Below, one piece after another: positions 1-54,423 of a DNA stretch of 54,423 bases. Position 1 is the stretch's first letter. Each line of letters starts with the position of its first letter. A model generated the notes under the pieces. The model saw only the letters and a list, made by a program, of their open reading frames with translations, searched no databases and was not told the DNA's origin. The DNA comes from Acetobacteraceae bacterium (GTDB lineage Bacteria > Pseudomonadota > Alphaproteobacteria > Acetobacterales > Acetobacteraceae). The translations under genes and the position numbers were made by a program. Location: positions 1-54,423 of the forward strand of contig JAIYDS010000248.1 in assembly GCA_027487385.1 (NCBI GenBank). The letters run 5' to 3'.

Positions 1-12
1 ACCCCAATTCCC

Positions 13-49
13 GGGGTCCGGGGCCCTTCGGCCCCGGCAGCCGGAGGCC
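13..49 (-). repeat. Dispersed GC-rich intergenic repeat, reverse copy
   Basis: One copy of a repeat family found at least six times in this window. In this orientation it reads GGGGTCCGGGGCC, a CTTC loop, GGCCCCGG, then CAGCCGGAGGCC. The central stem can form a stable hairpin. It lies just beyond the stop codon of the BKACE gene, so it may act in transcript termination or 3'-end protection, although no clear T-tract follows on the minus strand. Confidence 0.75.
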
Positions 50-60
50 GGGGTTTTCTG

Positions 61-990
61 TCAGGAGCGGACCTGATCGCCGCCCGTGAGCGACAGCATC
101 TCCCGCGCCTCATCCGGGCTGGCGATTTCCAGCCCGAGTCCTTCGATGATCTGCCGCACCAGCCGCACCTGCTCGGCATTGCTCGTGGCGAGCCTGCCGG
201 GCCCGGCCCAGAGGCTGTCCTCCAGCCCCACGCGCACATTGCCGCCCATCGCCGCCGCCATGGCCGCGATCTTCAGCTGGTTCGCACCCGCGCCCAGCAC
301 CGACCACTGGTAGTTGTCGCCGAACAGGCGATCCGCCGTGCGCTTCATGTGCATCACGTCGTCCGGATGCGCGCCGATGCCGCCCTGCAGGCCGAAGACG
401 GTCTGGATGAACAGCGGCGCCTTCACCAGCCCCTGATCGAAGAAGTATTTCAGGTTGTAGAGGTGCGAGGTGTCGTAGCACTCGAATTCGAAGCGCGTGT
501 TGTTCCCGGCGCAGGTGGTCAGGATGTACTCGATGTCCTGGAAGGAATTGCGGAAGATGATGTCCTTGTTCGCCAGATAGGCGGGCTCCCACTCATGCTT
601 GAAGGTCTTGAAGCGGTTCAGCATGCCGAAGAGGCCGAAATTCATCGAACCCAGGTTGAGCGAGGCCACTTCCGGCTTGTGCAGGGCCGCCGGGCGCACG
701 CGCTCCTCGATGGTCATGGTCGGCGCACCGCCGGTGGTGATGTTCACCACGCAATTGCTGGCTTGCTTGATGATGCCGAGGAAGGGCGCGAAGGCCTCGG
801 GCGACTGGTCGGGGCGGCCATCCTCGGGGTTGCGGGCGTGCAGATGCACGATGGCCGCGCCGGCCTCCGCCGCGCCGATCGCGGCCTCGGCGATTTCGGC
901 CGCGGTGATGGGCAGATGCGGCGACATGCTGGGCGTGTGGATCGCCCCCGTGACGGCGCAGGTGATGATGACGCGACGCGGCTTGGCCAT
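61..990 (-). CDS. BKACE family beta-keto acid cleavage enzyme (DUF849)
   Basis: Predicted beta-keto acid cleavage enzyme of the BKACE/DUF849 family, which uses acetyl-CoA to split a beta-keto acid into acetoacetate and a new acyl-CoA in the cytoplasm. The 309-residue length is normal. The first TIM-barrel strand reads VIITCAVTGA, the zinc-ligand segment VHLHARNPEDG lies at about residues 48-58, and NITTGG follows at 83-88. A GGAGGAA Shine-Dalgarno precedes the ATG at good spacing. It follows an SDR gene on the same strand with a 59-base gap, so a two-gene catabolic unit is likely. The exact substrate (3-keto-5-aminohexanoate or another keto acid) cannot be read from sequence. Confidence 0.88.
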   Translation of the reverse strand: MAKPRRVIITCAVTGAIHTPSMSPHLPITAAEIAEAAIGAAEAGAAIVHLHARNPEDGRPDQSPEAFAPFLGIIKQASNCVVNITTGGAPTMTIEERVRPAALHKPEVASLNLGSMNFGLFGMLNRFKTFKHEWEPAYLANKDIIFRNSFQDIEYILTTCAGNNTRFEFECYDTSHLYNLKYFFDQGLVKAPLFIQTVFGLQGGIGAHPDDVMHMKRTADRLFGDNYQWSVLGAGANQLKIAAMAAAMGGNVRVGLEDSLWAGPGRLATSNAEQVRLVRQIIEGLGLEIASPDEAREMLSLTGGDQVRS

Positions 991-1049
991 GGCTCATTTC
1001 CTCCGTGAAGGGGCCAGTGTGGGAGAAGCCGGCCCCGCTGCAAACCCCG

Positions 1050-1796
1050 TCAGGAGCGGCCGCCATCCACCGAGAGGATCTGGCCCGAAATCCAGTCCGA
1101 AGCCGGTTCGGCCAGGAAGAGCACGGCATGGGCGATGTCCTCCGCCGCGCCCAGGCGGCGGCGATGAATCCCCTCCAGCACGCGGGCCTGGCCGGCTGGG
1201 CCATAGCTCTCCCATTGCGCGCGCGAGGCAGGGTTGGAGAGGATCAGCCCGGGGGCCACGGCATTGGCGGTGATGCCGTGCCGGGCGAATTCGAAGGAGA
1301 ATTGCTTGGTTAGCCCCACCAGCGCGTGCTTCGCCGCCGTATAGGCCTGGATGCCGGTCAGGCTCGGCCGCAGCCCGGCGCCGGAGGCGATGGTGATGAT
1401 GCGCCCGCGCCCGGCCTGCTGCATCACCGGGGCCGCGGCCTGCACGCACCACAGGGCGCTTTCCAGATTGGCCTGGAAGATGCTGTGCCAGCCCTCCTCC
1501 GTGACGGCGCTGAGCGGGCCGCCCACCTGGCCGCGCACGCCGCCGGCGCAGCAGACCAGCGCCTCGATGCCGCCTTCCGCGGCCACCATCTCCTCCACCA
1601 CGCGATGCACCGCAGCGCGCTCGGCGAGGTCCAGGGTGCGGCGCTGCACCGCCGCCGCGGCGGCCAGGCCCTCGGGGTCGCGGTCCAGCGCCCAGACCCG
1701 CGCGCCCTCCGCCGTGAAGGCCCGCGCCACCGCCTGGCCGATGCCCTGCGCGGCGCCGGTGACGAGGATGCGGGCGCCTGGAAAACGCGGGGTCAT
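1050..1796 (-). CDS. SDR family NAD(P)-dependent oxidoreductase
   Basis: Classical short-chain dehydrogenase/reductase, cytoplasmic. The cofactor glycine motif TGAAQGIG is at residues 13-20 and the catalytic YTAAK motif with its preceding serine lies in the middle of the protein. The C-terminus ISGQILSVDGGRS is the usual SDR ending. I start at the ATG at 1796 because it has a GGGAGG Shine-Dalgarno; upstream in-frame codons would add a proline/arginine-rich tail with no family match. About 248 residues, normal for the family. It is upstream of the BKACE gene on the same strand. The substrate is unknown; a 3-hydroxyacyl or sugar-alcohol substrate is possible. Confidence 0.9.
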   Translation of the reverse strand: MTPRFPGARILVTGAAQGIGQAVARAFTAEGARVWALDRDPEGLAAAAAVQRRTLDLAERAAVHRVVEEMVAAEGGIEALVCCAGGVRGQVGGPLSAVTEEGWHSIFQANLESALWCVQAAAPVMQQAGRGRIITIASGAGLRPSLTGIQAYTAAKHALVGLTKQFSFEFARHGITANAVAPGLILSNPASRAQWESYGPAGQARVLEGIHRRRLGAAEDIAHAVLFLAEPASDWISGQILSVDGGRS

Positions 1797-1869
1797 GCGA
1801 TGCCTCCCTTGATGCGGCGAGGGGGAGCTTTCCTGATTGTCGGGCGCTTGGCGAGGGACGGGCAAAAGG

Positions 1870-1981
1870 GCCTCCGGCGGCTGGGGCCGGGGCCCCAGAC
1901 CCCATTAATTTGTACATCCAAACAATGGTTTGGCGCCAAGTATTGGGGTCTGGGGCCTTTCGGCCCCAGCCGCCGGAGGCC
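1870..1981. repeat. Inverted pair of the dispersed repeat
   Basis: A forward copy (1870-1903) and a reverse copy (1945-1981) of the dispersed repeat face each other across 41 bases. Each copy has its own GGGGCC/GGCCCC stem, and the two can pair into one long hairpin. The reverse copy ends directly at the stop codon of the XRE-cupin gene at 1982. The AT-richer spacer holds no ORF or convincing promoter. Confidence 0.8.
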
Positions 1982-2563
1982 CTATCTCCGCGTCAACGCC
2001 ACCACATAGCGGCACCATTCGGCATCAGAGGGGTTGTGAAACCCGCAATCCCGCGGCGAAGTCAGGTCATAGGCCAGGCAATCGCCCGGGCTGAGCGCCG
2101 TCTCCTCCGCGCCTTGATGGATCACCAGGCGCCCGGCCCGCAGCCAGACCACCTGGCCGCGCAGGAAGCGGTAGGAGGCGGCGGGATAACCCACCCGCGC
2201 GCCGGGCGGCAATTCCACCTCCACCAGCTCCGGCTCGGCGCCGGGGGGTGAGAGGGCGCGGCGGCGATAGCCGGTCTCCGGGTCGGTCCAGACCTCCTGC
2301 AGCGCGGCGCGGCGCAGCAGCCCCGCCCCCGCATCCGCCTCCGCCCGGGCCAGCAGGGCCGAGACGGTGAGGCCGAGCGCGCCGGAAAGACGGCCCAGCA
2401 GCGCCGCGGTCGGGCTCGCCTCGGCGCGCTCCACCTTGCTGATCATGGCGCGGGAGACGCCGGATTCAGCGGCCAGCGTGGCGATGGACCAGCCCCGCGC
2501 CTCCCGCTCGCGCCGGATGCGCTGGGCCAGGCGGTCATCCAGGTCTGATAAGATAGTGGACAT
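1982..2563 (-). CDS. XRE family transcriptional regulator with C-terminal cupin domain
   Basis: DNA-binding regulator. Residues about 10-65 form a Cro/C1-type helix-turn-helix (RIRREREARGWSIATLA, then SGVSRAMISKVERAEASPT). Residues about 105-190 form a small cupin barrel ending RDCGFHNPSDAEWCRYVVAL, probably the ligand-sensing domain. The 193-residue length fits the XRE-cupin group, which often controls amino-acid or small-acid metabolism and its own gene. A palindrome CCACTTTAGTGG lies just outside its start codon, between it and a divergent small gene, consistent with autoregulation. The target genes are unknown; the SDR/BKACE pair downstream on the same strand is a possible partner. Confidence 0.9.
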   Translation of the reverse strand: MSTILSDLDDRLAQRIRREREARGWSIATLAAESGVSRAMISKVERAEASPTAALLGRLSGALGLTVSALLARAEADAGAGLLRRAALQEVWTDPETGYRRRALSPPGAEPELVEVELPPGARVGYPAASYRFLRGQVVWLRAGRLVIHQGAEETALSPGDCLAYDLTSPRDCGFHNPSDAEWCRYVVALTRR

Positions 2564-2579
2564 GCGACCACTTTAGTGG
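2555..2579. promoter_or_regulatory. Candidate operator of the XRE-cupin regulator
   Basis: Three half-sites AGTGG (2555-2559), CCACT (2568-2572) and AGTGG (2575-2579) are arranged as overlapping inverted repeats. The inner one forms the perfect 12-base palindrome CCACTTTAGTGG at 2568-2579. The site spans the start codon of the regulator and the 28-base gap to the divergent gene at 2592. Operator function is inferred. Confidence 0.5.
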
Positions 2580-2591
2580 AATCATCGCCGC

Positions 2592-2798
2592 ATGACCAGC
2601 ATGGGACATAATGGCGGGCCGCCGCTGGAGGATGAGGGCACCGCCTGGCGCAGCTGGGTCTGGCGCCGCGCCCACAAGAAGGCCTGGAAGACCCCGCCGC
2701 GCGAAATCGCGCTCCGCCGCCTGGCCCGCGCCGAGGAGCTGGGGCTGAGCTACAAGGACTACACGCTGGAGATCCTGGAGCGCGGCAAGTATCTGTGA
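2592..2798 (+). CDS. Small conserved basic protein of unknown function
   Basis: A 68-residue protein starting MTSMGHNGGPPLEDEG, then a tryptophan- and lysine-rich basic segment (WRSWVWRRAHKKAWK) and a helix ending EILERGKYL. The MGHNGGPPL start is, to my recollection, common in small alphaproteobacterial proteins of unknown function. There is no signal peptide or membrane segment. The in-frame ATG at 2601 is an equally good start. It is divergent from the XRE-cupin regulator with a 28-base gap, so both may share one operator. Confidence 0.7.
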   Translation: MTSMGHNGGPPLEDEGTAWRSWVWRRAHKKAWKTPPREIALRRLARAEELGLSYKDYTLEILERGKYL

Positions 2799-2876
2799 CG
2801 GCTTGCGCAAAGCTGTCATGGTTTGGGCGTCTGGCGCATGTTATGACGGCGCGGCCAACCGCCGATGGAGCGCGCC

Positions 2877-3851
2877 ATGATCCGCCGTCACCTGCTTGCC
2901 ACCTCGGGCGCCCTGCTGGCCGCCCCTGCCCTGATCGCTGCGGCCAGCGCGCAGCCTGCGCCGGCCCCCGCCGCCCCGGCCCAGGCGCCGGGCTTCTACC
3001 GCTTCCGGGTGGGCAGCTTCATCGCCACCACCGTCTGGGACGGCTTCGCCCCGCGCCAGAACCCCGGGACCGGCTGGATCGTGAATGCCGACCGCGCGGC
3101 GGTCGAGGGCGCGCTGCGCGACGCCATGCTTTCCACCGCCCGGCTGGACAATCCCTTCATCGTCACCTTCCTGGAGACGCCCGCCGGCCTGACGATGTTC
3201 GACAGCGGCACGGGCGGCCAACTCGCCCCGACCGCCGGCCGCATGCGTGAGAACCTGGCCGCCGCCGGCATTGATCCCGCCCGCGTCACGCGCATCCTGG
3301 TCAGCCATTTCCACGGGGACCACATCACCGGCCTCACCACCGCCGAGAACGCGGCCGTCTTCCCCAACGCGCAGGTCTTCGTGCCCGAGGTGGAATGGGC
3401 CTTCTGGGCGGATTCCTCGAACAGCGGGCGCGTGCCGGAATTCCAGCGCGGGACCTTCGCCAATACGGCGCGTCGCTTCGGCCCCTATCAGGGGAAGATC
3501 GAGCGCTTCGCGGCCGGCGCCGAAATCCTGCCCGGGGTGCGCGCCGTGGCCGCCTATGGCCATACGCCGGGCCACACGGTCTTTCATGTGGCCGATGGCA
3601 CGGACCAGCTTTTCGTCACCGCCGACACCTCCTCCCGCCCCGAGGTCTTCCTGCGCAACCCGGGCTGGGCGAGCATCTTCGACATTGACGGCGCGGCGGC
3701 GACGGCGAGCCGCATCGCCATCTTCGGCCGGATCGCGGCCGAGCGCGCGCGCATGACGGCCTATCATTTCCCCTTCCCCGCCAATGGCTTCATCCAGACC
3801 ATGGGGGATGGCTTCCGCTTCGTGCCGGCCGATTGGACCAATGCGATATAA
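2877..3851 (+). CDS. Secreted MBL-fold metallo-hydrolase
   Basis: Metallo-beta-lactamase-fold hydrolase with a signal peptide (MIRRHLLATSGALLAAPAL, cleavage near ASA-Q), so probably periplasmic. The zinc motif HFHGDH is at about residues 144-149; further metal ligands are expected in GHTPGH and in the DTSSRPEV region. The layout resembles AHL lactonase or methyl parathion hydrolase-like proteins, but the substrate is unknown. I start at 2877 because GGAG at 2867-2870 is correctly spaced for it; the in-frame ATG at 2865 would place that motif inside the coding region. It stands alone, with small genes on both sides. Confidence 0.88.
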   Translation: MIRRHLLATSGALLAAPALIAAASAQPAPAPAAPAQAPGFYRFRVGSFIATTVWDGFAPRQNPGTGWIVNADRAAVEGALRDAMLSTARLDNPFIVTFLETPAGLTMFDSGTGGQLAPTAGRMRENLAAAGIDPARVTRILVSHFHGDHITGLTTAENAAVFPNAQVFVPEVEWAFWADSSNSGRVPEFQRGTFANTARRFGPYQGKIERFAAGAEILPGVRAVAAYGHTPGHTVFHVADGTDQLFVTADTSSRPEVFLRNPGWASIFDIDGAAATASRIAIFGRIAAERARMTAYHFPFPANGFIQTMGDGFRFVPADWTNAI

Positions 3852-3970
3852 TCGGTCCAACCTATCGTGATGATTGATTTCTCGCCCTCATACCTATCGA
3901 GGGCGGCGCGTTAAACCTTTTCTCACCGGCGGGGGGATAGACCCCCGCCACCGAGAGAAGGACCCGACCC

Positions 3971-4228
3971 ATGCGCCGCATCGCCATCGCCACCGCCCTG
4001 ATCATCGCCGGTTTCGCGGGTGCCGCTTCCGCGCAGGGCATCTCCTCCAACGGCGTGATGTACGGCCAGTCGTGGAACCTGCCGCAGAACTTCTCCGCGC
4101 TGGAGCGCATGCAGACCGCCCAGGGCAGCGGCACCGCGGCCGAGCGCGCCGCCCGTGCCGCCCGTCAGGCGCAGTTCAACCGCAACTACCCCGGCACGCC
4201 GATCCGCCGCAGCAGCGCCGCGCGCTGA
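3971..4228 (+). CDS. Small secreted protein of unknown function
   Basis: An 85-residue protein with a clear signal peptide (MRRIAIATALIIAGFAGAAS, cleaved near SAQ-G). The short mature part is rich in Q, N, A and R and has no cysteine or recognisable domain. A GAGAGAAGGA purine tract precedes the ATG. The leader holds a GC-rich hairpin at about 3927-3951 (GGCGGGGG pairing with CCCCCGCC). It is convergent with the patatin region and the two share the bidirectional terminator hairpin at 4251-4276. Confidence 0.7.
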   Translation: MRRIAIATALIIAGFAGAASAQGISSNGVMYGQSWNLPQNFSALERMQTAQGSGTAAERAARAARQAQFNRNYPGTPIRRSSAAR

Positions 4229-4243
4229 GCCACCAGCCGTTCA

Positions 4244-4277
4244 GAAAAAAAGCCCGGCGGATCGCTCCGCCGGGCTT
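4244..4277 (-). terminator. Rho-independent terminator
   Basis: An 11-base-pair stem (AGCCCGGCGGA at 4251-4261 with TCCGCCGGGCT at 4266-4276, loop TCGC) is followed on the minus strand by seven Ts (the A-run 4245-4251). This is the strongest intrinsic terminator in the window. It ends minus-strand transcription from the patatin/tiny-ORF side and may work weakly for the convergent plus-strand gene. Confidence 0.88.
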
Positions 4278-4324
4278 CCCTTGGGCATTGCCGTGGCGTC
4301 GCCGCCCGCGGCCGGGGCCCCCGA

Positions 4325-4390
4325 TCAGCGGATGAAGGGGGCGGTCATCCAGGCCATGGAAACGGCGTCGTCCGAACTGCAATGAGACAC
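4325..4390 (-). CDS. Tiny 21-residue ORF with an extended Shine-Dalgarno
   Basis: GTG-initiated ORF of 21 codons, starting VSHCSSDDAVS and ending MTAPFIR, then TGA. It is preceded by AAAGGAGGTGATCC, complementary to essentially the whole anti-Shine-Dalgarno tail of 16S rRNA, with 7 bases between AGGAGG and GTG. It ends 48 bases before a strong intrinsic terminator and begins 82 bases after the patatin stop codon. Such a ribosome-binding site is very unlikely by chance, so translation is likely. The function is unknown: it could be a small protein, a regulatory leader or a ribosome-titrating element. It is too short for homology to be judged here. Confidence 0.6.
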   Translation of the reverse strand: MSHCSSDDAVSMAWMTAPFIR

Positions 4391-4423
4391 TGGATCACCT
4401 CCTTTCGGTTGTTGAGGAGGTGA
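4391..4423 (-). promoter_or_regulatory. Hairpin that can mask the Shine-Dalgarno of the tiny ORF
   Basis: On the minus strand TCACCTCCT (4423-4415) is perfectly complementary to AGGAGGTGA (4403-4395), with an 11-base loop. The 9-bp stem would bury the core of the tiny ORF's Shine-Dalgarno. The upstream arm is itself an anti-Shine-Dalgarno sequence. A translation switch is inferred from this geometry. Confidence 0.55.
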
Positions 4424-4471
4424 GCCTGCCTGGGTGCCCGGGGCACCGCAAGGAAAATCGGCCCGCGCCGC

Positions 4472-5695
4472 TCAGGCGGGCGGCGCCTTCGCCCAGACAT
4501 CGCCCCGGCGCATGCGCTCCCGCCCATATTCGAAGAGCGGGCGCATATAGGCCTGATCGAAGGGCAGCGTGTAGGGAATGGTGAAGTCGTTCTGGATATA
4601 GGCCAGGTTGTAATCCATCAGGTCACGCTGCGCCGCGAAATACATTCGCACGATGTCATTATAGCCCAGCGCTGAGATCATCGAACTGATGGCCCGCCCG
4701 GCAATGCCGATGGTCCGGCGATTGACCTGCGCCCCGGTCGGTTCCAGCCGGGCATTGCGAATGATCCAGGTCCGTGCCGAAGCGACCGGCAGGCGCTGCG
4801 CCATGCGCTGGCGCCGGAATTCTCCGACGGTCTCCGGGTAAAGGAAGGCCTGGGCAAAGACGCCCCCATCCACATGCAGCTCATGATGCGGCACGCCATT
4901 CACGCTGACATCGAAGAGCACGGGGGAGAAGGCGCCCGGGATCGCGGCGGAGGCCAGCATGATGCGCCGCACCGTGTCGAGCGCCTGCGGATGCCCGCTC
5001 CTGGCGATGGCGCCGATATTCCAGACGACCGGGCGCTCCGCATCCAGATTGGTGGTGCCGATCAGCAACAGTCTTCCGGCATCATGCTCCCTGCCGATGG
5101 CGGCCAGCATCCGCTCATCCATGTGGCGGGAGATGGTGCGGAAGAGCGGCGAGTTGTCCGCCATGCCGTCATTGAGGATCGCGGCGCTATAGCCGCGCTG
5201 GATCAGGATGTCGGCCAGGGTGATCTCGGTATAGACGGCCCGGAGGGATGCATCCCAATCGCTGCCCAGGAAGGCGAAGGGCGCGGCCAGGGCGCCGGTG
5301 CTGACACCCGTCACGAGGAAGAATTCGGGCCGGTCGCCGCGTTCGGTCCAACCGACGAGCAGCCCGGCGCCGAAGGCGCCGTCTTCGCCGCCGCCGGAGA
5401 TCGCCAGCAGGTCGAGATTGGGAATGGCCCGCTCCGGATCCAGCCCGCGGGTTGCGGCCTTGCGCCGCACAGCGGCGAGGAATTCCTCCTGCAGGCCCTG
5501 CTGCCCGGAGCGCTCATGCACGAAGAAGCGCTCATTGGGGATGCCGAGGACCGTCACGCTCTGCCGGTGGTCGGCCGGCACGGCGGGCAGGCGGGTCGGC
5601 AGCGCGCAACCTGCGAGGAGGGCTGGCGCGGGCAGGGCCAGAAGGGCGCGGCGGGAGAGAGGCGGGACCGGGACCGGGGCGGAGGGATCGAACAA
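4472..5695 (-). CDS. Patatin-like phospholipase lipoprotein
   Basis: Predicted membrane-anchored acyl hydrolase. The patatin signature is complete: glycine-rich oxyanion motif SGGGEDGAFGAG, nucleophile elbow GVSTGA, and catalytic aspartate in HVDGGVF. The N-terminus has arginines, a hydrophobic run and a lipobox LLAGC. No ATG fits: in-frame codons further upstream run into the acyl-CoA synthetase gene. I chose TTG at 5695, preceded by AAGG at good spacing; TTG at 5725 is the alternative. It follows the acyl-CoA synthetase by under 50 bases on the same strand, so fatty acids it releases could be activated by the upstream gene product. Function sure at family level, start uncertain. Confidence 0.82.
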   Translation of the reverse strand: MFDPSAPVPVPPLSRRALLALPAPALLAGCALPTRLPAVPADHRQSVTVLGIPNERFFVHERSGQQGLQEEFLAAVRRKAATRGLDPERAIPNLDLLAISGGGEDGAFGAGLLVGWTERGDRPEFFLVTGVSTGALAAPFAFLGSDWDASLRAVYTEITLADILIQRGYSAAILNDGMADNSPLFRTISRHMDERMLAAIGREHDAGRLLLIGTTNLDAERPVVWNIGAIARSGHPQALDTVRRIMLASAAIPGAFSPVLFDVSVNGVPHHELHVDGGVFAQAFLYPETVGEFRRQRMAQRLPVASARTWIIRNARLEPTGAQVNRRTIGIAGRAISSMISALGYNDIVRMYFAAQRDLMDYNLAYIQNDFTIPYTLPFDQAYMRPLFEYGRERMRRGDVWAKAPPA

Positions 5696-5742
5696 GAGCG
5701 GCCTTTTCCTCGTCGCGAGGGTCAATCTCCCGCCGCTGCATC

Positions 5743-7362
5743 CTATCCCCGAATGCTGCCCCGCAGCACATGTTTTTGGATCTTGCCCGTGCTGGTCTTG
5801 GGCAGTTCCGTAAAGACCACCCGCTTGGGCGCCTTGAACCCGGCCATCAGCGCGCGGCAATGCGCGATGATCTCGGCCTCTGTCGCGCTCATCCCGGGAC
5901 GGAGTTCCACGAAGGCGCAGGGCACCTCGCCCCATTTCTCATCCGGCTGCGCCACCACGGCGGCGAGCGCCACGGCCGGGTGCTTGTAGAGCGCGTCCTC
6001 CACCTCGATGGAGGAGATGTTTTCCCCGCCCGAGATGATGATGTCCTTCGAGCGGTCACGCAGCTGGATGTAGCCATCCGGGTATTTCACCGCGAGGTCG
6101 CCCGAGTGGAACCAGCCGCCGGCGAAGGCGGCGTCGGTGGCGGCCTGGTCCTTGAAATAGCCCTTCATCACGACGTTGCCGCGGAACATCACCTCGCCCA
6201 TCGCGACGCCATCGGCCGCGACGGGCTGCATCGTCGTGGGGTCCATCACGTCGAGCCCCTCCAGCGGCACATAGCGCACGCCCTGGCGCGCCATGAGCTT
6301 CGCCTGCTCGGCCGCCGGGGCGCGGTCCCATTCCGCATGCCACTCATTGGTGACGGCGGGGCCATAGACCTCGGTCAGGCCATAGACATGCAGCACGGCG
6401 AAGCCCGCGGCCCGCATCGCGGCCAGAACGGCCTCCGGCGGCGGCGCGCCGGCGACGACGAAGGTGACGGAGCCCGGCAAGGCGCGCTTCTCGGCTTCGG
6501 GGGTCGCGAGCAGCGTGCCCATGACGATGGGCGCGCCGCACATATGCGTCACGCCATGCTCCGCGATGAGCGACCACATGGCGGGGCCGCGCACCGCGCG
6601 CAGGCAGACATGCGTGCCGGCCATCGCCGTGATGGTCCAGGGGAAGCACCAGCCATTGCAATGGAACATGGGCAGCGTCCAGAGATAGACGGGATGCCGC
6701 CCCATCCCGGCCGAGAGCACATTGCCGATGGCGAGAAGCTGCGCGCCGCGATGGTGATAGACGACGCCCTTCGGCTTGCCCGTGGTGCCGGAGGTGTAGT
6801 TCAGGGCGATCGCGTCCCATTCGTCACGCGGCAGCGGCCATGCGAATTCCTCGCTGCCTTCGCTCAGCAGGCTCTCGTAGTCCTGGCCACCGAGGGTTTC
6901 GTCCGAGCGCGCCTCACTGTCATTCACCTCGATGATCGTGGGCTTGTTCGTGCATTGCACCAGCGCGGCGCGCAGCACGGGGATGAATTCACGGTCCACG
7001 ATGACGATCCGCGCTTCACCATGGTCGAGGATATAGGCGATGGTCGCGGCATCGAGACGTGTGTTGATGGTGTTCAGCACGCAGCCGGCCATGGGCACGC
7101 CGTAATGGCATTCCAGCATGGCGGGCGTATTGGGCAGCAGCGCCGCCACCGTATCGCCGCGCCCCAGGCCGCGCTGGTGCAGCGCATGCGCCAGCTTCAC
7201 GCAGCGCATGCGGAGTTCGGCATAGGATCGGCGCAGCGCGCCATGGATCACCGCCACATGGCCGGGAAACACCTCCGCCGTGCGTTCGAGGAAGAGCAGC
7301 GGCGTCAGCGGCTGGTGGTTGGCGGCGACGCGGGGAAGGGCATCGTAATCGGAAGCGGCCAT
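5743..7362 (-). CDS. Acyl-CoA synthetase (AMP-dependent, ANL family)
   Basis: Acyl-adenylate-forming ligase that activates a carboxylic acid to its CoA thioester using ATP. The P-loop motif YTSGTTGKPKGV is near residue 185, then GAPPP and YGLTEVYGP; the C-terminal domain has DRSKDIIISGGENIS and the catalytic lysine in KTSTGKIQKH. At 539 residues it is of normal length and resembles the medium-chain/DmdB-like acyl-CoA synthetases. It lies 4 bases downstream of the enoyl-CoA hydratase and is co-oriented with prpE, which points to a beta-oxidation-type acid-degradation operon. The chain length of the substrate is not determined. Confidence 0.92.
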   Translation of the reverse strand: MAASDYDALPRVAANHQPLTPLLFLERTAEVFPGHVAVIHGALRRSYAELRMRCVKLAHALHQRGLGRGDTVAALLPNTPAMLECHYGVPMAGCVLNTINTRLDAATIAYILDHGEARIVIVDREFIPVLRAALVQCTNKPTIIEVNDSEARSDETLGGQDYESLLSEGSEEFAWPLPRDEWDAIALNYTSGTTGKPKGVVYHHRGAQLLAIGNVLSAGMGRHPVYLWTLPMFHCNGWCFPWTITAMAGTHVCLRAVRGPAMWSLIAEHGVTHMCGAPIVMGTLLATPEAEKRALPGSVTFVVAGAPPPEAVLAAMRAAGFAVLHVYGLTEVYGPAVTNEWHAEWDRAPAAEQAKLMARQGVRYVPLEGLDVMDPTTMQPVAADGVAMGEVMFRGNVVMKGYFKDQAATDAAFAGGWFHSGDLAVKYPDGYIQLRDRSKDIIISGGENISSIEVEDALYKHPAVALAAVVAQPDEKWGEVPCAFVELRPGMSATEAEIIAHCRALMAGFKAPKRVVFTELPKTSTGKIQKHVLRGSIRG

Positions 7363-7366
7363 CGGG

Positions 7367-8137
7367 TTACCTGTCCTGCCAAACCGGCGCGCGCTTGCCG
7401 AGGAAGGCGCCGATGCCCTCCTCCGCGTCGGCCGCCATCATGTTGTCCACCATCACCGCACTCGCGGCGTCGTAAGCCTCGGCAAGCGGCAGGGCGCATT
7501 GCGCGAGAAAACCGCGCTTGCCCATCCGCACCGTCACGGCCGAGCGCGCGGCGATGCTCGCGGCGAGTGACAGCGCCTCGGCCCGCGCATCCTCGGCGAT
7601 GCGGTTGATGAGGCCGAGCGCGCGCGCTTCCTCCGCTTGCACCCAGCGGCCGGTGAGCAGCATCTCCATCGCCGCCTTGCGCGGAATGGCGCGCGCCACG
7701 GCCACGGCGGGCGTCGAGCAGAAGAGCGCGATATCCACGCCCGGCGTGCAGAACTTGCTGGCGGGGGTCGCGACGGCCATGTCGCAGCTGGCCACCAGCT
7801 GGCAGCCGGCGGCGGTGGCGATGCCCTCGACGGCGGCGATGACCGGCACGGGATGGTTCACCACCTGCTGCATCACCTGGCTGCACAGCGCCATGGTGCG
7901 CGCATAGAAGCCCCGCCCGCCATCGGCTTCGGTGCGCGCCGCCGTCAGCTCGCGCAGGTCATGCCCGGCCGAGAAGGCCGGGCCGCTTGCCGCCAGCACG
8001 ATGCAGCGCGCATCCTCGGCGGCGTGCAGCGCATCGCGCAGCGCCTCCAGCATCGCGATGCTGAGCGCGTTGCGCGCCGCCGGCCGGTCCAGCGTGATCA
8101 GCGCCACGCCGTTGTTTTGGCGTTCGCTCTGGATCAT
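7367..8137 (-). CDS. Enoyl-CoA hydratase/isomerase family protein (ECHDC3-like)
   Basis: Crotonase-fold protein acting on acyl-CoA thioesters. The first oxyanion-hole segment is SGPAFSAGHDLREL (about residues 49-62) and the second is VEGIATAAGCQLVASCDMAVA (about 102-122). The ATAAGCQLVASCD, TPGV and CSTPAVAVARA wording matches the ECHDC3-type subgroup rather than classical hydratases, and the usual catalytic glutamates are not obvious, so hydratase activity is not assured. Its ATG overlaps the prpE stop (ATGA), so the two are translationally coupled; the acyl-CoA synthetase follows after 4 bases. Confidence 0.87.
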   Translation of the reverse strand: MIQSERQNNGVALITLDRPAARNALSIAMLEALRDALHAAEDARCIVLAASGPAFSAGHDLRELTAARTEADGGRGFYARTMALCSQVMQQVVNHPVPVIAAVEGIATAAGCQLVASCDMAVATPASKFCTPGVDIALFCSTPAVAVARAIPRKAAMEMLLTGRWVQAEEARALGLINRIAEDARAEALSLAASIAARSAVTVRMGKRGFLAQCALPLAEAYDAASAVMVDNMMAADAEEGIGAFLGKRAPVWQDR

Positions 8138-10011
8138 CGGCCGAGCACGCCCGCGATCTCGTCCAGGATCATCGGGTCATCAATGGTGGGCGGCACGGCA
8201 TAGGTCTCCCCATCGGCGATCTTGCGGATCGTGGCGCGCAGGATCTTGCCCGAGCGCGTCTTGGGCAGGCGCTGCACCACCCGCGCCTCCTTGAAGGCGG
8301 CGACAGGGCCGATGCGGTCACGCACCAGCTTCACCAGCTCCTTCGCCACCTCATCGGCGTCGCGCGCCGCGCCGGCCTTCAACACCACGAGCCCAAGCGG
8401 CGCCTGGCCCTTCAGCGCATCGGCGATGCCGACCACGGCGCATTCCGCGACATCCGGATGCGCGGCCAGCACCTCCTCCATCGCCCCCGTCGAGAGGCGA
8501 TGGCCGGCGACGTTGATGATGTCATCCGTGCGGCCCATCACCCAGACGAAGCCCTCCGCATCCACCTTCCCGGCATCGGAGCTGTCATAGAAGCCGGGGA
8601 AGGTGGAGAGATAGGCCTCGCGGTAGCGCTGCTCGGCATTCCACAGCGTGGGGGCGCAGCCGGGCGGCAAAGGCAGCTTCACCACCAGCGCGCCATTCTC
8701 GCCGCGCGGCACCTCATGGCCTTCGGAATCCAGCGCGCGCACGTCGAAGCCGGGCGTGGGCTTGCCGCCCGAGCCGGGGCGCGGTTCGAAGAGGCCGAAA
8801 CCGCGGAAGCCCGCCGTGATCGGCCAGCCCGTCTCGGTCTGCCACCAATGGTCCACCACGGGGATGCCGAGCTGCTCCATGGCCCAGAGCGCCGTCGGCG
8901 GATCGCAGCGCTCGCCCGCCAGGTACAAGGCCTCCAGCTTGGAGAGGTCGTATTTCCGCATCAGCGCGGCCTCCGGGTCTTCCTTGCGGATGGCGCGGAT
9001 GGCTGTGGGCGCGGTGAAGAGCAGCTTCACCCCATGCTCGGCACAGACACGCCAGAAGGTGCCGGCATCCGGCGTGCCCACCGGCTTGCCCTCGAAGAGG
9101 ATCGAGGTGCAGCCCGCCAGCAGCGGCGCATAGACGATGTAGGAATGCCCCACGACCCAGCCGACATCGCTGGCCGCCCAATACACATCGCCGGGCGTCA
9201 TCCCGTAGATCATGGACATGGAGTGGTGGAGTGCGACCGCATGCCCGCCATTGTCGCGCACGATGCCCTTGGGCTTTCCGGTCGTGCCGCTGGTGTAGAG
9301 GATGTAGAGCGGGTCCGTCGCCGCCACATCCACGCAAGGATGCGGCACGCCGGCCGCTTCCTCGGCCGCATAGTCGAAATCGCGCCCGGCGGTCATGGCC
9401 GCCTCGGCCTGGGGCCTTTGCAGGATCAGGCAGAAATCCGGCTTATGCGCGGACATGCCGATGGCCGCATCCAGCAGCGGCTTATAGGCGATGACACGCC
9501 CGGGTTCGAGGCCGCAGCTCGCGCTGATCACCGCCTTGGGCGTGGCATCCGTGATGCGCGCCGCCAGCTCCGCCGCCGCGAAGCCGCCGAAGACCACCGA
9601 ATGGATGGCCCCCAGCCGCGCGCAGGCCAGCATGGCGATAGCCGCTTCCGGCACCATGGGCATGTAGATGATCACGCGGTCGCCCTTGCCGATGCCGCGC
9701 GCCGCCAGCGCGCCGGCCAGGCGGGCGGTTCGGTCGCGCATCTCGGCATAGGAGATCTTCAGCTGCGCGCCGGTGATCGGGCTGTCATAGAGGATGGCGG
9801 TCTGCGCCCCGCGCCCGGCCGCCACATGGCGGTCCAGCGCGTTGTGGCAGGTGTTCAGCACCCCATCGGCGAACCAGCGGCCAAAGAGGCCCTGGGATGC
9901 GTCCAGCGCAAGGCTGGGCGGGCGCGTCCATTCCAGGCCCCCTGCCGCCGCAAGCCAGTATTTCTCTGGGTCGTTGCGCCATTGCGCGACCGCGGCGTCA
10001 TAGGCCGTCAT
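8134..10011 (-). CDS. prpE: Propionyl-CoA synthetase
   Basis: AMP-forming propionate-CoA ligase (625 residues, normal for PrpE). The N-terminal domain with the SQGLFGRWFADGVLNTCHNA region is typical of acetyl/propionyl-CoA synthetases. The P-loop is YTSGTTGKPKGIVRDNGG, where the RDNGG extension favours PrpE over Acs; the acyl pocket DVGWVVGHSYIVYAPL follows, and the C-terminal catalytic lysine is in KTRSGKILRATIRKI. It is the first gene of a three- or four-gene operon (prpE, crotonase, acyl-CoA synthetase, patatin). No methylcitrate-cycle genes are in the window, so the fate of propionyl-CoA is not shown here. Confidence 0.93.
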   Translation of the reverse strand: MTAYDAAVAQWRNDPEKYWLAAAGGLEWTRPPSLALDASQGLFGRWFADGVLNTCHNALDRHVAAGRGAQTAILYDSPITGAQLKISYAEMRDRTARLAGALAARGIGKGDRVIIYMPMVPEAAIAMLACARLGAIHSVVFGGFAAAELAARITDATPKAVISASCGLEPGRVIAYKPLLDAAIGMSAHKPDFCLILQRPQAEAAMTAGRDFDYAAEEAAGVPHPCVDVAATDPLYILYTSGTTGKPKGIVRDNGGHAVALHHSMSMIYGMTPGDVYWAASDVGWVVGHSYIVYAPLLAGCTSILFEGKPVGTPDAGTFWRVCAEHGVKLLFTAPTAIRAIRKEDPEAALMRKYDLSKLEALYLAGERCDPPTALWAMEQLGIPVVDHWWQTETGWPITAGFRGFGLFEPRPGSGGKPTPGFDVRALDSEGHEVPRGENGALVVKLPLPPGCAPTLWNAEQRYREAYLSTFPGFYDSSDAGKVDAEGFVWVMGRTDDIINVAGHRLSTGAMEEVLAAHPDVAECAVVGIADALKGQAPLGLVVLKAGAARDADEVAKELVKLVRDRIGPVAAFKEARVVQRLPKTRSGKILRATIRKIADGETYAVPPTIDDPMILDEIAGVLGR

Positions 10012-10088
10012 CCCTCGTCTCCCTCTTTGCCGGCGAAAATGCGCCGATGGGCGTTGCCTCGCAAGCGGGACCGCCGCACCATCCCAGC

Positions 10089-10964
10089 ATGAGAACGCGC
10101 TTCGCAGCCCTCCCCGGCAACATCAGGGGCGCGATCCTGATGTCCCTGGGCGGGGTGCTCTTCGCCACCGAGGCGCTGTTCATCCGCTGGATGACCGACC
10201 GCGGCATTCCCGTCACCACCCAGCTCTTCGCCCGCTCGATCGGCCAGCTCATCTGGGTGCTGCCCCTGATCCTGACCGCGGGCCTGGCCGTCTTCCGGAC
10301 GGGGCGGCCGGGGATGCACCTGCTGCGCGGCGCTTCCTCGGCGGCGACCTGGGGGTTCTATTTCCTCTCCTTCGCCTTTCTCGACCTCACCACCGCCACC
10401 GTCCTCTCCTTCACCAATGTCATGTTCACCACGATCCTGGCGAAGCCGGTGCTGGGCGAGCGCGTGGATGCGGCCCGCTGGGCCGGCACGGTGCTGGGCT
10501 TCGTCGGGATCGCCGTCATGCTGCGCCCCGGCACCGACATCCCGCTGCTGGGCGCGCTGGTGGCGCTCGCCGCCGCACTCGCCTGGTGCGGCATCACCCT
10601 CACCTCGCGCAGCCTCTCGCGCACCGAGAGCACGCAGACGGTGGTGGCCTGGGTGGGCATCATCACCAGCCTTTGCGTGGCGCCCTTCGCCATCGCCTTC
10701 TGGCAGCCCATCGGGATGGCGGATGTGCTGATCCTCGCCGTCTTCGGCCTGGTGACACCCGGCATCATCTGGCTGGTGACGGAGGCGCTGCGCGCGGGCG
10801 AGGCGAGCGCCGTCGCCCCCTTCCAATATCTCCGCCTCGTCGTCATCGCCGCCTTCGGCTGGGTGCTCTTCGGCGAGGTGCCGGATGGTTGGACCTGGCT
10901 CGGCGCGCTGATCATCCTGAGCGGCGCGGTCATCATCACCATCAGCGAGGCGCGCAAAAGGTGA
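10089..10964 (+). CDS. EamA/DMT family transporter
   Basis: Inner-membrane carrier of the drug/metabolite transporter superfamily, with about ten transmembrane helices formed by two EamA repeats (residues about 15-145 and 155-290). Typical marks are the GGVLFATEALFIRW start of helix 1 and the FGEVPDGWTWLGALIILSGA end of the second repeat. I start at the ATG at 10089 because it opens directly before the basic N-terminus and first helix; upstream in-frame codons overlap the prpE promoter side. The stop overlaps the GTG of the next permease (GTGA). The substrate is unknown. Confidence 0.88.
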   Translation: MRTRFAALPGNIRGAILMSLGGVLFATEALFIRWMTDRGIPVTTQLFARSIGQLIWVLPLILTAGLAVFRTGRPGMHLLRGASSAATWGFYFLSFAFLDLTTATVLSFTNVMFTTILAKPVLGERVDAARWAGTVLGFVGIAVMLRPGTDIPLLGALVALAAALAWCGITLTSRSLSRTESTQTVVAWVGIITSLCVAPFAIAFWQPIGMADVLILAVFGLVTPGIIWLVTEALRAGEASAVAPFQYLRLVVIAAFGWVLFGEVPDGWTWLGALIILSGAVIITISEARKR

Positions 10965-12352
10965 CGCTCCTGCTCCAGGCCTCGCCGCTCCTGGCGCTTC
11001 TCGCCTTGCTCGGCACCGGCCGCGCGGGGCCGCTCGCCGCCTGCGGCGTGGCGCTGGCGCTGGCGGTCCCGGCCATCGCCATGACCCTGCCCGAGGGCGC
11101 GAACCTCCTCGCCTTCCTGGGCGACGCCACGCTGCGCGCCGCCTATCTCGCCTTGCAGCCCATGGCGGTGGTGGCGGGCGGGCTGCTCTTTCACGCGGCC
11201 GTGCAGCCCAGCGCCGATGCGGCCGCGCGCGAGCCCAATGCGGCGCGCATCTTCGCCGTCACCCTGCCCATGGGGTGCTTCCTGGAATCCGTCACGGGCT
11301 TTGCCGTGGGCGCCGTCTTCGCGCTGGCCGCGCTGCGCGCCATGGGGATTGGCGGCGCGGTGGCCGTGGCGCTCTCGCTGCAAGGGCTGGTGATGGTGCC
11401 CTGGGGCGGGCTCGGCCCCGGCACCTCGCTCGGCGCCGTGCTGGCGGGTGTGCCGGCGCAGCAGGCCGTGGCGCTCTCCGCCTGGCCCAATGCCGGCTGG
11501 ATCATCGCCCTCGCCCCCGTGATGTGGTGGCTCCAGGCCCGCGCCGGCGTGGTGGTCAGCGGGCGGGAAAAGGCCATGCAGGCGCTGATGCTGACCGTGC
11601 TGGGCGTGTCGCTCGTCGCTCTCCACGCGGTGCTGCCCTTCGAGGTGATCGGCGTCGTCGCTTCGGGCGGCGTCACCATCTGGGCGCTCTGGCGGGCCGA
11701 TCCCCCGCGTGATCTCGGCGCCGCGCTGCGGATGAGCTGGCCCTATCTGCTGCTGACCATCTGCCTGCTCGGCGCCCGGCTGGTGCCGGACCCGCCGGCG
11801 CTGCGCCCCTTCGCCGAATTGCCGGCCTTCCCGATCACGCATGTGGCCGTGGTGCTCTGGGTGGTCTCGGCCGGCCTGCTGCTGGCCCGCGCCGATGGGC
11901 TGGCCCGCGCCATGGCGGCGCTGAAGCGCGCGCAGAGGCCGGCGCTGGCCATGCTGCTCTATGTCACGCTCGGCCGTTGGCTGGCGGGCAGCGGCGTGGC
12001 CCTGGCGCTGGCGACCGCGCTGACCGAGGGCAAGGGCCCCTTCGCCGCCTATGCCATCACGCCGCTGGGCTTCGCCTCGGGCATGATCACCGGCAGCAAT
12101 GTGGGCGCCAATGCCGCGCTGATGCCGGTGCAGGCGGCGCTCGGCCAGGTGCTGGGCCTGCCGGTCCTGCTGGCGCCCGCCTTGCATAACTTTGCCGGCG
12201 CGGCGGGGGCGGGGATGAGCATCGCCGGCACCGCCATGCTCTGCGCGCTGCTCGCCGACGGCACGCGCCCTGTGCAAGTCTGGCGGCTGATGCTCCCCTC
12301 CATGGCGCTGGTGATGCTCTTCGGCACGCTGGCCCTGATTGTCATGAGGTAA
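10961..12352 (+). CDS. L-lactate permease (LctP)-like carrier
   Basis: Polytopic membrane protein of 463 residues with about 12-14 hydrophobic segments. The motif FLESVTGFAVGAVFALAALR and, near the C-terminus, the ITGSNVGANAALMPVQAALG loop match the re-entrant regions of LctP-type lactate/glycolate permeases (FLEGVAGFGTP and ITGSN in the family). It is shorter than the usual 550 residues, so assignment is to the superfamily only. The GTG start overlaps the stop of the DMT transporter gene, and the AlkA-like gene follows after 2 bases, so all three are one transcription unit. Confidence 0.7.
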   Translation: MTLLLQASPLLALLALLGTGRAGPLAACGVALALAVPAIAMTLPEGANLLAFLGDATLRAAYLALQPMAVVAGGLLFHAAVQPSADAAAREPNAARIFAVTLPMGCFLESVTGFAVGAVFALAALRAMGIGGAVAVALSLQGLVMVPWGGLGPGTSLGAVLAGVPAQQAVALSAWPNAGWIIALAPVMWWLQARAGVVVSGREKAMQALMLTVLGVSLVALHAVLPFEVIGVVASGGVTIWALWRADPPRDLGAALRMSWPYLLLTICLLGARLVPDPPALRPFAELPAFPITHVAVVLWVVSAGLLLARADGLARAMAALKRAQRPALAMLLYVTLGRWLAGSGVALALATALTEGKGPFAAYAITPLGFASGMITGSNVGANAALMPVQAALGQVLGLPVLLAPALHNFAGAAGAGMSIAGTAMLCALLADGTRPVQVWRLMLPSMALVMLFGTLALIVMR

Positions 12353-12354
12353 CC

Positions 12355-12990
12355 ATGTCCGACTGGGCCATCGCCGAACGCAAGCTGCTGCGCGACAAGC
12401 AGTTCCGCCCGCTGGTGAAGCGCATCGGCCCCTGCACCCTCGTGCCCTTGCAGCGCGAGCCCTATGAGGCGCTGGTCCGCGCCATCGCCCACCAGCAGGT
12501 GCATGGCCGCGCCGCCGAGGCCATGCTGAACCGCTTCCGCGCCCTGCATGAGGGCGAGGATTTCCCGCCCGCCGAATTCGTCCTCGCCCTGCCGCCCGAG
12601 GCGTTGCGCGGTTGCGGCTTTTCCGGCTCCAAGGTGCTCGCCATCCAGGACATCGCCGCCAAGACCCGCGAGGGCCTGGTGCCAAGCCTGGAGGAGGCCG
12701 CGACGCTGACCGACGCCGCGCTGATCGAGCGCCTGGTCGCGATCCGCGGCGTGGGCCGCTGGACGGTGGAGATGCTGCTGATCTTCACCCTCGGCCGCGG
12801 GGACATCCTGCCGGTGGATGATTTCGGCGTGCGCGAGGGCTGGAAGCTGCTGAACGGGCTGGAGGCTCAGCCCAAGCCCAAGGAATTGGCCGCCATCGGC
12901 GAGGCCTGGAAGCCCTGGCGCAGCATCGCCGCCTGGTATCTCTGGCGCGCCGCGGATGAGGGCAAGAAGGTGAAGGTCAGCGCCGTGTGA
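12355..12990 (+). CDS. DNA-3-methyladenine glycosylase II (AlkA-type, HhH-GPD)
   Basis: Base-excision repair glycosylase that removes alkylated purines. The 211-residue protein is the compact form without the AlkA N-terminal domain. It has the substrate-pocket helix EALVRAIAHQQVHGRAAEAM, the helix-hairpin-helix IRGVGRWTVEMLLIF (about residues 134-148), and the catalytic aspartate in LPVDDFGVREG. There is no Fe-S cluster cysteine motif. It starts 2 bases after the LctP-like carrier. Its position behind two permeases is a co-transcription oddity with no evident functional link. Confidence 0.92.
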   Translation: MSDWAIAERKLLRDKQFRPLVKRIGPCTLVPLQREPYEALVRAIAHQQVHGRAAEAMLNRFRALHEGEDFPPAEFVLALPPEALRGCGFSGSKVLAIQDIAAKTREGLVPSLEEAATLTDAALIERLVAIRGVGRWTVEMLLIFTLGRGDILPVDDFGVREGWKLLNGLEAQPKPKELAAIGEAWKPWRSIAAWYLWRAADEGKKVKVSAV

Positions 12991-13389
12991 TCAGCGCCGG
13001 GCCGCCGGCGCCGGCGTGCTGGACTGGCGCAGATCATCGTAAAGCCCGGTCTGGCCGCGCGCGCAGCTGCCATCGGCCAGCATGCGCCGATAGCCGGCGC
13101 TGGTCGGCACGCAGGCGCGCACAAGGCCGGCGCGGCCCTGTCCGGTCGCGTTGCGCACGTCATTGATGAAGCGGTTCACCTCGGCATAGGCGGTGTTCTT
13201 CTCGGGGGTGGATTTGTTCGAGGCCGCGATGCAGGCGCGCCAGGCGCGCACCTGTTCATTGCAACTTGGATCCCCCGTGGTGTCCGGCGCAGGCGTCGCG
13301 GGCGGCGGCGGCGCAGCGGCGGGGCGGTTGGATTGCGCGCCGGCCCCGAGGGGCGCGAGCACCAGGGCCAAGATCATCAGGCGCAGCAT
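12991..13389 (-). CDS. Small secreted protein of unknown function
   Basis: A 132-residue protein with signal peptide MLRLMILALVLAPLGAGAQS, a proline/alanine-rich linker (about residues 22-38) and a folded part with four cysteines (PSCNEQVRAWRACIA, VRACVPTS and DGSCARGQ), likely two disulfides. I do not recognise the family. It ends immediately against the convergent glycosylase gene with no gap. Its upstream region holds a cluster of CAATT half-sites. Confidence 0.72.
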   Translation of the reverse strand: MLRLMILALVLAPLGAGAQSNRPAAAPPPPATPAPDTTGDPSCNEQVRAWRACIAASNKSTPEKNTAYAEVNRFINDVRNATGQGRAGLVRACVPTSAGYRRMLADGSCARGQTGLYDDLRQSSTPAPAARR

Positions 13390-13399
13390 CAGATTCCCT

Positions 13400-13424
13400 C
13401 AATTGCGTGCAATTGTCACAATTT
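13400..13424. promoter_or_regulatory. Cluster of CAATTG half-sites upstream of a secreted-protein gene
   Basis: CAATTG at 13400-13405 and 13410-13415 and a third CAATT at 13419-13423 lie about one helical turn apart in an AT-rich patch of an otherwise GC-rich sequence, just upstream of the start at 13389. The pattern fits an operator or promoter element. No regulator can be named. Confidence 0.35.
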
Positions 13425-13460
13425 CTAACCATCTCCTGCCGCCTGTCCACCCCATGGGGC

Positions 13461-13925
13461 TCAGGCGGGGGGTGGTTCCGCCCGCATGCGCCCACCCTCT
13501 TCGACATGCACGATGGCCACGGGCAGGTTCCGCCAGGCCAGCAGCGCCGCTGGATCCGCCCCGTGGCGCGCGGCCTCGGTCGGCGGATCGAGCGGCGGGG
13601 GCATGGGGCGCAGCGGCGTCAGCCTGCGACTCAGCACCCACACCGCCCCCCAGCCCAGCAGCCAGAGCAGCAAGACGCCGATGGTGATCCAGAAGGGCAG
13701 GATGCGGCGCAGGTGCTCTCGGAAATCCGGGGCCGGGCGCTGTTCGGAGAGCCCGCTGAGGAACAGCGCCTCCTCGCCCGCCAGCAGCAGCGCGTTGCGG
13801 CAGAGGATGGCCAGCAGCACCCACATGGAGAGGCTCAACAGCCGGTCCCGCCACAGCATCCAGGCAGGCTGGCTGGCCGCGGTGATCAAGGGCGGCCAGG
13901 GCGTGATGGGAGGCAGGCCGCTCAT
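13461..13925 (-). CDS. pgaD: PgaD-like protein of poly-GlcNAc synthesis
   Basis: Small inner-membrane partner of the PgaC glycosyltransferase; in other bacteria the PgaCD pair synthesises and exports poly-beta-1,6-N-acetylglucosamine and responds to cyclic-di-GMP. The 154-residue protein has two membrane segments (LSLSMWVLLAILCRNALLL at about 31-49 and ILPFWITIGVLLLWLLGWGA at about 74-93), then a soluble proline-rich tail. Assignment rests on this two-helix layout and on position: its start overlaps the pgaC stop (ATGA). Confidence 0.75.
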   Translation of the reverse strand: MSGLPPITPWPPLITAASQPAWMLWRDRLLSLSMWVLLAILCRNALLLAGEEALFLSGLSEQRPAPDFREHLRRILPFWITIGVLLLWLLGWGAVWVLSRRLTPLRPMPPPLDPPTEAARHGADPAALLAWRNLPVAIVHVEEGGRMRAEPPPA

Positions 13926-15184
13926 CGCAGCCCCCGGTCCGGGCTGACCCAGGTGGTGGCGGCGTTGCGCGGCTTGAGTGCGGCGCGCGGCAGGGCGACG
14001 GCCGTGGTGATGGTCTGCAGCAACCAGAAGACCAGCGGATACCAGATGATCCAGAAGAGGCTGCCCATCAGCCCGCGTTCATAGCGCCGCTCGATGCTGA
14101 GGCTGACCAGCGATTGCAGCAGATAGGTCAGGGCCAGCGTCAGCCCATACCATTGCGGGATCAGCCCATAGCCCGGCAGGGCGGGCAGCGGGTCGAGGCC
14201 GACGGCGCGCAGGATGCCGATGGCCAGCGTCAGCAGCATGGCATAGGCCCAGACCACGCTCAGCACATAGTTCAGATAGACCGGGATCATGCCGGGCGCC
14301 TGGCCCCGCAGCACCGGCCCGAAATAGTCGAGCATCATCTGCGAGCCGCCCTCGGCCCAGCGCAGCCGCTGCTTCCACAAGCCGCGCAGCGTCTCGGGCA
14401 TCAGGATCCAGACGATGGCATTGGGCTCATAGACCACGCGCCAGCCGGCCATCTGCACGCGCCAGGTCACGTCGATGTCGTCGGTCAGGGTGCGCGTGTT
14501 CCACCACCCGGCCTCATGCAGCGCGCGCTTGCGAAAGGCGCAGATCACGCCCGAGACGGTGAAGAGCCGGCCATAGGTGGCCTGTGCGCGCTTGATGAGG
14601 CCGATGATGGCCGAGAACTCGCCCACTTGGAGACGCCCCAGGATGCTCGTGCGGTTGCGGATGCGCGGATTGCCGGTGAGCGCGCCCACCTGCGGCGACT
14701 GGAACATCAGCGCGATCCAGCGCAGCGCATGCGGGTCCAGCAGCGCATCGCCGTCGATGCAGACGATGATCTCGTTCTTGGCGAGCAGCGCGCCGGCATT
14801 CATCGCCATCGCCTTGCCCTGGTTCTTCGCGAGGTGGACCACGCGCAGATTGGGGATCAGCGTCGCCAGCCGCTCCAGCTCCGCCGCCGTGTTGTCGCGG
14901 CTGCCGTCATTTACCGCGATGATCTCGAAATCCGGGTAATCCACGGCGGCCGCGGCGGCGAAGGTCTCGTGCGCGTTCTCCTCCTCATTGTAGCAGGGCA
15001 CGATGATGGAGATGCCGGGATAATGCTTCAGCGGCGGCGGCTGGTCGGGTGGGGGCAGGCGGCGCTCGCGGTAGAAGTGATAGAAGACACCCCCCGCCAT
15101 CCAGTACCAGGCCATGACGAAGGGATAGCCGAAGCAGAGGATCGCGAGCGATGCCGTGAAGAGGTAGAGCGCGTCATGCAGCAT
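13922..15184 (-). CDS. pgaC: Poly-beta-1,6-N-acetyl-D-glucosamine synthase
   Basis: Processive family-2 glycosyltransferase in the inner membrane, 420 residues, polymerising UDP-GlcNAc into PGA/PNAG. N-terminal membrane helix, then a GT-A domain with SIIVPCYNEEENAHE, the metal-binding CIDGDALLDP, the base motif TLTDDIDVTWR and the processivity motif QRLRWAEGG. Several membrane helices follow in the last third. The ATG at 15184 lies 2 bases after the pgaB stop. Longer in-frame upstream codons overlap pgaB and are rejected. Confidence 0.93.
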   Translation of the reverse strand: MLHDALYLFTASLAILCFGYPFVMAWYWMAGGVFYHFYRERRLPPPDQPPPLKHYPGISIIVPCYNEEENAHETFAAAAAVDYPDFEIIAVNDGSRDNTAAELERLATLIPNLRVVHLAKNQGKAMAMNAGALLAKNEIIVCIDGDALLDPHALRWIALMFQSPQVGALTGNPRIRNRTSILGRLQVGEFSAIIGLIKRAQATYGRLFTVSGVICAFRKRALHEAGWWNTRTLTDDIDVTWRVQMAGWRVVYEPNAIVWILMPETLRGLWKQRLRWAEGGSQMMLDYFGPVLRGQAPGMIPVYLNYVLSVVWAYAMLLTLAIGILRAVGLDPLPALPGYGLIPQWYGLTLALTYLLQSLVSLSIERRYERGLMGSLFWIIWYPLVFWLLQTITTAVALPRAALKPRNAATTWVSPDRGLR

Positions 15185-15186
15185 GG

Positions 15187-16884
15187 TCAGGGCCGCAGCG
15201 GATAGGTGGCGGAGGAGAAGGCCGGCCCGCGCCGCGCCGCATCGGCCAGCGCCGCCACGCCACCCGCGCAGAAGGCGAGGCCCGTGACACCCGTGGCCTG
15301 CACGGCGCGGATCGCCGCCACCGGGCGGTCCGTTTCCGGCAGGTCGAGCAGCAGGCGGGAGCGCGCGGCGGGCGCGGCCCAGCCGGAATCGCCGAGCGGC
15401 GCTTGCGGCATCAGGACCAGATCGGCCAGCGGCGCGGGCCAGGTGCCGGCCTGCGGCGTGGCCGTGCTGGTCACCATCAGGCGCAGCCCGGGGCGCAGCG
15501 CCTCGGCCCGGCGCATGGCCGTCAGCGCCCATTGCCCGCGCTGGTCCAGGGAAACGGGCTGGGCGCGGCGCTGCCGGACCATCCAGGGGGCGGGATCGCG
15601 CGGCGGGCCGGGGGGGGCCGCGGCCAGGCCCCCTGCCCCTTCCAGCATCAGCCCATCGGCCGGGGCATGGCGCAGCATCTCCTGAACGAGCTCCGGGATG
15701 CGGGCCTCGCCCAGGCTCGCCGCCGCGGCGTCCAGCGAGAGCCGCACATAGGCGTCGGCGCCGCCGCGCGTGCGGATCTGCCAGACCAGCCGGCCCAGGA
15801 GATCCGCGCCGCTCGGCGTGAAGCGCGAGGGATACCAGGCCGGGCCCAGGCTGCCGTCGGCCATGCGCGCATGGCCGTCCAGCGCCACGAGGTTGGGGCC
15901 GAGCAGGCGGATCGCCTCGATGATCTCGCCCAGCTTCGCATCCTGCGCCGCCATGTCGCCCGCGGCGGCGACCACGCCGGGATCGAGGCAGAGCAGGCGC
16001 AGCGCGGGCGGCGATTCCTCGCGGAAGCGCAGGTTGTTGGCCAAGGCCGCGAGGTCCGGCGCCAGGCTCGGGTAGAAGCGGCCGATGGTGAGCGGGCGCT
16101 GCGAATCGGCGGGCTCGGGATCGAGCGTCAGGGTGAAGCGGAACCCGGCCGCCTGGGCGGCTTCCAGCGCGGGACCGGAATAGCGGCCAAAGGGCCAGAC
16201 CAGCGCGCGCGGCGCGCGGCCCAGCTCGCGCCGCATCAGCGCGGCGGAGCGGCGCAGGTCGCGCTCCACGCGCCGTCGCAGCGCCGCGTCATCCTCATAG
16301 CGGCCGGTCGCGGCGTCATAGGCCCAGGCGGCGGCGGCGGGCAGGAGGTTGCCCTGCGGATTGCCGAGCACCGTGCCGTGCAGCCCGTGGCTGTGCGAGG
16401 CGAATTCGACAAGGCCCGAAGCCTGCATCTCCCGCGCCTCGGCCCAGGTGATGAAATCCTCGCGCGGGCGCGGCTGGTCGCCATACATCACGGTGCCGCC
16501 CGCCGGAACCTCCATCCAGGCGCCGACCAGGGCGAAGACCGCCGGATAGCGATAGGCCAGCAGCAGCGGAAAGACGCGCGTGTAGGTGCTGCGATAGCCA
16601 TCGTCGAAGGTGATGAGGATGGCGCGCTCGGGCAGCGGGCGGCGGCCCTCGCGCGCGGCGGCGACGTCATCCAGCGAGATCGGGTTCCAGCGCTCGGCCT
16701 TCAGCCAGTCGAAGAAGGTGACGAGGCTGGAGCTGGTGATCGCATCGGCCGTCAGCTGGTCGCGCGTGTCGGCCACGTCGTGGAAGGCGACGACGACAAA
16801 GCGCTGCGCCGCGGGCGGCGCCAGGGAAATCTGCGCCGAGGCGGGCGCCATGAGCAGCAGAAGAAGGAGAAGGATGCGCGCCAT
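15187..16884 (-). CDS. pgaB: Poly-beta-1,6-GlcNAc N-deacetylase
   Basis: Periplasmic enzyme that partially deacetylates PNAG before export. Signal peptide MARILLLLLLLMAPASA without lipobox, unlike the lipoprotein of Escherichia coli. The N-terminal NodB-type deacetylase domain keeps FHDVAD, the metal-binding TFDDGYRSTY, the ASHSHGLHG histidines and the WPFGRYSG loop. The C-terminal half corresponds to the glycoside-hydrolase-like domain but reads DGLMLEGAGG where I expect an FHDD-type acidic pair, so it may be inactive. ATG 16884 is preferred; GTG 16890 overlapping the pgaA stop is the alternative. Second gene of pgaABCD. Confidence 0.9.
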   Translation of the reverse strand: MARILLLLLLLMAPASAQISLAPPAAQRFVVVAFHDVADTRDQLTADAITSSSLVTFFDWLKAERWNPISLDDVAAAREGRRPLPERAILITFDDGYRSTYTRVFPLLLAYRYPAVFALVGAWMEVPAGGTVMYGDQPRPREDFITWAEAREMQASGLVEFASHSHGLHGTVLGNPQGNLLPAAAAWAYDAATGRYEDDAALRRRVERDLRRSAALMRRELGRAPRALVWPFGRYSGPALEAAQAAGFRFTLTLDPEPADSQRPLTIGRFYPSLAPDLAALANNLRFREESPPALRLLCLDPGVVAAAGDMAAQDAKLGEIIEAIRLLGPNLVALDGHARMADGSLGPAWYPSRFTPSGADLLGRLVWQIRTRGGADAYVRLSLDAAAASLGEARIPELVQEMLRHAPADGLMLEGAGGLAAAPPGPPRDPAPWMVRQRRAQPVSLDQRGQWALTAMRRAEALRPGLRLMVTSTATPQAGTWPAPLADLVLMPQAPLGDSGWAAPAARSRLLLDLPETDRPVAAIRAVQATGVTGLAFCAGGVAALADAARRGPAFSSATYPLRP

Positions 16885-16886
16885 GG

Positions 16887-19574
16887 TCACAACCGCTGGG
16901 TCAGGGCGAAGACCAGCGCCACGCCGCGCCAGGAATCGCCGTCATAAATCCGGCGCGCGAATTGCACGCCGTAGCGGAATTCCGTCATCGGGTCGAACCG
17001 CCAGCGATGCTCATAGGCCGCCGTGCCGATCCAGCCCGCGCCGAAGCCTTGCTGCGTGTAGCTGCCGGCATCCAGCGTCACCGCCTGCACGAAGGAATTC
17101 TCGTAGAAGCGCCAGGTGACATGCTCGATGGCGAGGCCCGCCGTCGCGGTGAAATCCCGGCTGGGGGCGAAATAGGGGCCGGTGTTGAGGCTGTTGCTGG
17201 AGGTGAAGAGATCGCCGCGCAGCGTCACGTCCAGATGCGGCAGATCAAGGATGCGCTGGCGTGCCTCGATGCCGCCGGAGAGCCGCCGATTGCCATCCGA
17301 GAAGGGGGCATAGGCGAAGCTGCCGGAGACGGAGGTGGACTCGCTGTGCCGCCACGTCACCCGCGCCGCCACCTCATCCGCCGTGATGCCGTAGCGCAGC
17401 GCGCGCAGGGGCGTGGAGGTGGCGAAGCGCTCGCCGGAGAGGCCGATGCGCCAGGTGTCGAAGGGCTGCCAATCCGCCGTCACCCCGCCGCCCGTGCCGT
17501 TCCAGGTGCCGGTGTTCTGCGTGACATAGGCGGTGGCGCGGAACTGCGGCAGGCGGAATTCCGCGCCCGCGCCCATGCGGTTGCGCTGCACATAGCCCTC
17601 GACCGGATGCGCCGTCGCCACGCTGCCCAGGGCGAAGATGCGCCAATTCTCCGCGATGGGCGGCGAATAGAGCCGCACCACCGCCTCCAGCGAGCGGCCG
17701 CTGGAATTGCTGCCGCCGCCGGTGCTGTCGCCCGGCTTCACCTCCAGCTCCAGCACGAAGCGCCGCTGCGCGCGGGCTTCGAGGGCGAGGCGCTGCACCG
17801 CCAGGTTTTCCGGCCAGATGGCGAGCAGCTCCGCGATCCGCCGGTCCGCCTCGGTGAAGCGGAAGCGCGACAGCGCCAGTTCCGCCAGGGCGATGCGCGC
17901 GCCCAGCGTCTGCGGCGCCAGGCCGTGGCCGATCTCCGTCTCCGTCCCGGCGCTCCAGGGCCAGCCGCGCGCGCCCATGATGGCGGCGGTCGCCAGCCGC
18001 GTTTCCTGGTCCGCGGGCGCGCCCTCGGCGAGGGGGGTGATGCGCGCCCAGGCCTCCGCCAGCTGGTCCCCGTAGAATCGAGCCTGGGCGGCGGAAAGCG
18101 CGGCGCCCGGGAAATCCGGATTGGGGTAGCGGCTCGGGTCATCCAGGAAGCGGCGCCAGCCGGGCTGGTCGGCGAGCGCGCCATCCACCGCGTTGTAGGC
18201 GGTGCGGAAATCCTCGGCCTCCACCGCCGCGTAGAAGACGCCGCTGCGGGCGGTCAGGCTGCCAGGATCGGCCTGGAGCACGGCCTGGTATTCCGCCAAG
18301 GCCTCGCGCGGGCGGCGCAGATGAAGCAGCGCATCGGCGCGGGCCTCGCGCACATAGGGCGGCAGGGGGGCGTCGGCCGCCAGCGCGTCGGCTTCCGCCA
18401 GGGCCTCGGCCATGCGGACCCGGTCGCGCAGGGCGACCACACGATCCAGCCGGATCTGGCGGCGCAGGCCGGCGGGCGGCCCTTCGGCCAGCAGGGCCTC
18501 CAGCCGGGCGATGGCCGCATCCGTGCCCTCGAAGCGCCGCTCCGGCTCGGGCGGGCGGACGGTGTTGCCGAAGCGCACATCGGCGGCCGCCATCTCGGCC
18601 CTCAGCGGCAGGCGATCCGCGCCCTCGGCCAAGGGCGGTGGCGCATCGGCGATCACCGCCGCGCCATGCGGCCCGCCCAGGCCCCGCAGCACCCGCGCCG
18701 TCCCGGCGCGCGCCTCGGTGTTTCGGGGGGCGGTCCGCGTCGCATCGGCGTAATGGCGCAGCGCCGCGAAGCGCTCGCCGGCGCGCTCCTCGGCATAGGC
18801 CAGGGCCAGAAGCCGCTCGATCGGCGGCGCGCGGCGGGCGGCGGGCGATTGCAGCAGCGCCCTGGCCTCGGCCGGGCGGTCGGCATCGGTCAGGATCAGC
18901 GCCAGCAGGATGGTCCAGGTCGGGTTTCCGGGGAATTGGCGCATCCCCTCGCGCGCGCTCGCTTCGGCCTCGGCGAATTGGCGGGCGTCGCGCTGGGCGC
19001 GGGTGGTGGCGAGCAGGCCGGCGGCGCGGCTGGCCGCCTGGCCGGCCTCGCGCTGGCGCAGATAGGCCTCGGCCCGCGCGCGCTCGCCGGCATCGGCGGC
19101 ACGAGCGCGCGGCGTCGCCAGCACGGCCTCGGCCTCGGCCAACCGCCCCGCATCGGTGAGGATCAAGGCCAGCAGGATGGGCCAGACCTCCTCGCGCCCG
19201 AAGCGGGCCAGGCCCTGCCGCGCCAGGGCTTCGGCCTGGGCCCAGCGCCGCTCATCCCGCGCGGCGCGGGTCGCGGCCAGCAGCGCGTAGCTGGGCAAGG
19301 GCTGCCCGCCCAGGCGGCGCAGCACGGCGAGCGCCTCGGCCGGCCGGCCATTCTGCTGCAGCAGGGTGAGCAGGTCCGCCCCCACCAGCGGATCAGGGGT
19401 GCCCGCATCCAGCAGTCCGCGCAGCGTGGCGATGGCGGCCTCCGGGCGGCCGGCGCGCGCTTCCAGCACGGCCGCCTCGCGCGGGGATTGGGCCAGGGCC
19501 GGGCCCACCAACAGCGCCAGCGCCAGCGCCAGAGGACCTGCCTGCCCGCTCCCCACCTTCGATCCAGCCCCCAA
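16887..19574 (-). CDS. pgaA: Poly-GlcNAc export outer-membrane porin with TPR domain
   Basis: Outer-membrane exporter of the PNAG operon, about 895 residues. A hydrophobic signal (PLALALALLVGPALA) is followed by roughly 450 residues of alanine-rich TPR-like helices (repeated EALARQGLARFGREEVWPIL patterns), then a beta-barrel with alternating aromatic residues ending in a C-terminal ALVFALTQRL strand. No ATG opens this frame near the signal peptide. I place the start at TTG 19574, with GTG 19556 as alternative. It is the first gene of the operon and is divergent from the DUF1244 gene with about 100 bases between. Confidence 0.87.
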   Translation of the reverse strand: MGAGSKVGSGQAGPLALALALLVGPALAQSPREAAVLEARAGRPEAAIATLRGLLDAGTPDPLVGADLLTLLQQNGRPAEALAVLRRLGGQPLPSYALLAATRAARDERRWAQAEALARQGLARFGREEVWPILLALILTDAGRLAEAEAVLATPRARAADAGERARAEAYLRQREAGQAASRAAGLLATTRAQRDARQFAEAEASAREGMRQFPGNPTWTILLALILTDADRPAEARALLQSPAARRAPPIERLLALAYAEERAGERFAALRHYADATRTAPRNTEARAGTARVLRGLGGPHGAAVIADAPPPLAEGADRLPLRAEMAAADVRFGNTVRPPEPERRFEGTDAAIARLEALLAEGPPAGLRRQIRLDRVVALRDRVRMAEALAEADALAADAPLPPYVREARADALLHLRRPREALAEYQAVLQADPGSLTARSGVFYAAVEAEDFRTAYNAVDGALADQPGWRRFLDDPSRYPNPDFPGAALSAAQARFYGDQLAEAWARITPLAEGAPADQETRLATAAIMGARGWPWSAGTETEIGHGLAPQTLGARIALAELALSRFRFTEADRRIAELLAIWPENLAVQRLALEARAQRRFVLELEVKPGDSTGGGSNSSGRSLEAVVRLYSPPIAENWRIFALGSVATAHPVEGYVQRNRMGAGAEFRLPQFRATAYVTQNTGTWNGTGGGVTADWQPFDTWRIGLSGERFATSTPLRALRYGITADEVAARVTWRHSESTSVSGSFAYAPFSDGNRRLSGGIEARQRILDLPHLDVTLRGDLFTSSNSLNTGPYFAPSRDFTATAGLAIEHVTWRFYENSFVQAVTLDAGSYTQQGFGAGWIGTAAYEHRWRFDPMTEFRYGVQFARRIYDGDSWRGVALVFALTQRL

Positions 19575-19674
19575 TCTTCGCCGGGAATAACATACCCATG
19601 CCCACCAAGGCTGCGCCAGCCGGCTTGAAGCCACCGCAGGCGAAGCGCATCTGTGGGGCGAAGGAGCACCCCAT

Positions 19675-20013
19675 ATGCCGATCCCGCAGCCCGAGGCCCA
19701 ACTCGCCCTGGACGCCGACCCCGCCACCCGCGACCGCATCGAGGCCGCGGCCTTCCGCAAGCTCGTCGCGCATCTGCGCGAGCGTTCGGATGTGCAGAAC
19801 ATCGACATGATGAACCTGGCCGGCTTCTGCCGGAACTGCGTGAGCCGCTGGTACCAGGAAGCCGCAGCCGATGCCGGCACCACGCTGGAGACGCCCGCGG
19901 CGCGCGAGATCATCTACGGCATGGACTACAAGGCCTGGCAGGCGGCCAACCAGAAGGAGGCGAGCGCCGAGCAGAAGGCGGCCTTCGGCGCGGCCATGGC
20001 CAAGCACGGATAG
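19675..20013 (+). CDS. DUF1244 family protein
   Basis: A 112-residue cytoplasmic protein of the DUF1244 family, conserved in alphaproteobacteria and of unknown function. The diagnostic core is RKLVAHLRERSDVQNIDMMN followed by LAGFCRNCVSRWYQEAA, with GMDYKAWQA near the C-terminus. The two cysteines in FCRNC could bind metal, but this is not established. AAGGAG lies 8 bases before the ATG. It is followed 42 bases later by gapR on the same strand and is divergent from pgaA. Confidence 0.9.
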   Translation: MPIPQPEAQLALDADPATRDRIEAAAFRKLVAHLRERSDVQNIDMMNLAGFCRNCVSRWYQEAAADAGTTLETPAAREIIYGMDYKAWQAANQKEASAEQKAAFGAAMAKHG

Positions 20014-20055
20014 AGGCGCTACCTCCCTCGGCCTGTTTCCGAACCGAGAGAGACC

Positions 20056-20352
20056 ATGTCAGACAGTGAAGACGCGAAAGCCAGCCGCAAGCGCCAGGCG
20101 GATGCGCCCGATGCCGATACCGGCGGCATCGCGGCCGACCGGCTGCGCTCCATCGTGGACCGCATCGAGCGCCTGGAAGAAGAGCGCAAGGCGCTGGGCG
20201 ACGACATCAAGGACATCTACGCCGAGGCGAAATCCGCGGGCTTCGACGTGAAGGTGGTCCGCCAGATCATCCGCCTGCGCAAGCAGGAGCCGGCCGAGGT
20301 GGAGGAGCAGGAGACCCTGCTTGACCTGTACCGCCGCGCGCTGGGCATGTGA
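20056..20352 (+). CDS. gapR: GapR nucleoid-associated protein (DUF2312)
   Basis: Small alphaproteobacterial nucleoid protein. In Caulobacter GapR encircles overtwisted DNA ahead of forks and polymerases. The 98-residue protein has an acidic/basic N-terminal tail (about 30 residues), then the conserved coiled-coil [40 protein letters not shown] and [10 protein letters not shown] motifs, ending [10 protein letters not shown]. The length is normal. Its stop overlaps the GTG start of the TPR/OGT gene, so the two are probably co-translated. Confidence 0.95.
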
Positions 20353-22442
20353 GCGCCGGCGGCCGCGACCCGGCGGCGCTGGCCCGGCAGGCGCTGGCCC
20401 TGCATGAGGCCGGCCGCCTGAAGGAAGCCGCGCCGCTCTATGATCGCGCGCTGGCCCTGCGCCCGCGCGATGCCGCGCTGCTCGGCCTGGCCGGCGCGCT
20501 GCAGATGCAGCTGGGCAAGGCCGGGCTGGCCGTGAAGCTGCTGCGCCGGGCCCTGGCCGAGCGCCCGGACCAGCCCGATGCCTGGCACAATCTCGGCGCC
20601 GCCCTGATGAAGCTCGACCGTGCCGGCGAGGCGGCGGAGGCCTTCGGCGCGGCGGCGCGCCTCACCCCCGACCAGCCGGCCGCCTGGTTCGGCCTGGGGC
20701 AGGCGCAACGCGCCTTGGGCCAGCCGGAGCCGGCCATGGCGTCGTTCCGCCGCGTCCTGGAGCTCGCGCCGGAGCATGCGCCCGCCCAGGCGCTGCTCGG
20801 CACGCTGCTGGACGAGGCCGGAGCGCCGACCGAGGCCGAGCCGCTGCTGCGCCAGGCGGTGCAGCGCCATCCCGAACAGGCGGCCTGGTGGAACAGCCTG
20901 GGCCTGGTCCTGCACCACCGCGAGGCGCTGGCGGAGGCCGAGGCCTGTTATCACCAAGCCCTCCGCCTGGAGCCGGATTTGGAGGCGGCGCTCGGCAATC
21001 TGGGCACGCTGCTGGTCCAGCAGCGGCGCGGGGCCGAGGCTGCCTCCCGGCTCGCTGCCGGCCTCGCCGCCCGGGATGCGGCGCGCCGCCCGGTTTCGGC
21101 CGAGCTGCTGGACGCGCTCTTCGGCGCGCGGCGGCTGATCTGCGACTGGCGGGACCATGCCGCGCTGTGTCGCCGCCTGGCCGACTTGCGGGAAGCCACC
21201 CCGCACCAGCTTTACCAGGAGGCCTCGCCTGCCCGGCTCCGCCGGGTCACCGAGGCCCTGGTTGCGCGGCAGCGCCGCCCGCCCCTCGCCACGCCGCTGC
21301 CGCATCGCCGCCAGCCGGGGCCGATCCGGCTGGGCTATCTCTCCCACGATCTGCACGCCCATGCGACGGCCTATCTGATCGCCGAGGTGCTGGAGCGGCA
21401 TGACCGAACCCGCTTCCACATCACCGCCTATTCCACCGGCCCCGAGGATGGCAGCCCGATGCGCGCCCGGCTGCGCGCCGCGGTGGCGGATTTCCAGGAT
21501 GTCTCCGCCTTGTCCGATGCGGCGCTGGTGGCCCGGATCGCGGCGGATGGGACGGAGTTGCTGGTGGACCTCAAGGGCTGGACCGAGCATGGGCGGGTGC
21601 AGGCCCTGGCCTGGCGCCCGGCCCCGGTGCAGGCCAGCTGGCTCGGCTATCCCGGCACGCTGGGCGCGGATTGGATCGATTATGCCATCGTGGATGGCGT
21701 GATCGCCCCGCCAGGTGCGGAGGCGCATTTCACCGAGAAGCTGGTCCGCCTGCCGGATTGCTACCAGCCCAATGACCGGCAGCGGCGCATCGGCCCTGCG
21801 CCGGGGCGCAGCGAGGCCGGCCTGCCCCCCGAAGGCCTGGTGCTGGCCTGCTTCTGCCAGACGCTGAAGCTGTCGCCGGAGGTCTTCGCGCTCTGGATGC
21901 GGGCGCTGGCGGCGACCCCGGGGGCTGTGCTTTGGCTGTTGGCGGCGGCGCCCGAGGCGATGGAAAACCTGCGGCGCGAGGCTGGTTCGCGGGGCGTGGC
22001 GCCGGAGCGGCTGGTCTTCGCGCAGCACCTGCCGCTGGAGCAGCATCTGGCGCGCTATGCCCTGGTGGACCTCGCGCTCGACACCTTCCCTTATGGCAGC
22101 CACACCACGGCCTCCGACGCGCTTTGGGCGGGCTGTCCGCAGCTGGCCATCACCGGGGAATGCTTCGCCGCCCGGGTTTCCACCAGCATCGTCACGGCGA
22201 TGGGCCTGCCGGAACTGGCGGCACCCGGCCTGGCGGCGCATGAGGCGCTGCTGCTGCGGCTTTGCGCCGATGCGCCGGCCCGTGCGGCGTTGCGGGCTCG
22301 GGTCGCGGCCGCCCGCGCGACGGCGCCGCTTTTCGACACGCCGCGCTTTGTGGCCCATCTGGAGGCCGCCTATGCGGCCATGGTGGCCCGCTACCGGGCG
22401 GGGCTTCCGCCGGCCGCCATGGCGATCGCCGCCGGCGAATAG
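20349..22442 (+). CDS. TPR protein with O-GlcNAc transferase (SPINDLY-like) C-terminal domain
   Basis: About 697 residues. Residues 1-210 hold five to six TPR repeats (for example [20 protein letters not shown]). Residues about 320-690 form the Glyco_transf_41 domain: [19 protein letters not shown], the [10 protein letters not shown] and [20 protein letters not shown] motifs, then [16 protein letters not shown] and [19 protein letters not shown]. These match bacterial SPINDLY/OGT-like proteins, which glycosylate proteins such as flagellins or transfer other sugars. The substrate is unknown. GTG start overlaps the gapR stop. A dispersed repeat copy follows the stop codon. Confidence 0.88.
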
Positions 22443-22491
22443 GCGCGCGGCTGGAGCGGGATCCGCGCATGTTGACGGATCGGATGAGAGG

Positions 22492-22527
22492 GCCTCCGGC
22501 GGCTGGGGCCGAAAGTCCCCAGACCCC
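22492..22527 (+). repeat. Dispersed GC-rich intergenic repeat, forward copy
   Basis: Reads GCCTCCGGCGGCTGGGGCC, GAAAGT, then CCCCAGACCCC: one base off the family consensus in the second stem arm. It lies downstream of the OGT-like gene. A decayed reverse arm (GGCGGGGCCCCAGCCGGCAGG) is recognisable at about 22581-22601. Confidence 0.75.
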
Positions 22528-22606
22528 AGGATTGGTTTGATCGCCCTCCAGGCCTTGTGTCTGTTCTGCCCGTGGAAGGTGGGCGGGGCCCCAGCCGGCA
22601 GGGGCG

Positions 22607-22647
22607 CTTTTCCCTTTGCGGGAAGGCGATCTGATCGGTCGAAGTCA
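22607..22647. repeat. 41-bp flank repeat, copy 1
   Basis: This 41-base stretch, containing GAAGGCGATCTGATCGGTCG and AAGTCA, matches 35 of 41 positions at 24794-24834. Both lie just outside the reverse arm of a dispersed-repeat pair, so the repeat unit extends beyond the GC-rich hairpin. No ORF or other signal is seen in this 266-base gap (22443-22708). Confidence 0.7.
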
Positions 22648-22708
22648 GGAAGTTCTGGCCTGAGAGGCTGATTCACGCCTTGGTGATCCCACCAGGGCCG
22701 ATCCGGCA

Positions 22709-23461
22709 TCATGCCCGCGCGAGCACAAGCGCCGCCCAGGTCAGGGCGGCCCAGCCGCCAGAGATGCCCCAGGCCAGGCTGGGCCTGGGCCAGAGCCAGA
22801 TGGCGAAGGGGATGGCCTGCATGGCATGGATCGCCAGAAAATGCGCGACGCGCAGATCACCCGCGGCGAAGGACCAATAGAAGGGCGGCCAGCCCGCCGC
22901 ATTGCTGCCCGCCCCCACCCAGGCGGAGCCCTGCCCGCCAATGGCAAACCCCGTGACGCCGCCCAGCACGCCCGTGAGGAGAAGGCCAAGCCCAGCGGCA
23001 AGGCGCGCCGCGCGCGGCATCGCCGCGTTGCCGCGCCACAGGATCATCAAGCCGAGCAGCGCGGCGCCGGCCACCAGCAGCGTGGCGCCCAGGCCCATCA
23101 GCCCATAGACCAGGGCGCCCAGCGCATCGCGGGCGAAATGCGACGGCGCCCCCCAGGCGGCGCGCCAGGTGATCCAGCCCTGCTCGAAGACCGCCATGGC
23201 CAGCATCACGAGCACCACCGCCCGCGCGACCCGCCCCGCCTGCTGCGCCGGCGAGAGGGCCGGCCAGAGCCAGGCCAGCGTCCAGAACCAGGCGACGAAG
23301 GAAGCGGCGAATTTGGCCGGCTTCACCCAGACGGAAACGCCGTCAAACAGCCGCGGGTCGAAGGCGGCCAGCCCCAGGCACAGGGCGAGCAGCCCCAGCG
23401 CCACCCACCCGGCGCGGGCGAAATCCGGCTGGCGGCGATGGAGTTCGGCGAAGAGGCTCAT
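22709..23461 (-). CDS. Multi-pass membrane protein of unknown function
   Basis: A 250-residue integral membrane protein with about seven hydrophobic segments (for example GWVALGLLALCLGLAAFDP, AARLAAGLGLLLTGVLGG and LRVAHFLAIHAMQAIPFA). Histidines and aromatic residues sit in the membrane near HFLAIHAMQ, but I cannot assign a function. Its ATG overlaps the stop of the upstream ABA4-like gene (ATGA), so the two are co-translated and probably act together in the membrane. Confidence 0.8.
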   Translation of the reverse strand: MSLFAELHRRQPDFARAGWVALGLLALCLGLAAFDPRLFDGVSVWVKPAKFAASFVAWFWTLAWLWPALSPAQQAGRVARAVVLVMLAMAVFEQGWITWRAAWGAPSHFARDALGALVYGLMGLGATLLVAGAALLGLMILWRGNAAMPRAARLAAGLGLLLTGVLGGVTGFAIGGQGSAWVGAGSNAAGWPPFYWSFAAGDLRVAHFLAIHAMQAIPFAIWLWPRPSLAWGISGGWAALTWAALVLARA

Positions 23462-23868
23462 CGCCGCGCCGCCCGCAACCCGAAGAAGACCAGCAGGCCG
23501 AGCGGCCCCAACAGGAAGGTGGGCGGCAGGGCGAGCCAGAGGATCCAGCGGGGCAAGCCCTCTTCCGTGGCGCGGCGGGCCATCCAGGCGCCGATGAAAA
23601 GGTCGAAGGCCAGGTAGTGCAGCCAGCCGGCAAGCAGCACCCAGGGCGAGGCAAAGAGCGCGGCGACGCCGGCCAGGGTGGAAAACCCGCCCTCGGCCGC
23701 GGGCATGGCGAAGGCCAGGATCGCCCCATAGGCCAGGGCAAAGGTCACCGGCAGCGCCACGCCGCAGAGCCACCAGTTCACCGGGCGCCGGCGCGGAAAG
23801 AGCAGCAGCGCCACCCAACCGGCCAGGGCCAGGCTATTGGCGAGGGTGAAAAGGGTCTCGGGGTTCAT
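23458..23868 (-). CDS. ABA4-like membrane protein (DUF4281)
   Basis: A 136-residue protein with four hydrophobic helices. The MNPETLFTLANSLALAGWVA start and the DLFIGAWMARRATEEGLPRW segment before the last helix match the ABA4-like family, named after a plant protein needed for neoxanthin synthesis; the bacterial members have no fixed function. First gene of a two-gene operon, divergent from a TetR regulator. A consensus TTGACA -35 box lies upstream. Confidence 0.78.
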   Translation of the reverse strand: MNPETLFTLANSLALAGWVALLLFPRRRPVNWWLCGVALPVTFALAYGAILAFAMPAAEGGFSTLAGVAALFASPWVLLAGWLHYLAFDLFIGAWMARRATEEGLPRWILWLALPPTFLLGPLGLLVFFGLRAARR

Positions 23869-23877
23869 CGCGTCTGT

Positions 23878-23928
23878 CCATTGGTAAGTTCGGCATAACG
23901 GGGCGATCTGACCATTGTCAAGTTCAGC
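23878..23928. promoter_or_regulatory. Divergent promoter region with two direct repeats (candidate TetR operator)
   Basis: CCATTGGTAAGTTCGGC (23878-23894) and CCATTGTCAAGTTCAGC (23912-23928) share 14 of 17 bases and start 34 bases apart, about three helical turns. A minus-strand promoter for the ABA4-like gene overlaps them: TTGACA (23921-23916), 18-base spacer, TATGCC (23897-23892). On the plus strand TTGTCA (23915-23920), 17 bases and GATACC would start transcription close to the TetR ATG at 23950, giving a leaderless or near-leaderless mRNA. Binding by the neighbouring TetR protein is inferred. Confidence 0.5.
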
Positions 23929-23949
23929 CTGCGGCGCGATACCCGGGGC

Positions 23950-24597
23950 ATGGCCGTCATCCCCAAGCCGCCCGGGCGCTTCCACCATGGCGATCTGCGC
24001 CGCGCGCTGCTCGATGCCCTGGCCGAGGCGTTGCGCGAACAGCCGCCCGAAGCGCTCTCGCTCCGCGATCTCGCGCGCCGCGCGGGCGTGGCGCACAGCG
24101 CCGCCGCGCCGCATTTCGGCGACAAGCGCGGCCTGCTGACCGCCTTCGCCACCGAAGGCTATGCGCGCCTGGCCGAGGCGCAGCGCGCGACCATGGCCGC
24201 CGCCCCGCCCGATCCGGCCGCGCAGCTCGCCGCCTCGGGCCGGGGCTATCTGGGTTTCGCGCGGCGCCATCCCGGGCATTTCCGGCTGATGATGCGGGCC
24301 GATCTGCTGGATGGCACAAACCCTGCCCTGGGCGCTGCGCAGGCCGCCGCCTGGCAGCCGCTGGCCGAGGCGATCCGCGCCGGCACACCCGGGCTGGACC
24401 CGGCGCATCGCCATGCGCGGATGGTCCTCGCCTGGTCGGGCGTGCATGGCTTCGCGGCGCTGACGGCGGAAAAGGCCGGCGCGGTGCTGGCGGGGGAGCT
24501 GGGGGCGGAAGCGGCGGAAGCGGCGCTGATCGAGGGGTTGGTCGCCGCCTGCCTTCGGCCGTACGGCGCTGACGCCGGCCCGTCCGACCCTTGCTGA
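23950..24597 (+). CDS. TetR/AcrR family transcriptional regulator
   Basis: A 215-residue DNA-binding repressor. The N-terminal helix-turn-helix reads LSLRDLARRAGVAHSAAAPH followed by FGDKRGLLTAFATEGY (about residues 36-70). The C-terminal ligand domain has the WHG-type wording RHPGHFRLMMR and ARMVLAWSGVHGFAAL. It is divergent from the ABA4-like/membrane-protein operon and probably controls it. No Shine-Dalgarno is apparent, consistent with a leaderless start. Confidence 0.9.
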   Translation: MAVIPKPPGRFHHGDLRRALLDALAEALREQPPEALSLRDLARRAGVAHSAAAPHFGDKRGLLTAFATEGYARLAEAQRATMAAAPPDPAAQLAASGRGYLGFARRHPGHFRLMMRADLLDGTNPALGAAQAAAWQPLAEAIRAGTPGLDPAHRHARMVLAWSGVHGFAALTAEKAGAVLAGELGAEAAEAALIEGLVAACLRPYGADAGPSDPC

Positions 24598-24668
24598 GGG
24601 AATGATTCACGCCAAAACCCCGCGACCGTGACGAATGGAGAGTGCCGTTGGGGGAAAGGAAAAAACGG

Positions 24669-24792
24669 GCCTCCGGCGGCTGGGGCCGAGAGGCCCCAGA
24701 CCCCGATCATTTTCCCTTTTTACAAGAGCTTGATGGGAATGCCTCGACGCCAAGGAAAGGGGTCTGGGGCCCCGGCCCCAGCCGCCGGAGGC
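24669..24792. repeat. Inverted pair of the dispersed repeat
   Basis: Forward copy 24669-24704 (GCCTCCGGCGGCTGGGGCC, GAGA, GGCCCCAGACCCC) and reverse copy 24759-24792, separated by a 54-base spacer with a T-rich patch (TTTTCCCTTTTTAC). It lies between the convergent TetR and metallophosphatase genes, where a bidirectional termination or 3'-end role is plausible. Nothing else is seen in the 287-base gap apart from the 41-bp flank repeat. Confidence 0.8.
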
Positions 24793-24793
24793 C

Positions 24794-24834
24794 CTTTTCC
24801 CTCTCTGTGAAGGCGAATTGATCGGTCGAAGTCA
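24794..24834. repeat. 41-bp flank repeat, copy 2
   Basis: Matches 22607-22647 at 35 of 41 positions, including the perfect run TGATCGGTCGAAGTCA. It adjoins the reverse arm of the repeat pair. With copy 1 it brackets the block holding the two membrane proteins and the TetR gene, in direct orientation. Confidence 0.7.
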
Positions 24835-24884
24835 CGGAGCCCTGGTCACCGCGTCGCGCCGATGCCGCCGCCACGCCTCCTGCT

Positions 24885-25589
24885 CTACGCGGTGAGCAGG
24901 CCGATCCGGTCCTCTTCGAAGACGCCGCAGGTCAGCGGCCCGCCAAAGACGGCGCCGGTGTCGAGGTTGATGCGGTTCTCCCGCAGATCGGCCACACGTT
25001 CGCGCACGGGCGTGTGGCCATGCACGATGAAGGCGCCGTGATCGGCCTCGCTGTCCAGGAAGGCGCCGCGGATTCGCATCAGGTCATCGGGCGATTGCGC
25101 ATCGAGCGGCACGCCCGGGCGAACGCCCGCATGGGCGAAGAAATAGGGGCCGACGCGGTGGGAGAATTTCAGCCCCCGCATGAAAGCGATGTGGTGCGCG
25201 GGGATGCCGGCTGCCCAGGTGTCGCGGGGCGCGTGTTCGGCCAGGCCCCAGCTCAGCAGGGCTTCGCGGCCGCCATAATACATCCAGTCCGTGGCGCTGG
25301 GCGCATCACCATCCAGCGCGGCCAGCAGCGTCGCCTCGTGATTGCCGGAGAGGTGGACCACCGGGCAGGCGTCGAAGCCCATGGCGATGTCGAGCGTGCC
25401 AGCGCTGTCCGGCCCGCGGTCAATGAAGTCGCCGAGGTGGATGAGCGTGGCGTTGGTCGGATTTTCCCGAAGATCCGTGCGGATCAGATCGTGCAGTTGC
25501 TTCAGTTTGTCGGCGCATCCATGGCTATCGCCAATGGCATAAACCCGCCGCCCCTTGGCCAGCGTCACAGGCGACTTGAGCCACCTCAT
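24885..25589 (-). CDS. PPP-type metallophosphoesterase
   Basis: Calcineurin-like serine/threonine phosphatase or diadenosine-polyphosphatase-type enzyme, cytoplasmic, 234 residues. The three metal motifs are in order: GDSHGC (about residues 21-26), GDFIDRGPDS (about 53-62) and GNHE (about 82-85), followed by a conserved histidine in VHGHTPV. There is no signal peptide. It follows prfB on the same strand with two hairpins in between, and ends against the repeat-filled gap to the TetR gene. Protein or nucleotide substrate not determined. Confidence 0.9.
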   Translation of the reverse strand: MRWLKSPVTLAKGRRVYAIGDSHGCADKLKQLHDLIRTDLRENPTNATLIHLGDFIDRGPDSAGTLDIAMGFDACPVVHLSGNHEATLLAALDGDAPSATDWMYYGGREALLSWGLAEHAPRDTWAAGIPAHHIAFMRGLKFSHRVGPYFFAHAGVRPGVPLDAQSPDDLMRIRGAFLDSEADHGAFIVHGHTPVRERVADLRENRINLDTGAVFGGPLTCGVFEEDRIGLLTA

Positions 25590-25600
25590 GTGCCGGAGGT

Positions 25601-25646
25601 GCAGGAACCTGAGGTTCCTGCCGGGGTCCAGGGGCAGAGCCCCTGG
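25601..25646 (-). terminator. Double hairpin between prfB and the phosphatase gene
   Basis: Two perfect hairpins: CCAGGGGC/GCCCCTGG with a 3-base loop at 25628-25646, directly touching the prfB stop codon, and GCAGGAACC/GGTTCCTGC with a 3-base loop at 25601-25621. No T-tract follows, so this is either an attenuating structure or a REP-like element. The first hairpin recurs at 40456-40474. Confidence 0.5.
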
Positions 25647-26778
25647 CTAACGCGCATTGGCGCTCGCATCCGACCGCGTATTGCCGACGCGCGCGGCAAG
25701 TGCCGCGGCCATGAAGTCATCCAGATCGCCATCGAGCACGGCGGAGGGATTGCCCTTCTCCAGACCCGAGCGAAGGTCCTTTACCAGCTGATAGGGTTGC
25801 AGCACGTAGTTCCGGATCTGGTGCCCCCAACCGATATCGGTCTTGCCGGCCTCGATGCCGTCGGTGATGGCCTCGCGCTTGCGCAGCTCCAGCTCGTAGA
25901 GCCGCGCCTTCAGCATATCCATCGCGATGACGCGGTTGCGGTGCTGCGAGCGGTCCTGCGTCGAGGCGGCGACGATTCCGGTCGGGATATGGGTGAAGCG
26001 CACGCCGGATTCGGTCTTGTTGACGTGCTGCCCGCCGGCGCCCGAAGCGCGGAAGGTGTCGGTCTTGATGTCGGCCGGGTTGATCTCGATCTCGATCTTG
26101 TCGTCGATCACCGGATAGACATAGACGCTGGCGAAGCTGGTCTGGCGCTTGTCATTGCCGCCGAAGGGGCTGATGCGGACCAGGCGGTGCACGCCGGTCT
26201 CGGTCTTCAGCCAGCCAAAGGCGTTGTCGCCGGTGACTTGCAGCGTGGCGGACTTGATTCCCGCCTCTTCACCCTCGGATTGCTCGGTCAGCGTCACCTT
26301 GTAGCCGCGCCGCTCGGCCCAGCGCATATACATGCGCATCAGCATCTCGGCCCAATCCTGGGCCTCGGTGCCGCCGGCGCCGGCGTTGACTTCGAGATAG
26401 GCGTCATTGCCATCGGCCTCGCCCGAGAGAAGGCTCTCGATCTCGCGGCGCTTGGCTTCGGCGGCGAAGCTGTGGAGATCGGCCACGGCAGCATCGGCCG
26501 TCGCGGTGTCATCCTCGGCCTCGGCCATCTCGATGAGTTCGAGGGCATCGGCGACGGATTGCTCCAGGCGCTTCACGCCTTCGATCTGCTCCACCAGCTT
26601 GCCACGCTCGCGCATGAGCTTGGTGGCCTCGGCAGCGTCATTCCACAGGGAGGGGTCTTCGGCCTTCGCGTTCAGTTCGGCGAGGCGAATGAGGGAAGCA
26701 TCCCAGTCAAAGATGCCTCCTCAGCAGGGACACCGAGGCGGTGATCTGCTCTTGGAGCTGGAGGGCGTCTGCGCGCAT
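25647..26778 (-). CDS. prfB: Peptide chain release factor 2, with programmed +1 frameshift
   Basis: Class I release factor recognising UGA and UAA. Translation starts at ATG 26778 ([20 protein letters not shown]), reaches an in-frame UGA at codon 24 and shifts +1 into the main frame, giving about 376 residues. The catalytic motif [12 protein letters not shown] and the tripeptide region [15 protein letters not shown] are intact. Start is 6 bases after the mrcA stop. Level is expected to be self-regulated: scarce RF2 lets ribosomes shift rather than stop. Stop codon TAG. Confidence 0.96.
26706..26721 (-). promoter_or_regulatory. prfB programmed +1 frameshift site
   Basis: On the minus strand: AGGAGG (26721-26716), CAT, slippery CTT (26712-26710) and UGA C (26709-26706). 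The internal Shine-Dalgarno 3 bases from the shift codon and the CTT-TGA-C order are exactly the bacterial prfB autoregulatory site. Skipping T at 26709 gives GAC TGG GAT in the main frame. Confidence 0.96.
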
Positions 26779-26784
26779 GGGGGT

Positions 26785-29343
26785 TCAGTAGAGCCCCCCA
26801 AGTCCGCTGTCCACCCGGGCGGCGGCGCCGGAACCCATTTCGGTCGGCGTCGTGGCGGCGTTCTCGGTGCCGGGCCGGAAGGCTTCGAGGATGGTCTCGC
26901 CGCGATCGGTCTGGATGCGGACCAGCGCCACGCCGGGCGGCGCGCGGAAGGGCACGGCCGGGCTGCCGGCAAGGGCGGCGGCCAGCACCTCGCGGAAGAT
27001 CGGCGCGGCATTGGTGCCGCCGGTCTCGCCCTGGCCCAGGGTGCGCGGATCATCATAGCCGACCCAGACGGCGACCACGATGTCCGGCGTGAAGCCGACG
27101 AACCAATTGTCCTTGTAGTCATCCGTCGTGCCGGTCTTGCCGGCGACGGGGCGGTTCAGCCCGGCGCCCGCGCGCCCGCCCGTGCCGCGCTGCACGGCGC
27201 CCTGGAGGATGCTGGTGATCTGGAAGGCGGCAATGGGATCGGCGATCTGGCGGCGATTGTCGGTGAAGCGCGGCGGGCCGGCCTCGGGCCCGGCCGAGCA
27301 GGCGGGGCAATCGCGATTCGTGCTGCGCCAGATCACGCGGCCGCGCTGGTCCTGCACGCTGTCGATCAGCGTCGGCTCCACGCGGCGCCCGCCATTGACG
27401 AAGCTGGCGTAGGCGGCGGCCTGGCGCAGCACCGTGGTCTCGCCCGCGCCGAGGCTCATCGAGAGGAAGCGCGGCATGTTCTCGATCACGCCGAAGCGGC
27501 CGGCGGTCTCGCTCACGCGATCCATCCCCACCTCCTGCGCGATGCGGATGGTGACGAGGTTGAGGCTGCGCTCCAGCGCGTTGCGCATGGTGACATAGCC
27601 GCCCGTGGAGCCGCCGCCGTAATTGCCCGGCCGCCAGACGCCCTGCGGCGTCGCGATCTCCACGCCGCCGTCCAGGAAGCGCTGATTGGGCGGAATCCCC
27701 TGCTCCAGCGCCGCGATGTAGACATAGGGCTTGAAGGAGGAGCCGGGCTGGCGCATCGCCTGGCTGGCGCGGTTGAACTGGCTGCGGTCGAAGCTCCAGC
27801 CGCCCGCCATGGCCAGGACGCGCCCGGTGTTGGGGTCCAGTGCCACGACCGCGCCCTCCACCTCCGGCACCTGGCGCAGCAGCACGCGATCGGGGCGCGG
27901 GGCGGCGGGGGTGCGCGGCGGGGTGGCCGCGGCGGGCGCGGCCGAAGGCGCCGGTTCCACCAGGATCACATCGCCCAGCGCCAGCACGTCCGAGATGCGG
28001 CGGGGCGCATTGCCCAGGCGCACCGGCTGGTTGCCCTGGCTGGGCAGCACGGGGCGGGCCCAGGCCAGATCCTCCAGCAGGATGCTGCCGGTGCGGGGCT
28101 CGGCGGGGGCGCGGAGATGCGCGCGCTCGAACCAGCCGACGCGCGCCTCGCGCTCACGGATCTCCAGCACCACGGCCTGGCGCCATTCCGGCAGCATGCC
28201 GGGCGGGCGGCCAAAGGCCTCCAGCGCGGGCAGCCATTCCGTCGCGCCATGCGCGCTCTTGGCCAGCGGGCCGCGCCAGCCGCCGCGGCGGCGGTCATAG
28301 GCGAGCAGGCCGTTGCGCAGCGCCACCTCGGTCGATGCCTGCAGCGCGGGATCGAGGCTGGTGCGGACGACGAGGCCACCACCCTGCGTCTGCTCCTGCC
28401 CGAAGCGGGAGATCAGCTCGCGCCGCACATCCTCGGTGAAATGGCCGCCGACGGGGACGACCTCGGGGCGGCGGAAGGGGCGGGCCAGGATGGTCTCGGC
28501 GCGGGCGGCGCTGGCCTCCTGGGCGGTGATCATGCCCTCCTCCAGCATGCGCTCGATCACCCAGTCGCGGCGGATGCGGGCCTGCTCGGGGAAGCGCAGC
28601 GGGTTGTAGTTGTTGGGCGCCTTGGGCAGGGCAGCGAGGAAGGCCATCTCCGAAAGGGTCAGCTCTTCCAGCGACTTGTTGAAATAGGCCTGGGCGGCCG
28701 CGGCCACGCCATAGGCCTGGGCGCCGAGGAAGATCTCGTTCAGATAGATCTCCAGGATGCGCGGCTTGGAGAGCGCGTTTTCCAGCCGCATGGCCAGCAG
28801 CGCCTCGCGCGCCTTGCGCAGCACGGTGCGGTCGCTGCCGACCAGCATGTTCTTCGCCACCTGCTGGGTGATGGTGGAGGCGCCGACCATGCGGCGGCCC
28901 GTGCCGTATTGCTCGATATTGGTGATGATGGCGCGCATCACCGCCACCGGGTCCACGCCGCCATGGCTTTCGAAATTCTGGTCCTCGGCCGCGATGAAGG
29001 CCTGTTGCAGGCGGCGGGGAATCGCCTCGATCGGCACGAAGACGCGGCGCTCGGCCGCGAGTTCGGCCATGAGGCGGCTGTCGCCGGCATAGATGCGGCT
29101 CATCTGCGGGGGCGAGTAATCGGCGAGCCAGCGGTAATCCGGCAGATCCGCTTCCAGAGCCCGGTAGAGGCCATAACCCGCGACACCGCCGCCCAGCACG
29201 CCGACGCCGGCCAGGATCACCAGCGCGCGCAGCAGCCCGCCGAAGGGCCGGAAGGGTGGGCGCTTCGGGGGCTTCGGCGGGGCCAGCTTGTCCGGCCGGG
29301 GCGGGATGATCGGGGCCTCGATGGCGGGCGGCGGGGAATTCAT
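26785..29343 (-). CDS. mrcA: Penicillin-binding protein 1A
   Basis: Bifunctional peptidoglycan synthase in the inner membrane, about 852 residues. Proline-rich cytosolic tail, one membrane helix (LLRALVILAGVGVLGGGVAG), GT51 glycosyltransferase motifs (AAEDQNFESHGGVD, GASTITQQVAKNM, KPRILEIYLNEIFLGAQAYG), then transpeptidase motifs SSFK, SLN and KTGT. ATG 29343 is chosen over an in-frame TTG six codons upstream. It is the promoter-proximal gene of an mrcA-prfB unit and divergent from the peptide ABC importer. Confidence 0.95.
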   Translation of the reverse strand: MNSPPPAIEAPIIPPRPDKLAPPKPPKRPPFRPFGGLLRALVILAGVGVLGGGVAGYGLYRALEADLPDYRWLADYSPPQMSRIYAGDSRLMAELAAERRVFVPIEAIPRRLQQAFIAAEDQNFESHGGVDPVAVMRAIITNIEQYGTGRRMVGASTITQQVAKNMLVGSDRTVLRKAREALLAMRLENALSKPRILEIYLNEIFLGAQAYGVAAAAQAYFNKSLEELTLSEMAFLAALPKAPNNYNPLRFPEQARIRRDWVIERMLEEGMITAQEASAARAETILARPFRRPEVVPVGGHFTEDVRRELISRFGQEQTQGGGLVVRTSLDPALQASTEVALRNGLLAYDRRRGGWRGPLAKSAHGATEWLPALEAFGRPPGMLPEWRQAVVLEIREREARVGWFERAHLRAPAEPRTGSILLEDLAWARPVLPSQGNQPVRLGNAPRRISDVLALGDVILVEPAPSAAPAAATPPRTPAAPRPDRVLLRQVPEVEGAVVALDPNTGRVLAMAGGWSFDRSQFNRASQAMRQPGSSFKPYVYIAALEQGIPPNQRFLDGGVEIATPQGVWRPGNYGGGSTGGYVTMRNALERSLNLVTIRIAQEVGMDRVSETAGRFGVIENMPRFLSMSLGAGETTVLRQAAAYASFVNGGRRVEPTLIDSVQDQRGRVIWRSTNRDCPACSAGPEAGPPRFTDNRRQIADPIAAFQITSILQGAVQRGTGGRAGAGLNRPVAGKTGTTDDYKDNWFVGFTPDIVVAVWVGYDDPRTLGQGETGGTNAAPIFREVLAAALAGSPAVPFRAPPGVALVRIQTDRGETILEAFRPGTENAATTPTEMGSGAAARVDSGLGGLY

Positions 29344-29554
29344 ACCGGTCGCGTAGCACAAAACCCGACGAAATGCCTCCCCTTCCGGCGCATGGGGCGC
29401 CCTCTGCCCCGGAATGCGGCAGGCGATGGCCGGGCTGCGACATGATCGGGCCGCGCGGCCAGCGCATTCGGCAATAAAGCCAAGCCTGACCTAGCTGCTG
29501 TCGCAATCTTGCTGCTAAACAGCCCGTTACCTTTGGCGCCCCCCCGGGAGATGA

Positions 29555-31132
29555 ATGATGGCCTGGTCCTTTCGCGCGCTCGCCCTTTCGGCCGCGCTCT
29601 CACTTGCGGCGCCCGCCGGCGCGCAGAGCCTCAACATGGCGGTGGGGGCCCCGGTCACCTCGATCGACCCGCATTTCCATCAGCTTTCGCCCAACAATGC
29701 CGTGGCCGGGATGATCTTCAGCCGGCTGATCAACACCGACGGCCAGTCGCGCATGGTGCCCGGCTTGGCGGAGAGCTGGACGGCCATCGCCCCCGATGTC
29801 TGGGAGTTCAAGCTGCGGCGTGGCGTGCGTTTCCACAACGGCAATGAGTTCACCGCCGAGGATGTGGTCTTCACCTTCCAGCGCGTGCCCAATGTGCCGA
29901 ACAGCCCCTCCAGCTTCGCCGCCTTCGTGCGCCCGATCCGCAATGTCGAGGTGGTGGACAGCCACACGCTGCGCATCACCACCAACGGCCCCTATCCGCT
30001 GCTCCCGCAGGACATGACCAATGTCTATATCCTGGACCGCGAGACGCATCAGGGCGTGACCACGGAGGATTTCAACGCCGGCCGCGCCGCCATCGGCACC
30101 GGCCCCTACCGGATGATCAGCCACCGCATGGGGGACCGCATCGAGTTCGAGCGCAACGACACCTATTTCGGCGAGCGCCCGGCCTTCGCCCGCGTGAATT
30201 ACCGCATGATCACCAATGACAGCGCCCGCACCGCGGCCCTGCTGGCCGGCGATGTGGAGTTCATTGACCAGGTCCCCACGGCCGACCTCACGCGGCTGCG
30301 CGGCGACCAGCGCATCGCCATGAGCGAGGTGACGGGGCTGCGGCTGATCTACCTGGCCTTCGACCATCACCGCGACGAGGCCTCGCCCTTCGTGACGGAT
30401 GCCGAAGGGCGGCCCATCCCGCGCAACCCGCTGCGCGATGTGCGGGTGCGCCGCGCCCTCTCCATGGCGATTGACCGCCAGGCCATCGTGGACCGCGTGA
30501 TGGAGGGTGCCGGCACGCCCTCCGCGCAATTCTTCCCGCCCGGCGTCTTCTCCTTCATCCCGGACTTCCCCGCGGCGCGGGTGGATGCGGAGGGCGCCCG
30601 CCGCCTGCTGGCGGAGGCGGGCTTCCCCAATGGCTTCCGCATCACCCTGCACGGCCCGAATGACCGCTATCCGAATGACGGCCGCGTGATCCAGGCCATC
30701 GGCCAGATGTGGACGCGGCTGGGCGTGCGCACCGCCGTGGAGGCGCAGCCCTGGACCACCTTCGTGGCCCGCGCCGGGCGCGGCGAATTCTCCGCCTTCC
30801 TGATCGGCTGGGGCTCCAACCCCGAGGGCTCCCACCCGCTGCGCAACCTGATCGCCACCCCCGACCGCGAGCGCGGCTGGGGTGCGAGCAATCGCGGCCG
30901 CTACAGCAACCGCGCGATTGACGCGCAGCTCGAACAGGCCCTGCGCGAGATCGACGACGCCCGGCGCGAGCAATTGCTGATCGCCGCCCAGCGCGCCGCC
31001 TTCGAGGATGTGGCCATCGTGCCGCTCTACATCCAGACCAACATCTGGGCGATGCGCCGCAATCTCCAGCACACGGCGCGCACCGATGAACTCACCCGGG
31101 CGCAGGATATCCGCCCCGCCGCGGCGCGCTGA
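29555..31132 (+). CDS. Peptide ABC transporter substrate-binding protein
   Basis: Periplasmic SBP family 5 (DppA/OppA-type) protein of 525 residues. Signal peptide MMAWSFRALALSAALSLAAP, cleaved after AGA. The family signature region VPGLAESWTAIAPDVWEFKL and VRFHNGNEFTAEDVVFTFQR is intact. GGGAG lies upstream of tandem ATG codons, so 29558 is an alternative start. First gene of a long operon. The roughly 210-base gap to mrcA has an AT-richer patch near 29480-29530 but no promoter I would assert. Confidence 0.93.
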   Translation: MMAWSFRALALSAALSLAAPAGAQSLNMAVGAPVTSIDPHFHQLSPNNAVAGMIFSRLINTDGQSRMVPGLAESWTAIAPDVWEFKLRRGVRFHNGNEFTAEDVVFTFQRVPNVPNSPSSFAAFVRPIRNVEVVDSHTLRITTNGPYPLLPQDMTNVYILDRETHQGVTTEDFNAGRAAIGTGPYRMISHRMGDRIEFERNDTYFGERPAFARVNYRMITNDSARTAALLAGDVEFIDQVPTADLTRLRGDQRIAMSEVTGLRLIYLAFDHHRDEASPFVTDAEGRPIPRNPLRDVRVRRALSMAIDRQAIVDRVMEGAGTPSAQFFPPGVFSFIPDFPAARVDAEGARRLLAEAGFPNGFRITLHGPNDRYPNDGRVIQAIGQMWTRLGVRTAVEAQPWTTFVARAGRGEFSAFLIGWGSNPEGSHPLRNLIATPDRERGWGASNRGRYSNRAIDAQLEQALREIDDARREQLLIAAQRAAFEDVAIVPLYIQTNIWAMRRNLQHTARTDELTRAQDIRPAAAR

Positions 31133-31136
31133 CGCC

Positions 31137-32111
31137 ATGACCGTCTATCTGCTGCGGCGGATTTCCCAATCCTTCCTGGTGCTCATCGCGATGAGCATCA
31201 TCGTCTTCGTCGGCGTCTATGCCGTGGGCGATCCGGTGGAAATCCTGATCTCCCCCGATGCGGACCAGATGGAGCGCGAGCGCGCCATCCAGGCGCTGGG
31301 CCTCGACCTGCCGCTCTGGGAGCAATACGCCGTCTTCGTCTGGCGCGCCTTGCAGGGCGATCTGGGCCGCAGCTTCGTCTATAACGAGCCGGCCTTGCAG
31401 CTGATCCTGCAGAAGATGCCGGCGACGCTGGAACTCGCTTTCGGCTCCATGTTCATCTCCATCCTGATCGGCCTGCCGCTGGGCATGTATGCCGGGCTGC
31501 GGCCGGAGAGCGCGGGGTCCAAGCTCATCATGGCGGGGAGCATCCTCGGCTTCTCGCTGCCCACCTTCTGGGTGGGGCTGATGCTGATCATGGTCTTCGC
31601 CGTGCAGCTGGGCTGGCTGCCCTCCACCGGGCGGGGCGAGACGGCCTATTTCCTCGGCCTGCAATGGTCCTTCCTGACCGCCAACGGGCTCTCGCATCTG
31701 GTGATGCCGGCGATCAACCTGGCCCTGTTCAAGATCAGCCTCGTCATCCGCCTCACCCGCTCCGGCGTGCGGGAGACGATGCAGATGGATTACGTGAAAT
31801 TCGCGCGCGCCAAGGGGCTTTCGCCGGCGCGCGTCACCTTCGTGCATGTCTTCAAGAACATCCTGATCCCGGTGGTGACGGTGGTCGGCCTGGAGCTCGG
31901 CTCCACCATCGCCTTCTCGGTGGTGACGGAGAGCGTCTTCGCCTGGCCGGGCATGGGCAAGCTGATCATTGACAGCATCAACGTGCTGGATCGGCCCGTG
32001 ATCGTCGCCTACCTGATGATCATCGTGGTGATGTTCATCACCATCAACCTGATCGTGGACCTGCTCTATTCCGCGCTCGATCCGCGCGTCCGGCTGGAGG
32101 GCAAGGCATGA
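31137..32111 (+). CDS. Peptide ABC transporter permease (DppB-type)
   Basis: Inner-membrane permease of 324 residues with about six helices and a BPD_transp_1 domain. The N-terminus MTVYLLRRISQSFLVLIAMS is typical of DppB, and the EAA loop FARAKGLSPARVTFVHVFKN contacts the ATPases. It starts 4 bases after the binding-protein stop and overlaps the next permease gene by 4 bases (ATGA). An upstream extension in frame overlaps the binding-protein gene and is rejected. Confidence 0.94.
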   Translation: MTVYLLRRISQSFLVLIAMSIIVFVGVYAVGDPVEILISPDADQMERERAIQALGLDLPLWEQYAVFVWRALQGDLGRSFVYNEPALQLILQKMPATLELAFGSMFISILIGLPLGMYAGLRPESAGSKLIMAGSILGFSLPTFWVGLMLIMVFAVQLGWLPSTGRGETAYFLGLQWSFLTANGLSHLVMPAINLALFKISLVIRLTRSGVRETMQMDYVKFARAKGLSPARVTFVHVFKNILIPVVTVVGLELGSTIAFSVVTESVFAWPGMGKLIIDSINVLDRPVIVAYLMIIVVMFITINLIVDLLYSALDPRVRLEGKA

Positions 32112-33019
32112 GCGACGTCACTCTGGCTGCCCCCGTCGCGGTCAAGGAAGAGACGCCCTTCCGCCGCTTCGTCTCGGAATTCATGGCGAGCAAGATCGCC
32201 GTCGGCGGGCTGCTGGTCTTCACCATCATCGCGCTGCTGGCGATCTTCGCGCCCTGGATCGCGCCGCAAAACCCCTATGACCTGGCGCAGCTCGACATCA
32301 TGGATGGGCGGCTGGAGCCGGGTTCGGTCGGCGGGGGCGGGATCACCCATTGGCTCGGCACGGATGACCAGGGGCGGGACATGCTCTCGGGCATCATCTA
32401 CGGGCTGCGCATCTCGCTCACCGTGGGCGTGGGCTCGGCGCTGATCGCCTGCCTGGTGGGTGCCTCGCTCGGGCTGCTGGCCGCCTATGCCGGCGGCAAG
32501 ACCGACAGCCTGATCATGCGCATCGTGGACCTGCAGCTCTCCTTCCCGACCATCCTGGCGGCGCTGATGATCCTGGCCTTCCTGGGCAAGGGCATCATGA
32601 ATGTCGTGATCGCGCTGGTGATCGTGGAATGGGCCTATTACGCGCGCACCGTGCGCGGCTCGGCCCTCGTCGAGCGGCGGCGCGAGTATATCGAGGCGGC
32701 GCAATGCCTGGCGCTGCCGACCTCACGCATCCTGTTCCGGCATCTGCTGCCCAATTGCCTGCCGCCGCTCATCGTCGTGGGCACCATCCAGATCGCCCGC
32801 GCCATCGCGCTGGAGGCGACGCTCTCCTTCCTCGGCCTCGGCGTGCCGATCACCGAGCCGTCGCTCGGGCTGCTCATCGCCAATGGCTATGAGTATATGC
32901 TCAGCGGGAAATACTGGATCAGCTTCTATCCCGGCATTGCGCTGCTGGTGACCATCGTGAGCATCAACCTGATGGGGGATCACCTGCGCGACGTGCTGAA
33001 CCCGAGGCTGAAGAAATGA
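32108..33019 (+). CDS. Peptide ABC transporter permease (DppC-type)
   Basis: Second permease, 303 residues. Cytosolic N-terminal OppC_N segment (FRRFVSEFMASKIAVGGLLV), then THWLGTDDQGRDMLSGIIYG, which is diagnostic of the DppC/OppC type, and the EAA loop YIEAAQCLALPTSRILFRHL. About six helices. ATGA overlaps on both sides couple its translation to the DppB-type and DppD-type genes. Confidence 0.94.
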   Translation: MSDVTLAAPVAVKEETPFRRFVSEFMASKIAVGGLLVFTIIALLAIFAPWIAPQNPYDLAQLDIMDGRLEPGSVGGGGITHWLGTDDQGRDMLSGIIYGLRISLTVGVGSALIACLVGASLGLLAAYAGGKTDSLIMRIVDLQLSFPTILAALMILAFLGKGIMNVVIALVIVEWAYYARTVRGSALVERRREYIEAAQCLALPTSRILFRHLLPNCLPPLIVVGTIQIARAIALEATLSFLGLGVPITEPSLGLLIANGYEYMLSGKYWISFYPGIALLVTIVSINLMGDHLRDVLNPRLKK

Positions 33020-33993
33020 GCGCGACCCTGGAAGTGCGGAATCTCCGCACGCATTTCTTCACACGCGCCGGCGTGGTCAAAGCCGTCGATGGCGTCAGCT
33101 TCACCGTGGGCCGCGGCAAGGTCATGGGCCTGGTCGGTGAATCCGGCTCCGGCAAGACCGTGACGGGCTTCTCCATCATCGGCCTGGTGGACCCGCCGGG
33201 CCGCGTGGTGGAGGGGGAGATCCTCTACCAGGGCCGCAACCTCGCCACGATCAGCGAGGAGGAGATGCGCCACCTGCGCGGCAACCGCATCGCCATGATC
33301 TTCCAGGACCCGATGATGACGCTGAACCCGGTGCTCCGGGTGGACACGCAGATGATCGAGACGGTCCTGGCGCATGAGAAGGTGAGCAAGGACGAAGCCC
33401 GCCAGCGCGCGCGCGATGCGCTGGGCATGGTCGGCATCCCCTCGCCCGAGGAGCGGCTGAAATCCTATCCGCACCAATTCTCCGGCGGCATGCGCCAGCG
33501 CGTGGCCATCGCCATCGCCCTGCTGCACCGGCCTGAACTCATCATCGCGGATGAGCCGACCACGGCGCTGGATGTGACCATCCAAGGGCAAATCCTGGCC
33601 GAGGTGCAGAAGCTCGCCGCCAATACCGGCACGAGCCTGATCTGGATCACGCATGATCTCTCGGTCGTCGCCGGCCTCGCGGACGACATCGCGGTGATGT
33701 ATGCGGGCCGCGTGGTCGAGGATGGCCCGGTCTCCGAGGTGCTGGACCGGCCGCTGCACCCCTACACCCATGGGCTGATCGGCTCCGTGCCCAGCCGCAA
33801 CAAGCGCGGCGAACCCTTGCGCCAGATTCCCGGCATGACCCCCTCCCTGCTGAAACTCCCGGCCGGCTGTGCCTTCCGCGCCCGCTGCCCGCGCGCCGAC
33901 GAGGCCTGCCTGGCGGAACAGACGCTGGAGGAATGGATGCCCGGCCGGCATGCGCGCTGCGTGCATCCGCATCGCGATGAGGTGCCCGCATGA
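33016..33993 (+). CDS. Peptide ABC transporter ATP-binding protein (DppD-type)
   Basis: ATPase subunit, 325 residues. Walker A GESGSGKT (about residues 39-46), signature [12 protein letters not shown], Walker [14 protein letters not shown], and the C-terminal oligopeptide/dipeptide domain with cysteines in [16 protein letters not shown] that may bind an Fe-S cluster as reported for DppD proteins. Overlaps the permease gene before it and the second ATPase after it by 4 bases. Confidence 0.94.
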
Positions 33994-34985
33994 TGGAACA
34001 GCCCATCATCGAATTGCGCGGCATCACCAAGCGCTTCGAGAAGAAGCTCGACTTCGCCGGCAAGATCGCGAAGCGCCTGGGCGCCCCGTTGCGCGACGAG
34101 ACCGTGCATGCGGTGGATGGCGTGAACCTGACGATCCGCAAGGGCGAGGTGGTGGGCCTGGTCGGTGAATCCGGCTGCGGCAAGTCCACCCTGGGCCGCG
34201 TCGTCGCCGGCATCCTGCCGCCCTCCGAGGGCACGGTGCTCTGGCGCGGCACGGATGTGAATGCGCTGACGGGTGCCGCGAAGAAGGAGGCGCAGCTTCG
34301 CGCCCAGATGATCTTCCAGGACCCCTACGCGTCGCTCAACCCGCGCATGAAGGTGCAGGACATCGTGGGCGAGGCGCCCTTGGTCCATGGCATCACCACG
34401 CGCGGCGGCTTCGACGACTATGTGGATGAGCAGATCCGCCGCGCCGGCCTCGATCCCGCCTTCAAGAAGCGCTACCCGCACCAGTTCTCGGGCGGGCAGC
34501 GGCAGCGCATCGGCATTGCCCGCGCGCTGGCGGTGAAGCCGGAATTCCTGGTCTGCGACGAGGCGGTGGCGGCACTCGACGTCTCCATCCAGGCGCAGAT
34601 CCTGAACCTCTTCATGAAGCTGCGGGCGGAGCTCGATCTCACCTACCTCTTCATCAGCCATGACCTCGGCGTGGTGGAACACCTGAGCGACCGCGTGGTG
34701 ATCATGTATCTCGGCCGCGTGGTGGAACAGGCGCCGAGCGAGCAGGTCTTCGCCCGGCCGAACCACCCCTACACCGCCTCGCTCCTCGCCTCCGTGCCGC
34801 GGATCGAGGCGCGCAAGCGGGCCTTCGCGGTGGTGCAGGGCGAGATCCCCTCGCCGCTCAACCCGCCCAGCGGCTGCCATTTCCACCCGCGCTGCCCGCA
34901 TGCGACGGAGCGCTGCAAGGTGGAGGTGCCGAAGCTGCGGGAGATTGCGCCGGGGCATTTCTCCGCCTGCCACCTGAACGGGTGA
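33990..34985 (+). CDS. Peptide ABC transporter ATP-binding protein (DppF-type)
   Basis: Second ATPase, 331 residues. Walker A GESGCGKST, signature FSGGQRQRIGIARAL, Walker B VCDEAVAALDVS, and a C-terminal SGCHFHPRCPHATERC cysteine segment. An insertion after the first strand (EKKLDFAGKIAKRLGAPLRD) is common in DppF-type subunits. The ATP-binding pair, two permeases and binding protein make a complete importer. Confidence 0.94.
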   Translation: MMEQPIIELRGITKRFEKKLDFAGKIAKRLGAPLRDETVHAVDGVNLTIRKGEVVGLVGESGCGKSTLGRVVAGILPPSEGTVLWRGTDVNALTGAAKKEAQLRAQMIFQDPYASLNPRMKVQDIVGEAPLVHGITTRGGFDDYVDEQIRRAGLDPAFKKRYPHQFSGGQRQRIGIARALAVKPEFLVCDEAVAALDVSIQAQILNLFMKLRAELDLTYLFISHDLGVVEHLSDRVVIMYLGRVVEQAPSEQVFARPNHPYTASLLASVPRIEARKRAFAVVQGEIPSPLNPPSGCHFHPRCPHATERCKVEVPKLREIAPGHFSACHLNG

Positions 34986-34986
34986 G

Positions 34987-35646
34987 ATGCGGCGGCGCCT
35001 GGCCCTGCTCGGCATGCTTGCCGGCTGCGCCACGCCGCCAGCGCCGCCCGCGGAGGACCTCTTGATCCCGCCCTATTTCGCCCAATGGGAATCCCCCGAA
35101 CTCGTCGGCGAATTCCTTGCAGGCCGCGATGCCACGACCGACCCGCGCTGGGCCGAATCCGGCGCGGCCGACGCGGCCGAATATGCCCGCTGGGCCGAGC
35201 ATCTCTGCGGCATGGCCTGCCTGAAGATGGCCATGGCGGCACGCGGCGAGGCGCACAGCATCCATGACCTCCGCCGCGCCGTGCAGCCGCTGGGCGGCTA
35301 TGTGGAGCAGCCGGACGGCTTCATCCGCGGCCTGATCTATGCCGGCGCGGTGCGCTGGCTGAACGGGCGCCACATCGCGGCGCGCACCGTGCTGGACGCG
35401 CCCATGCCCGCCCTGGCGCCGGGCGAATTCTACATCGCCTCGGTCCATGCCGGCATCCGCACGCCGGAGGTGGAACCACCGCGCAAGGGCGGCCACCTGG
35501 TGCTGGTCTTCGGCACGGATGAGGCCGGGCGCTGGCGCTTCCACAACCCCTCGGGCATCGGCGCGGCGCAGCAGCGGGATGTGCGGCTTTCGCCCGAGGC
35601 CTTCTCGCGCTTTCACGCGGATCGGGGCATCCTCATCCCGTTGTGA
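34987..35646 (+). CDS. C39-peptidase-like lipoprotein
   Basis: A 219-residue predicted lipoprotein with lipobox LAGC (cysteine 14). The rest resembles a papain-fold C39-type peptidase: candidate nucleophile in HLCGMACLKM (Cys74), histidine in KGGHLVLVFG (His170) and the polar residue in RFHNPSG (Asn187). It has no ABC exporter fused to it. It starts 1 base after the last importer ATPase gene and overlaps the following MFS gene, so it is in the peptide-importer operon and may trim peptides at the membrane. Activity is inferred. Confidence 0.68.
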   Translation: MRRRLALLGMLAGCATPPAPPAEDLLIPPYFAQWESPELVGEFLAGRDATTDPRWAESGAADAAEYARWAEHLCGMACLKMAMAARGEAHSIHDLRRAVQPLGGYVEQPDGFIRGLIYAGAVRWLNGRHIAARTVLDAPMPALAPGEFYIASVHAGIRTPEVEPPRKGGHLVLVFGTDEAGRWRFHNPSGIGAAQQRDVRLSPEAFSRFHADRGILIPL

Positions 35647-36812
35647 ACCGCACCTCAGATCGCGCCCTGACCCTGGGCACAGCGCTGACCCAGACCATCG
35701 GCTGGGGCACGCTGTTCATTCCCTTCGCGCTCATGGTGCAGCCGATGGAGGCCGAACTGGGCTGGAGCCGCGCCGAGCTGAACGGCGCCTTCACCCTGGC
35801 CATCCTCGTCTCGGGCGTGCTGGCCATCCCGGTGGGGCGCTGGGTGGACCGGCATGGCGGCCAGGCACCGCTCGCCTGGGGCGGCGTGCTGGGCAGCGCC
35901 ATGCTCGCCGCCTGGGCGATGGTGGATCAGCTCTGGCTCTTCTATCTGCTCTGGTTCGCGCTCGGCGTCGCGCATGCCACGGCGCTCTGGGGCCCGGCCA
36001 TGGCGGTGGTGGTGGCCCTCGCCCAGCAGCCCATGCGGGTGATCACCGCCATCACCTTCATCACGGGCTTCGCGGGCACCATCTTCATCCCGCTCGTCGC
36101 CGCGCTGATCGCGGGCTTCGGCTGGCGCGGTGCGCTGTGGATCCTCGCCGCGCTGCAGCTTCTGCCGGCCCTGGTGGCCGGGTGGCAATTCGCCGGAACC
36201 CGCCCGCCCCCACCCACGCAGCGGGCGCGCAGCGATGCGGCCTATCGCCGCACCTTGCGCCGCCCGGCCTTCTGGGGCCTCGCCCTCTGCTTCGCGGCGC
36301 ATGCCTTCATCGGCGTGGGGCTCGGCGCGCATCTGGTGCCGCTGCTGCGCGAGGCCGGGCTGCCCGAGGCGAGCGTGATCCTGCTGGTGGCCCTGCATGG
36401 CCCCTTGCAGGTGGCCGCGCGGGCCGGGCTTTACGTCGCGGGCAGCCGCGCCTCGATGCGCTGGGTGGGCATGGGGGCGATGCTGCTCCTGCCCATCGCC
36501 CTGCTCTGGATGGCGGGTGCGCCGGCGGCCTTCCTCTGGCTGCTGCCCTTCGTGCTCTTCTGGGCGGTGGCGGACGGGCTGCTGACCATCGTCCGCGCCG
36601 CCGGCACCGCCGAAATCCTGGGGCGCGAGGGCTATGGCGCGGTGACCGGCGCACTGACCCTCATCGCCGTGCTGCCGCGCACCCTGGGGCCCATCACCCT
36701 CGCCCTGATCTGGGAGGCCGATGGCGGCTATGGCGCCGTCCCCTGGGTGCTGGCGGGCGTGGGCTTCCTGGGGGCCGCGAGTTTTTTGCTGGCGCTGCGC
36801 GATCGGGGCTAG
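35643..36812 (+). CDS. MFS transporter
   Basis: Major facilitator superfamily carrier of 389 residues with about 12 helices. The N-terminal half has the helix 1 TIGWGTLFIPFALMVQPMEA and the loop 2-3 motif GRWVDRHGGQAPLAWGG; a central loop (about residues 185-205) divides the halves. It resembles oxalate/formate-antiporter-like or monocarboxylate-type MFS proteins, but the substrate is open. GTG start overlaps the stop of the lipoprotein gene (GTGA). Part of the importer operon. Confidence 0.9.
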   Translation: MNRTSDRALTLGTALTQTIGWGTLFIPFALMVQPMEAELGWSRAELNGAFTLAILVSGVLAIPVGRWVDRHGGQAPLAWGGVLGSAMLAAWAMVDQLWLFYLLWFALGVAHATALWGPAMAVVVALAQQPMRVITAITFITGFAGTIFIPLVAALIAGFGWRGALWILAALQLLPALVAGWQFAGTRPPPPTQRARSDAAYRRTLRRPAFWGLALCFAAHAFIGVGLGAHLVPLLREAGLPEASVILLVALHGPLQVAARAGLYVAGSRASMRWVGMGAMLLLPIALLWMAGAPAAFLWLLPFVLFWAVADGLLTIVRAAGTAEILGREGYGAVTGALTLIAVLPRTLGPITLALIWEADGGYGAVPWVLAGVGFLGAASFLLALRDRG

Positions 36813-36821
36813 GCTCAGGCC

Positions 36822-37376
36822 ATGCGCTTGCTCCTGATCCTGCTCGCTTTGGCCGCGCCCGCCCAGGCCCGCCCGGGCGAGACCCTGACCCTGACGGGCG
36901 AGGCGCGCATCGGCGAGGATCAGCGGCCGGTGCGCTTCACCTTCCTCTGCTCGGCCAATGCGGGGCCGCATGTGACGGGCGTGCTGGGCGTGGACCTGGC
37001 CGTGCCGCGACACGCCACGCTGCGGCCGGTCTTCGATTTCGACGCCTTCGAGGGGCCGGATGCCGCGGCCGGAGCGCGCACCCGGCTGGAGACGACGGCC
37101 GAAGGCACGGTGCTGCGGCTGCAGATCGCCGTCAGCGGCTCCATCGGCGTCGCCGAGGACAGCCCCTTCGTCTTCAGCGCCATCGCCGCCCGGCGGCAGG
37201 ATGCGGCGCGGCTGGCGGAATTGTCCCGGCTGCTGGCGCCGCTGACGCAGGGCGCCGCGCAATTCGCGTGGATTCAGGATCAGGCGCGGGGCGCGGCCAT
37301 TCAGGCCCGGCTGGCGGTCAATGCGGCGGATGCCGCGGGGCTGCGTGAACTGCTGGGGCCCTGTCTGGGGCGGTGA
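36822..37376 (+). CDS. Secreted protein of unknown function
   Basis: A 184-residue protein with signal peptide MRLLLILLALAAPAQA. The mature part looks like a small beta-rich domain with one internal cysteine (FTFLCSANAGPH) and one near the C-terminus (LLGPCLGR), possibly a disulfide. I do not recognise a family. It starts 9 bases after the MFS gene and is the last gene of the long operon before the dispersed repeat. Confidence 0.72.
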   Translation: MRLLLILLALAAPAQARPGETLTLTGEARIGEDQRPVRFTFLCSANAGPHVTGVLGVDLAVPRHATLRPVFDFDAFEGPDAAAGARTRLETTAEGTVLRLQIAVSGSIGVAEDSPFVFSAIAARRQDAARLAELSRLLAPLTQGAAQFAWIQDQARGAAIQARLAVNAADAAGLRELLGPCLGR

Positions 37377-37396
37377 GGCTTCCGAAAAGAAAAGAG

Positions 37397-37432
37397 GCCT
37401 CCGGCGGCCGGGGCCGAGGGGCCCCGGACCCC
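37397..37432 (+). repeat. Dispersed GC-rich intergenic repeat, forward copy
   Basis: GCCTCCGGCGGCCGGGGCC, GAGG, GGCCCCGGACCCC: a compensated variant in which CTGGGG/CCCCAG of other copies is CCGGGG/CCCCGG, so the stem is conserved while sequence changes. It sits between convergent genes ending at 37376 and 37441. This covariation supports a selected hairpin. Confidence 0.78.
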
Positions 37433-37440
37433 GGCTGTTT

Positions 37441-38238
37441 TCAGCTGGACGCGCGGGGGTATTGCAGCACCAGAATCTCCGCGCCCTCGGGGCCGGCCTC
37501 GGCCAGCAGCGGGGCCTCGTCGGGCGGGACAAAGAGCGCGCTCAAGCGGCCGAGGACCGCGCCGCCATGGGTGATGGCGCCGGTCGTCACCAGCATGCTC
37601 TGGCCGGCGCCGCGGGCGGGGTCGGGCGCCGTGACGCGGCCCCGGGGCGGGATACGGAGCATCATGATGGCCAGGCCATCCGGCTCGGCCAGCACCATCT
37701 CGGTCACCGCCTCGCGCCGCGCGGCCAGCGCCTCGGGCGTGCTGGGCAGCACGGGGTCGGCCAGGATGTAGCGCTTGGGGCCGCGCGCCATGCGGGCCTT
37801 GGCGGCGGGCAGGAATTGCGCGCCCGTGCCATCGGCGCTGGCCCGCAGGGTGAAGTATTTCAGCCCGCCCTCGCCCGGCGTGATGGGGCCGTAGGCGGTG
37901 CTGGCGCCTGCGAAATGCGCCATGATCGGCTGCACCGCATGCCGGCCGATGGCGCCGCCGCCCTCCACCACCACCTGGAACTGGTCCACGAAGTGGAAAT
38001 GCGGGTGCACCACCGCATTCACCTCCTGCTCGACCAGGAAGGCCTGGGGCTCCCGCGTCTCGCCCGGCGCGGGCGGCGCGTATTCCAGCGCGCCCATCGC
38101 CTTCGGGTCCACCGAGGCCGAGCCCTTGGGCGAAGGCGGCGGGCCGAAATAATCGCTGCGCCAGAGCAGCCCCCCCTCCGGGGCGACGCGCGAGAAGCGG
38201 GTGCGGGCGGCGGCCTCGGCCGCGGTGGCGTAGATCAT
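37441..38238 (-). CDS. Cupin-like protein of unknown function
   Basis: A 265-residue cytoplasmic protein. Two beta-rich halves look like a bicupin: the first has VHPHFHFVDQFQVVVEGGGA with histidines placed as in cupin metal motif 1, the second has MLVTTGAITHGGAVLGRLSA. There is no signal peptide. The ATG at 38238 is divergent from a Bug receptor gene with about 118 bases between, including an 18-bp tandem repeat. Function and substrate are not known; a sensor or small oxygenase is possible. Confidence 0.7.
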   Translation of the reverse strand: MIYATAAEAAARTRFSRVAPEGGLLWRSDYFGPPPSPKGSASVDPKAMGALEYAPPAPGETREPQAFLVEQEVNAVVHPHFHFVDQFQVVVEGGGAIGRHAVQPIMAHFAGASTAYGPITPGEGGLKYFTLRASADGTGAQFLPAAKARMARGPKRYILADPVLPSTPEALAARREAVTEMVLAEPDGLAIMMLRIPPRGRVTAPDPARGAGQSMLVTTGAITHGGAVLGRLSALFVPPDEAPLLAEAGPEGAEILVLQYPRASS

Positions 38239-38250
38239 GGCGTTTCCCCG

Positions 38251-38286
38251 AAGCTTTGCAGTTGCCCCAAGCTTTGCAGTTGCCAG
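38251..38286. repeat. 18-bp tandem repeat in a divergent promoter region
   Basis: Two adjoining copies of an 18-base unit starting AAGCTTTGCAGTTGCC (38251-38268 and 38269-38286), identical at 16 of 18 bases. Each copy contains a TTGCC motif that can serve as a -35 box; the second feeds the promoter described for the Bug receptor gene. It may be a duplicated regulator-binding site. Confidence 0.8.
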
Positions 38287-38309
38287 GACAAATCTGGCTT
38301 GCCCATACT
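38280..38309 (+). promoter_or_regulatory. Sigma-70-type promoter of the Bug receptor gene
   Basis: TTGCCA (38280-38285, 5 of 6 to consensus), 18-base spacer, CATACT (38304-38309, 4 of 6). The start of transcription would be near 38316, about 40 bases before the ATG at 38357. The -35 box lies across the end of the second tandem-repeat copy. Confidence 0.45.
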
Positions 38310-38356
38310 CTGGAGACGGAAAATGGCCCAGTGCAAGGCCGAATATGGGGGAAATC

Positions 38357-39352
38357 ATGCAAAGAGACGGACAAATCCCGCGCGGGCCGATGCGGCGCGG
38401 CCTGCTGGCCTCGCCGCTGCTGCTCCTGGCGCCCGGTGCTCGGGCGCAAAGCTGGCCGGCGCGGCCCATCCGCATCCTGGTGGGCTTTCCGCCGGGCCAG
38501 GCGACCGACACCATCGCCCGCCTCCTCGCCGAGAAGCTGAGCGAAAACCCCGGCTGGTCCATGGTGGTGGAGAACCGCCCGGGCCAGGGTGGCAGCCTGG
38601 GTGCGGCGGCGGCGGCACAGAGCGCGCCGGATGGCCATACGCTGCTGCTCTCGGCCACCGCGCCGCTGGCCACCAATCCCAATCTCTACGCCAATATCGG
38701 CTATGATCCGGTGCGGGATTTCGCGCCCATCACGCTGGTGGCGAACCTGCCCTTCGTGCTGCTGGTGAACCCGAACCTGCCCGTCCGCAGCCCGGCCGAG
38801 CTCATCGCCCTGGCCCGCGCGCGGCCGGGCCAGGTCACCTTCGGCACGCCGGGCAATGGCACCACGGCGCATCTCATCACCATGATGTTCTCCCGCGCCG
38901 CCGGCGGGCTGGAATTGACCCATGTGCCCTATCGCGGCGGGCCGCAGGTGCTGACCGACCTGCTGGGCGGGCGGCTCGATTTCATGTTCGAGACCGAGGT
39001 CTTCTCCCTGCCGCATATCCAGTCCGGCCGGGTGCGGGCGCTGGCGCTGACCACCGCCACCCGCTCCGACCGCCAGCCCGACCTGCCCACCCTGGCGCAG
39101 AGCGGCATGCCGGGCTTCGACGCCGCCGCCTGGCTCGGCCTGGTGGCACCGGCCGGCACGCCCGCCCCCATCATCCTGCGCATCAACCAGGAGATCCATC
39201 GCATCCTGGCCGAGCCCGCGATGCGCGAGCGCCTCAGCGGATTGGGCGCCCAGGTGCTGACCAGCACGCCGGAGCAATTCGCGAGCTTCATCCGCAGCGA
39301 GGGGGTGAAGTGGGGGAATGCCATCCGGGAGAACAATGTGCGGCTGGATTAG
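38357..39352 (+). CDS. Bug family tripartite tricarboxylate transporter receptor
   Basis: Periplasmic solute-binding protein of the TctC/Bug family, 331 residues from the chosen ATG. Signal peptide with MRRGLLASPLLLLAPGARAQ. Core motifs are RPIRILVGFPPGQATDTIAR, VVENRPGQGGSLGAAAAAQ, DGHTLLLS and YDPVRDFAPITLVA. GGGGGA lies 5-6 bases before ATG 38357; ATG 38345 and 38390 are alternatives. No TctA/TctB membrane genes are nearby, so it is an orphan receptor, as is usual in this bacterial group. It likely binds a carboxylate. Confidence 0.92.
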   Translation: MQRDGQIPRGPMRRGLLASPLLLLAPGARAQSWPARPIRILVGFPPGQATDTIARLLAEKLSENPGWSMVVENRPGQGGSLGAAAAAQSAPDGHTLLLSATAPLATNPNLYANIGYDPVRDFAPITLVANLPFVLLVNPNLPVRSPAELIALARARPGQVTFGTPGNGTTAHLITMMFSRAAGGLELTHVPYRGGPQVLTDLLGGRLDFMFETEVFSLPHIQSGRVRALALTTATRSDRQPDLPTLAQSGMPGFDAAAWLGLVAPAGTPAPIILRINQEIHRILAEPAMRERLSGLGAQVLTSTPEQFASFIRSEGVKWGNAIRENNVRLD

Positions 39353-39447
39353 GCGCGGGGCCGCCAACCGGGATCGAAAGGCCCGCCCGGGCGGCTTGAC
39401 CAAGCGGCCCGGGGTGGTGTGAGTGGCGGCACCCTGAGGAGCCTGCC

Positions 39448-40401
39448 ATGCCCGCCACCCACCGCATTCCCGCAACGCCCGAGACCATCCGCTGGGGCAC
39501 CTTCGATGGCAGCTTCAAGCCCATCATGGAGGTGGAGAGCGGGGATCTCGTCATCCTCCAATGCGTTTCCGGCGCGCCCGATGTGGTCGCGGAAGCCGAG
39601 GCGCTGGGCCTCACCATCCCGCCCGCGCTGGCGGCCATCCATGCCAGCAACCCGCCGCGCCTCGGGCCGCACATCCTGACCGGCCCCGTCGCCGTGAAGG
39701 GCGCCATGCCGGGTGACGTGCTGCGCGTGGATATCGAGAAGATCGAGCTCGGCGCCGAATGGGGCTTCTGCGGCTTCCGCCCGCTGGGCGGCACGCTGCC
39801 CGAGGATTTCCCCTATCGGCGCATGCTGCACATCCCGGTGGATCACGAGAAGCGCACGGGCCTGGTGCCGATCGGCGGCGGCATCACCCTGCCGCTCAGC
39901 CCCTTCTTCGGCGTGATGGGCGTGGCGCCCCCGCCGGAATGGGGCCCGATCTCCACCAAGGAGCCGCGCGCCCATGGCGGCAATCTCGACAACAAGGAAA
40001 TCGGCGAGGGCGCCACGCTGTTTCTCCCGGTCCATGTGCCGGGCGGCAATTTCTCGGCGGGCGATGGCCATGGCGTGCAGGGCGATGGCGAGGTCTGCAT
40101 CAATGCGCTGGAGATGTGCCTCACCGGCCATTTCCGCCTGACGCTGATGAAGGGCGCCAACCTCGCCTATCCGCGCGCCGAGACCGCGACCCACTACATC
40201 ACCATGGGCATGCACGAAGACCTCGACGAGGCGATGAAGAAGGCACTGCGGGAGATGATCGGCTTCATCACCAGCCGCACCAATCTGAGCCCGGCCGATG
40301 CCTATCAATTCTGCTCGCTGGCCGTGGATTTCCATGTGACGCAGACGGTGAACGGCGAAAAGGGCGTGCACGGGCTGTTGAAGAAGGGCCTTCTTTTCTG
40401 A
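39448..40401 (+). CDS. Acetamidase/formamidase family protein
   Basis: A 317-residue hydrolase of the FmdA/AmdA family, which releases ammonia from formamide, acetamide or related short amides. Family marks are GPHILTGPVAVKGAMPGDVL, GGGITLPLSPFFGVMGVAPP, the HGGNLDNKEIGEGATLFLPV motif and GDGHGVQGDGEVCINALE. The length is at the short end for the family but complete. It follows a Bug receptor gene by 95 bases on the same strand, so the receptor may deliver a related amide or acid. Confidence 0.92.
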   Translation: MPATHRIPATPETIRWGTFDGSFKPIMEVESGDLVILQCVSGAPDVVAEAEALGLTIPPALAAIHASNPPRLGPHILTGPVAVKGAMPGDVLRVDIEKIELGAEWGFCGFRPLGGTLPEDFPYRRMLHIPVDHEKRTGLVPIGGGITLPLSPFFGVMGVAPPPEWGPISTKEPRAHGGNLDNKEIGEGATLFLPVHVPGGNFSAGDGHGVQGDGEVCINALEMCLTGHFRLTLMKGANLAYPRAETATHYITMGMHEDLDEAMKKALREMIGFITSRTNLSPADAYQFCSLAVDFHVTQTVNGEKGVHGLLKKGLLF

Positions 40402-40455
40402 GGGAGGGATTGCAAAGGCCACCTGTTTTGGTTTCCGGGGGGCCTTTGCTAGGGT

Positions 40456-40474
40456 CCAGGGGCAAAGCCCCTGG
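40456..40474 (+). repeat. Hairpin repeat overlapping a ribosome-binding site
   Basis: Perfect 8-bp stem CCAGGGGC/GCCCCTGG with loop AAA; the same hairpin with loop AGA is at 25628-25646. Here its 3' arm includes the first two bases of the GGAG (40473-40476) that serves the ATG at 40483, so folding could lower translation of that gene. Confidence 0.65.
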
Positions 40475-40482
40475 AGAGCCCA

Positions 40483-40938
40483 ATGCGCCGCCTCGCCCTA
40501 CTCCCCCTGTTGCTGGCGCCCATCACCGCGGAGGCGCAGGACGCCTTCTGCACCGGTCTGCGCCAGGTCGTTCACGCTGCCGCGACGGAATTCGCCGAAT
40601 TGCCGCTGGGCTCGCACTACCTGCATGGCTCGGTGAATGAGCGCCGGGCCGTGGCCCCGCCGGTGCAGGGCGGGCCGCCGCGCGCGGTCTATTACGCGGT
40701 GATGCTGCGCGACAATTCGGCGCGCGCCTTCACCCTGGCCGAAAGCCACATGCGCAGCCTGCAGGCCGAGATCACCCGCTGCCTGCCGCAGGCCCAGGCC
40801 TCGGCGGTCGCGAGCAATGAACGCGGCGCCTTCCAGAGCTGGACGCTGGAGCGGGCGGTGGTGGGGCTGCGGCGCGAGGACAGCCGGGGCTTCGCCTCAT
40901 CGACCGAGATCGAGGTTTCGATCACCTCACGCTGGTGA
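40483..40938 (+). CDS. Secreted protein of unknown function
   Basis: A 151-residue protein with signal peptide MRRLALLPLLLAPITAEAQ. The mature domain has two cysteines (AFCTGLRQVV and ITRCLPQA), probably a disulfide, and ends in a beta strand EIEVSITSRW. I do not recognise the family. A hairpin overlaps its ribosome-binding site. It is 81 bases after the amidase gene, and a repeat pair follows. Confidence 0.7.
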   Translation: MRRLALLPLLLAPITAEAQDAFCTGLRQVVHAAATEFAELPLGSHYLHGSVNERRAVAPPVQGGPPRAVYYAVMLRDNSARAFTLAESHMRSLQAEITRCLPQAQASAVASNERGAFQSWTLERAVVGLRREDSRGFASSTEIEVSITSRW

Positions 40939-40941
40939 TCC

Positions 40942-41057
40942 GGGCCTGATCGGCTGGGACCGAGGCCCCCCCCCTCCCTGACGCCGGGATATCGCGCCCA
41001 AACCCTTGTAAAAACTGAAAAATTGGGTCTGGTGCCTCGGCCCCAGCCGCCGGAGGC
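40942..41057. repeat. Decayed inverted pair of the dispersed repeat
   Basis: A degenerate forward arm (about 40942-40976, with GGCTGGGACCGAGGCCCCC) and a better reverse arm (41025-41057, GGGTCTGGTGCCTCGGCCCC then AGCCGCCGGAGGC) enclose an A-rich spacer (about 40991-41024). It separates the convergent secreted-protein gene and the tRNA-Leu gene. Confidence 0.65.
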
Positions 41058-41097
41058 CTCACTTTTCCCTTTGCCATATACGCGCTTCCGGCGGGCC

Positions 41098-41180
41098 TGC
41101 GGGCGGCGGGACTCGAACCCGCACGGCCATGCGGCCGAGGGTTTTTAAGACCCTTCCGTCTACCATTCCGGCACGCCCGC
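41098..41180 (-). tRNA. tRNA-Leu (anticodon UAA)
   Basis: An 83-nt cloverleaf on the minus strand. Acceptor stem GCGGGCG/CGCCCGC with discriminator A, anticodon arm AGGGTCTTAAAAACCCT with UAA, a long class II variable arm CGGCCGCATGGCCG, and a T arm GCGGGTTCGAGTCCCGC. CCA is not encoded. It follows the small lipoprotein gene on the same strand. Class II form and anticodon both say leucine. Confidence 0.95.
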
Positions 41181-41215
41181 GCCGGGAGATCATGCCACGG
41201 CCCGGGGCGTTTCGG

Positions 41216-41497
41216 CTACCAGGTGCGGCGGATGGGCTCCACGCCGCCAGGCGCCGGCAGCCCCAGGCGGCGCAGGCAGGCCTCGTAGAGCCGGCGCTCC
41301 GCCTCGCGCTCCTCGGTGAGCAGGCGGCGGACCTGGCTCTGGTTCTCGAAATTCGATTGGCGCGCGGCGTTGCGCTCCGGCGCGCGCACGGCCTCCGCCC
41401 GGCATTCGGCATTGTCCATCACCGGGGCCGCCACCAGGGGCTCCAACTCCCCGCAACCTGCGACGAGCAGGATCGCCAGAACAGGAAGGAATCTCAT
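41216..41497 (-). CDS. Small lipoprotein of unknown function
   Basis: A 93-residue protein with a lipoprotein signal (MRFLPVLAILLVAGCGE, lipobox VAGC). The mature part is mostly charged helix (QVRRLLTEEREAERRLYEAC) and probably a coiled coil. I place the start at ATG 41497 because it overlaps the nudC stop as ATGA; a start four codons upstream is possible. It probably sits in the outer or inner membrane leaflet. Function unknown. Confidence 0.7.
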   Translation of the reverse strand: MRFLPVLAILLVAGCGELEPLVAAPVMDNAECRAEAVRAPERNAARQSNFENQSQVRRLLTEEREAERRLYEACLRRLGLPAPGGVEPIRRTW

Positions 41498-42417
41498 GCC
41501 GCCAGCCAATCCTCGATCAGGCGCCGCGCGATCGAATCGGCGCGCGGCAGGGAGAAGCCGAGTTCCTTGTGGTGCACCAGTTCACTCTTGGTGAACCAGC
41601 GCGCATCCTTCAACTCCTCGGGGTCGATGGTGATGGCCTCGGTCAGCCCCTCGGCATGGAAGCCGATCATGATGGAGGCGGGGAAGGGCCAGGGCTGGGA
41701 GGAGTGGTAGGAGACCTGGCCGACCGCGACGCCGGCCTCCTCCATCACCTCGCGCCGCACGGCCTCCTCGAAGCTCTCGCCGGGCTCCACGAAGCCCGCC
41801 AGCGTCGAATACATGGTCACGTTCGGGAAGCGGTGCGAATGGCCGAGCAGGCAGCTGTCGCCGCGCACCACCAGCATGATCACGGCCGGGTCGGTGCGCG
41901 GGAAATGCTGCGCGCCGCAGCCCGGGCAGGCGGTGGCATTGCCGGCGCTGCGCGGCTCGGTCGCCGTGCCGCAGACGCCGCAGAAGCGGTGCTTCACGCG
42001 CCAATGCATGAGGCCGCGGGCATGGGCGAGCACACTGGCCTCGCCCTCGGGCAGCAGGCCGGCGACGCCGCGCAGGTCGGAGAAGCTGCCCATCCCGGGT
42101 GGCAGCAGCGGCAAGGGATCATCGGCGGTGGAGCAATCCACGGCGAAGACCGGGCGCTGATCCCACAGGCCCAGGAAGGCCCAGGGGCCGCCCGCCATCC
42201 GCACCGCCTCGGCGCCGGCGCGGCTCAGCAGCACGGCCTCGGGCGCGCCCTGCTCCACATTGCGCATCAGGCTGCGGCTGCGCCAGACCGGGACGAAGAG
42301 CGCCTGCTCATCGGCCAGGGCGGCGGCGATGAAGGCCTCATCCTCCCGCTTGCCGGAGCAGCGGTCGAGCGGAGAGCCGGTGTACACATTGGCGCGGCTG
42401 GCGGGGATCATGAGCAT
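41494..42417 (-). CDS. nudC: NAD+ diphosphatase / RNA deNADding enzyme
   Basis: Nudix hydrolase of the NudC type, 307 residues, cleaving NADH or the NAD cap of RNA. Zinc ribbon CGVCG and CPGCG (about residues 144-168), Nudix box GFVEPGESFEEAVRREVMEE plus AG, and the NADH-specific SQPWPFP motif just after it. ATG 42417 is used; ATG 42411 is possible. The small lipoprotein gene is coupled to its stop codon. Confidence 0.95.
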   Translation of the reverse strand: MLMIPASRANVYTGSPLDRCSGKREDEAFIAAALADEQALFVPVWRSRSLMRNVEQGAPEAVLLSRAGAEAVRMAGGPWAFLGLWDQRPVFAVDCSTADDPLPLLPPGMGSFSDLRGVAGLLPEGEASVLAHARGLMHWRVKHRFCGVCGTATEPRSAGNATACPGCGAQHFPRTDPAVIMLVVRGDSCLLGHSHRFPNVTMYSTLAGFVEPGESFEEAVRREVMEEAGVAVGQVSYHSSQPWPFPASIMIGFHAEGLTEAITIDPEELKDARWFTKSELVHHKELGFSLPRADSIARRLIEDWLAA

Positions 42418-42534
42418 GGCGTGACCCTAACGCGGAAGCGTCGCAGCGGAAATCCCGGGCCCTTGACCCTCGGCACCCCGCCACGCGAAGCTTTGGCACG
42501 GAGACGCTGGTCGGACCCTCAAGGGATGGACCGA

Positions 42535-43500
42535 ATGATGAATCTCAGCCGACGCGCCCTGCTGGCGACGCCTGTCCTGCTCGCCCCCACCGCCGCCCTC
42601 GCCTTCCCCGACCGCTCGCTGCGGATCATCTCGGGCTTCCCGCCGGGCGGAACGAATGACGTGGTGGCCCGCGCGCTGGCCGCGCCGCTCTCCACCGTGC
42701 TGGGCCAGCCCGTCGTGGTGGAGAATCGCCCGGGGGCCGGGGGTGGCGTGGGGGCCGCCGCCGCCGCCCGCGCGGCGCCGGATGGACATACGCTCTACCT
42801 CGGCATCGTGGACACGCATGCGATCAACCCGCTGACCTATCGGCGCCTGGCCTATGATCCCGAGCGGGATTTCGCGCCCATCACCCTCGTCACCACCGTG
42901 CCCTTCGCCATGATCGTGGGCCCCTCCCGCCCGCAGGTGACGGATATGCGCAGCTTGGTCGCGGCGGCGAAGGCGGCGCCGGGGCGGATCACCTATGCCA
43001 GCTGGGGGGTGGGCAGCACGCCGCACCTGGCCTGCCTGCGCCTCGCGCAACGCGAGGGGATCGAGATGCTGCACGTCCCCTTCGGCGGGCCACCCGCCGC
43101 CATCGCCGCCATGCTGGCCGGCGATGTGGACATCATGATGCTGGGCGCCGGCAATGCCGAGGGCTTCGCGCGGGATGGGCGGATTCGCGTCTTCGCCACC
43201 GTCTCGCCCGAGCGGCTGGACATCCTGCCGAATGTGCCGACGCTGAAGGAGCAGGGCTATGACATGCCCATGGGGCTCTGGCAGGCGCTCTATGCCCCGG
43301 CCCGCACGCCCGAGGCCGTGGTGGCGCGGCTGGTCTCGGCCACGCATGAGGCGATGCGCGCGCCCGGCTTCGTCAGCGTGATGCGCAGCCAGGGCGCCAA
43401 GCCCGAGCCCACCACGCCCGAGGGTCTCCTGGCGCTGCAGCGGCAGGAGCGCGCGGCCTATGAGGCGGTGGTCCGCAGCCTGAACCTGGTGCTGGACTGA
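42535..43500 (+). CDS. Bug family tripartite tricarboxylate transporter receptor
   Basis: Second orphan TctC/Bug-type periplasmic binding protein, about 321 residues. Signal peptide (LSRRALLATPVLLAPTAALA). Core motifs are RSLRIISGFPPGGTNDVVAR, VVENRPGAGGGVGAAAAARA, DGHTLYLG and YDPERDFAPITLV. Three in-frame ATGs lie at 42526, 42535 and 42538; AGGGA upstream best fits 42535. It stands alone between nudC and a convergent YHS-domain gene. The ligand is probably a carboxylate. Confidence 0.92.
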   Translation: MMNLSRRALLATPVLLAPTAALAFPDRSLRIISGFPPGGTNDVVARALAAPLSTVLGQPVVVENRPGAGGGVGAAAAARAAPDGHTLYLGIVDTHAINPLTYRRLAYDPERDFAPITLVTTVPFAMIVGPSRPQVTDMRSLVAAAKAAPGRITYASWGVGSTPHLACLRLAQREGIEMLHVPFGGPPAAIAAMLAGDVDIMMLGAGNAEGFARDGRIRVFATVSPERLDILPNVPTLKEQGYDMPMGLWQALYAPARTPEAVVARLVSATHEAMRAPGFVSVMRSQGAKPEPTTPEGLLALQRQERAAYEAVVRSLNLVLD

Positions 43501-43510
43501 GGCTGCCGCC

Positions 43511-43942
43511 TCAGCCCTGGCTGAGCCGCGGCCAATTCGCATCGCCCAGCGCGATGAAGCCGGGGATGTCGCGCTCCCAGCGGCGCTTGATGTTCTGGTC
43601 GTAGTTGAGGAAGAGCCGGCCCTCCACGATTCGCCAGGCGGCAGGGTCGGTCGGGGCGGTGTAGCCCTGGGAGACGGCCCAGGCGCAGAAGCCGCCATAG
43701 GCCGGGGCATGGGCCGCCGGATCGGCCAGGAAGCGGGCGCGATGCGCGGCGCTGGCGAAAAGCCAGCGCACCCCGTCCCATTCGGCCGCGTGCTCGGCGC
43801 GGCCGCGGACCACGCGGCCTTCGGTGAAATAGGCCACCACATCGGTGCCGCGCAGCGCCAGGCCGCGCTCGGCGAAGGTCCGGGCCAGGGCGGGGGCGGG
43901 GGCCAGCAGCAGCAGGCCAAGCAAGGAGCGTCGGGAGGGCAT
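43511..43942 (-). CDS. Secreted YHS domain-containing protein
   Basis: A 143-residue exported protein with signal peptide MPSRRSLLGLLLLAPAPALA. The YHS-type domain covers residues about 28-130: LRGTDVVAYFTEGRVVRG, EWDGVRWLFASAAHRARFLA, YGGFCAWAVSQGYTAPTDP and the ending KRRWERDIPGFIALGDANWP. YHS domains are often metal-associated; the single cysteine in GFCAWA is conserved. The exact role is unknown. It is divergent from the SRP RNA gene. Confidence 0.88.
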   Translation of the reverse strand: MPSRRSLLGLLLLAPAPALARTFAERGLALRGTDVVAYFTEGRVVRGRAEHAAEWDGVRWLFASAAHRARFLADPAAHAPAYGGFCAWAVSQGYTAPTDPAAWRIVEGRLFLNYDQNIKRRWERDIPGFIALGDANWPRLSQG

Positions 43943-44009
43943 GGCGCGGTCTTTCCTGGGGTTCTGCCTCGGCTACGTGCCGGCCCGCGCAAAGGTTACG
44001 CCCCCCGGG

Positions 44010-44037
44010 GTGCAACCGCCGCCGCGCGTGCTATATC
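44010..44037 (+). promoter_or_regulatory. Candidate promoter of the SRP RNA gene
   Basis: GTGCAA (44010-44015), 16-base spacer and TATATC (44032-44037), placing transcription start near 44043, the expected 5' end of the SRP RNA. The -10 is good; the -35 is weak. Confidence 0.4.
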
Positions 44038-44040
44038 CAG

Positions 44041-44140
44041 CGGCGGAAGGTCGGTGCGGACGGGCTCCTCGCCAACCCGGTCAGGTCCGGAAGGAAGCAG
44101 CCGTAACGGGTTCTTGCTCGGGTCGCCGCCGGCCTTCCAC
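44041..44140 (+). ncRNA. ffs: Bacterial small signal recognition particle RNA (4.5S)
   Basis: The universally conserved Ffh-binding hairpin GGTCAGGTCCGGAAGGAAGC followed by AGCC is present at 44079-44102. The 5' end GGAAGGTCGG (from 44045) pairs with the 3' end CCGGCCTTCC (to 44138), giving a single long hairpin of roughly 95-100 nt. The position just before dnaX is the usual one in alphaproteobacteria. End points are accurate to a few bases. Confidence 0.95.
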
Positions 44141-44158
44141 CTTCTCTCATTGGCTCGG

Positions 44159-46054
44159 ATGATGCCCAGCGATCTCTATGGCGACCCCAGCCCCGAGGAG
44201 GGCCTGCCCGAGCCGCCGCCCCCGGAAGGGCCGGGTCTCTTCGGCTTTGATGATCCGCCGGCCGCCCCTGCCCCCGTTGCGCCGCCGCCCGCCCCTGCCC
44301 TCGCCCCCGCCATCGCCAAGCCCACGCCCTACCGCGTGCTGGCGCGGAAATATCGCCCGCAGATCCTGGATGACCTGATCGGGCAGGAGGCGCTGATCCG
44401 CACCCTGCGCAACGCCTTCGCGCGCGGCCGGGTGCACCATGCCTTCCTGCTGACCGGCGTGCGCGGCGTGGGCAAGACGACCACCGCCCGCATCATCGCC
44501 CGCGCGCTGAACTGCATCGGAGTGGACGGCAAGGGCGGCCCCACGGCCGATCCTTGCGGCGTCTGCCCGGAATGCCAGGCCATCCTGGCCGACCGCCACC
44601 CCGATGTGGTGGAGATGGATGCCGCCAGCAATCGCGGCATCGACGATGTGCGCGAACTGCGCGAGGCGCTGCGCTTCCGCCCCGCCCAGGGCCGCCAGAA
44701 GGTCTTCATCCTCGACGAAGTCCATATGCTGACCGAGCAGGCCTTCAACGCCCTGCTGAAATCGCTCGAAGAGCCGCCGCCCAACATCACCTTCATCCTG
44801 GCCACCACGGAGTTGCGGAAGGTGCCCATCACCATCCGCAGCCGCTGCCAGACCTTTTCGCTGAAGCGCGTGCCGGAGGAGCGGCTGCGCGCGCATTTCC
44901 AGGGCATCGCCGCGAAGGAGAGCGCCTCCATCGAGGAGGGCGCGCTGGCCATGCTGGCCCGCGCCGCCGATGGCTCGGTGCGTGATGGGCTTTCGCTGCT
45001 GGATCAGGCCATCGCGCTCGCCGGCGAGAATGGCGCGGTCAGCACGGAATCCGTGCGGGACATGCTGGGCCTGGCCGACCGCGCCCTGGTCTTCGACATC
45101 CTGGAAGCGGTGATGAATGCCGACCTGCCGCTCGCCATGGCGCGCATGGCCGAGGGTCATGAGCGCGGCGCGGAGCCGCTCACCATCATGCAGGATCTGC
45201 TGGAGCAGACCCACATGCTGACGCGCTTCGCCGCCATCCCGGCGCTGCGCGAGGATGCCGGCATCCCCGAGAATGAGCGGGTGCGCGGCGCGGCGCTGGC
45301 CGCGCGGCTCTCGGTGCCCATGCTCACCCGCGCCTGGCAGATGCTGCTGAAGGGGCTGGAGGAGGTGATGGCCGCCCCCGACCGCCGTGCGGCGGCCGAG
45401 ATGGTGCTGATCCGCCTGGCCCATGTGGCCGAGCAGCCCACCCCCGGGGATATCCTGAAGCGCCTCGAATCCGGAGGTTCGGCTTCGGCCGGCGGGGGCG
45501 CGGCGGCGCCATCCGGCGGAAGTGGGGGCATGCGGGCGCAGGCCAATGGCCCGGTTGTGGCCATGGCCGCGCCGGCCCCCCTGCCGCAACCCAAGGCCTG
45601 GCGGGAGATCGCGGCGCTGGCCTCCGCCGCCAACCAGGCGCTGCTGCACGCGCATCTGCTGCATGACGTCCATCCGGTACGCGTCGCCCCGGGCCAGGTC
45701 GAAATCCGCGTCCGCCCCCAGGCGCCGCGTGACCTCGGCGCCCAGCTCAAGGCGCTGCTGGAGGACAAGACCGGCAATCGCTGGACCGTCGCGCTGAGCA
45801 ATGCCGAGGGCGAGCCCACGCTGGCCGAGCAATCGCGCATGGCGGAGACGGATCGCCGCGCCGCCGCGCAAAGCCACCCCATCGTGCAGGCCATCCTGCT
45901 CGCCTTTCCCGGCGCGCAGCTCGATGCCGTGCGGGATGACAGCGTGGATGCCTATGGGCTGAAGCCCATCGTCACCGAAGACGAACCCGATTTCCCCGAA
46001 TTCGCGCCGCCCGAGGCCGAATCTGCGGGGTTGGAATTCCCAGAGGAGGATTGA
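44159..46054 (+). CDS. dnaX: DNA polymerase III subunit tau/gamma
   Basis: Clamp-loader ATPase, about 631 residues. A proline-rich N-terminal extension (about 50 residues) precedes YRVLARKYRPQILDDLIGQE. Walker A GVRGVGKTTTARI, zinc cysteines in CGVCPECQ (plus an upstream cysteine), Walker B ILDEVHMLT and the sensor ATTELRKVPITIRSRCQTF are intact. The tau C-terminal domain follows a glycine/alanine linker at about 440-460. Tandem ATGs at 44159 and 44162. Next to the SRP RNA, with ybaB immediately after the stop codon. Confidence 0.95.
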   Translation: MMPSDLYGDPSPEEGLPEPPPPEGPGLFGFDDPPAAPAPVAPPPAPALAPAIAKPTPYRVLARKYRPQILDDLIGQEALIRTLRNAFARGRVHHAFLLTGVRGVGKTTTARIIARALNCIGVDGKGGPTADPCGVCPECQAILADRHPDVVEMDAASNRGIDDVRELREALRFRPAQGRQKVFILDEVHMLTEQAFNALLKSLEEPPPNITFILATTELRKVPITIRSRCQTFSLKRVPEERLRAHFQGIAAKESASIEEGALAMLARAADGSVRDGLSLLDQAIALAGENGAVSTESVRDMLGLADRALVFDILEAVMNADLPLAMARMAEGHERGAEPLTIMQDLLEQTHMLTRFAAIPALREDAGIPENERVRGAALAARLSVPMLTRAWQMLLKGLEEVMAAPDRRAAAEMVLIRLAHVAEQPTPGDILKRLESGGSASAGGGAAAPSGGSGGMRAQANGPVVAMAAPAPLPQPKAWREIAALASAANQALLHAHLLHDVHPVRVAPGQVEIRVRPQAPRDLGAQLKALLEDKTGNRWTVALSNAEGEPTLAEQSRMAETDRRAAAQSHPIVQAILLAFPGAQLDAVRDDSVDAYGLKPIVTEDEPDFPEFAPPEAESAGLEFPEED

Positions 46055-46378
46055 GTGAAGAATCTCGGCAATATGTTGAAGCAGGCCCAGCAGATGCAGA
46101 CCCGCATGGCGGAGATGCAGGCGAAGCTCGAATCCACCGAGGTCGAGGGCCAGGCCGGCGCCGGGATGGTGAAGGTGAAGCTGACCGGCAAGGGTGAACT
46201 CCGCCGCATCGCCATTGATCCCTCGCTGATGACGGCCGAGGATCGCGAGGTGCTGGAGGATCTCATCGTCGCGGCCCATGCCGATGCCAAGCAAAAGGTG
46301 GAGGCGATGATGGCCGAGGAAATGCAGAAGGCGACGGCCGGCATGAACCTGCCCGCCGGGCTCAAGCTCCCCTTCTGA
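46055..46378 (+). CDS. YbaB/EbfC family nucleoid-associated protein
   Basis: A 107-residue DNA-binding protein of the YbaB/EbfC family. It has the typical alpha-beta-alpha layout: MLKQAQQMQTRMAEMQAKLE helix, KVKLTGKGELRRIAIDPSLM strands and a C-terminal helix. The GTG start follows the dnaX TGA directly, with GAGGAGG 5 bases before it inside dnaX. The dnaX-ybaB-recR order is conserved in many bacteria. Confidence 0.95.
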   Translation: MKNLGNMLKQAQQMQTRMAEMQAKLESTEVEGQAGAGMVKVKLTGKGELRRIAIDPSLMTAEDREVLEDLIVAAHADAKQKVEAMMAEEMQKATAGMNLPAGLKLPF

Positions 46379-46536
46379 TATTCCCCAAAAAATCGCCGCG
46401 CGATGTTCCGGGGGCCCCGGATGGGCGCTGATCCTGGGGGGTGGGCTCTGCCCTCGCGGCGGAGCCGCCTCGTGGCACCGGGGGGCGGAGGGCGGGCTTC
46501 GCCCGCAGGTGGGGCGCTGCTCGGGATGGAGGTTTT

Positions 46537-47127
46537 GTGCGGCCGAATGATCCTGTCGAGCATCTGATCCAGCTTCTCGCCAAGCTGCCCGGCCTTGGCC
46601 GGCGCAGCGCGCGGCGGGCGGCGCTGCGCATGCTCATGGCGCCGGAGACACGCATGCTGCCGCTGGCCGATGCGCTGCGCGCGGCGGCCGAGGCGGTGAA
46701 GCCCTGCTCGGTCTGCGGCAATCTCGACGCCGAGGACCCTTGCCACATCTGCTCGGACAAGCAGCGCGACCAGGGGCTGATCTGCGTCGTGGAGGGGGTC
46801 GGCGAATTATGGGCGCTGGAGCGCGCCCACGCGCATCACGGGCTGTATCACGTGCTGGGCGGCACGCTCTCGCCCCTGGCCGGCGTGGGGCCGGAGGAAC
46901 TCTCCATCACGCCGCTGCTGCACCGCGCGAGCCAGCCCGGTGTGCGCGAGGTGATCCTGGCCCTGCCCGCCACGGTGGAGGGCGCCAGCACGGCGCATTA
47001 CCTGGCGGACCGGCTGCGGCCGCTCGGCGTGCCGGTGACGCGGCTGGCCCAGGGGGTGCCGATGGGCGGCGCGCTGGATGTGCTGGATGACGGGACGCTC
47101 GCCGCCGCCTTCAAGGCGCGGCGCTGA
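46537..47127 (+). CDS. recR: Recombination mediator protein RecR
   Basis: RecFOR-pathway protein that loads RecA at gaps, 196 residues from GTG 46537, which has GGAGG 5 bases upstream. Order of parts: helix-hairpin-helix LLAKLPGLGRRSARR, zinc finger CSVCGNLDAEDPCHIC, Toprim domain ICVVEGVGELWALERA, and ending GALDVLDDGTLAAAFKARR. An in-frame extension to 46441 has no family support. The 158-base gap to ybaB is a GC-rich hairpin region (for example GCGGGCTTCGCCCGC at about 46492-46506) without a gene. Confidence 0.95.
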   Translation: MRPNDPVEHLIQLLAKLPGLGRRSARRAALRMLMAPETRMLPLADALRAAAEAVKPCSVCGNLDAEDPCHICSDKQRDQGLICVVEGVGELWALERAHAHHGLYHVLGGTLSPLAGVGPEELSITPLLHRASQPGVREVILALPATVEGASTAHYLADRLRPLGVPVTRLAQGVPMGGALDVLDDGTLAAAFKARR

Positions 47128-47133
47128 GCCGCG

Positions 47134-47793
47134 TCAGGGGCATTCCTCCAGCGGCCGGCCGATCGCCGCCTGGCGCTCGCCCTCCCGGAAGCAGCCGGCC
47201 AGCCAGGTGCCGCGGAACCAGCCGCCCTCCACGCTGAAATACTCGCCCAGCCCCTCCGGCAGATCCGCGCGGAACTCGCCGCGGTAGAGATTGCCGTTGA
47301 TCCAGAACATGATGCCGCGCCCGTGGCGCTTGCCGTCGCGCCACTGGCCCTCATAGCGGCCGATCACCCAGACGCGCAGGCCGAGGCCATTCTCGCGCCC
47401 CTCCTGCCACTCGCCCTGATAGACGGTGCCCTGTGCGTCCAGGAAGGTGCCCACGCCGTGCATCCGGCCGCGCGCCATGCTGCCCACATAGCGCTCGCCG
47501 CGCGGTTCGCCCGCCTCGGTGTAGCGCCATTCCAGCAGGCCATCGCCCTGGGCGGGGCCGCCCTCGCAGGGGCCGTTCCAGATCACGATTTCCTCGACCT
47601 GCGGGTTGGGGTTCCAGACCCAGCAGCCATTGCGCTCATCCACCGTCCAGCCGGGCTTACCGACCTCGGCGATGCTCTCCGCTGGCGGCGGGGCCGGGCG
47701 GGCATGGTCCGGGCGGGGGGCGGGCGCCGGCACCGCCGGCTGGGCCAGGGCGCCGGTGGAGACGAACAGCAGAAGCAGCAGCCAACGCATCAT
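47134..47793 (-). CDS. Secreted MORN-repeat protein
   Basis: A 219-residue exported protein. Signal peptide MMRWLLLLLFVSTGALA, a proline/alanine-rich linker (about residues 18-40), a small domain with cysteines in NGCWVWNP and NGPCEGG, then three to four MORN repeats (YVGSMARGRMHGVGTFLD, YQGEWQEGRENGLGL, YEGQWRDGKRHGRGIMF, YRGEFRADLPEGLGEYF). GAGGG lies 5 bases before ATG 47793. MORN repeats often bind lipids or give rigid scaffolds; a cell-envelope role is inferred. Convergent with recR. Confidence 0.85.
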   Translation of the reverse strand: MMRWLLLLLFVSTGALAQPAVPAPAPRPDHARPAPPPAESIAEVGKPGWTVDERNGCWVWNPNPQVEEIVIWNGPCEGGPAQGDGLLEWRYTEAGEPRGERYVGSMARGRMHGVGTFLDAQGTVYQGEWQEGRENGLGLRVWVIGRYEGQWRDGKRHGRGIMFWINGNLYRGEFRADLPEGLGEYFSVEGGWFRGTWLAGCFREGERQAAIGRPLEECP

Positions 47794-47822
47794 GCGAACC
47801 CTCGAAGGAGCGGGTGAGCCTA

Positions 47823-48992
47823 TCACACCCCGCGCCGCAACGCCGCCAGGCTGAGCGCGAGGCCGCCGCCCAGCGCCACCACCGCCACGGCCAGCGGCAG
47901 GCCCCAGCCGGGCACCGCCTCCAGCAGCAGGCCGCCGAGCGGGGCGCCCAGCGCACCGCCCAGCAGATAGGCGGTGTTCAGCCCGGCCATGCCCAGCGCC
48001 CGGGCGGGGCCCGCGAAGCGCTGCACGGCGCGCACCATGCCCAGCGTGTAGATGGCACCCGCCGCGCCGCCCCAGATGGCCAGCACCGGCCAGATGCCCC
48101 AGCCGGGCGCGAGGAGGGGCCAGAGCAGCGAGCCCAGCGCCACCGCCACGGCGCAGCCCAGCAGCGCGCGATGCGTGCCGAATCGGTCGGCCAGCATCCC
48201 CACCGGGTATTGCGCCAGCATATTGCCGAAGCCCGTCGCCACCACGATGGAGGCCGCCGCCGCCGCCCCCAGCCCCAGCGCCAGGCCCTGCACCGGGAAG
48301 ACGGCGCCCGCCGTGCCCTCCAGCGCGCCGCAGAGCATGGCGGCCCCCGCCGGCGCCAGCATCATCGCCGCCACCGGCCGCAGCCGCGCGAGCGAGAGGC
48401 GCATGCGGCTCGGCACCGCGCCCGGCACCTCGCGCAGCAGCAGGGTGAGGCCGAAACCCGCCAGCATCAGCCCGGCCGAGGCCGCGAAGGCACCGGCCGA
48501 CACGCCCGACAGCCAGAGCACCGCCGGCCCACCGCCGATCGCGGCCGAAATGAAGGTCTGGTAGATGCCCAGGAACCGGCCCTCGCGCCCCGGCGGCGCC
48601 ATGGCGCCGGCAATGGCATCCGCGGTGGTCCAGGTCAGGCAGGAGGCGACGCCCAGCAGCGCGCCAAAGACGAACCACAGCGCGAGGGGCGGGTTGGTGG
48701 CGAGCCCCAGCAGCGCCAGGGCGGAGGTCACCCCCGCCGCCTGGTGCAGCCGCAGTGCGCCCCCCGCCCAACCGGCGAGCCAGGGGGTGGCCGGCGCGGT
48801 CATCAGCGCGGCCATCCAGACCGCGGCGGCATAAAGCCCGACCAGCGCGGGCGAGGCGCCTTGTTCGGTAAGGATCACCGCGGCCAACGGCACGGACATC
48901 CAGACGCCGGCAAAGGCGAAGGTGGCCGCCGCCACAAAGACAGGAAATTGCGCCCGCTCGAAGAGCGGCGCGGGGAGTTGGGTCACGGACAT
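47823..48992 (-). CDS. MFS transporter
   Basis: Major facilitator carrier of 389 residues with about 12 helices. Typical loop motif GGALRLHQAAGV after helix 2 and GMLADRFGTHRALLG after helix 8. I use ATG 48992 (MSVTQLPAPLFERAQF), since the in-frame extension to 49076 is proline-rich and lacks a ribosome-binding site. Alanine/glycine-rich helices are common at this GC content. Substrate unknown; a drug or sugar exporter is possible. Divergent from the universal stress gene. Confidence 0.88.
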   Translation of the reverse strand: MSVTQLPAPLFERAQFPVFVAAATFAFAGVWMSVPLAAVILTEQGASPALVGLYAAAVWMAALMTAPATPWLAGWAGGALRLHQAAGVTSALALLGLATNPPLALWFVFGALLGVASCLTWTTADAIAGAMAPPGREGRFLGIYQTFISAAIGGGPAVLWLSGVSAGAFAASAGLMLAGFGLTLLLREVPGAVPSRMRLSLARLRPVAAMMLAPAGAAMLCGALEGTAGAVFPVQGLALGLGAAAAASIVVATGFGNMLAQYPVGMLADRFGTHRALLGCAVAVALGSLLWPLLAPGWGIWPVLAIWGGAAGAIYTLGMVRAVQRFAGPARALGMAGLNTAYLLGGALGAPLGGLLLEAVPGWGLPLAVAVVALGGGLALSLAALRRGV

Positions 48993-49197
48993 GGCATTCC
49001 GGGCGCCGGGCGGCGCCCCCTCGATCACGGTTGGCGGTTCAGGCGAAAGCGGCGTCAGCCGCGTTTCGGGCCGCATGGATCGGGGTCCAACAGCACCACC
49101 CAGGCACGCCAGGCGGCCAGACCACCGCGCGGAGGGAAAGGGTGTTGGGACATGGAAGGAAGATGACCCCCGGAATTGGCGAAGTCAAACCAGGGCT

Positions 49198-49223
49198 GAC
49201 TTGCAAGCCGCGCATGGCAAGTC
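49198..49223. promoter_or_regulatory. Inverted repeat upstream of the universal stress gene
   Basis: GACTTGC (49198-49204) and GCAAGTC (49217-49223) form a perfect 7-base inverted repeat with a 12-base spacer, 12 bases before the ATG at 49236. It may be an operator or a leader hairpin. No usable Shine-Dalgarno is visible between it and the ATG. Confidence 0.35.
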
Positions 49224-49235
49224 CAGTTTGCGGCC

Positions 49236-50078
49236 ATGATCCGCTCCATCCTGCTCGCCCTTGATGACACGCCGGGCGCCTGCGCCGCGCGCGATGTCGC
49301 CTTTGCCCTGGCCCGGCGCACCGGCGCGGCCGTCACCGCGCTGATCGTGCTGGACCGCCCGCACACGCGGGATGTGCATGAGGCGGTGCCGCTCGGTGCC
49401 AGCGCCTTCGCGAGCCGCCGCAACGAGAAGCTGGCCGAAGCGGTGGAGGCCGAGGCCGCGCAGGTGCTGGCCGAGGCGCGCAACGTGGCCGGCGACCTCG
49501 CCTTCGAGGTGGTGCGCCGCGAAGAGGGCCCGGAGGAGGCGCTGCTGGCCGAGGGTGCCGCGCATGACCTCATCATCATCGGCCGCGACAGCACGCTCGG
49601 GCGTGAGGCCTGCGATGACGGGCTTTCCCCCACCATCGAGGCGCTGCTGCGCGACGGTGCGCGCCCGCTGCTGGTGGTCCCGCCCGGCATCGAAGCGACC
49701 GGCCATCTCGCCGCCGGCGAGGCGCTGAAGCGTCCGGTTCTGGTGGCGCATGACGGCTCCATCGCCACGATGCGCACGCTGCATGTCTTCGCGCTGCTTG
49801 GCCTGGCGCGCGACCAGGTGGTGAAGCTTCTCGATTTCGTCCCCGAAACCAGCCCCGAGGCGCTGGGCCGCTACCTGATCCGCCACGGCATGAAGGCCGA
49901 GTGCTACGCGGTGAGCGGCGATGTGCACGACATCCTGCTGGCCGAGGCGCAGAGCCTGCCGGCCGCCCTGATGGTGCTGGGCGCGGATCAGGAAAGCGGG
50001 ATCAGCCGCCTGATCTTCGGCAGTGCCACGGCGCGCCTCCTGCGCGCCTCACCCTGCCCCGTCTTCATCCACGGCTGA
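49236..50078 (+). CDS. Universal stress protein (tandem UspA domains)
   Basis: A 280-residue protein of two UspA-like domains (about residues 1-145 and 150-280). The first opens IRSILLALDDTPGACAARDV; the second opens RPVLVAHDGSIATMRTLHVF and ends with the ATP-binding-type motif LGADQESGISRLIFGSATAR followed by LLRASPCPVFIHG. Tandem Usp proteins are usually cytoplasmic stress or energy sensors. It is a single gene, and a MITE-like element follows 6 bases after its stop codon. Confidence 0.9.
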   Translation: MIRSILLALDDTPGACAARDVAFALARRTGAAVTALIVLDRPHTRDVHEAVPLGASAFASRRNEKLAEAVEAEAAQVLAEARNVAGDLAFEVVRREEGPEEALLAEGAAHDLIIIGRDSTLGREACDDGLSPTIEALLRDGARPLLVVPPGIEATGHLAAGEALKRPVLVAHDGSIATMRTLHVFALLGLARDQVVKLLDFVPETSPEALGRYLIRHGMKAECYAVSGDVHDILLAEAQSLPAALMVLGADQESGISRLIFGSATARLLRASPCPVFIHG

Positions 50079-50084
50079 GGGCGC

Positions 50085-50251
50085 TCAGAGACCGTTTGGG
50101 AATGCTGGCGGCTGAGGATGCGCGAGAGATTTTTCGTCCCTGAAAGGCGCTGGACGCCGCCGATGCTGGTTGCATCGGCAAGTCCAGGAGCGCATCAGGG
50201 GCGGATAAGATCCGCGCAGCCGACCCGCCAGCATTCCCAAACGGTCTCTCA
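50085..50251. mobile_element. MITE-like palindromic element with TCA target duplication
   Basis: A 161-bp element (50088-50248) whose 24-base ends are perfect inverted repeats (GAGACCGTTTGGGAATGCTG then GCGG). It is flanked by TCA on both sides (50085-50087 and 50249-50251). The interior is also near-palindromic, with a perfect 8-bp hairpin (GCCGATGC/GCATCGGC, 50159-50179) at its exact centre. It carries no ORF. The 3-base TNA-type duplication fits IS1031-group IS5-family transposition, so it is probably a non-autonomous derivative mobilised in trans. The right TCA is the stop codon of the convergent methyltransferase. Confidence 0.75.
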
Positions 50252-51001
50252 GCCCGGCGGATGGGTCAGGCTGACCCAGGGGGGGCTGAAGCCGGCCAGC
50301 AGCCCTTCCGGCGCCTCGGGCAGCAGGGCGGCGTAGAGGCCTCGGACCGGTCCGAGGCTCGGGTGGTCGCGATACAGCACGCGGTCAAACCCCAGATCGG
50401 TCAGCAAATGCAGCATGAGCGGCGGGTTGGGCGCCCATCCCGACACCCAGGCGCCCTCCGGCCCGCCGATGGGCATGAGGCGGCTTTGCGCCATCATGAT
50501 CGGCCGGGCGTCGCCCAGCGCGTCCTGCATCGTCTCCAGCAGGAGGATGCGGTTGGTGACGCTGCGCAGGCCGCGCAGCGCCTGGATCGGGTTGAACCAT
50601 TGCTCGAAGCTGGCGGTGGCGAGGACCACGTGAAAGCTGCCGAAGCCCGCTGTCAGCAGGCGCGGGTCCAGCGCCTCGGTCTCCAGCGCCACACCCATGG
50701 CATGGGCGGCCCATTGCGTGGCCGAGAGGGCGTCACTGCCCGGCAGGGTCCAGGGCAGGTGGTCGGTGGCCAGGACACGCCCGGCGCCACGCCGCAGGGC
50801 GGCGAAGCTGAACGCGCCGTTGGCGGCGCCCACTTCCAGCACATGCGCGCCGTTGAGGTTCAGCGGATCGAAGAGCGCGGCCTCTTCCTCGCGCAGCTGG
50901 CCTTCGGATTTCAGCCCGGCGGTCAGCAGCGTGTCGCGCAGGCGCAGGCTCTGCAGCCAGCGATGAGCGGTGACCGCGGCGCGCAGCTCGGCCTCGGTCA
51001 T
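50249..51001 (-). CDS. SAM-dependent methyltransferase (CmoB/DUF1698-like), copy 2
   Basis: A 250-residue class I methyltransferase-like protein. SAM-binding motif VLEVGAANGAFSFAALRRGA (about residues 53-72), then ATDHLPW, and a C-terminal segment LLTDLGFDRVLYRDHPSLGP shared with the next gene upstream. Its ATG overlaps that gene's stop (ATGA), and the two proteins are paralogues. The catalytic part appears more diverged, lacking the FYHLYDP motif of its neighbour, so activity may differ. The stop codon lies in the target duplication of the MITE-like element. Confidence 0.78.
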   Translation of the reverse strand: MTEAELRAAVTAHRWLQSLRLRDTLLTAGLKSEGQLREEEAALFDPLNLNGAHVLEVGAANGAFSFAALRRGAGRVLATDHLPWTLPGSDALSATQWAAHAMGVALETEALDPRLLTAGFGSFHVVLATASFEQWFNPIQALRGLRSVTNRILLLETMQDALGDARPIMMAQSRLMPIGGPEGAWVSGWAPNPPLMLHLLTDLGFDRVLYRDHPSLGPVRGLYAALLPEAPEGLLAGFSPPWVSLTHPPG

Positions 51002-51780
51002 GGGCTCAGCAGCCCCTCGATGGCGCCGGGCACGTCCAGATCCTGCCAATGCTCGTCGAAGCGCAGCACCAGATCATCCTCCACCTCGGGCGTGAAGGCG
51101 GCGTAGATGCCGCGCGTGCGGCCGAGCGTCGGGTGGTCGCGGTAGAAGATGCGGGTGAAGCCCAGCTGCAGGAAAAGATGCAGCATCGCGGCCGGATTCG
51201 GCCCCCACCAATTGGTCGCGTCCTGGTTCAGGATGGCGCCGGGGTAGAAGACCATGCCGGGCCGCGCATCGCCCGTCAGGTCGCTGTGCGTTTCCACCAG
51301 CAGCATCTGGCGGGTGATGGAGCGCAGCCGCGTCATCACGTCGATCGGGTCATACAGGTGGTAGAAGACGCCGAGGAACATCACGACGTCGAATTGGCCC
51401 AGCGCCTCGGTGATGTCGGGCGGGTCCACCATCAGCGCCTCGATGTCGAGGCCGAGCTCGCCCCGGGCCAGCTCGAAGGCCTCGCGCCCGCGCCAGACCG
51501 GGTGGTTCCAGATGTAGCTGTCGGTCGCCAGCACGCGGGCCGCGCCACGCCGCTTGGCGGCAAAGCTGAAGAAGCCGTTCCAGGCGCCCACGTCGATCAC
51601 GCTTCGGCCGACGAGGTTGAAGGGCGCCAGCAGGGCCTGCTCCTCCTGCGCCAGAATCAGCTCGGTCTTGCCGCCGAAGGTCGTGAGACCCGGGCGCAGC
51701 GCGATGGAGTGCCACCAGTGGAAGGACTGCATGCGGGCCAGCAGCTCGGCATCCGAAAGGCGCGGGGCGGATGATGACAT
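50998..51780 (-). CDS. SAM-dependent methyltransferase (CmoB/DUF1698-like), copy 1
   Basis: A 260-residue class I methyltransferase. The N-terminal FHWWHSIALRPGLTTFGGK, the SAM motif VIDVGAWNGFFSFAAKRRGA, LATDSYIW, and FLGVFYHLYDPIDVMTRLRS match the CmoB/DUF1698 group. True CmoB is larger, so a tRNA wobble-uridine role is only one option; many such proteins methylate small molecules or sugars. Start at ATG 51780; longer in-frame upstream sequence overlaps the dadA promoter side. First of a tandem paralogue pair. Confidence 0.82.
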   Translation of the reverse strand: MSSSAPRLSDAELLARMQSFHWWHSIALRPGLTTFGGKTELILAQEEQALLAPFNLVGRSVIDVGAWNGFFSFAAKRRGAARVLATDSYIWNHPVWRGREAFELARGELGLDIEALMVDPPDITEALGQFDVVMFLGVFYHLYDPIDVMTRLRSITRQMLLVETHSDLTGDARPGMVFYPGAILNQDATNWWGPNPAAMLHLFLQLGFTRIFYRDHPTLGRTRGIYAAFTPEVEDDLVLRFDEHWQDLDVPGAIEGLLSP

Positions 51781-51879
51781 GGGGACCAGATAACAGAGGC
51801 CCGCGCGTCGCGCCAACAACCCGCATCCCGGCCGGGCCCTGCCATTGACCGCCCGCCCCCCGCACCGCACCAATGTGGC

Positions 51880-53130
51880 ATGCGCGTCCTGATCCTCGGC
51901 GCCGGCGTCACCGGCCTCACCACCGCCCAGGCCCTGGCGGCCGAGGGCCATGCCGTGACGGTGGTGGACGCCGAGCCCCGCGCGGGCCATGGCGCGAGCT
52001 TCGCCAATGGCGGGCAGCTCTCCTACAGCTATGTCGCGCCCTTCGCGGGCCCGGGCGTCATCGGCAAGGTGCCGGGCTGGCTGCTCGACCCGGACGGCCC
52101 GCTGCGCTTCCGCCCGCAGCCCGACCCTGGCCAATGGAAATGGCTGATCGCCTTCCTCGCCGCCTGCAACCCAAGCACGGCCGAGACCACCACGCGGCGC
52201 CTGCTGCTGCTCAGCATGCTGTCACGCGATCTCATGGCGGAATTCGCGGCGCGCGCCCCCTTCGACTTCGCCTTCGCCCCCGCCGGCAAGCTGGTGCTGC
52301 AACCGGATGCGGCGGCCATGGCGGGGGCCCGGCGCCAGGTGGAATTGCAGGCGGGACTCGGCAGCGCGCAGCAGGCCCTCTCGCGCGAGGAATGCCTGGC
52401 GCTGGAGCCGGCGCTGGCCCATATCGCGCGCCGCATCGCCGGCGGCATCCACACGCCGGGCGAGGATGCGGGCGATTGCCGGATGTTCTGCGAGGGGCTG
52501 GCGCAAAGCCTGACACGCTCCAACGCCGCCATCACCTTGCAGATGGGCACGCGCGTCACCCAGCTGATCCGCGCCGAGGGGCGGGTGCGCGGCGCCGTCA
52601 CCACGGCCGGCGTGATCGAGGCGGATGCGGTGGTGCTGGCGCTCGGCACCGGCGCGCGGGCCCTGGCCCGGCCGCTCGGGCTCGACCTGCCGATCTATCC
52701 GCTCAAGGGCTATTCCCTCACCCTGCCCATTGCGCGCGACGAGGCCGCGCCACGGCTGAGCGTGACGGACAGCGCGGCCAAGGTGGTCTATGCGCGGCTC
52801 GGCCAGAGCCTGCGCGTGGCCGGCATGGCCGATGTGGTGGGCTATTCCACGGCGTTGGAGGAAAAGCGCCTCTCCACGCTGATCCGCCAGGCGCGCGCCG
52901 CCTTCCCGGAAGCCAGCGACTGGCAGGAGCTGAACCCTTGGGCGGGCTTGCGCCCGGCAACCCCCACGGGCCTGCCCATCCTGGGGCGGGCGCCGGAGAA
53001 TCCGGGGCTGTTTCTCAATCTGGGCCAGGGTTCGCTCGGCTTCACCCTGGCCATGGGCAGCGCCGCCGTGCTCGCCGCCGAGATCGCCGGCCGGCCACCG
53101 CCCATCCCGCTGGAGGGATTCCGGCTTTAG
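51880..53130 (+). CDS. dadA: D-amino-acid dehydrogenase
   Basis: FAD-dependent oxidoreductase of 416 residues that deaminates D-amino acids to keto acids, feeding electrons to the respiratory chain. The FAD dinucleotide motif MRVLILGAGVTGLTTAQALA is at the N-terminus; GHGASFANGGQLSYSYVAPF is the DadA-specific substrate region; the end reads GLFLNLGQGSLGFTLAMGSA. It is a single gene, divergent from the methyltransferases (about 100 bases) and overlapping the convergent small membrane-protein gene by 4 bases. Confidence 0.92.
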   Translation: MRVLILGAGVTGLTTAQALAAEGHAVTVVDAEPRAGHGASFANGGQLSYSYVAPFAGPGVIGKVPGWLLDPDGPLRFRPQPDPGQWKWLIAFLAACNPSTAETTTRRLLLLSMLSRDLMAEFAARAPFDFAFAPAGKLVLQPDAAAMAGARRQVELQAGLGSAQQALSREECLALEPALAHIARRIAGGIHTPGEDAGDCRMFCEGLAQSLTRSNAAITLQMGTRVTQLIRAEGRVRGAVTTAGVIEADAVVLALGTGARALARPLGLDLPIYPLKGYSLTLPIARDEAAPRLSVTDSAAKVVYARLGQSLRVAGMADVVGYSTALEEKRLSTLIRQARAAFPEASDWQELNPWAGLRPATPTGLPILGRAPENPGLFLNLGQGSLGFTLAMGSAAVLAAEIAGRPPPIPLEGFRL

Positions 53131-53270
53131 CGCGTCTCGATGGTGATCCCCCGCCCGCCGACATTCAGGTCAATGCCGCTGCGGTTCTGGTCGCGGTAGA
53201 GCCAATAGCCGCCGACGCCGAGTGCCACGCCCAGGATGCCGACCAGGGCGATGGTAGAGGTTCTGTTCAT
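53127..53270 (-). CDS. Small single-pass membrane protein (47 residues)
   Basis: A 47-residue protein with one membrane helix ([20 protein letters not shown], residues 4-23), a short basic stretch YRDQNRSG and a C-terminal beta-type tail [20 protein letters not shown] lies 9 bases before ATG 53270. Similar tiny proteins with a GGRGI-like tail are, from memory, common in alphaproteobacteria and uncharacterised. Its stop overlaps the dadA stop region by 4 bases on the opposite strand. Confidence 0.72.
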
Positions 53271-53454
53271 GCGGTCCGTCTCCCGGCCCGGCGGAGCGCC
53301 AGGCGTGGGACATCAACGCGCCAGCCGCCAACGGGTTGCCACGGTCGGCCAGGAAAAGCCCTGCCGGGCGCCCGCTGCCCGGATGTGTCTGCCGTATTGA
53401 CCCTTTGGCGCCCCCCTGCCAAACACCCGGCGCCCGCGTGCGGTGGGCCAGCCT

Positions 53455-53530
53455 GACCGGGGTGTCCGGTCGCCCCCGGGCTGATTCCTCGACGAATCAC
53501 TCCACCAGCGACAAGAGGCCGAACCAAGCC
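53455..53530 (+). promoter_or_regulatory. Structured metK leader, possible riboswitch
   Basis: Two hairpins precede metK: GACCGG/CCGGTC (53455-53471) and TGATTC/GAATCA (53482-53499). The second has loop CTCGAC, whose CTC can pair with GAG of the likely Shine-Dalgarno AAGAGG (53513-53518), making an H-type pseudoknot. A TTGACC at 53397-53402 may be the -35 of the promoter. Ligand control by SAM is inferred from the gene, not matched to a known class. Confidence 0.35.
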
Positions 53531-54423
53531 ATGCGCGACAAGGGCGAATACCTTTTCACTTCGGAGAGCGTCTCCGAAGGTCACCCCGACAAGGTTGCGG
53601 ATCGCATCAGCGACACCGTGCTGGACACCTTCCTGGAGCAGGACCCCTACGCCCGCGTGGCGTGCGAGACCCTGGTCACCACCAACCGCGTGGTCATCGC
53701 CGGTGAGGTTCGCGGCCCCGCCTCGATCACGCCCGAGCTGCTGATGCACAAGGCGCGGCTGGCGATCCAGGATATCGGCTATGAGCAGGAAGGCTTCCAC
53801 TGGCAGAACGCCAGCGTGGAATGCCACCTGCACGCCCAGTCCGCGCATATCGCGCAGGGCGTGGACGCGGCCGGCAACAAGGATGAAGGCGCCGGCGACC
53901 AGGGCATCATGTTCGGTTATGCCTGCACCGAGACGCCCGACCTCATGCCCGCGCCGCTCTACTACGCGCACCTGATCCTGCGCCGCATCAGCGAGATGCG
54001 CCGCAACGGCGACGTGGCCGTGAAGGGCCTGCTGCCCGACGCGAAGAGCCAGGTCACGCTGCGCTACATCGACGGCAAGCCCGTCGGCGCCACCTCGGTC
54101 GTGGTCTCCACCCAGCATGAGGAAGGCCTGGACCAGGCGCAGATCAAGGCGATGCTGAAGCCGCTGATCGCCAGCAGCCTGCCCGCCGGCTGGATGTGCC
54201 CGGACAACGAGCTCTACATCAACCCGACCGGCACCTTCATCATCGGCGGCCCCGATGGCGATTGCGGCCTGACCGGGCGCAAGATCATCGTGGACACCTA
54301 TGGTGGCGCGGCCCCGCATGGCGGCGGCGCCTTCTCCGGCAAGGATCCCACGAAGGTGGACCGCTCGGCCGCCTATGCCGCGCGCTATGTGGCGAAGAAC
54401 GTCGTCGCCGCCGGCCTGGCCGA
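53531..54423 (+). CDS. metK: S-adenosylmethionine synthase (partial, cut by window end)
   Basis: Methionine adenosyltransferase, making SAM from ATP and methionine. The first 297 or so residues are present; the frame is open to the window edge, and the family is about 385-400 long. It starts [20 protein letters not shown], with the ATP-binding GHPDK, then [35 protein letters not shown] and the loop [19 protein letters not shown]. All match the family. The start is fixed by MRDKGEYLF. It lies behind a 260-base leader. Confidence 0.97.

Follow-up and report, generated by a model that had tools for sequence, protein, structure and literature searches.

What does a Shine-Dalgarno (SD) sequence complementary to nearly the whole 3' tail of 16S rRNA do in front of a reading frame of only 21 codons? 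This question is raised by a short minus-strand segment of an Acetobacteraceae contig (JAIYDS010000248.1, positions 1 to 54,423), the entire 54,423 nucleotides of which are referred to here as the window. A previous sequence-only reading had described the segment as a compact translation device that could be a regulated micropeptide, a leader or a ribosome-binding RNA; the parts of a compact stand-alone device were all recovered, including the anti-16S SD, the short open reading frame (ORF) opened by a GTG and the terminator with its 11-bp stem and seven T residues (Table 1). The unit lies downstream of the patatin gene on the same minus strand and is convergent with the ORF beyond its terminator. 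There is strong support for approximately 4415-4244 (-) being a stand-alone small RNA gene and a divergent homolog of the CC2171 family, and of the three functions proposed previously, the ribosome-binding RNA fits best. The interpretation favored here, at a probability of roughly 0.45, is that of a translated CC2171-type small RNA working through ribosome engagement and not mainly through its peptide.

Table 1. Positions in the window of the small RNA locus, its parts and the other features discussed in the text.
Feature	Position	Strand	Basis or remark
AMP-binding ligase gene (PF00501)	5743-7362		
Patatin gene (PF01734)	4472-5935	-	
Putative -35 box TTGCGG	4446-4451	-	TTGCGC-type box recurrent upstream of aligned relatives' loci
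Putative -10 box CAGGCT	4423-4428	-	17 nt after -35; ends 17 nt before AAAGG
Upstream arm TCACCTCCT	4415-4423	-	Judged promoter/discriminator, outside the RNA; exact in 1/46 loci
RNA, full-length RF01867 (CC2171) homolog	4250-4414	-	63.6 bits, E 4.2e-13, model 1-159
Leader CAACAACCG	4414-4406	-	
17-nt SD segment GAAAGGAGGTGATCCAG	4406-4390	-	Complement of 16S 3' tail; last base is first of start codon
SD as previously described, AAAGGAGGTGATCC	4405-4392	-	
Partner of upstream arm, AGGAGGTGA	4403-4395	-	Arm sits 11 nt before it
21-codon ORF, GTG to TGA (VSHCSSDDAVSMAWMTAPFIR)	4390-4325	-	Start and stop kept in relatives; TGA at 4327-4325
P1 5' strand CATTGC	4379-4384	-	Fold; covariation on relatives
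Internal anti-SD CCTGGATGACC, partial 16S-tail mimic	4343-4353	-	Self-complementarity of SD, GGAT counts
P1 3' strand GCAATG	4286-4291	-	Fold; covariation on relatives
Terminator: 11-bp stem CGGCGGAGCGATCCGCCGG (4276-4251) and seven T (4250-4244)	4244-4276	-	Clear on folding
Convergent ORF	3971-4228	+	No match in Pfam search
tRNA-Leu(TAA)	41098-41180	-	Rfam match at gathering level
Bacterial small SRP RNA	44045-44141	+	Rfam match at gathering level

The arrangement had been thought to lack any described counterpart, which does not hold: the element is homologous to the Rfam family RF01867 (CC2171), filed as an sRNA. The match is significant and spans the full length of the model, the same parts occur in the same order (core GAAAGGAGGUGAUCCAGUGUCUCAU, P1, terminator), and the predicted transcription start lies near CAACAA, at which the Rfam model begins. 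Because the score falls below the 75-bit gathering cut-off, the RNA is called a homolog and not a filed member, an assignment for which the comparison with the model gives strong support; at gathering level, Rfam recognizes nothing in the window except a tRNA and the small SRP RNA. Among 16 relatives' loci that were scanned, 7 pass the cut-off. The observation is real and not an isolated curiosity, yet it is not unknown, being a divergent homolog of a catalogued sRNA family. According to excerpts of the relevant papers, CC2171 is among the families that gained covarying pairs (one) in Rfam 15 (PMC11701678), and it is the label of MH_s33 in Mesorhizobium huakuii (PMC5596092), a 215-nt interval taken here, from a table excerpt that lacks its headers, as an RNA-seq product. 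In a literature search lying mostly outside subscription journals, no paper among the matches listed describes a translated ORF or 16S complementarity for CC2171/RF01867, nor a spread to sphingomonads, Rhodobacteraceae and Bradyrhizobium; the published description, among those matches, misses the most telling property of the family.

In Rfam, this RNA figures as a single little-known sRNA of Caulobacter, and it is found here in a sizeable minority of the sampled genomes of the class, conserved in many relatives at the level of both ORF and surrounding features, where the sequence-only reading had allowed that it might not be. The RF01867 model matches 59 of 120 genomes in the family sample at E <= 0.001 (8 pass the cut-off) and 26 of 142 in the class sample (5 pass); in each of the two samples, no control genome out of 14 matches except that of Caulobacter vibrioides. 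When eight loci of other clades were scanned permissively, seven matched weakly (30.6-49.9 bits, E 2e-7 to 0.011), and the Azospirillum locus L119 gave no match to CC2171. With a strict sequence pattern, matches were obtained in 97 of 299 genomes of the order sample (all listed as the same genus or family), 55 of 385 of the class sample (a single match in 54 of those 55) and 32 of 299 of the phylum sample, all within the class and none among the 213 genomes outside it; these samples and that of the Rfam model overlap and their sequences are related, so the counts cannot be treated as independent. Among the matches listed, none is to the reversed control pattern. Relatives are also likely in some Gammaproteobacteria, to which L232-L236, L130/L229 and L174/L230, loci sharing the SD core, are assigned by record name alone. 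The SAR92 locus L130 led to a genome in whose order 7 of the 145 genomes gave a match: five (L232-L236) resemble the relatives, with ATG-TCT-AGT and 22-25 codons, four of these having a clear terminator and P1 being mostly weak (-5.9 to -11.9 kcal/mol), and the remaining two are L130's own short variant and L231, a coding sequence matching by chance. Phage cargo was considered and rejected, a search of 50,697 phage records giving no match at E <= 0.01, and 9 of 72,556 plasmid records match, 5 of them from Azospirillum and none covering 80% of the query. The "hypothetical protein" annotated under hit H2 lies on the opposite strand.

For the comparisons below, 157 sequences were kept after dropping L004, L035, L068 and L100 (duplicates), identical fragments and fragments under 250 nt, and they were grouped by peptide pattern, not by taxonomy: SPH (sphingomonad-type; MSHG and under 30 codons), RHO (Rhodobacteraceae-type; VSR..LE start), BRA (Bradyrhizobium-type; containing the string KRCHLAGIAR), VSH and OTH. 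A terminator hairpin was found in 155 of the 157, a count made with no shuffled control and including some poor picks. A generic terminator scan of the window does not list the terminator of Table 1 and lists a hairpin at 4477-4461 instead.

The gene neighborhood bears on whether the unit acts on an adjoining gene. As had been noted from the sequence, it is unrelated to its patatin neighbor: its upstream place is taken by an acyl-CoA-synthetase-like gene in the same-genus loci L005-L009, whose upstream ORFs cluster and match, by eye, the AMP-binding ligase of the window. The patatin gene of the window sits between this ligase and the RNA gene, which suggests a gain in the window or a loss in L005-L009. 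More generally, neighbors cluster within clades and not across them, including the upstream ORFs of 12 of 14 RHO loci (Vut_1 in L110), the downstream ORFs of 5 RHO loci (an RF-1 domain, PF00472, in L110) and the downstream ORFs of 12 SPH loci (Aminotran_4 in L131). The downstream gene lies on the same or the opposite strand (+/-) in 23/12 SPH, 9/4 RHO, 1/7 BRA, 31/31 VSH and 15/17 OTH loci, by crude gene calls that include some antisense ORFs and leave a few loci (2 in VSH) without a call; no conserved same-strand downstream gene was found across clades. A transcription attenuator or leader would account for a short ORF followed by a terminator and for the same-strand gene downstream of 23 of 37 SPH and 9 of 14 RHO loci. 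However, a convergent gene follows the RNA both in the window and in 7 of 8 BRA loci, the two orientations are equally frequent in VSH, and the families found downstream change from clade to clade according to the same crude calls. The leader proposed previously is therefore disfavored for want of a conserved same-strand downstream gene, and an attenuator is very improbable.

The sequence-only reading had also placed an occluding hairpin over the SD, formed with a perfectly complementary arm upstream. The arm and its partner are spaced as described, and a 9-bp hairpin forms when the arm is included in the fold. However, the arm lies within the putative promoter, where it overlaps the -10 box and discriminator. 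In an alignment of 46 loci on AAAGG (including two repeats, L189 = L012 and L212 = L013), the window alone has an exact arm; that of L005 carries 1 mismatch and those of the remaining 44 carry 2-4. As a conserved feature, the hairpin was rejected. Because a generic sigma-70 scan finds no promoter at the RNA locus, the promoter assignment rests on conservation: TTGCGC-type -35 and CANNNT -10 boxes recur among the aligned loci, and in 44 of the 46 the distance from the end of the best-scoring -10 box to AAAGG is 16-22 nt. This -10 position would place the transcription start near 4414-4417, at the conserved CAACAA, and the arm in the discriminator. The 9-bp hairpin is thus probably absent from the RNA, as the arm would lie outside the transcript or nearly outside it.

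The complementarity to 16S rRNA, by contrast with that hairpin, extends further than had been stated. All 17 nt of the segment are perfectly complementary to CTGGATCACCTCCTTTC, read at the 16S 3' end in L213, a genome of the same genus; the count of 17 includes the last C of the genomic 16S end, which is perhaps absent from the mature 16S. The 16S end was located in 3 of 13 genomes searched, and not in the assembly to which the window itself belongs. Allowing up to 2 mismatches, 0.22 matches would be expected by chance in the window, and the single one found is exact. Neither a 16S fragment nor an antisense 16S was retained as a candidate, since the complementarity ends after CCAG, where the start codon follows, and Rfam gives no rRNA match in the window. 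The SD core recurs across the class, although most loci were found by patterns requiring this core, so that its invariance there is by construction; the Rfam-found set (n = 28) is less biased, even if the model contains the core, and in 26 of its 28 matches the SD core has no more than 2 mismatches. The SD is missing from its two weakest matches, L260 and L264, which are probably false.

Downstream of this segment, valid start codons are retained even where the pattern leaves the start free. GTG occupies this position in 97 of 97 matches of the order sample, GTG or ATG in 33 of 33 of the phylum sample, and a valid start in 55 of 56 of the class sample (25 GTG, 26 ATG, 4 TTG and 1 GCA); among the 26 Rfam-found matches with the SD core, ATG, GTG or TTG stands at the expected place in 25, and L259 has TTG one base earlier. 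The stop is fixed in position as well: it falls at codon 19 in 35 of 37 SPH (TGA 17, TAA 16, TAG 2) and 14 of 14 RHO sequences (TAG 6, TGA 4, TAA 4) and at codon 15 in 8 of 8 BRA sequences (TAG 4, TGA 3, TAA 1), or in 57 of 59 when pooled, while switching among the three stop codons. The stop position was not imposed in the grouping. TGG was observed 0 times at the stop position versus 5.1 expected (P about 0.005, with relatedness ignored). The ORF length varies in VSH (18-33 codons) and OTH (20-59 codons). Translation of the ORF is supported by these comparisons.

The same data bear on whether the unit is an ordinary trans-acting sRNA, with the SD-like segment as a seed for RNAs bearing an anti-SD and the ORF incidental. 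The Rfam type is sRNA, the unit stands alone with its own terminator, and most Caulobacter ncRNA regions were untranslated in the excerpt of Schrader 2014 (PMC4117421). That excerpt cuts both ways for CC2171: it lowers the prior for translation because just two ncRNAs were found to be translated, and those two had been predicted earlier as noncoding. A plain sRNA would not be expected to have a start codon that varies among valid starts alone in 55 of 56 cases, nor a stop position kept across three stop types, and this interpretation is improbable. An article on peptide-coding sRNAs (PMC5521070) contains neither Caulobacter nor Rfam in its main text.

If the ORF is translated, its product could be the purpose of the unit, as in a small mRNA whose strong SD allows a micropeptide to be made in quantity. 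The conserved start and stop agree with this, as does Ser at codon 2, which five Rfam-found loci retain through the synonymous codons TCC, TCG or TCA and two have replaced. Additionally, versions of 56-59 codons occur at the same SD core in L038, L119, L159 and L175, three of which are Azospirillum; these have a hydrophobic, signal-like start and are possibly true small proteins. However, no third-position excess was found in SPH (entropy sums 13.15/14.24/9.73; codons 6-18, 37 sequences) or in RHO (9.95/10.70/9.97; codons 4-18, 14 sequences), the C-terminal codons vary freely, and the peptides differ among clades, the conservation of the BRA peptide being by construction. The micropeptide proposed previously is thus weakened, with no coding-type substitution in the two clades tested, and as the main function it is unlikely. 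A fixed stop position without third-position excess suggests selection for the length of the frame and for its two ends, with most of the peptide, where tested, left free to change.

Selection also extends to the structure of the RNA. P1, the helix that closes codons 3-8 with the segment preceding the terminator, is present in the window as CATTGC/GCAATG and in the RF01867 consensus as CAUUGUC/GACAAUG. Folded from 4416, the RNA of the window has P1 closed and the SD pairing weakly with the leader (z -2.81; 1 of 200 shuffles folds as well), leaving the SD core 0.48 unpaired in the ensemble. Across 155 sequences, the native P1 duplex averages -14.6 versus -9.7 kcal/mol with swapped partners, and the difference holds within VSH (64 sequences; -15.6 versus -12.4, sd 0.36) and OTH (32; -12.6 versus -8.5, sd 0.49); inside SPH, RHO and BRA, the three most uniform clades, the swap made no clear difference. 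In alignment A1, comprising 57 of 65 VSH sequences (L008, L009, L059, L126, L134, L152, L156 and L170 were dropped by hand), 87.8% of P1 cells are paired and 23 cells are changed on both sides. None of 500 shuffles reaches the paired percentage, the number of doubly changed cells or the covariation score; two other count measures, reached by 18 and 38 of 500 shuffles, show a modest excess. Slid versions of P1 drop to 22-66% paired. On this comparative evidence, P1 is under selection, with compensatory changes.

A second pairing involves the SD itself. Self-complementarity of the SD exceeds that of shuffled sequences in 58 of 64 VSH, 14 of 14 RHO, 8 of 8 BRA, 30 of 32 OTH and 26 of 37 SPH sequences. 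Within the ORF region, 91 of 183 sequences contain GGAT, part of the 16S-tail mimic, as against a mean of 36.9 and a maximum of 52 after shuffling; 30 of the 183 have CTGGATC. The base before GGAT tracks the base before the start codon, with A accompanying T in 45 of 71 cases, G accompanying C in 7 of 14 and T in none, and T accompanying A in 2 of 4. The internal anti-SD pairing and P1 cross, and the two would compete or form a pseudoknot.

Accessibility differs by clade, and the SD is neither always sequestered nor always open; both simple descriptions were rejected. Over 137 of the 157 sequences (those with a terminator ending within 235 nt), the SD core is unpaired at 0.49 in VSH versus 0.35 when shuffled and at 0.03 in RHO versus 0.34, with values near shuffled in SPH, BRA and OTH; the start codon is unpaired at 0.65 in VSH versus 0.33 shuffled, at 0.02 in RHO and at 0.01 in BRA. 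These values also bear on a decoy or hibernation-type RNA, in which the long duplex would tie up free 30S subunits or the pre-16S 3' end and the ORF would merely let ribosomes clear the RNA. Complementarity to the whole 16S tail, at -35.2 kcal/mol for the SD:16S duplex of the VSH form by duplex folding, is what such an RNA would have. However, a decoy does not need selection on the stop position and P1, the SD is buried in the Rhodobacteraceae type, and high RNA abundance would be required; this explanation is quite unlikely, ranking below the micropeptide and above the plain sRNA.

Because selection appears to act on the start, the stop position and P1 but not on most of the peptide, the loading and passage of a ribosome is most likely what the RNA uses, and ribosome engagement is favored over, in descending order, the micropeptide, the decoy, the plain sRNA and the attenuator. 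In a possible sequence of events, a 30S subunit would dock through the very long SD and the translating ribosome would open P1; when ribosomes are scarce, the internal anti-SD would compete with the 16S tail and close the site; and the open or closed state of P1 may set the stability of the RNA or the access of partners to its 3' strand. Translation in this organism, the competition among 16S tail, mimic and P1, and any downstream effect are what we infer from these patterns. The most specific form of the favored reading is doubtful, at odds clearly below those for ribosome engagement in general: a ribosome-gated RNA, spread through many Alphaproteobacteria, would sense free 30S by being translated and signal through RNA structure and not peptide, using a full 16S-tail complement, an internal anti-SD and a short "timer" ORF. 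Against such gating stand the uneven accessibility of the SD, open in VSH and buried in RHO, the missing swap signal for P1 inside the three most uniform clades, the modest excess in two of its five count measures, and the synonymous conservation of Ser-2 together with the 56-59-codon members, which fit a peptide role. If gating were true, the family would offer a genetically simple way into the question of how bacteria gauge their free ribosomes, and RNAs filed as noncoding may use translation without needing the product.

Partial resemblances to known systems were noted from excerpts of their descriptions. As a small alphaproteobacterial RNA with a 14-aa ORF, rnTrpL/peTrpL of Sinorhizobium meliloti is similar, whereas it is leaderless and tied to the trp attenuator, and the RNA of the window has a very long SD and no conserved downstream gene (PMC10117765). 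Pos19 of Rhodobacter sphaeroides, compared by description alone, is a 219-nt coding sRNA from another alphaproteobacterium, although it belongs to the RpoE oxidative-stress regulon (PMC5036791). In Staphylococcus aureus, longer-than-usual SD:16S pairing shapes initiation on extended-SD mRNAs, but these are described as ordinary mRNAs with a shorter extension and neither a closing helix nor a stand-alone RNA (PMC13009471).

Several minor observations accompany these results. Translation-related neighbors occur in some clades, namely the RF-1-domain gene in RHO (L110) and an annotated hflX upstream of the element in Skermanella mucosa (L218). In Pelagibacterium luteolum (L120:4849-5280), an FMN riboswitch (5129-5280) follows the element at a distance of approximately 80 nt. 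Genome G047 contains the core twice, on contig C1 at 805113 (+) and 2922048 (-). In the short variant (L130/L229 and L174/L230), CCAGTG, the region of the GTG, is paired with CACTGG next to a terminator hairpin. Finally, the terminator hairpin of the window recurs elsewhere in its own genome and in same-genus and same-family genomes (L002, L003, L016, L017, L019, L020, L022, L025, L026 and L028-L030), as if a single terminator sequence were reused.
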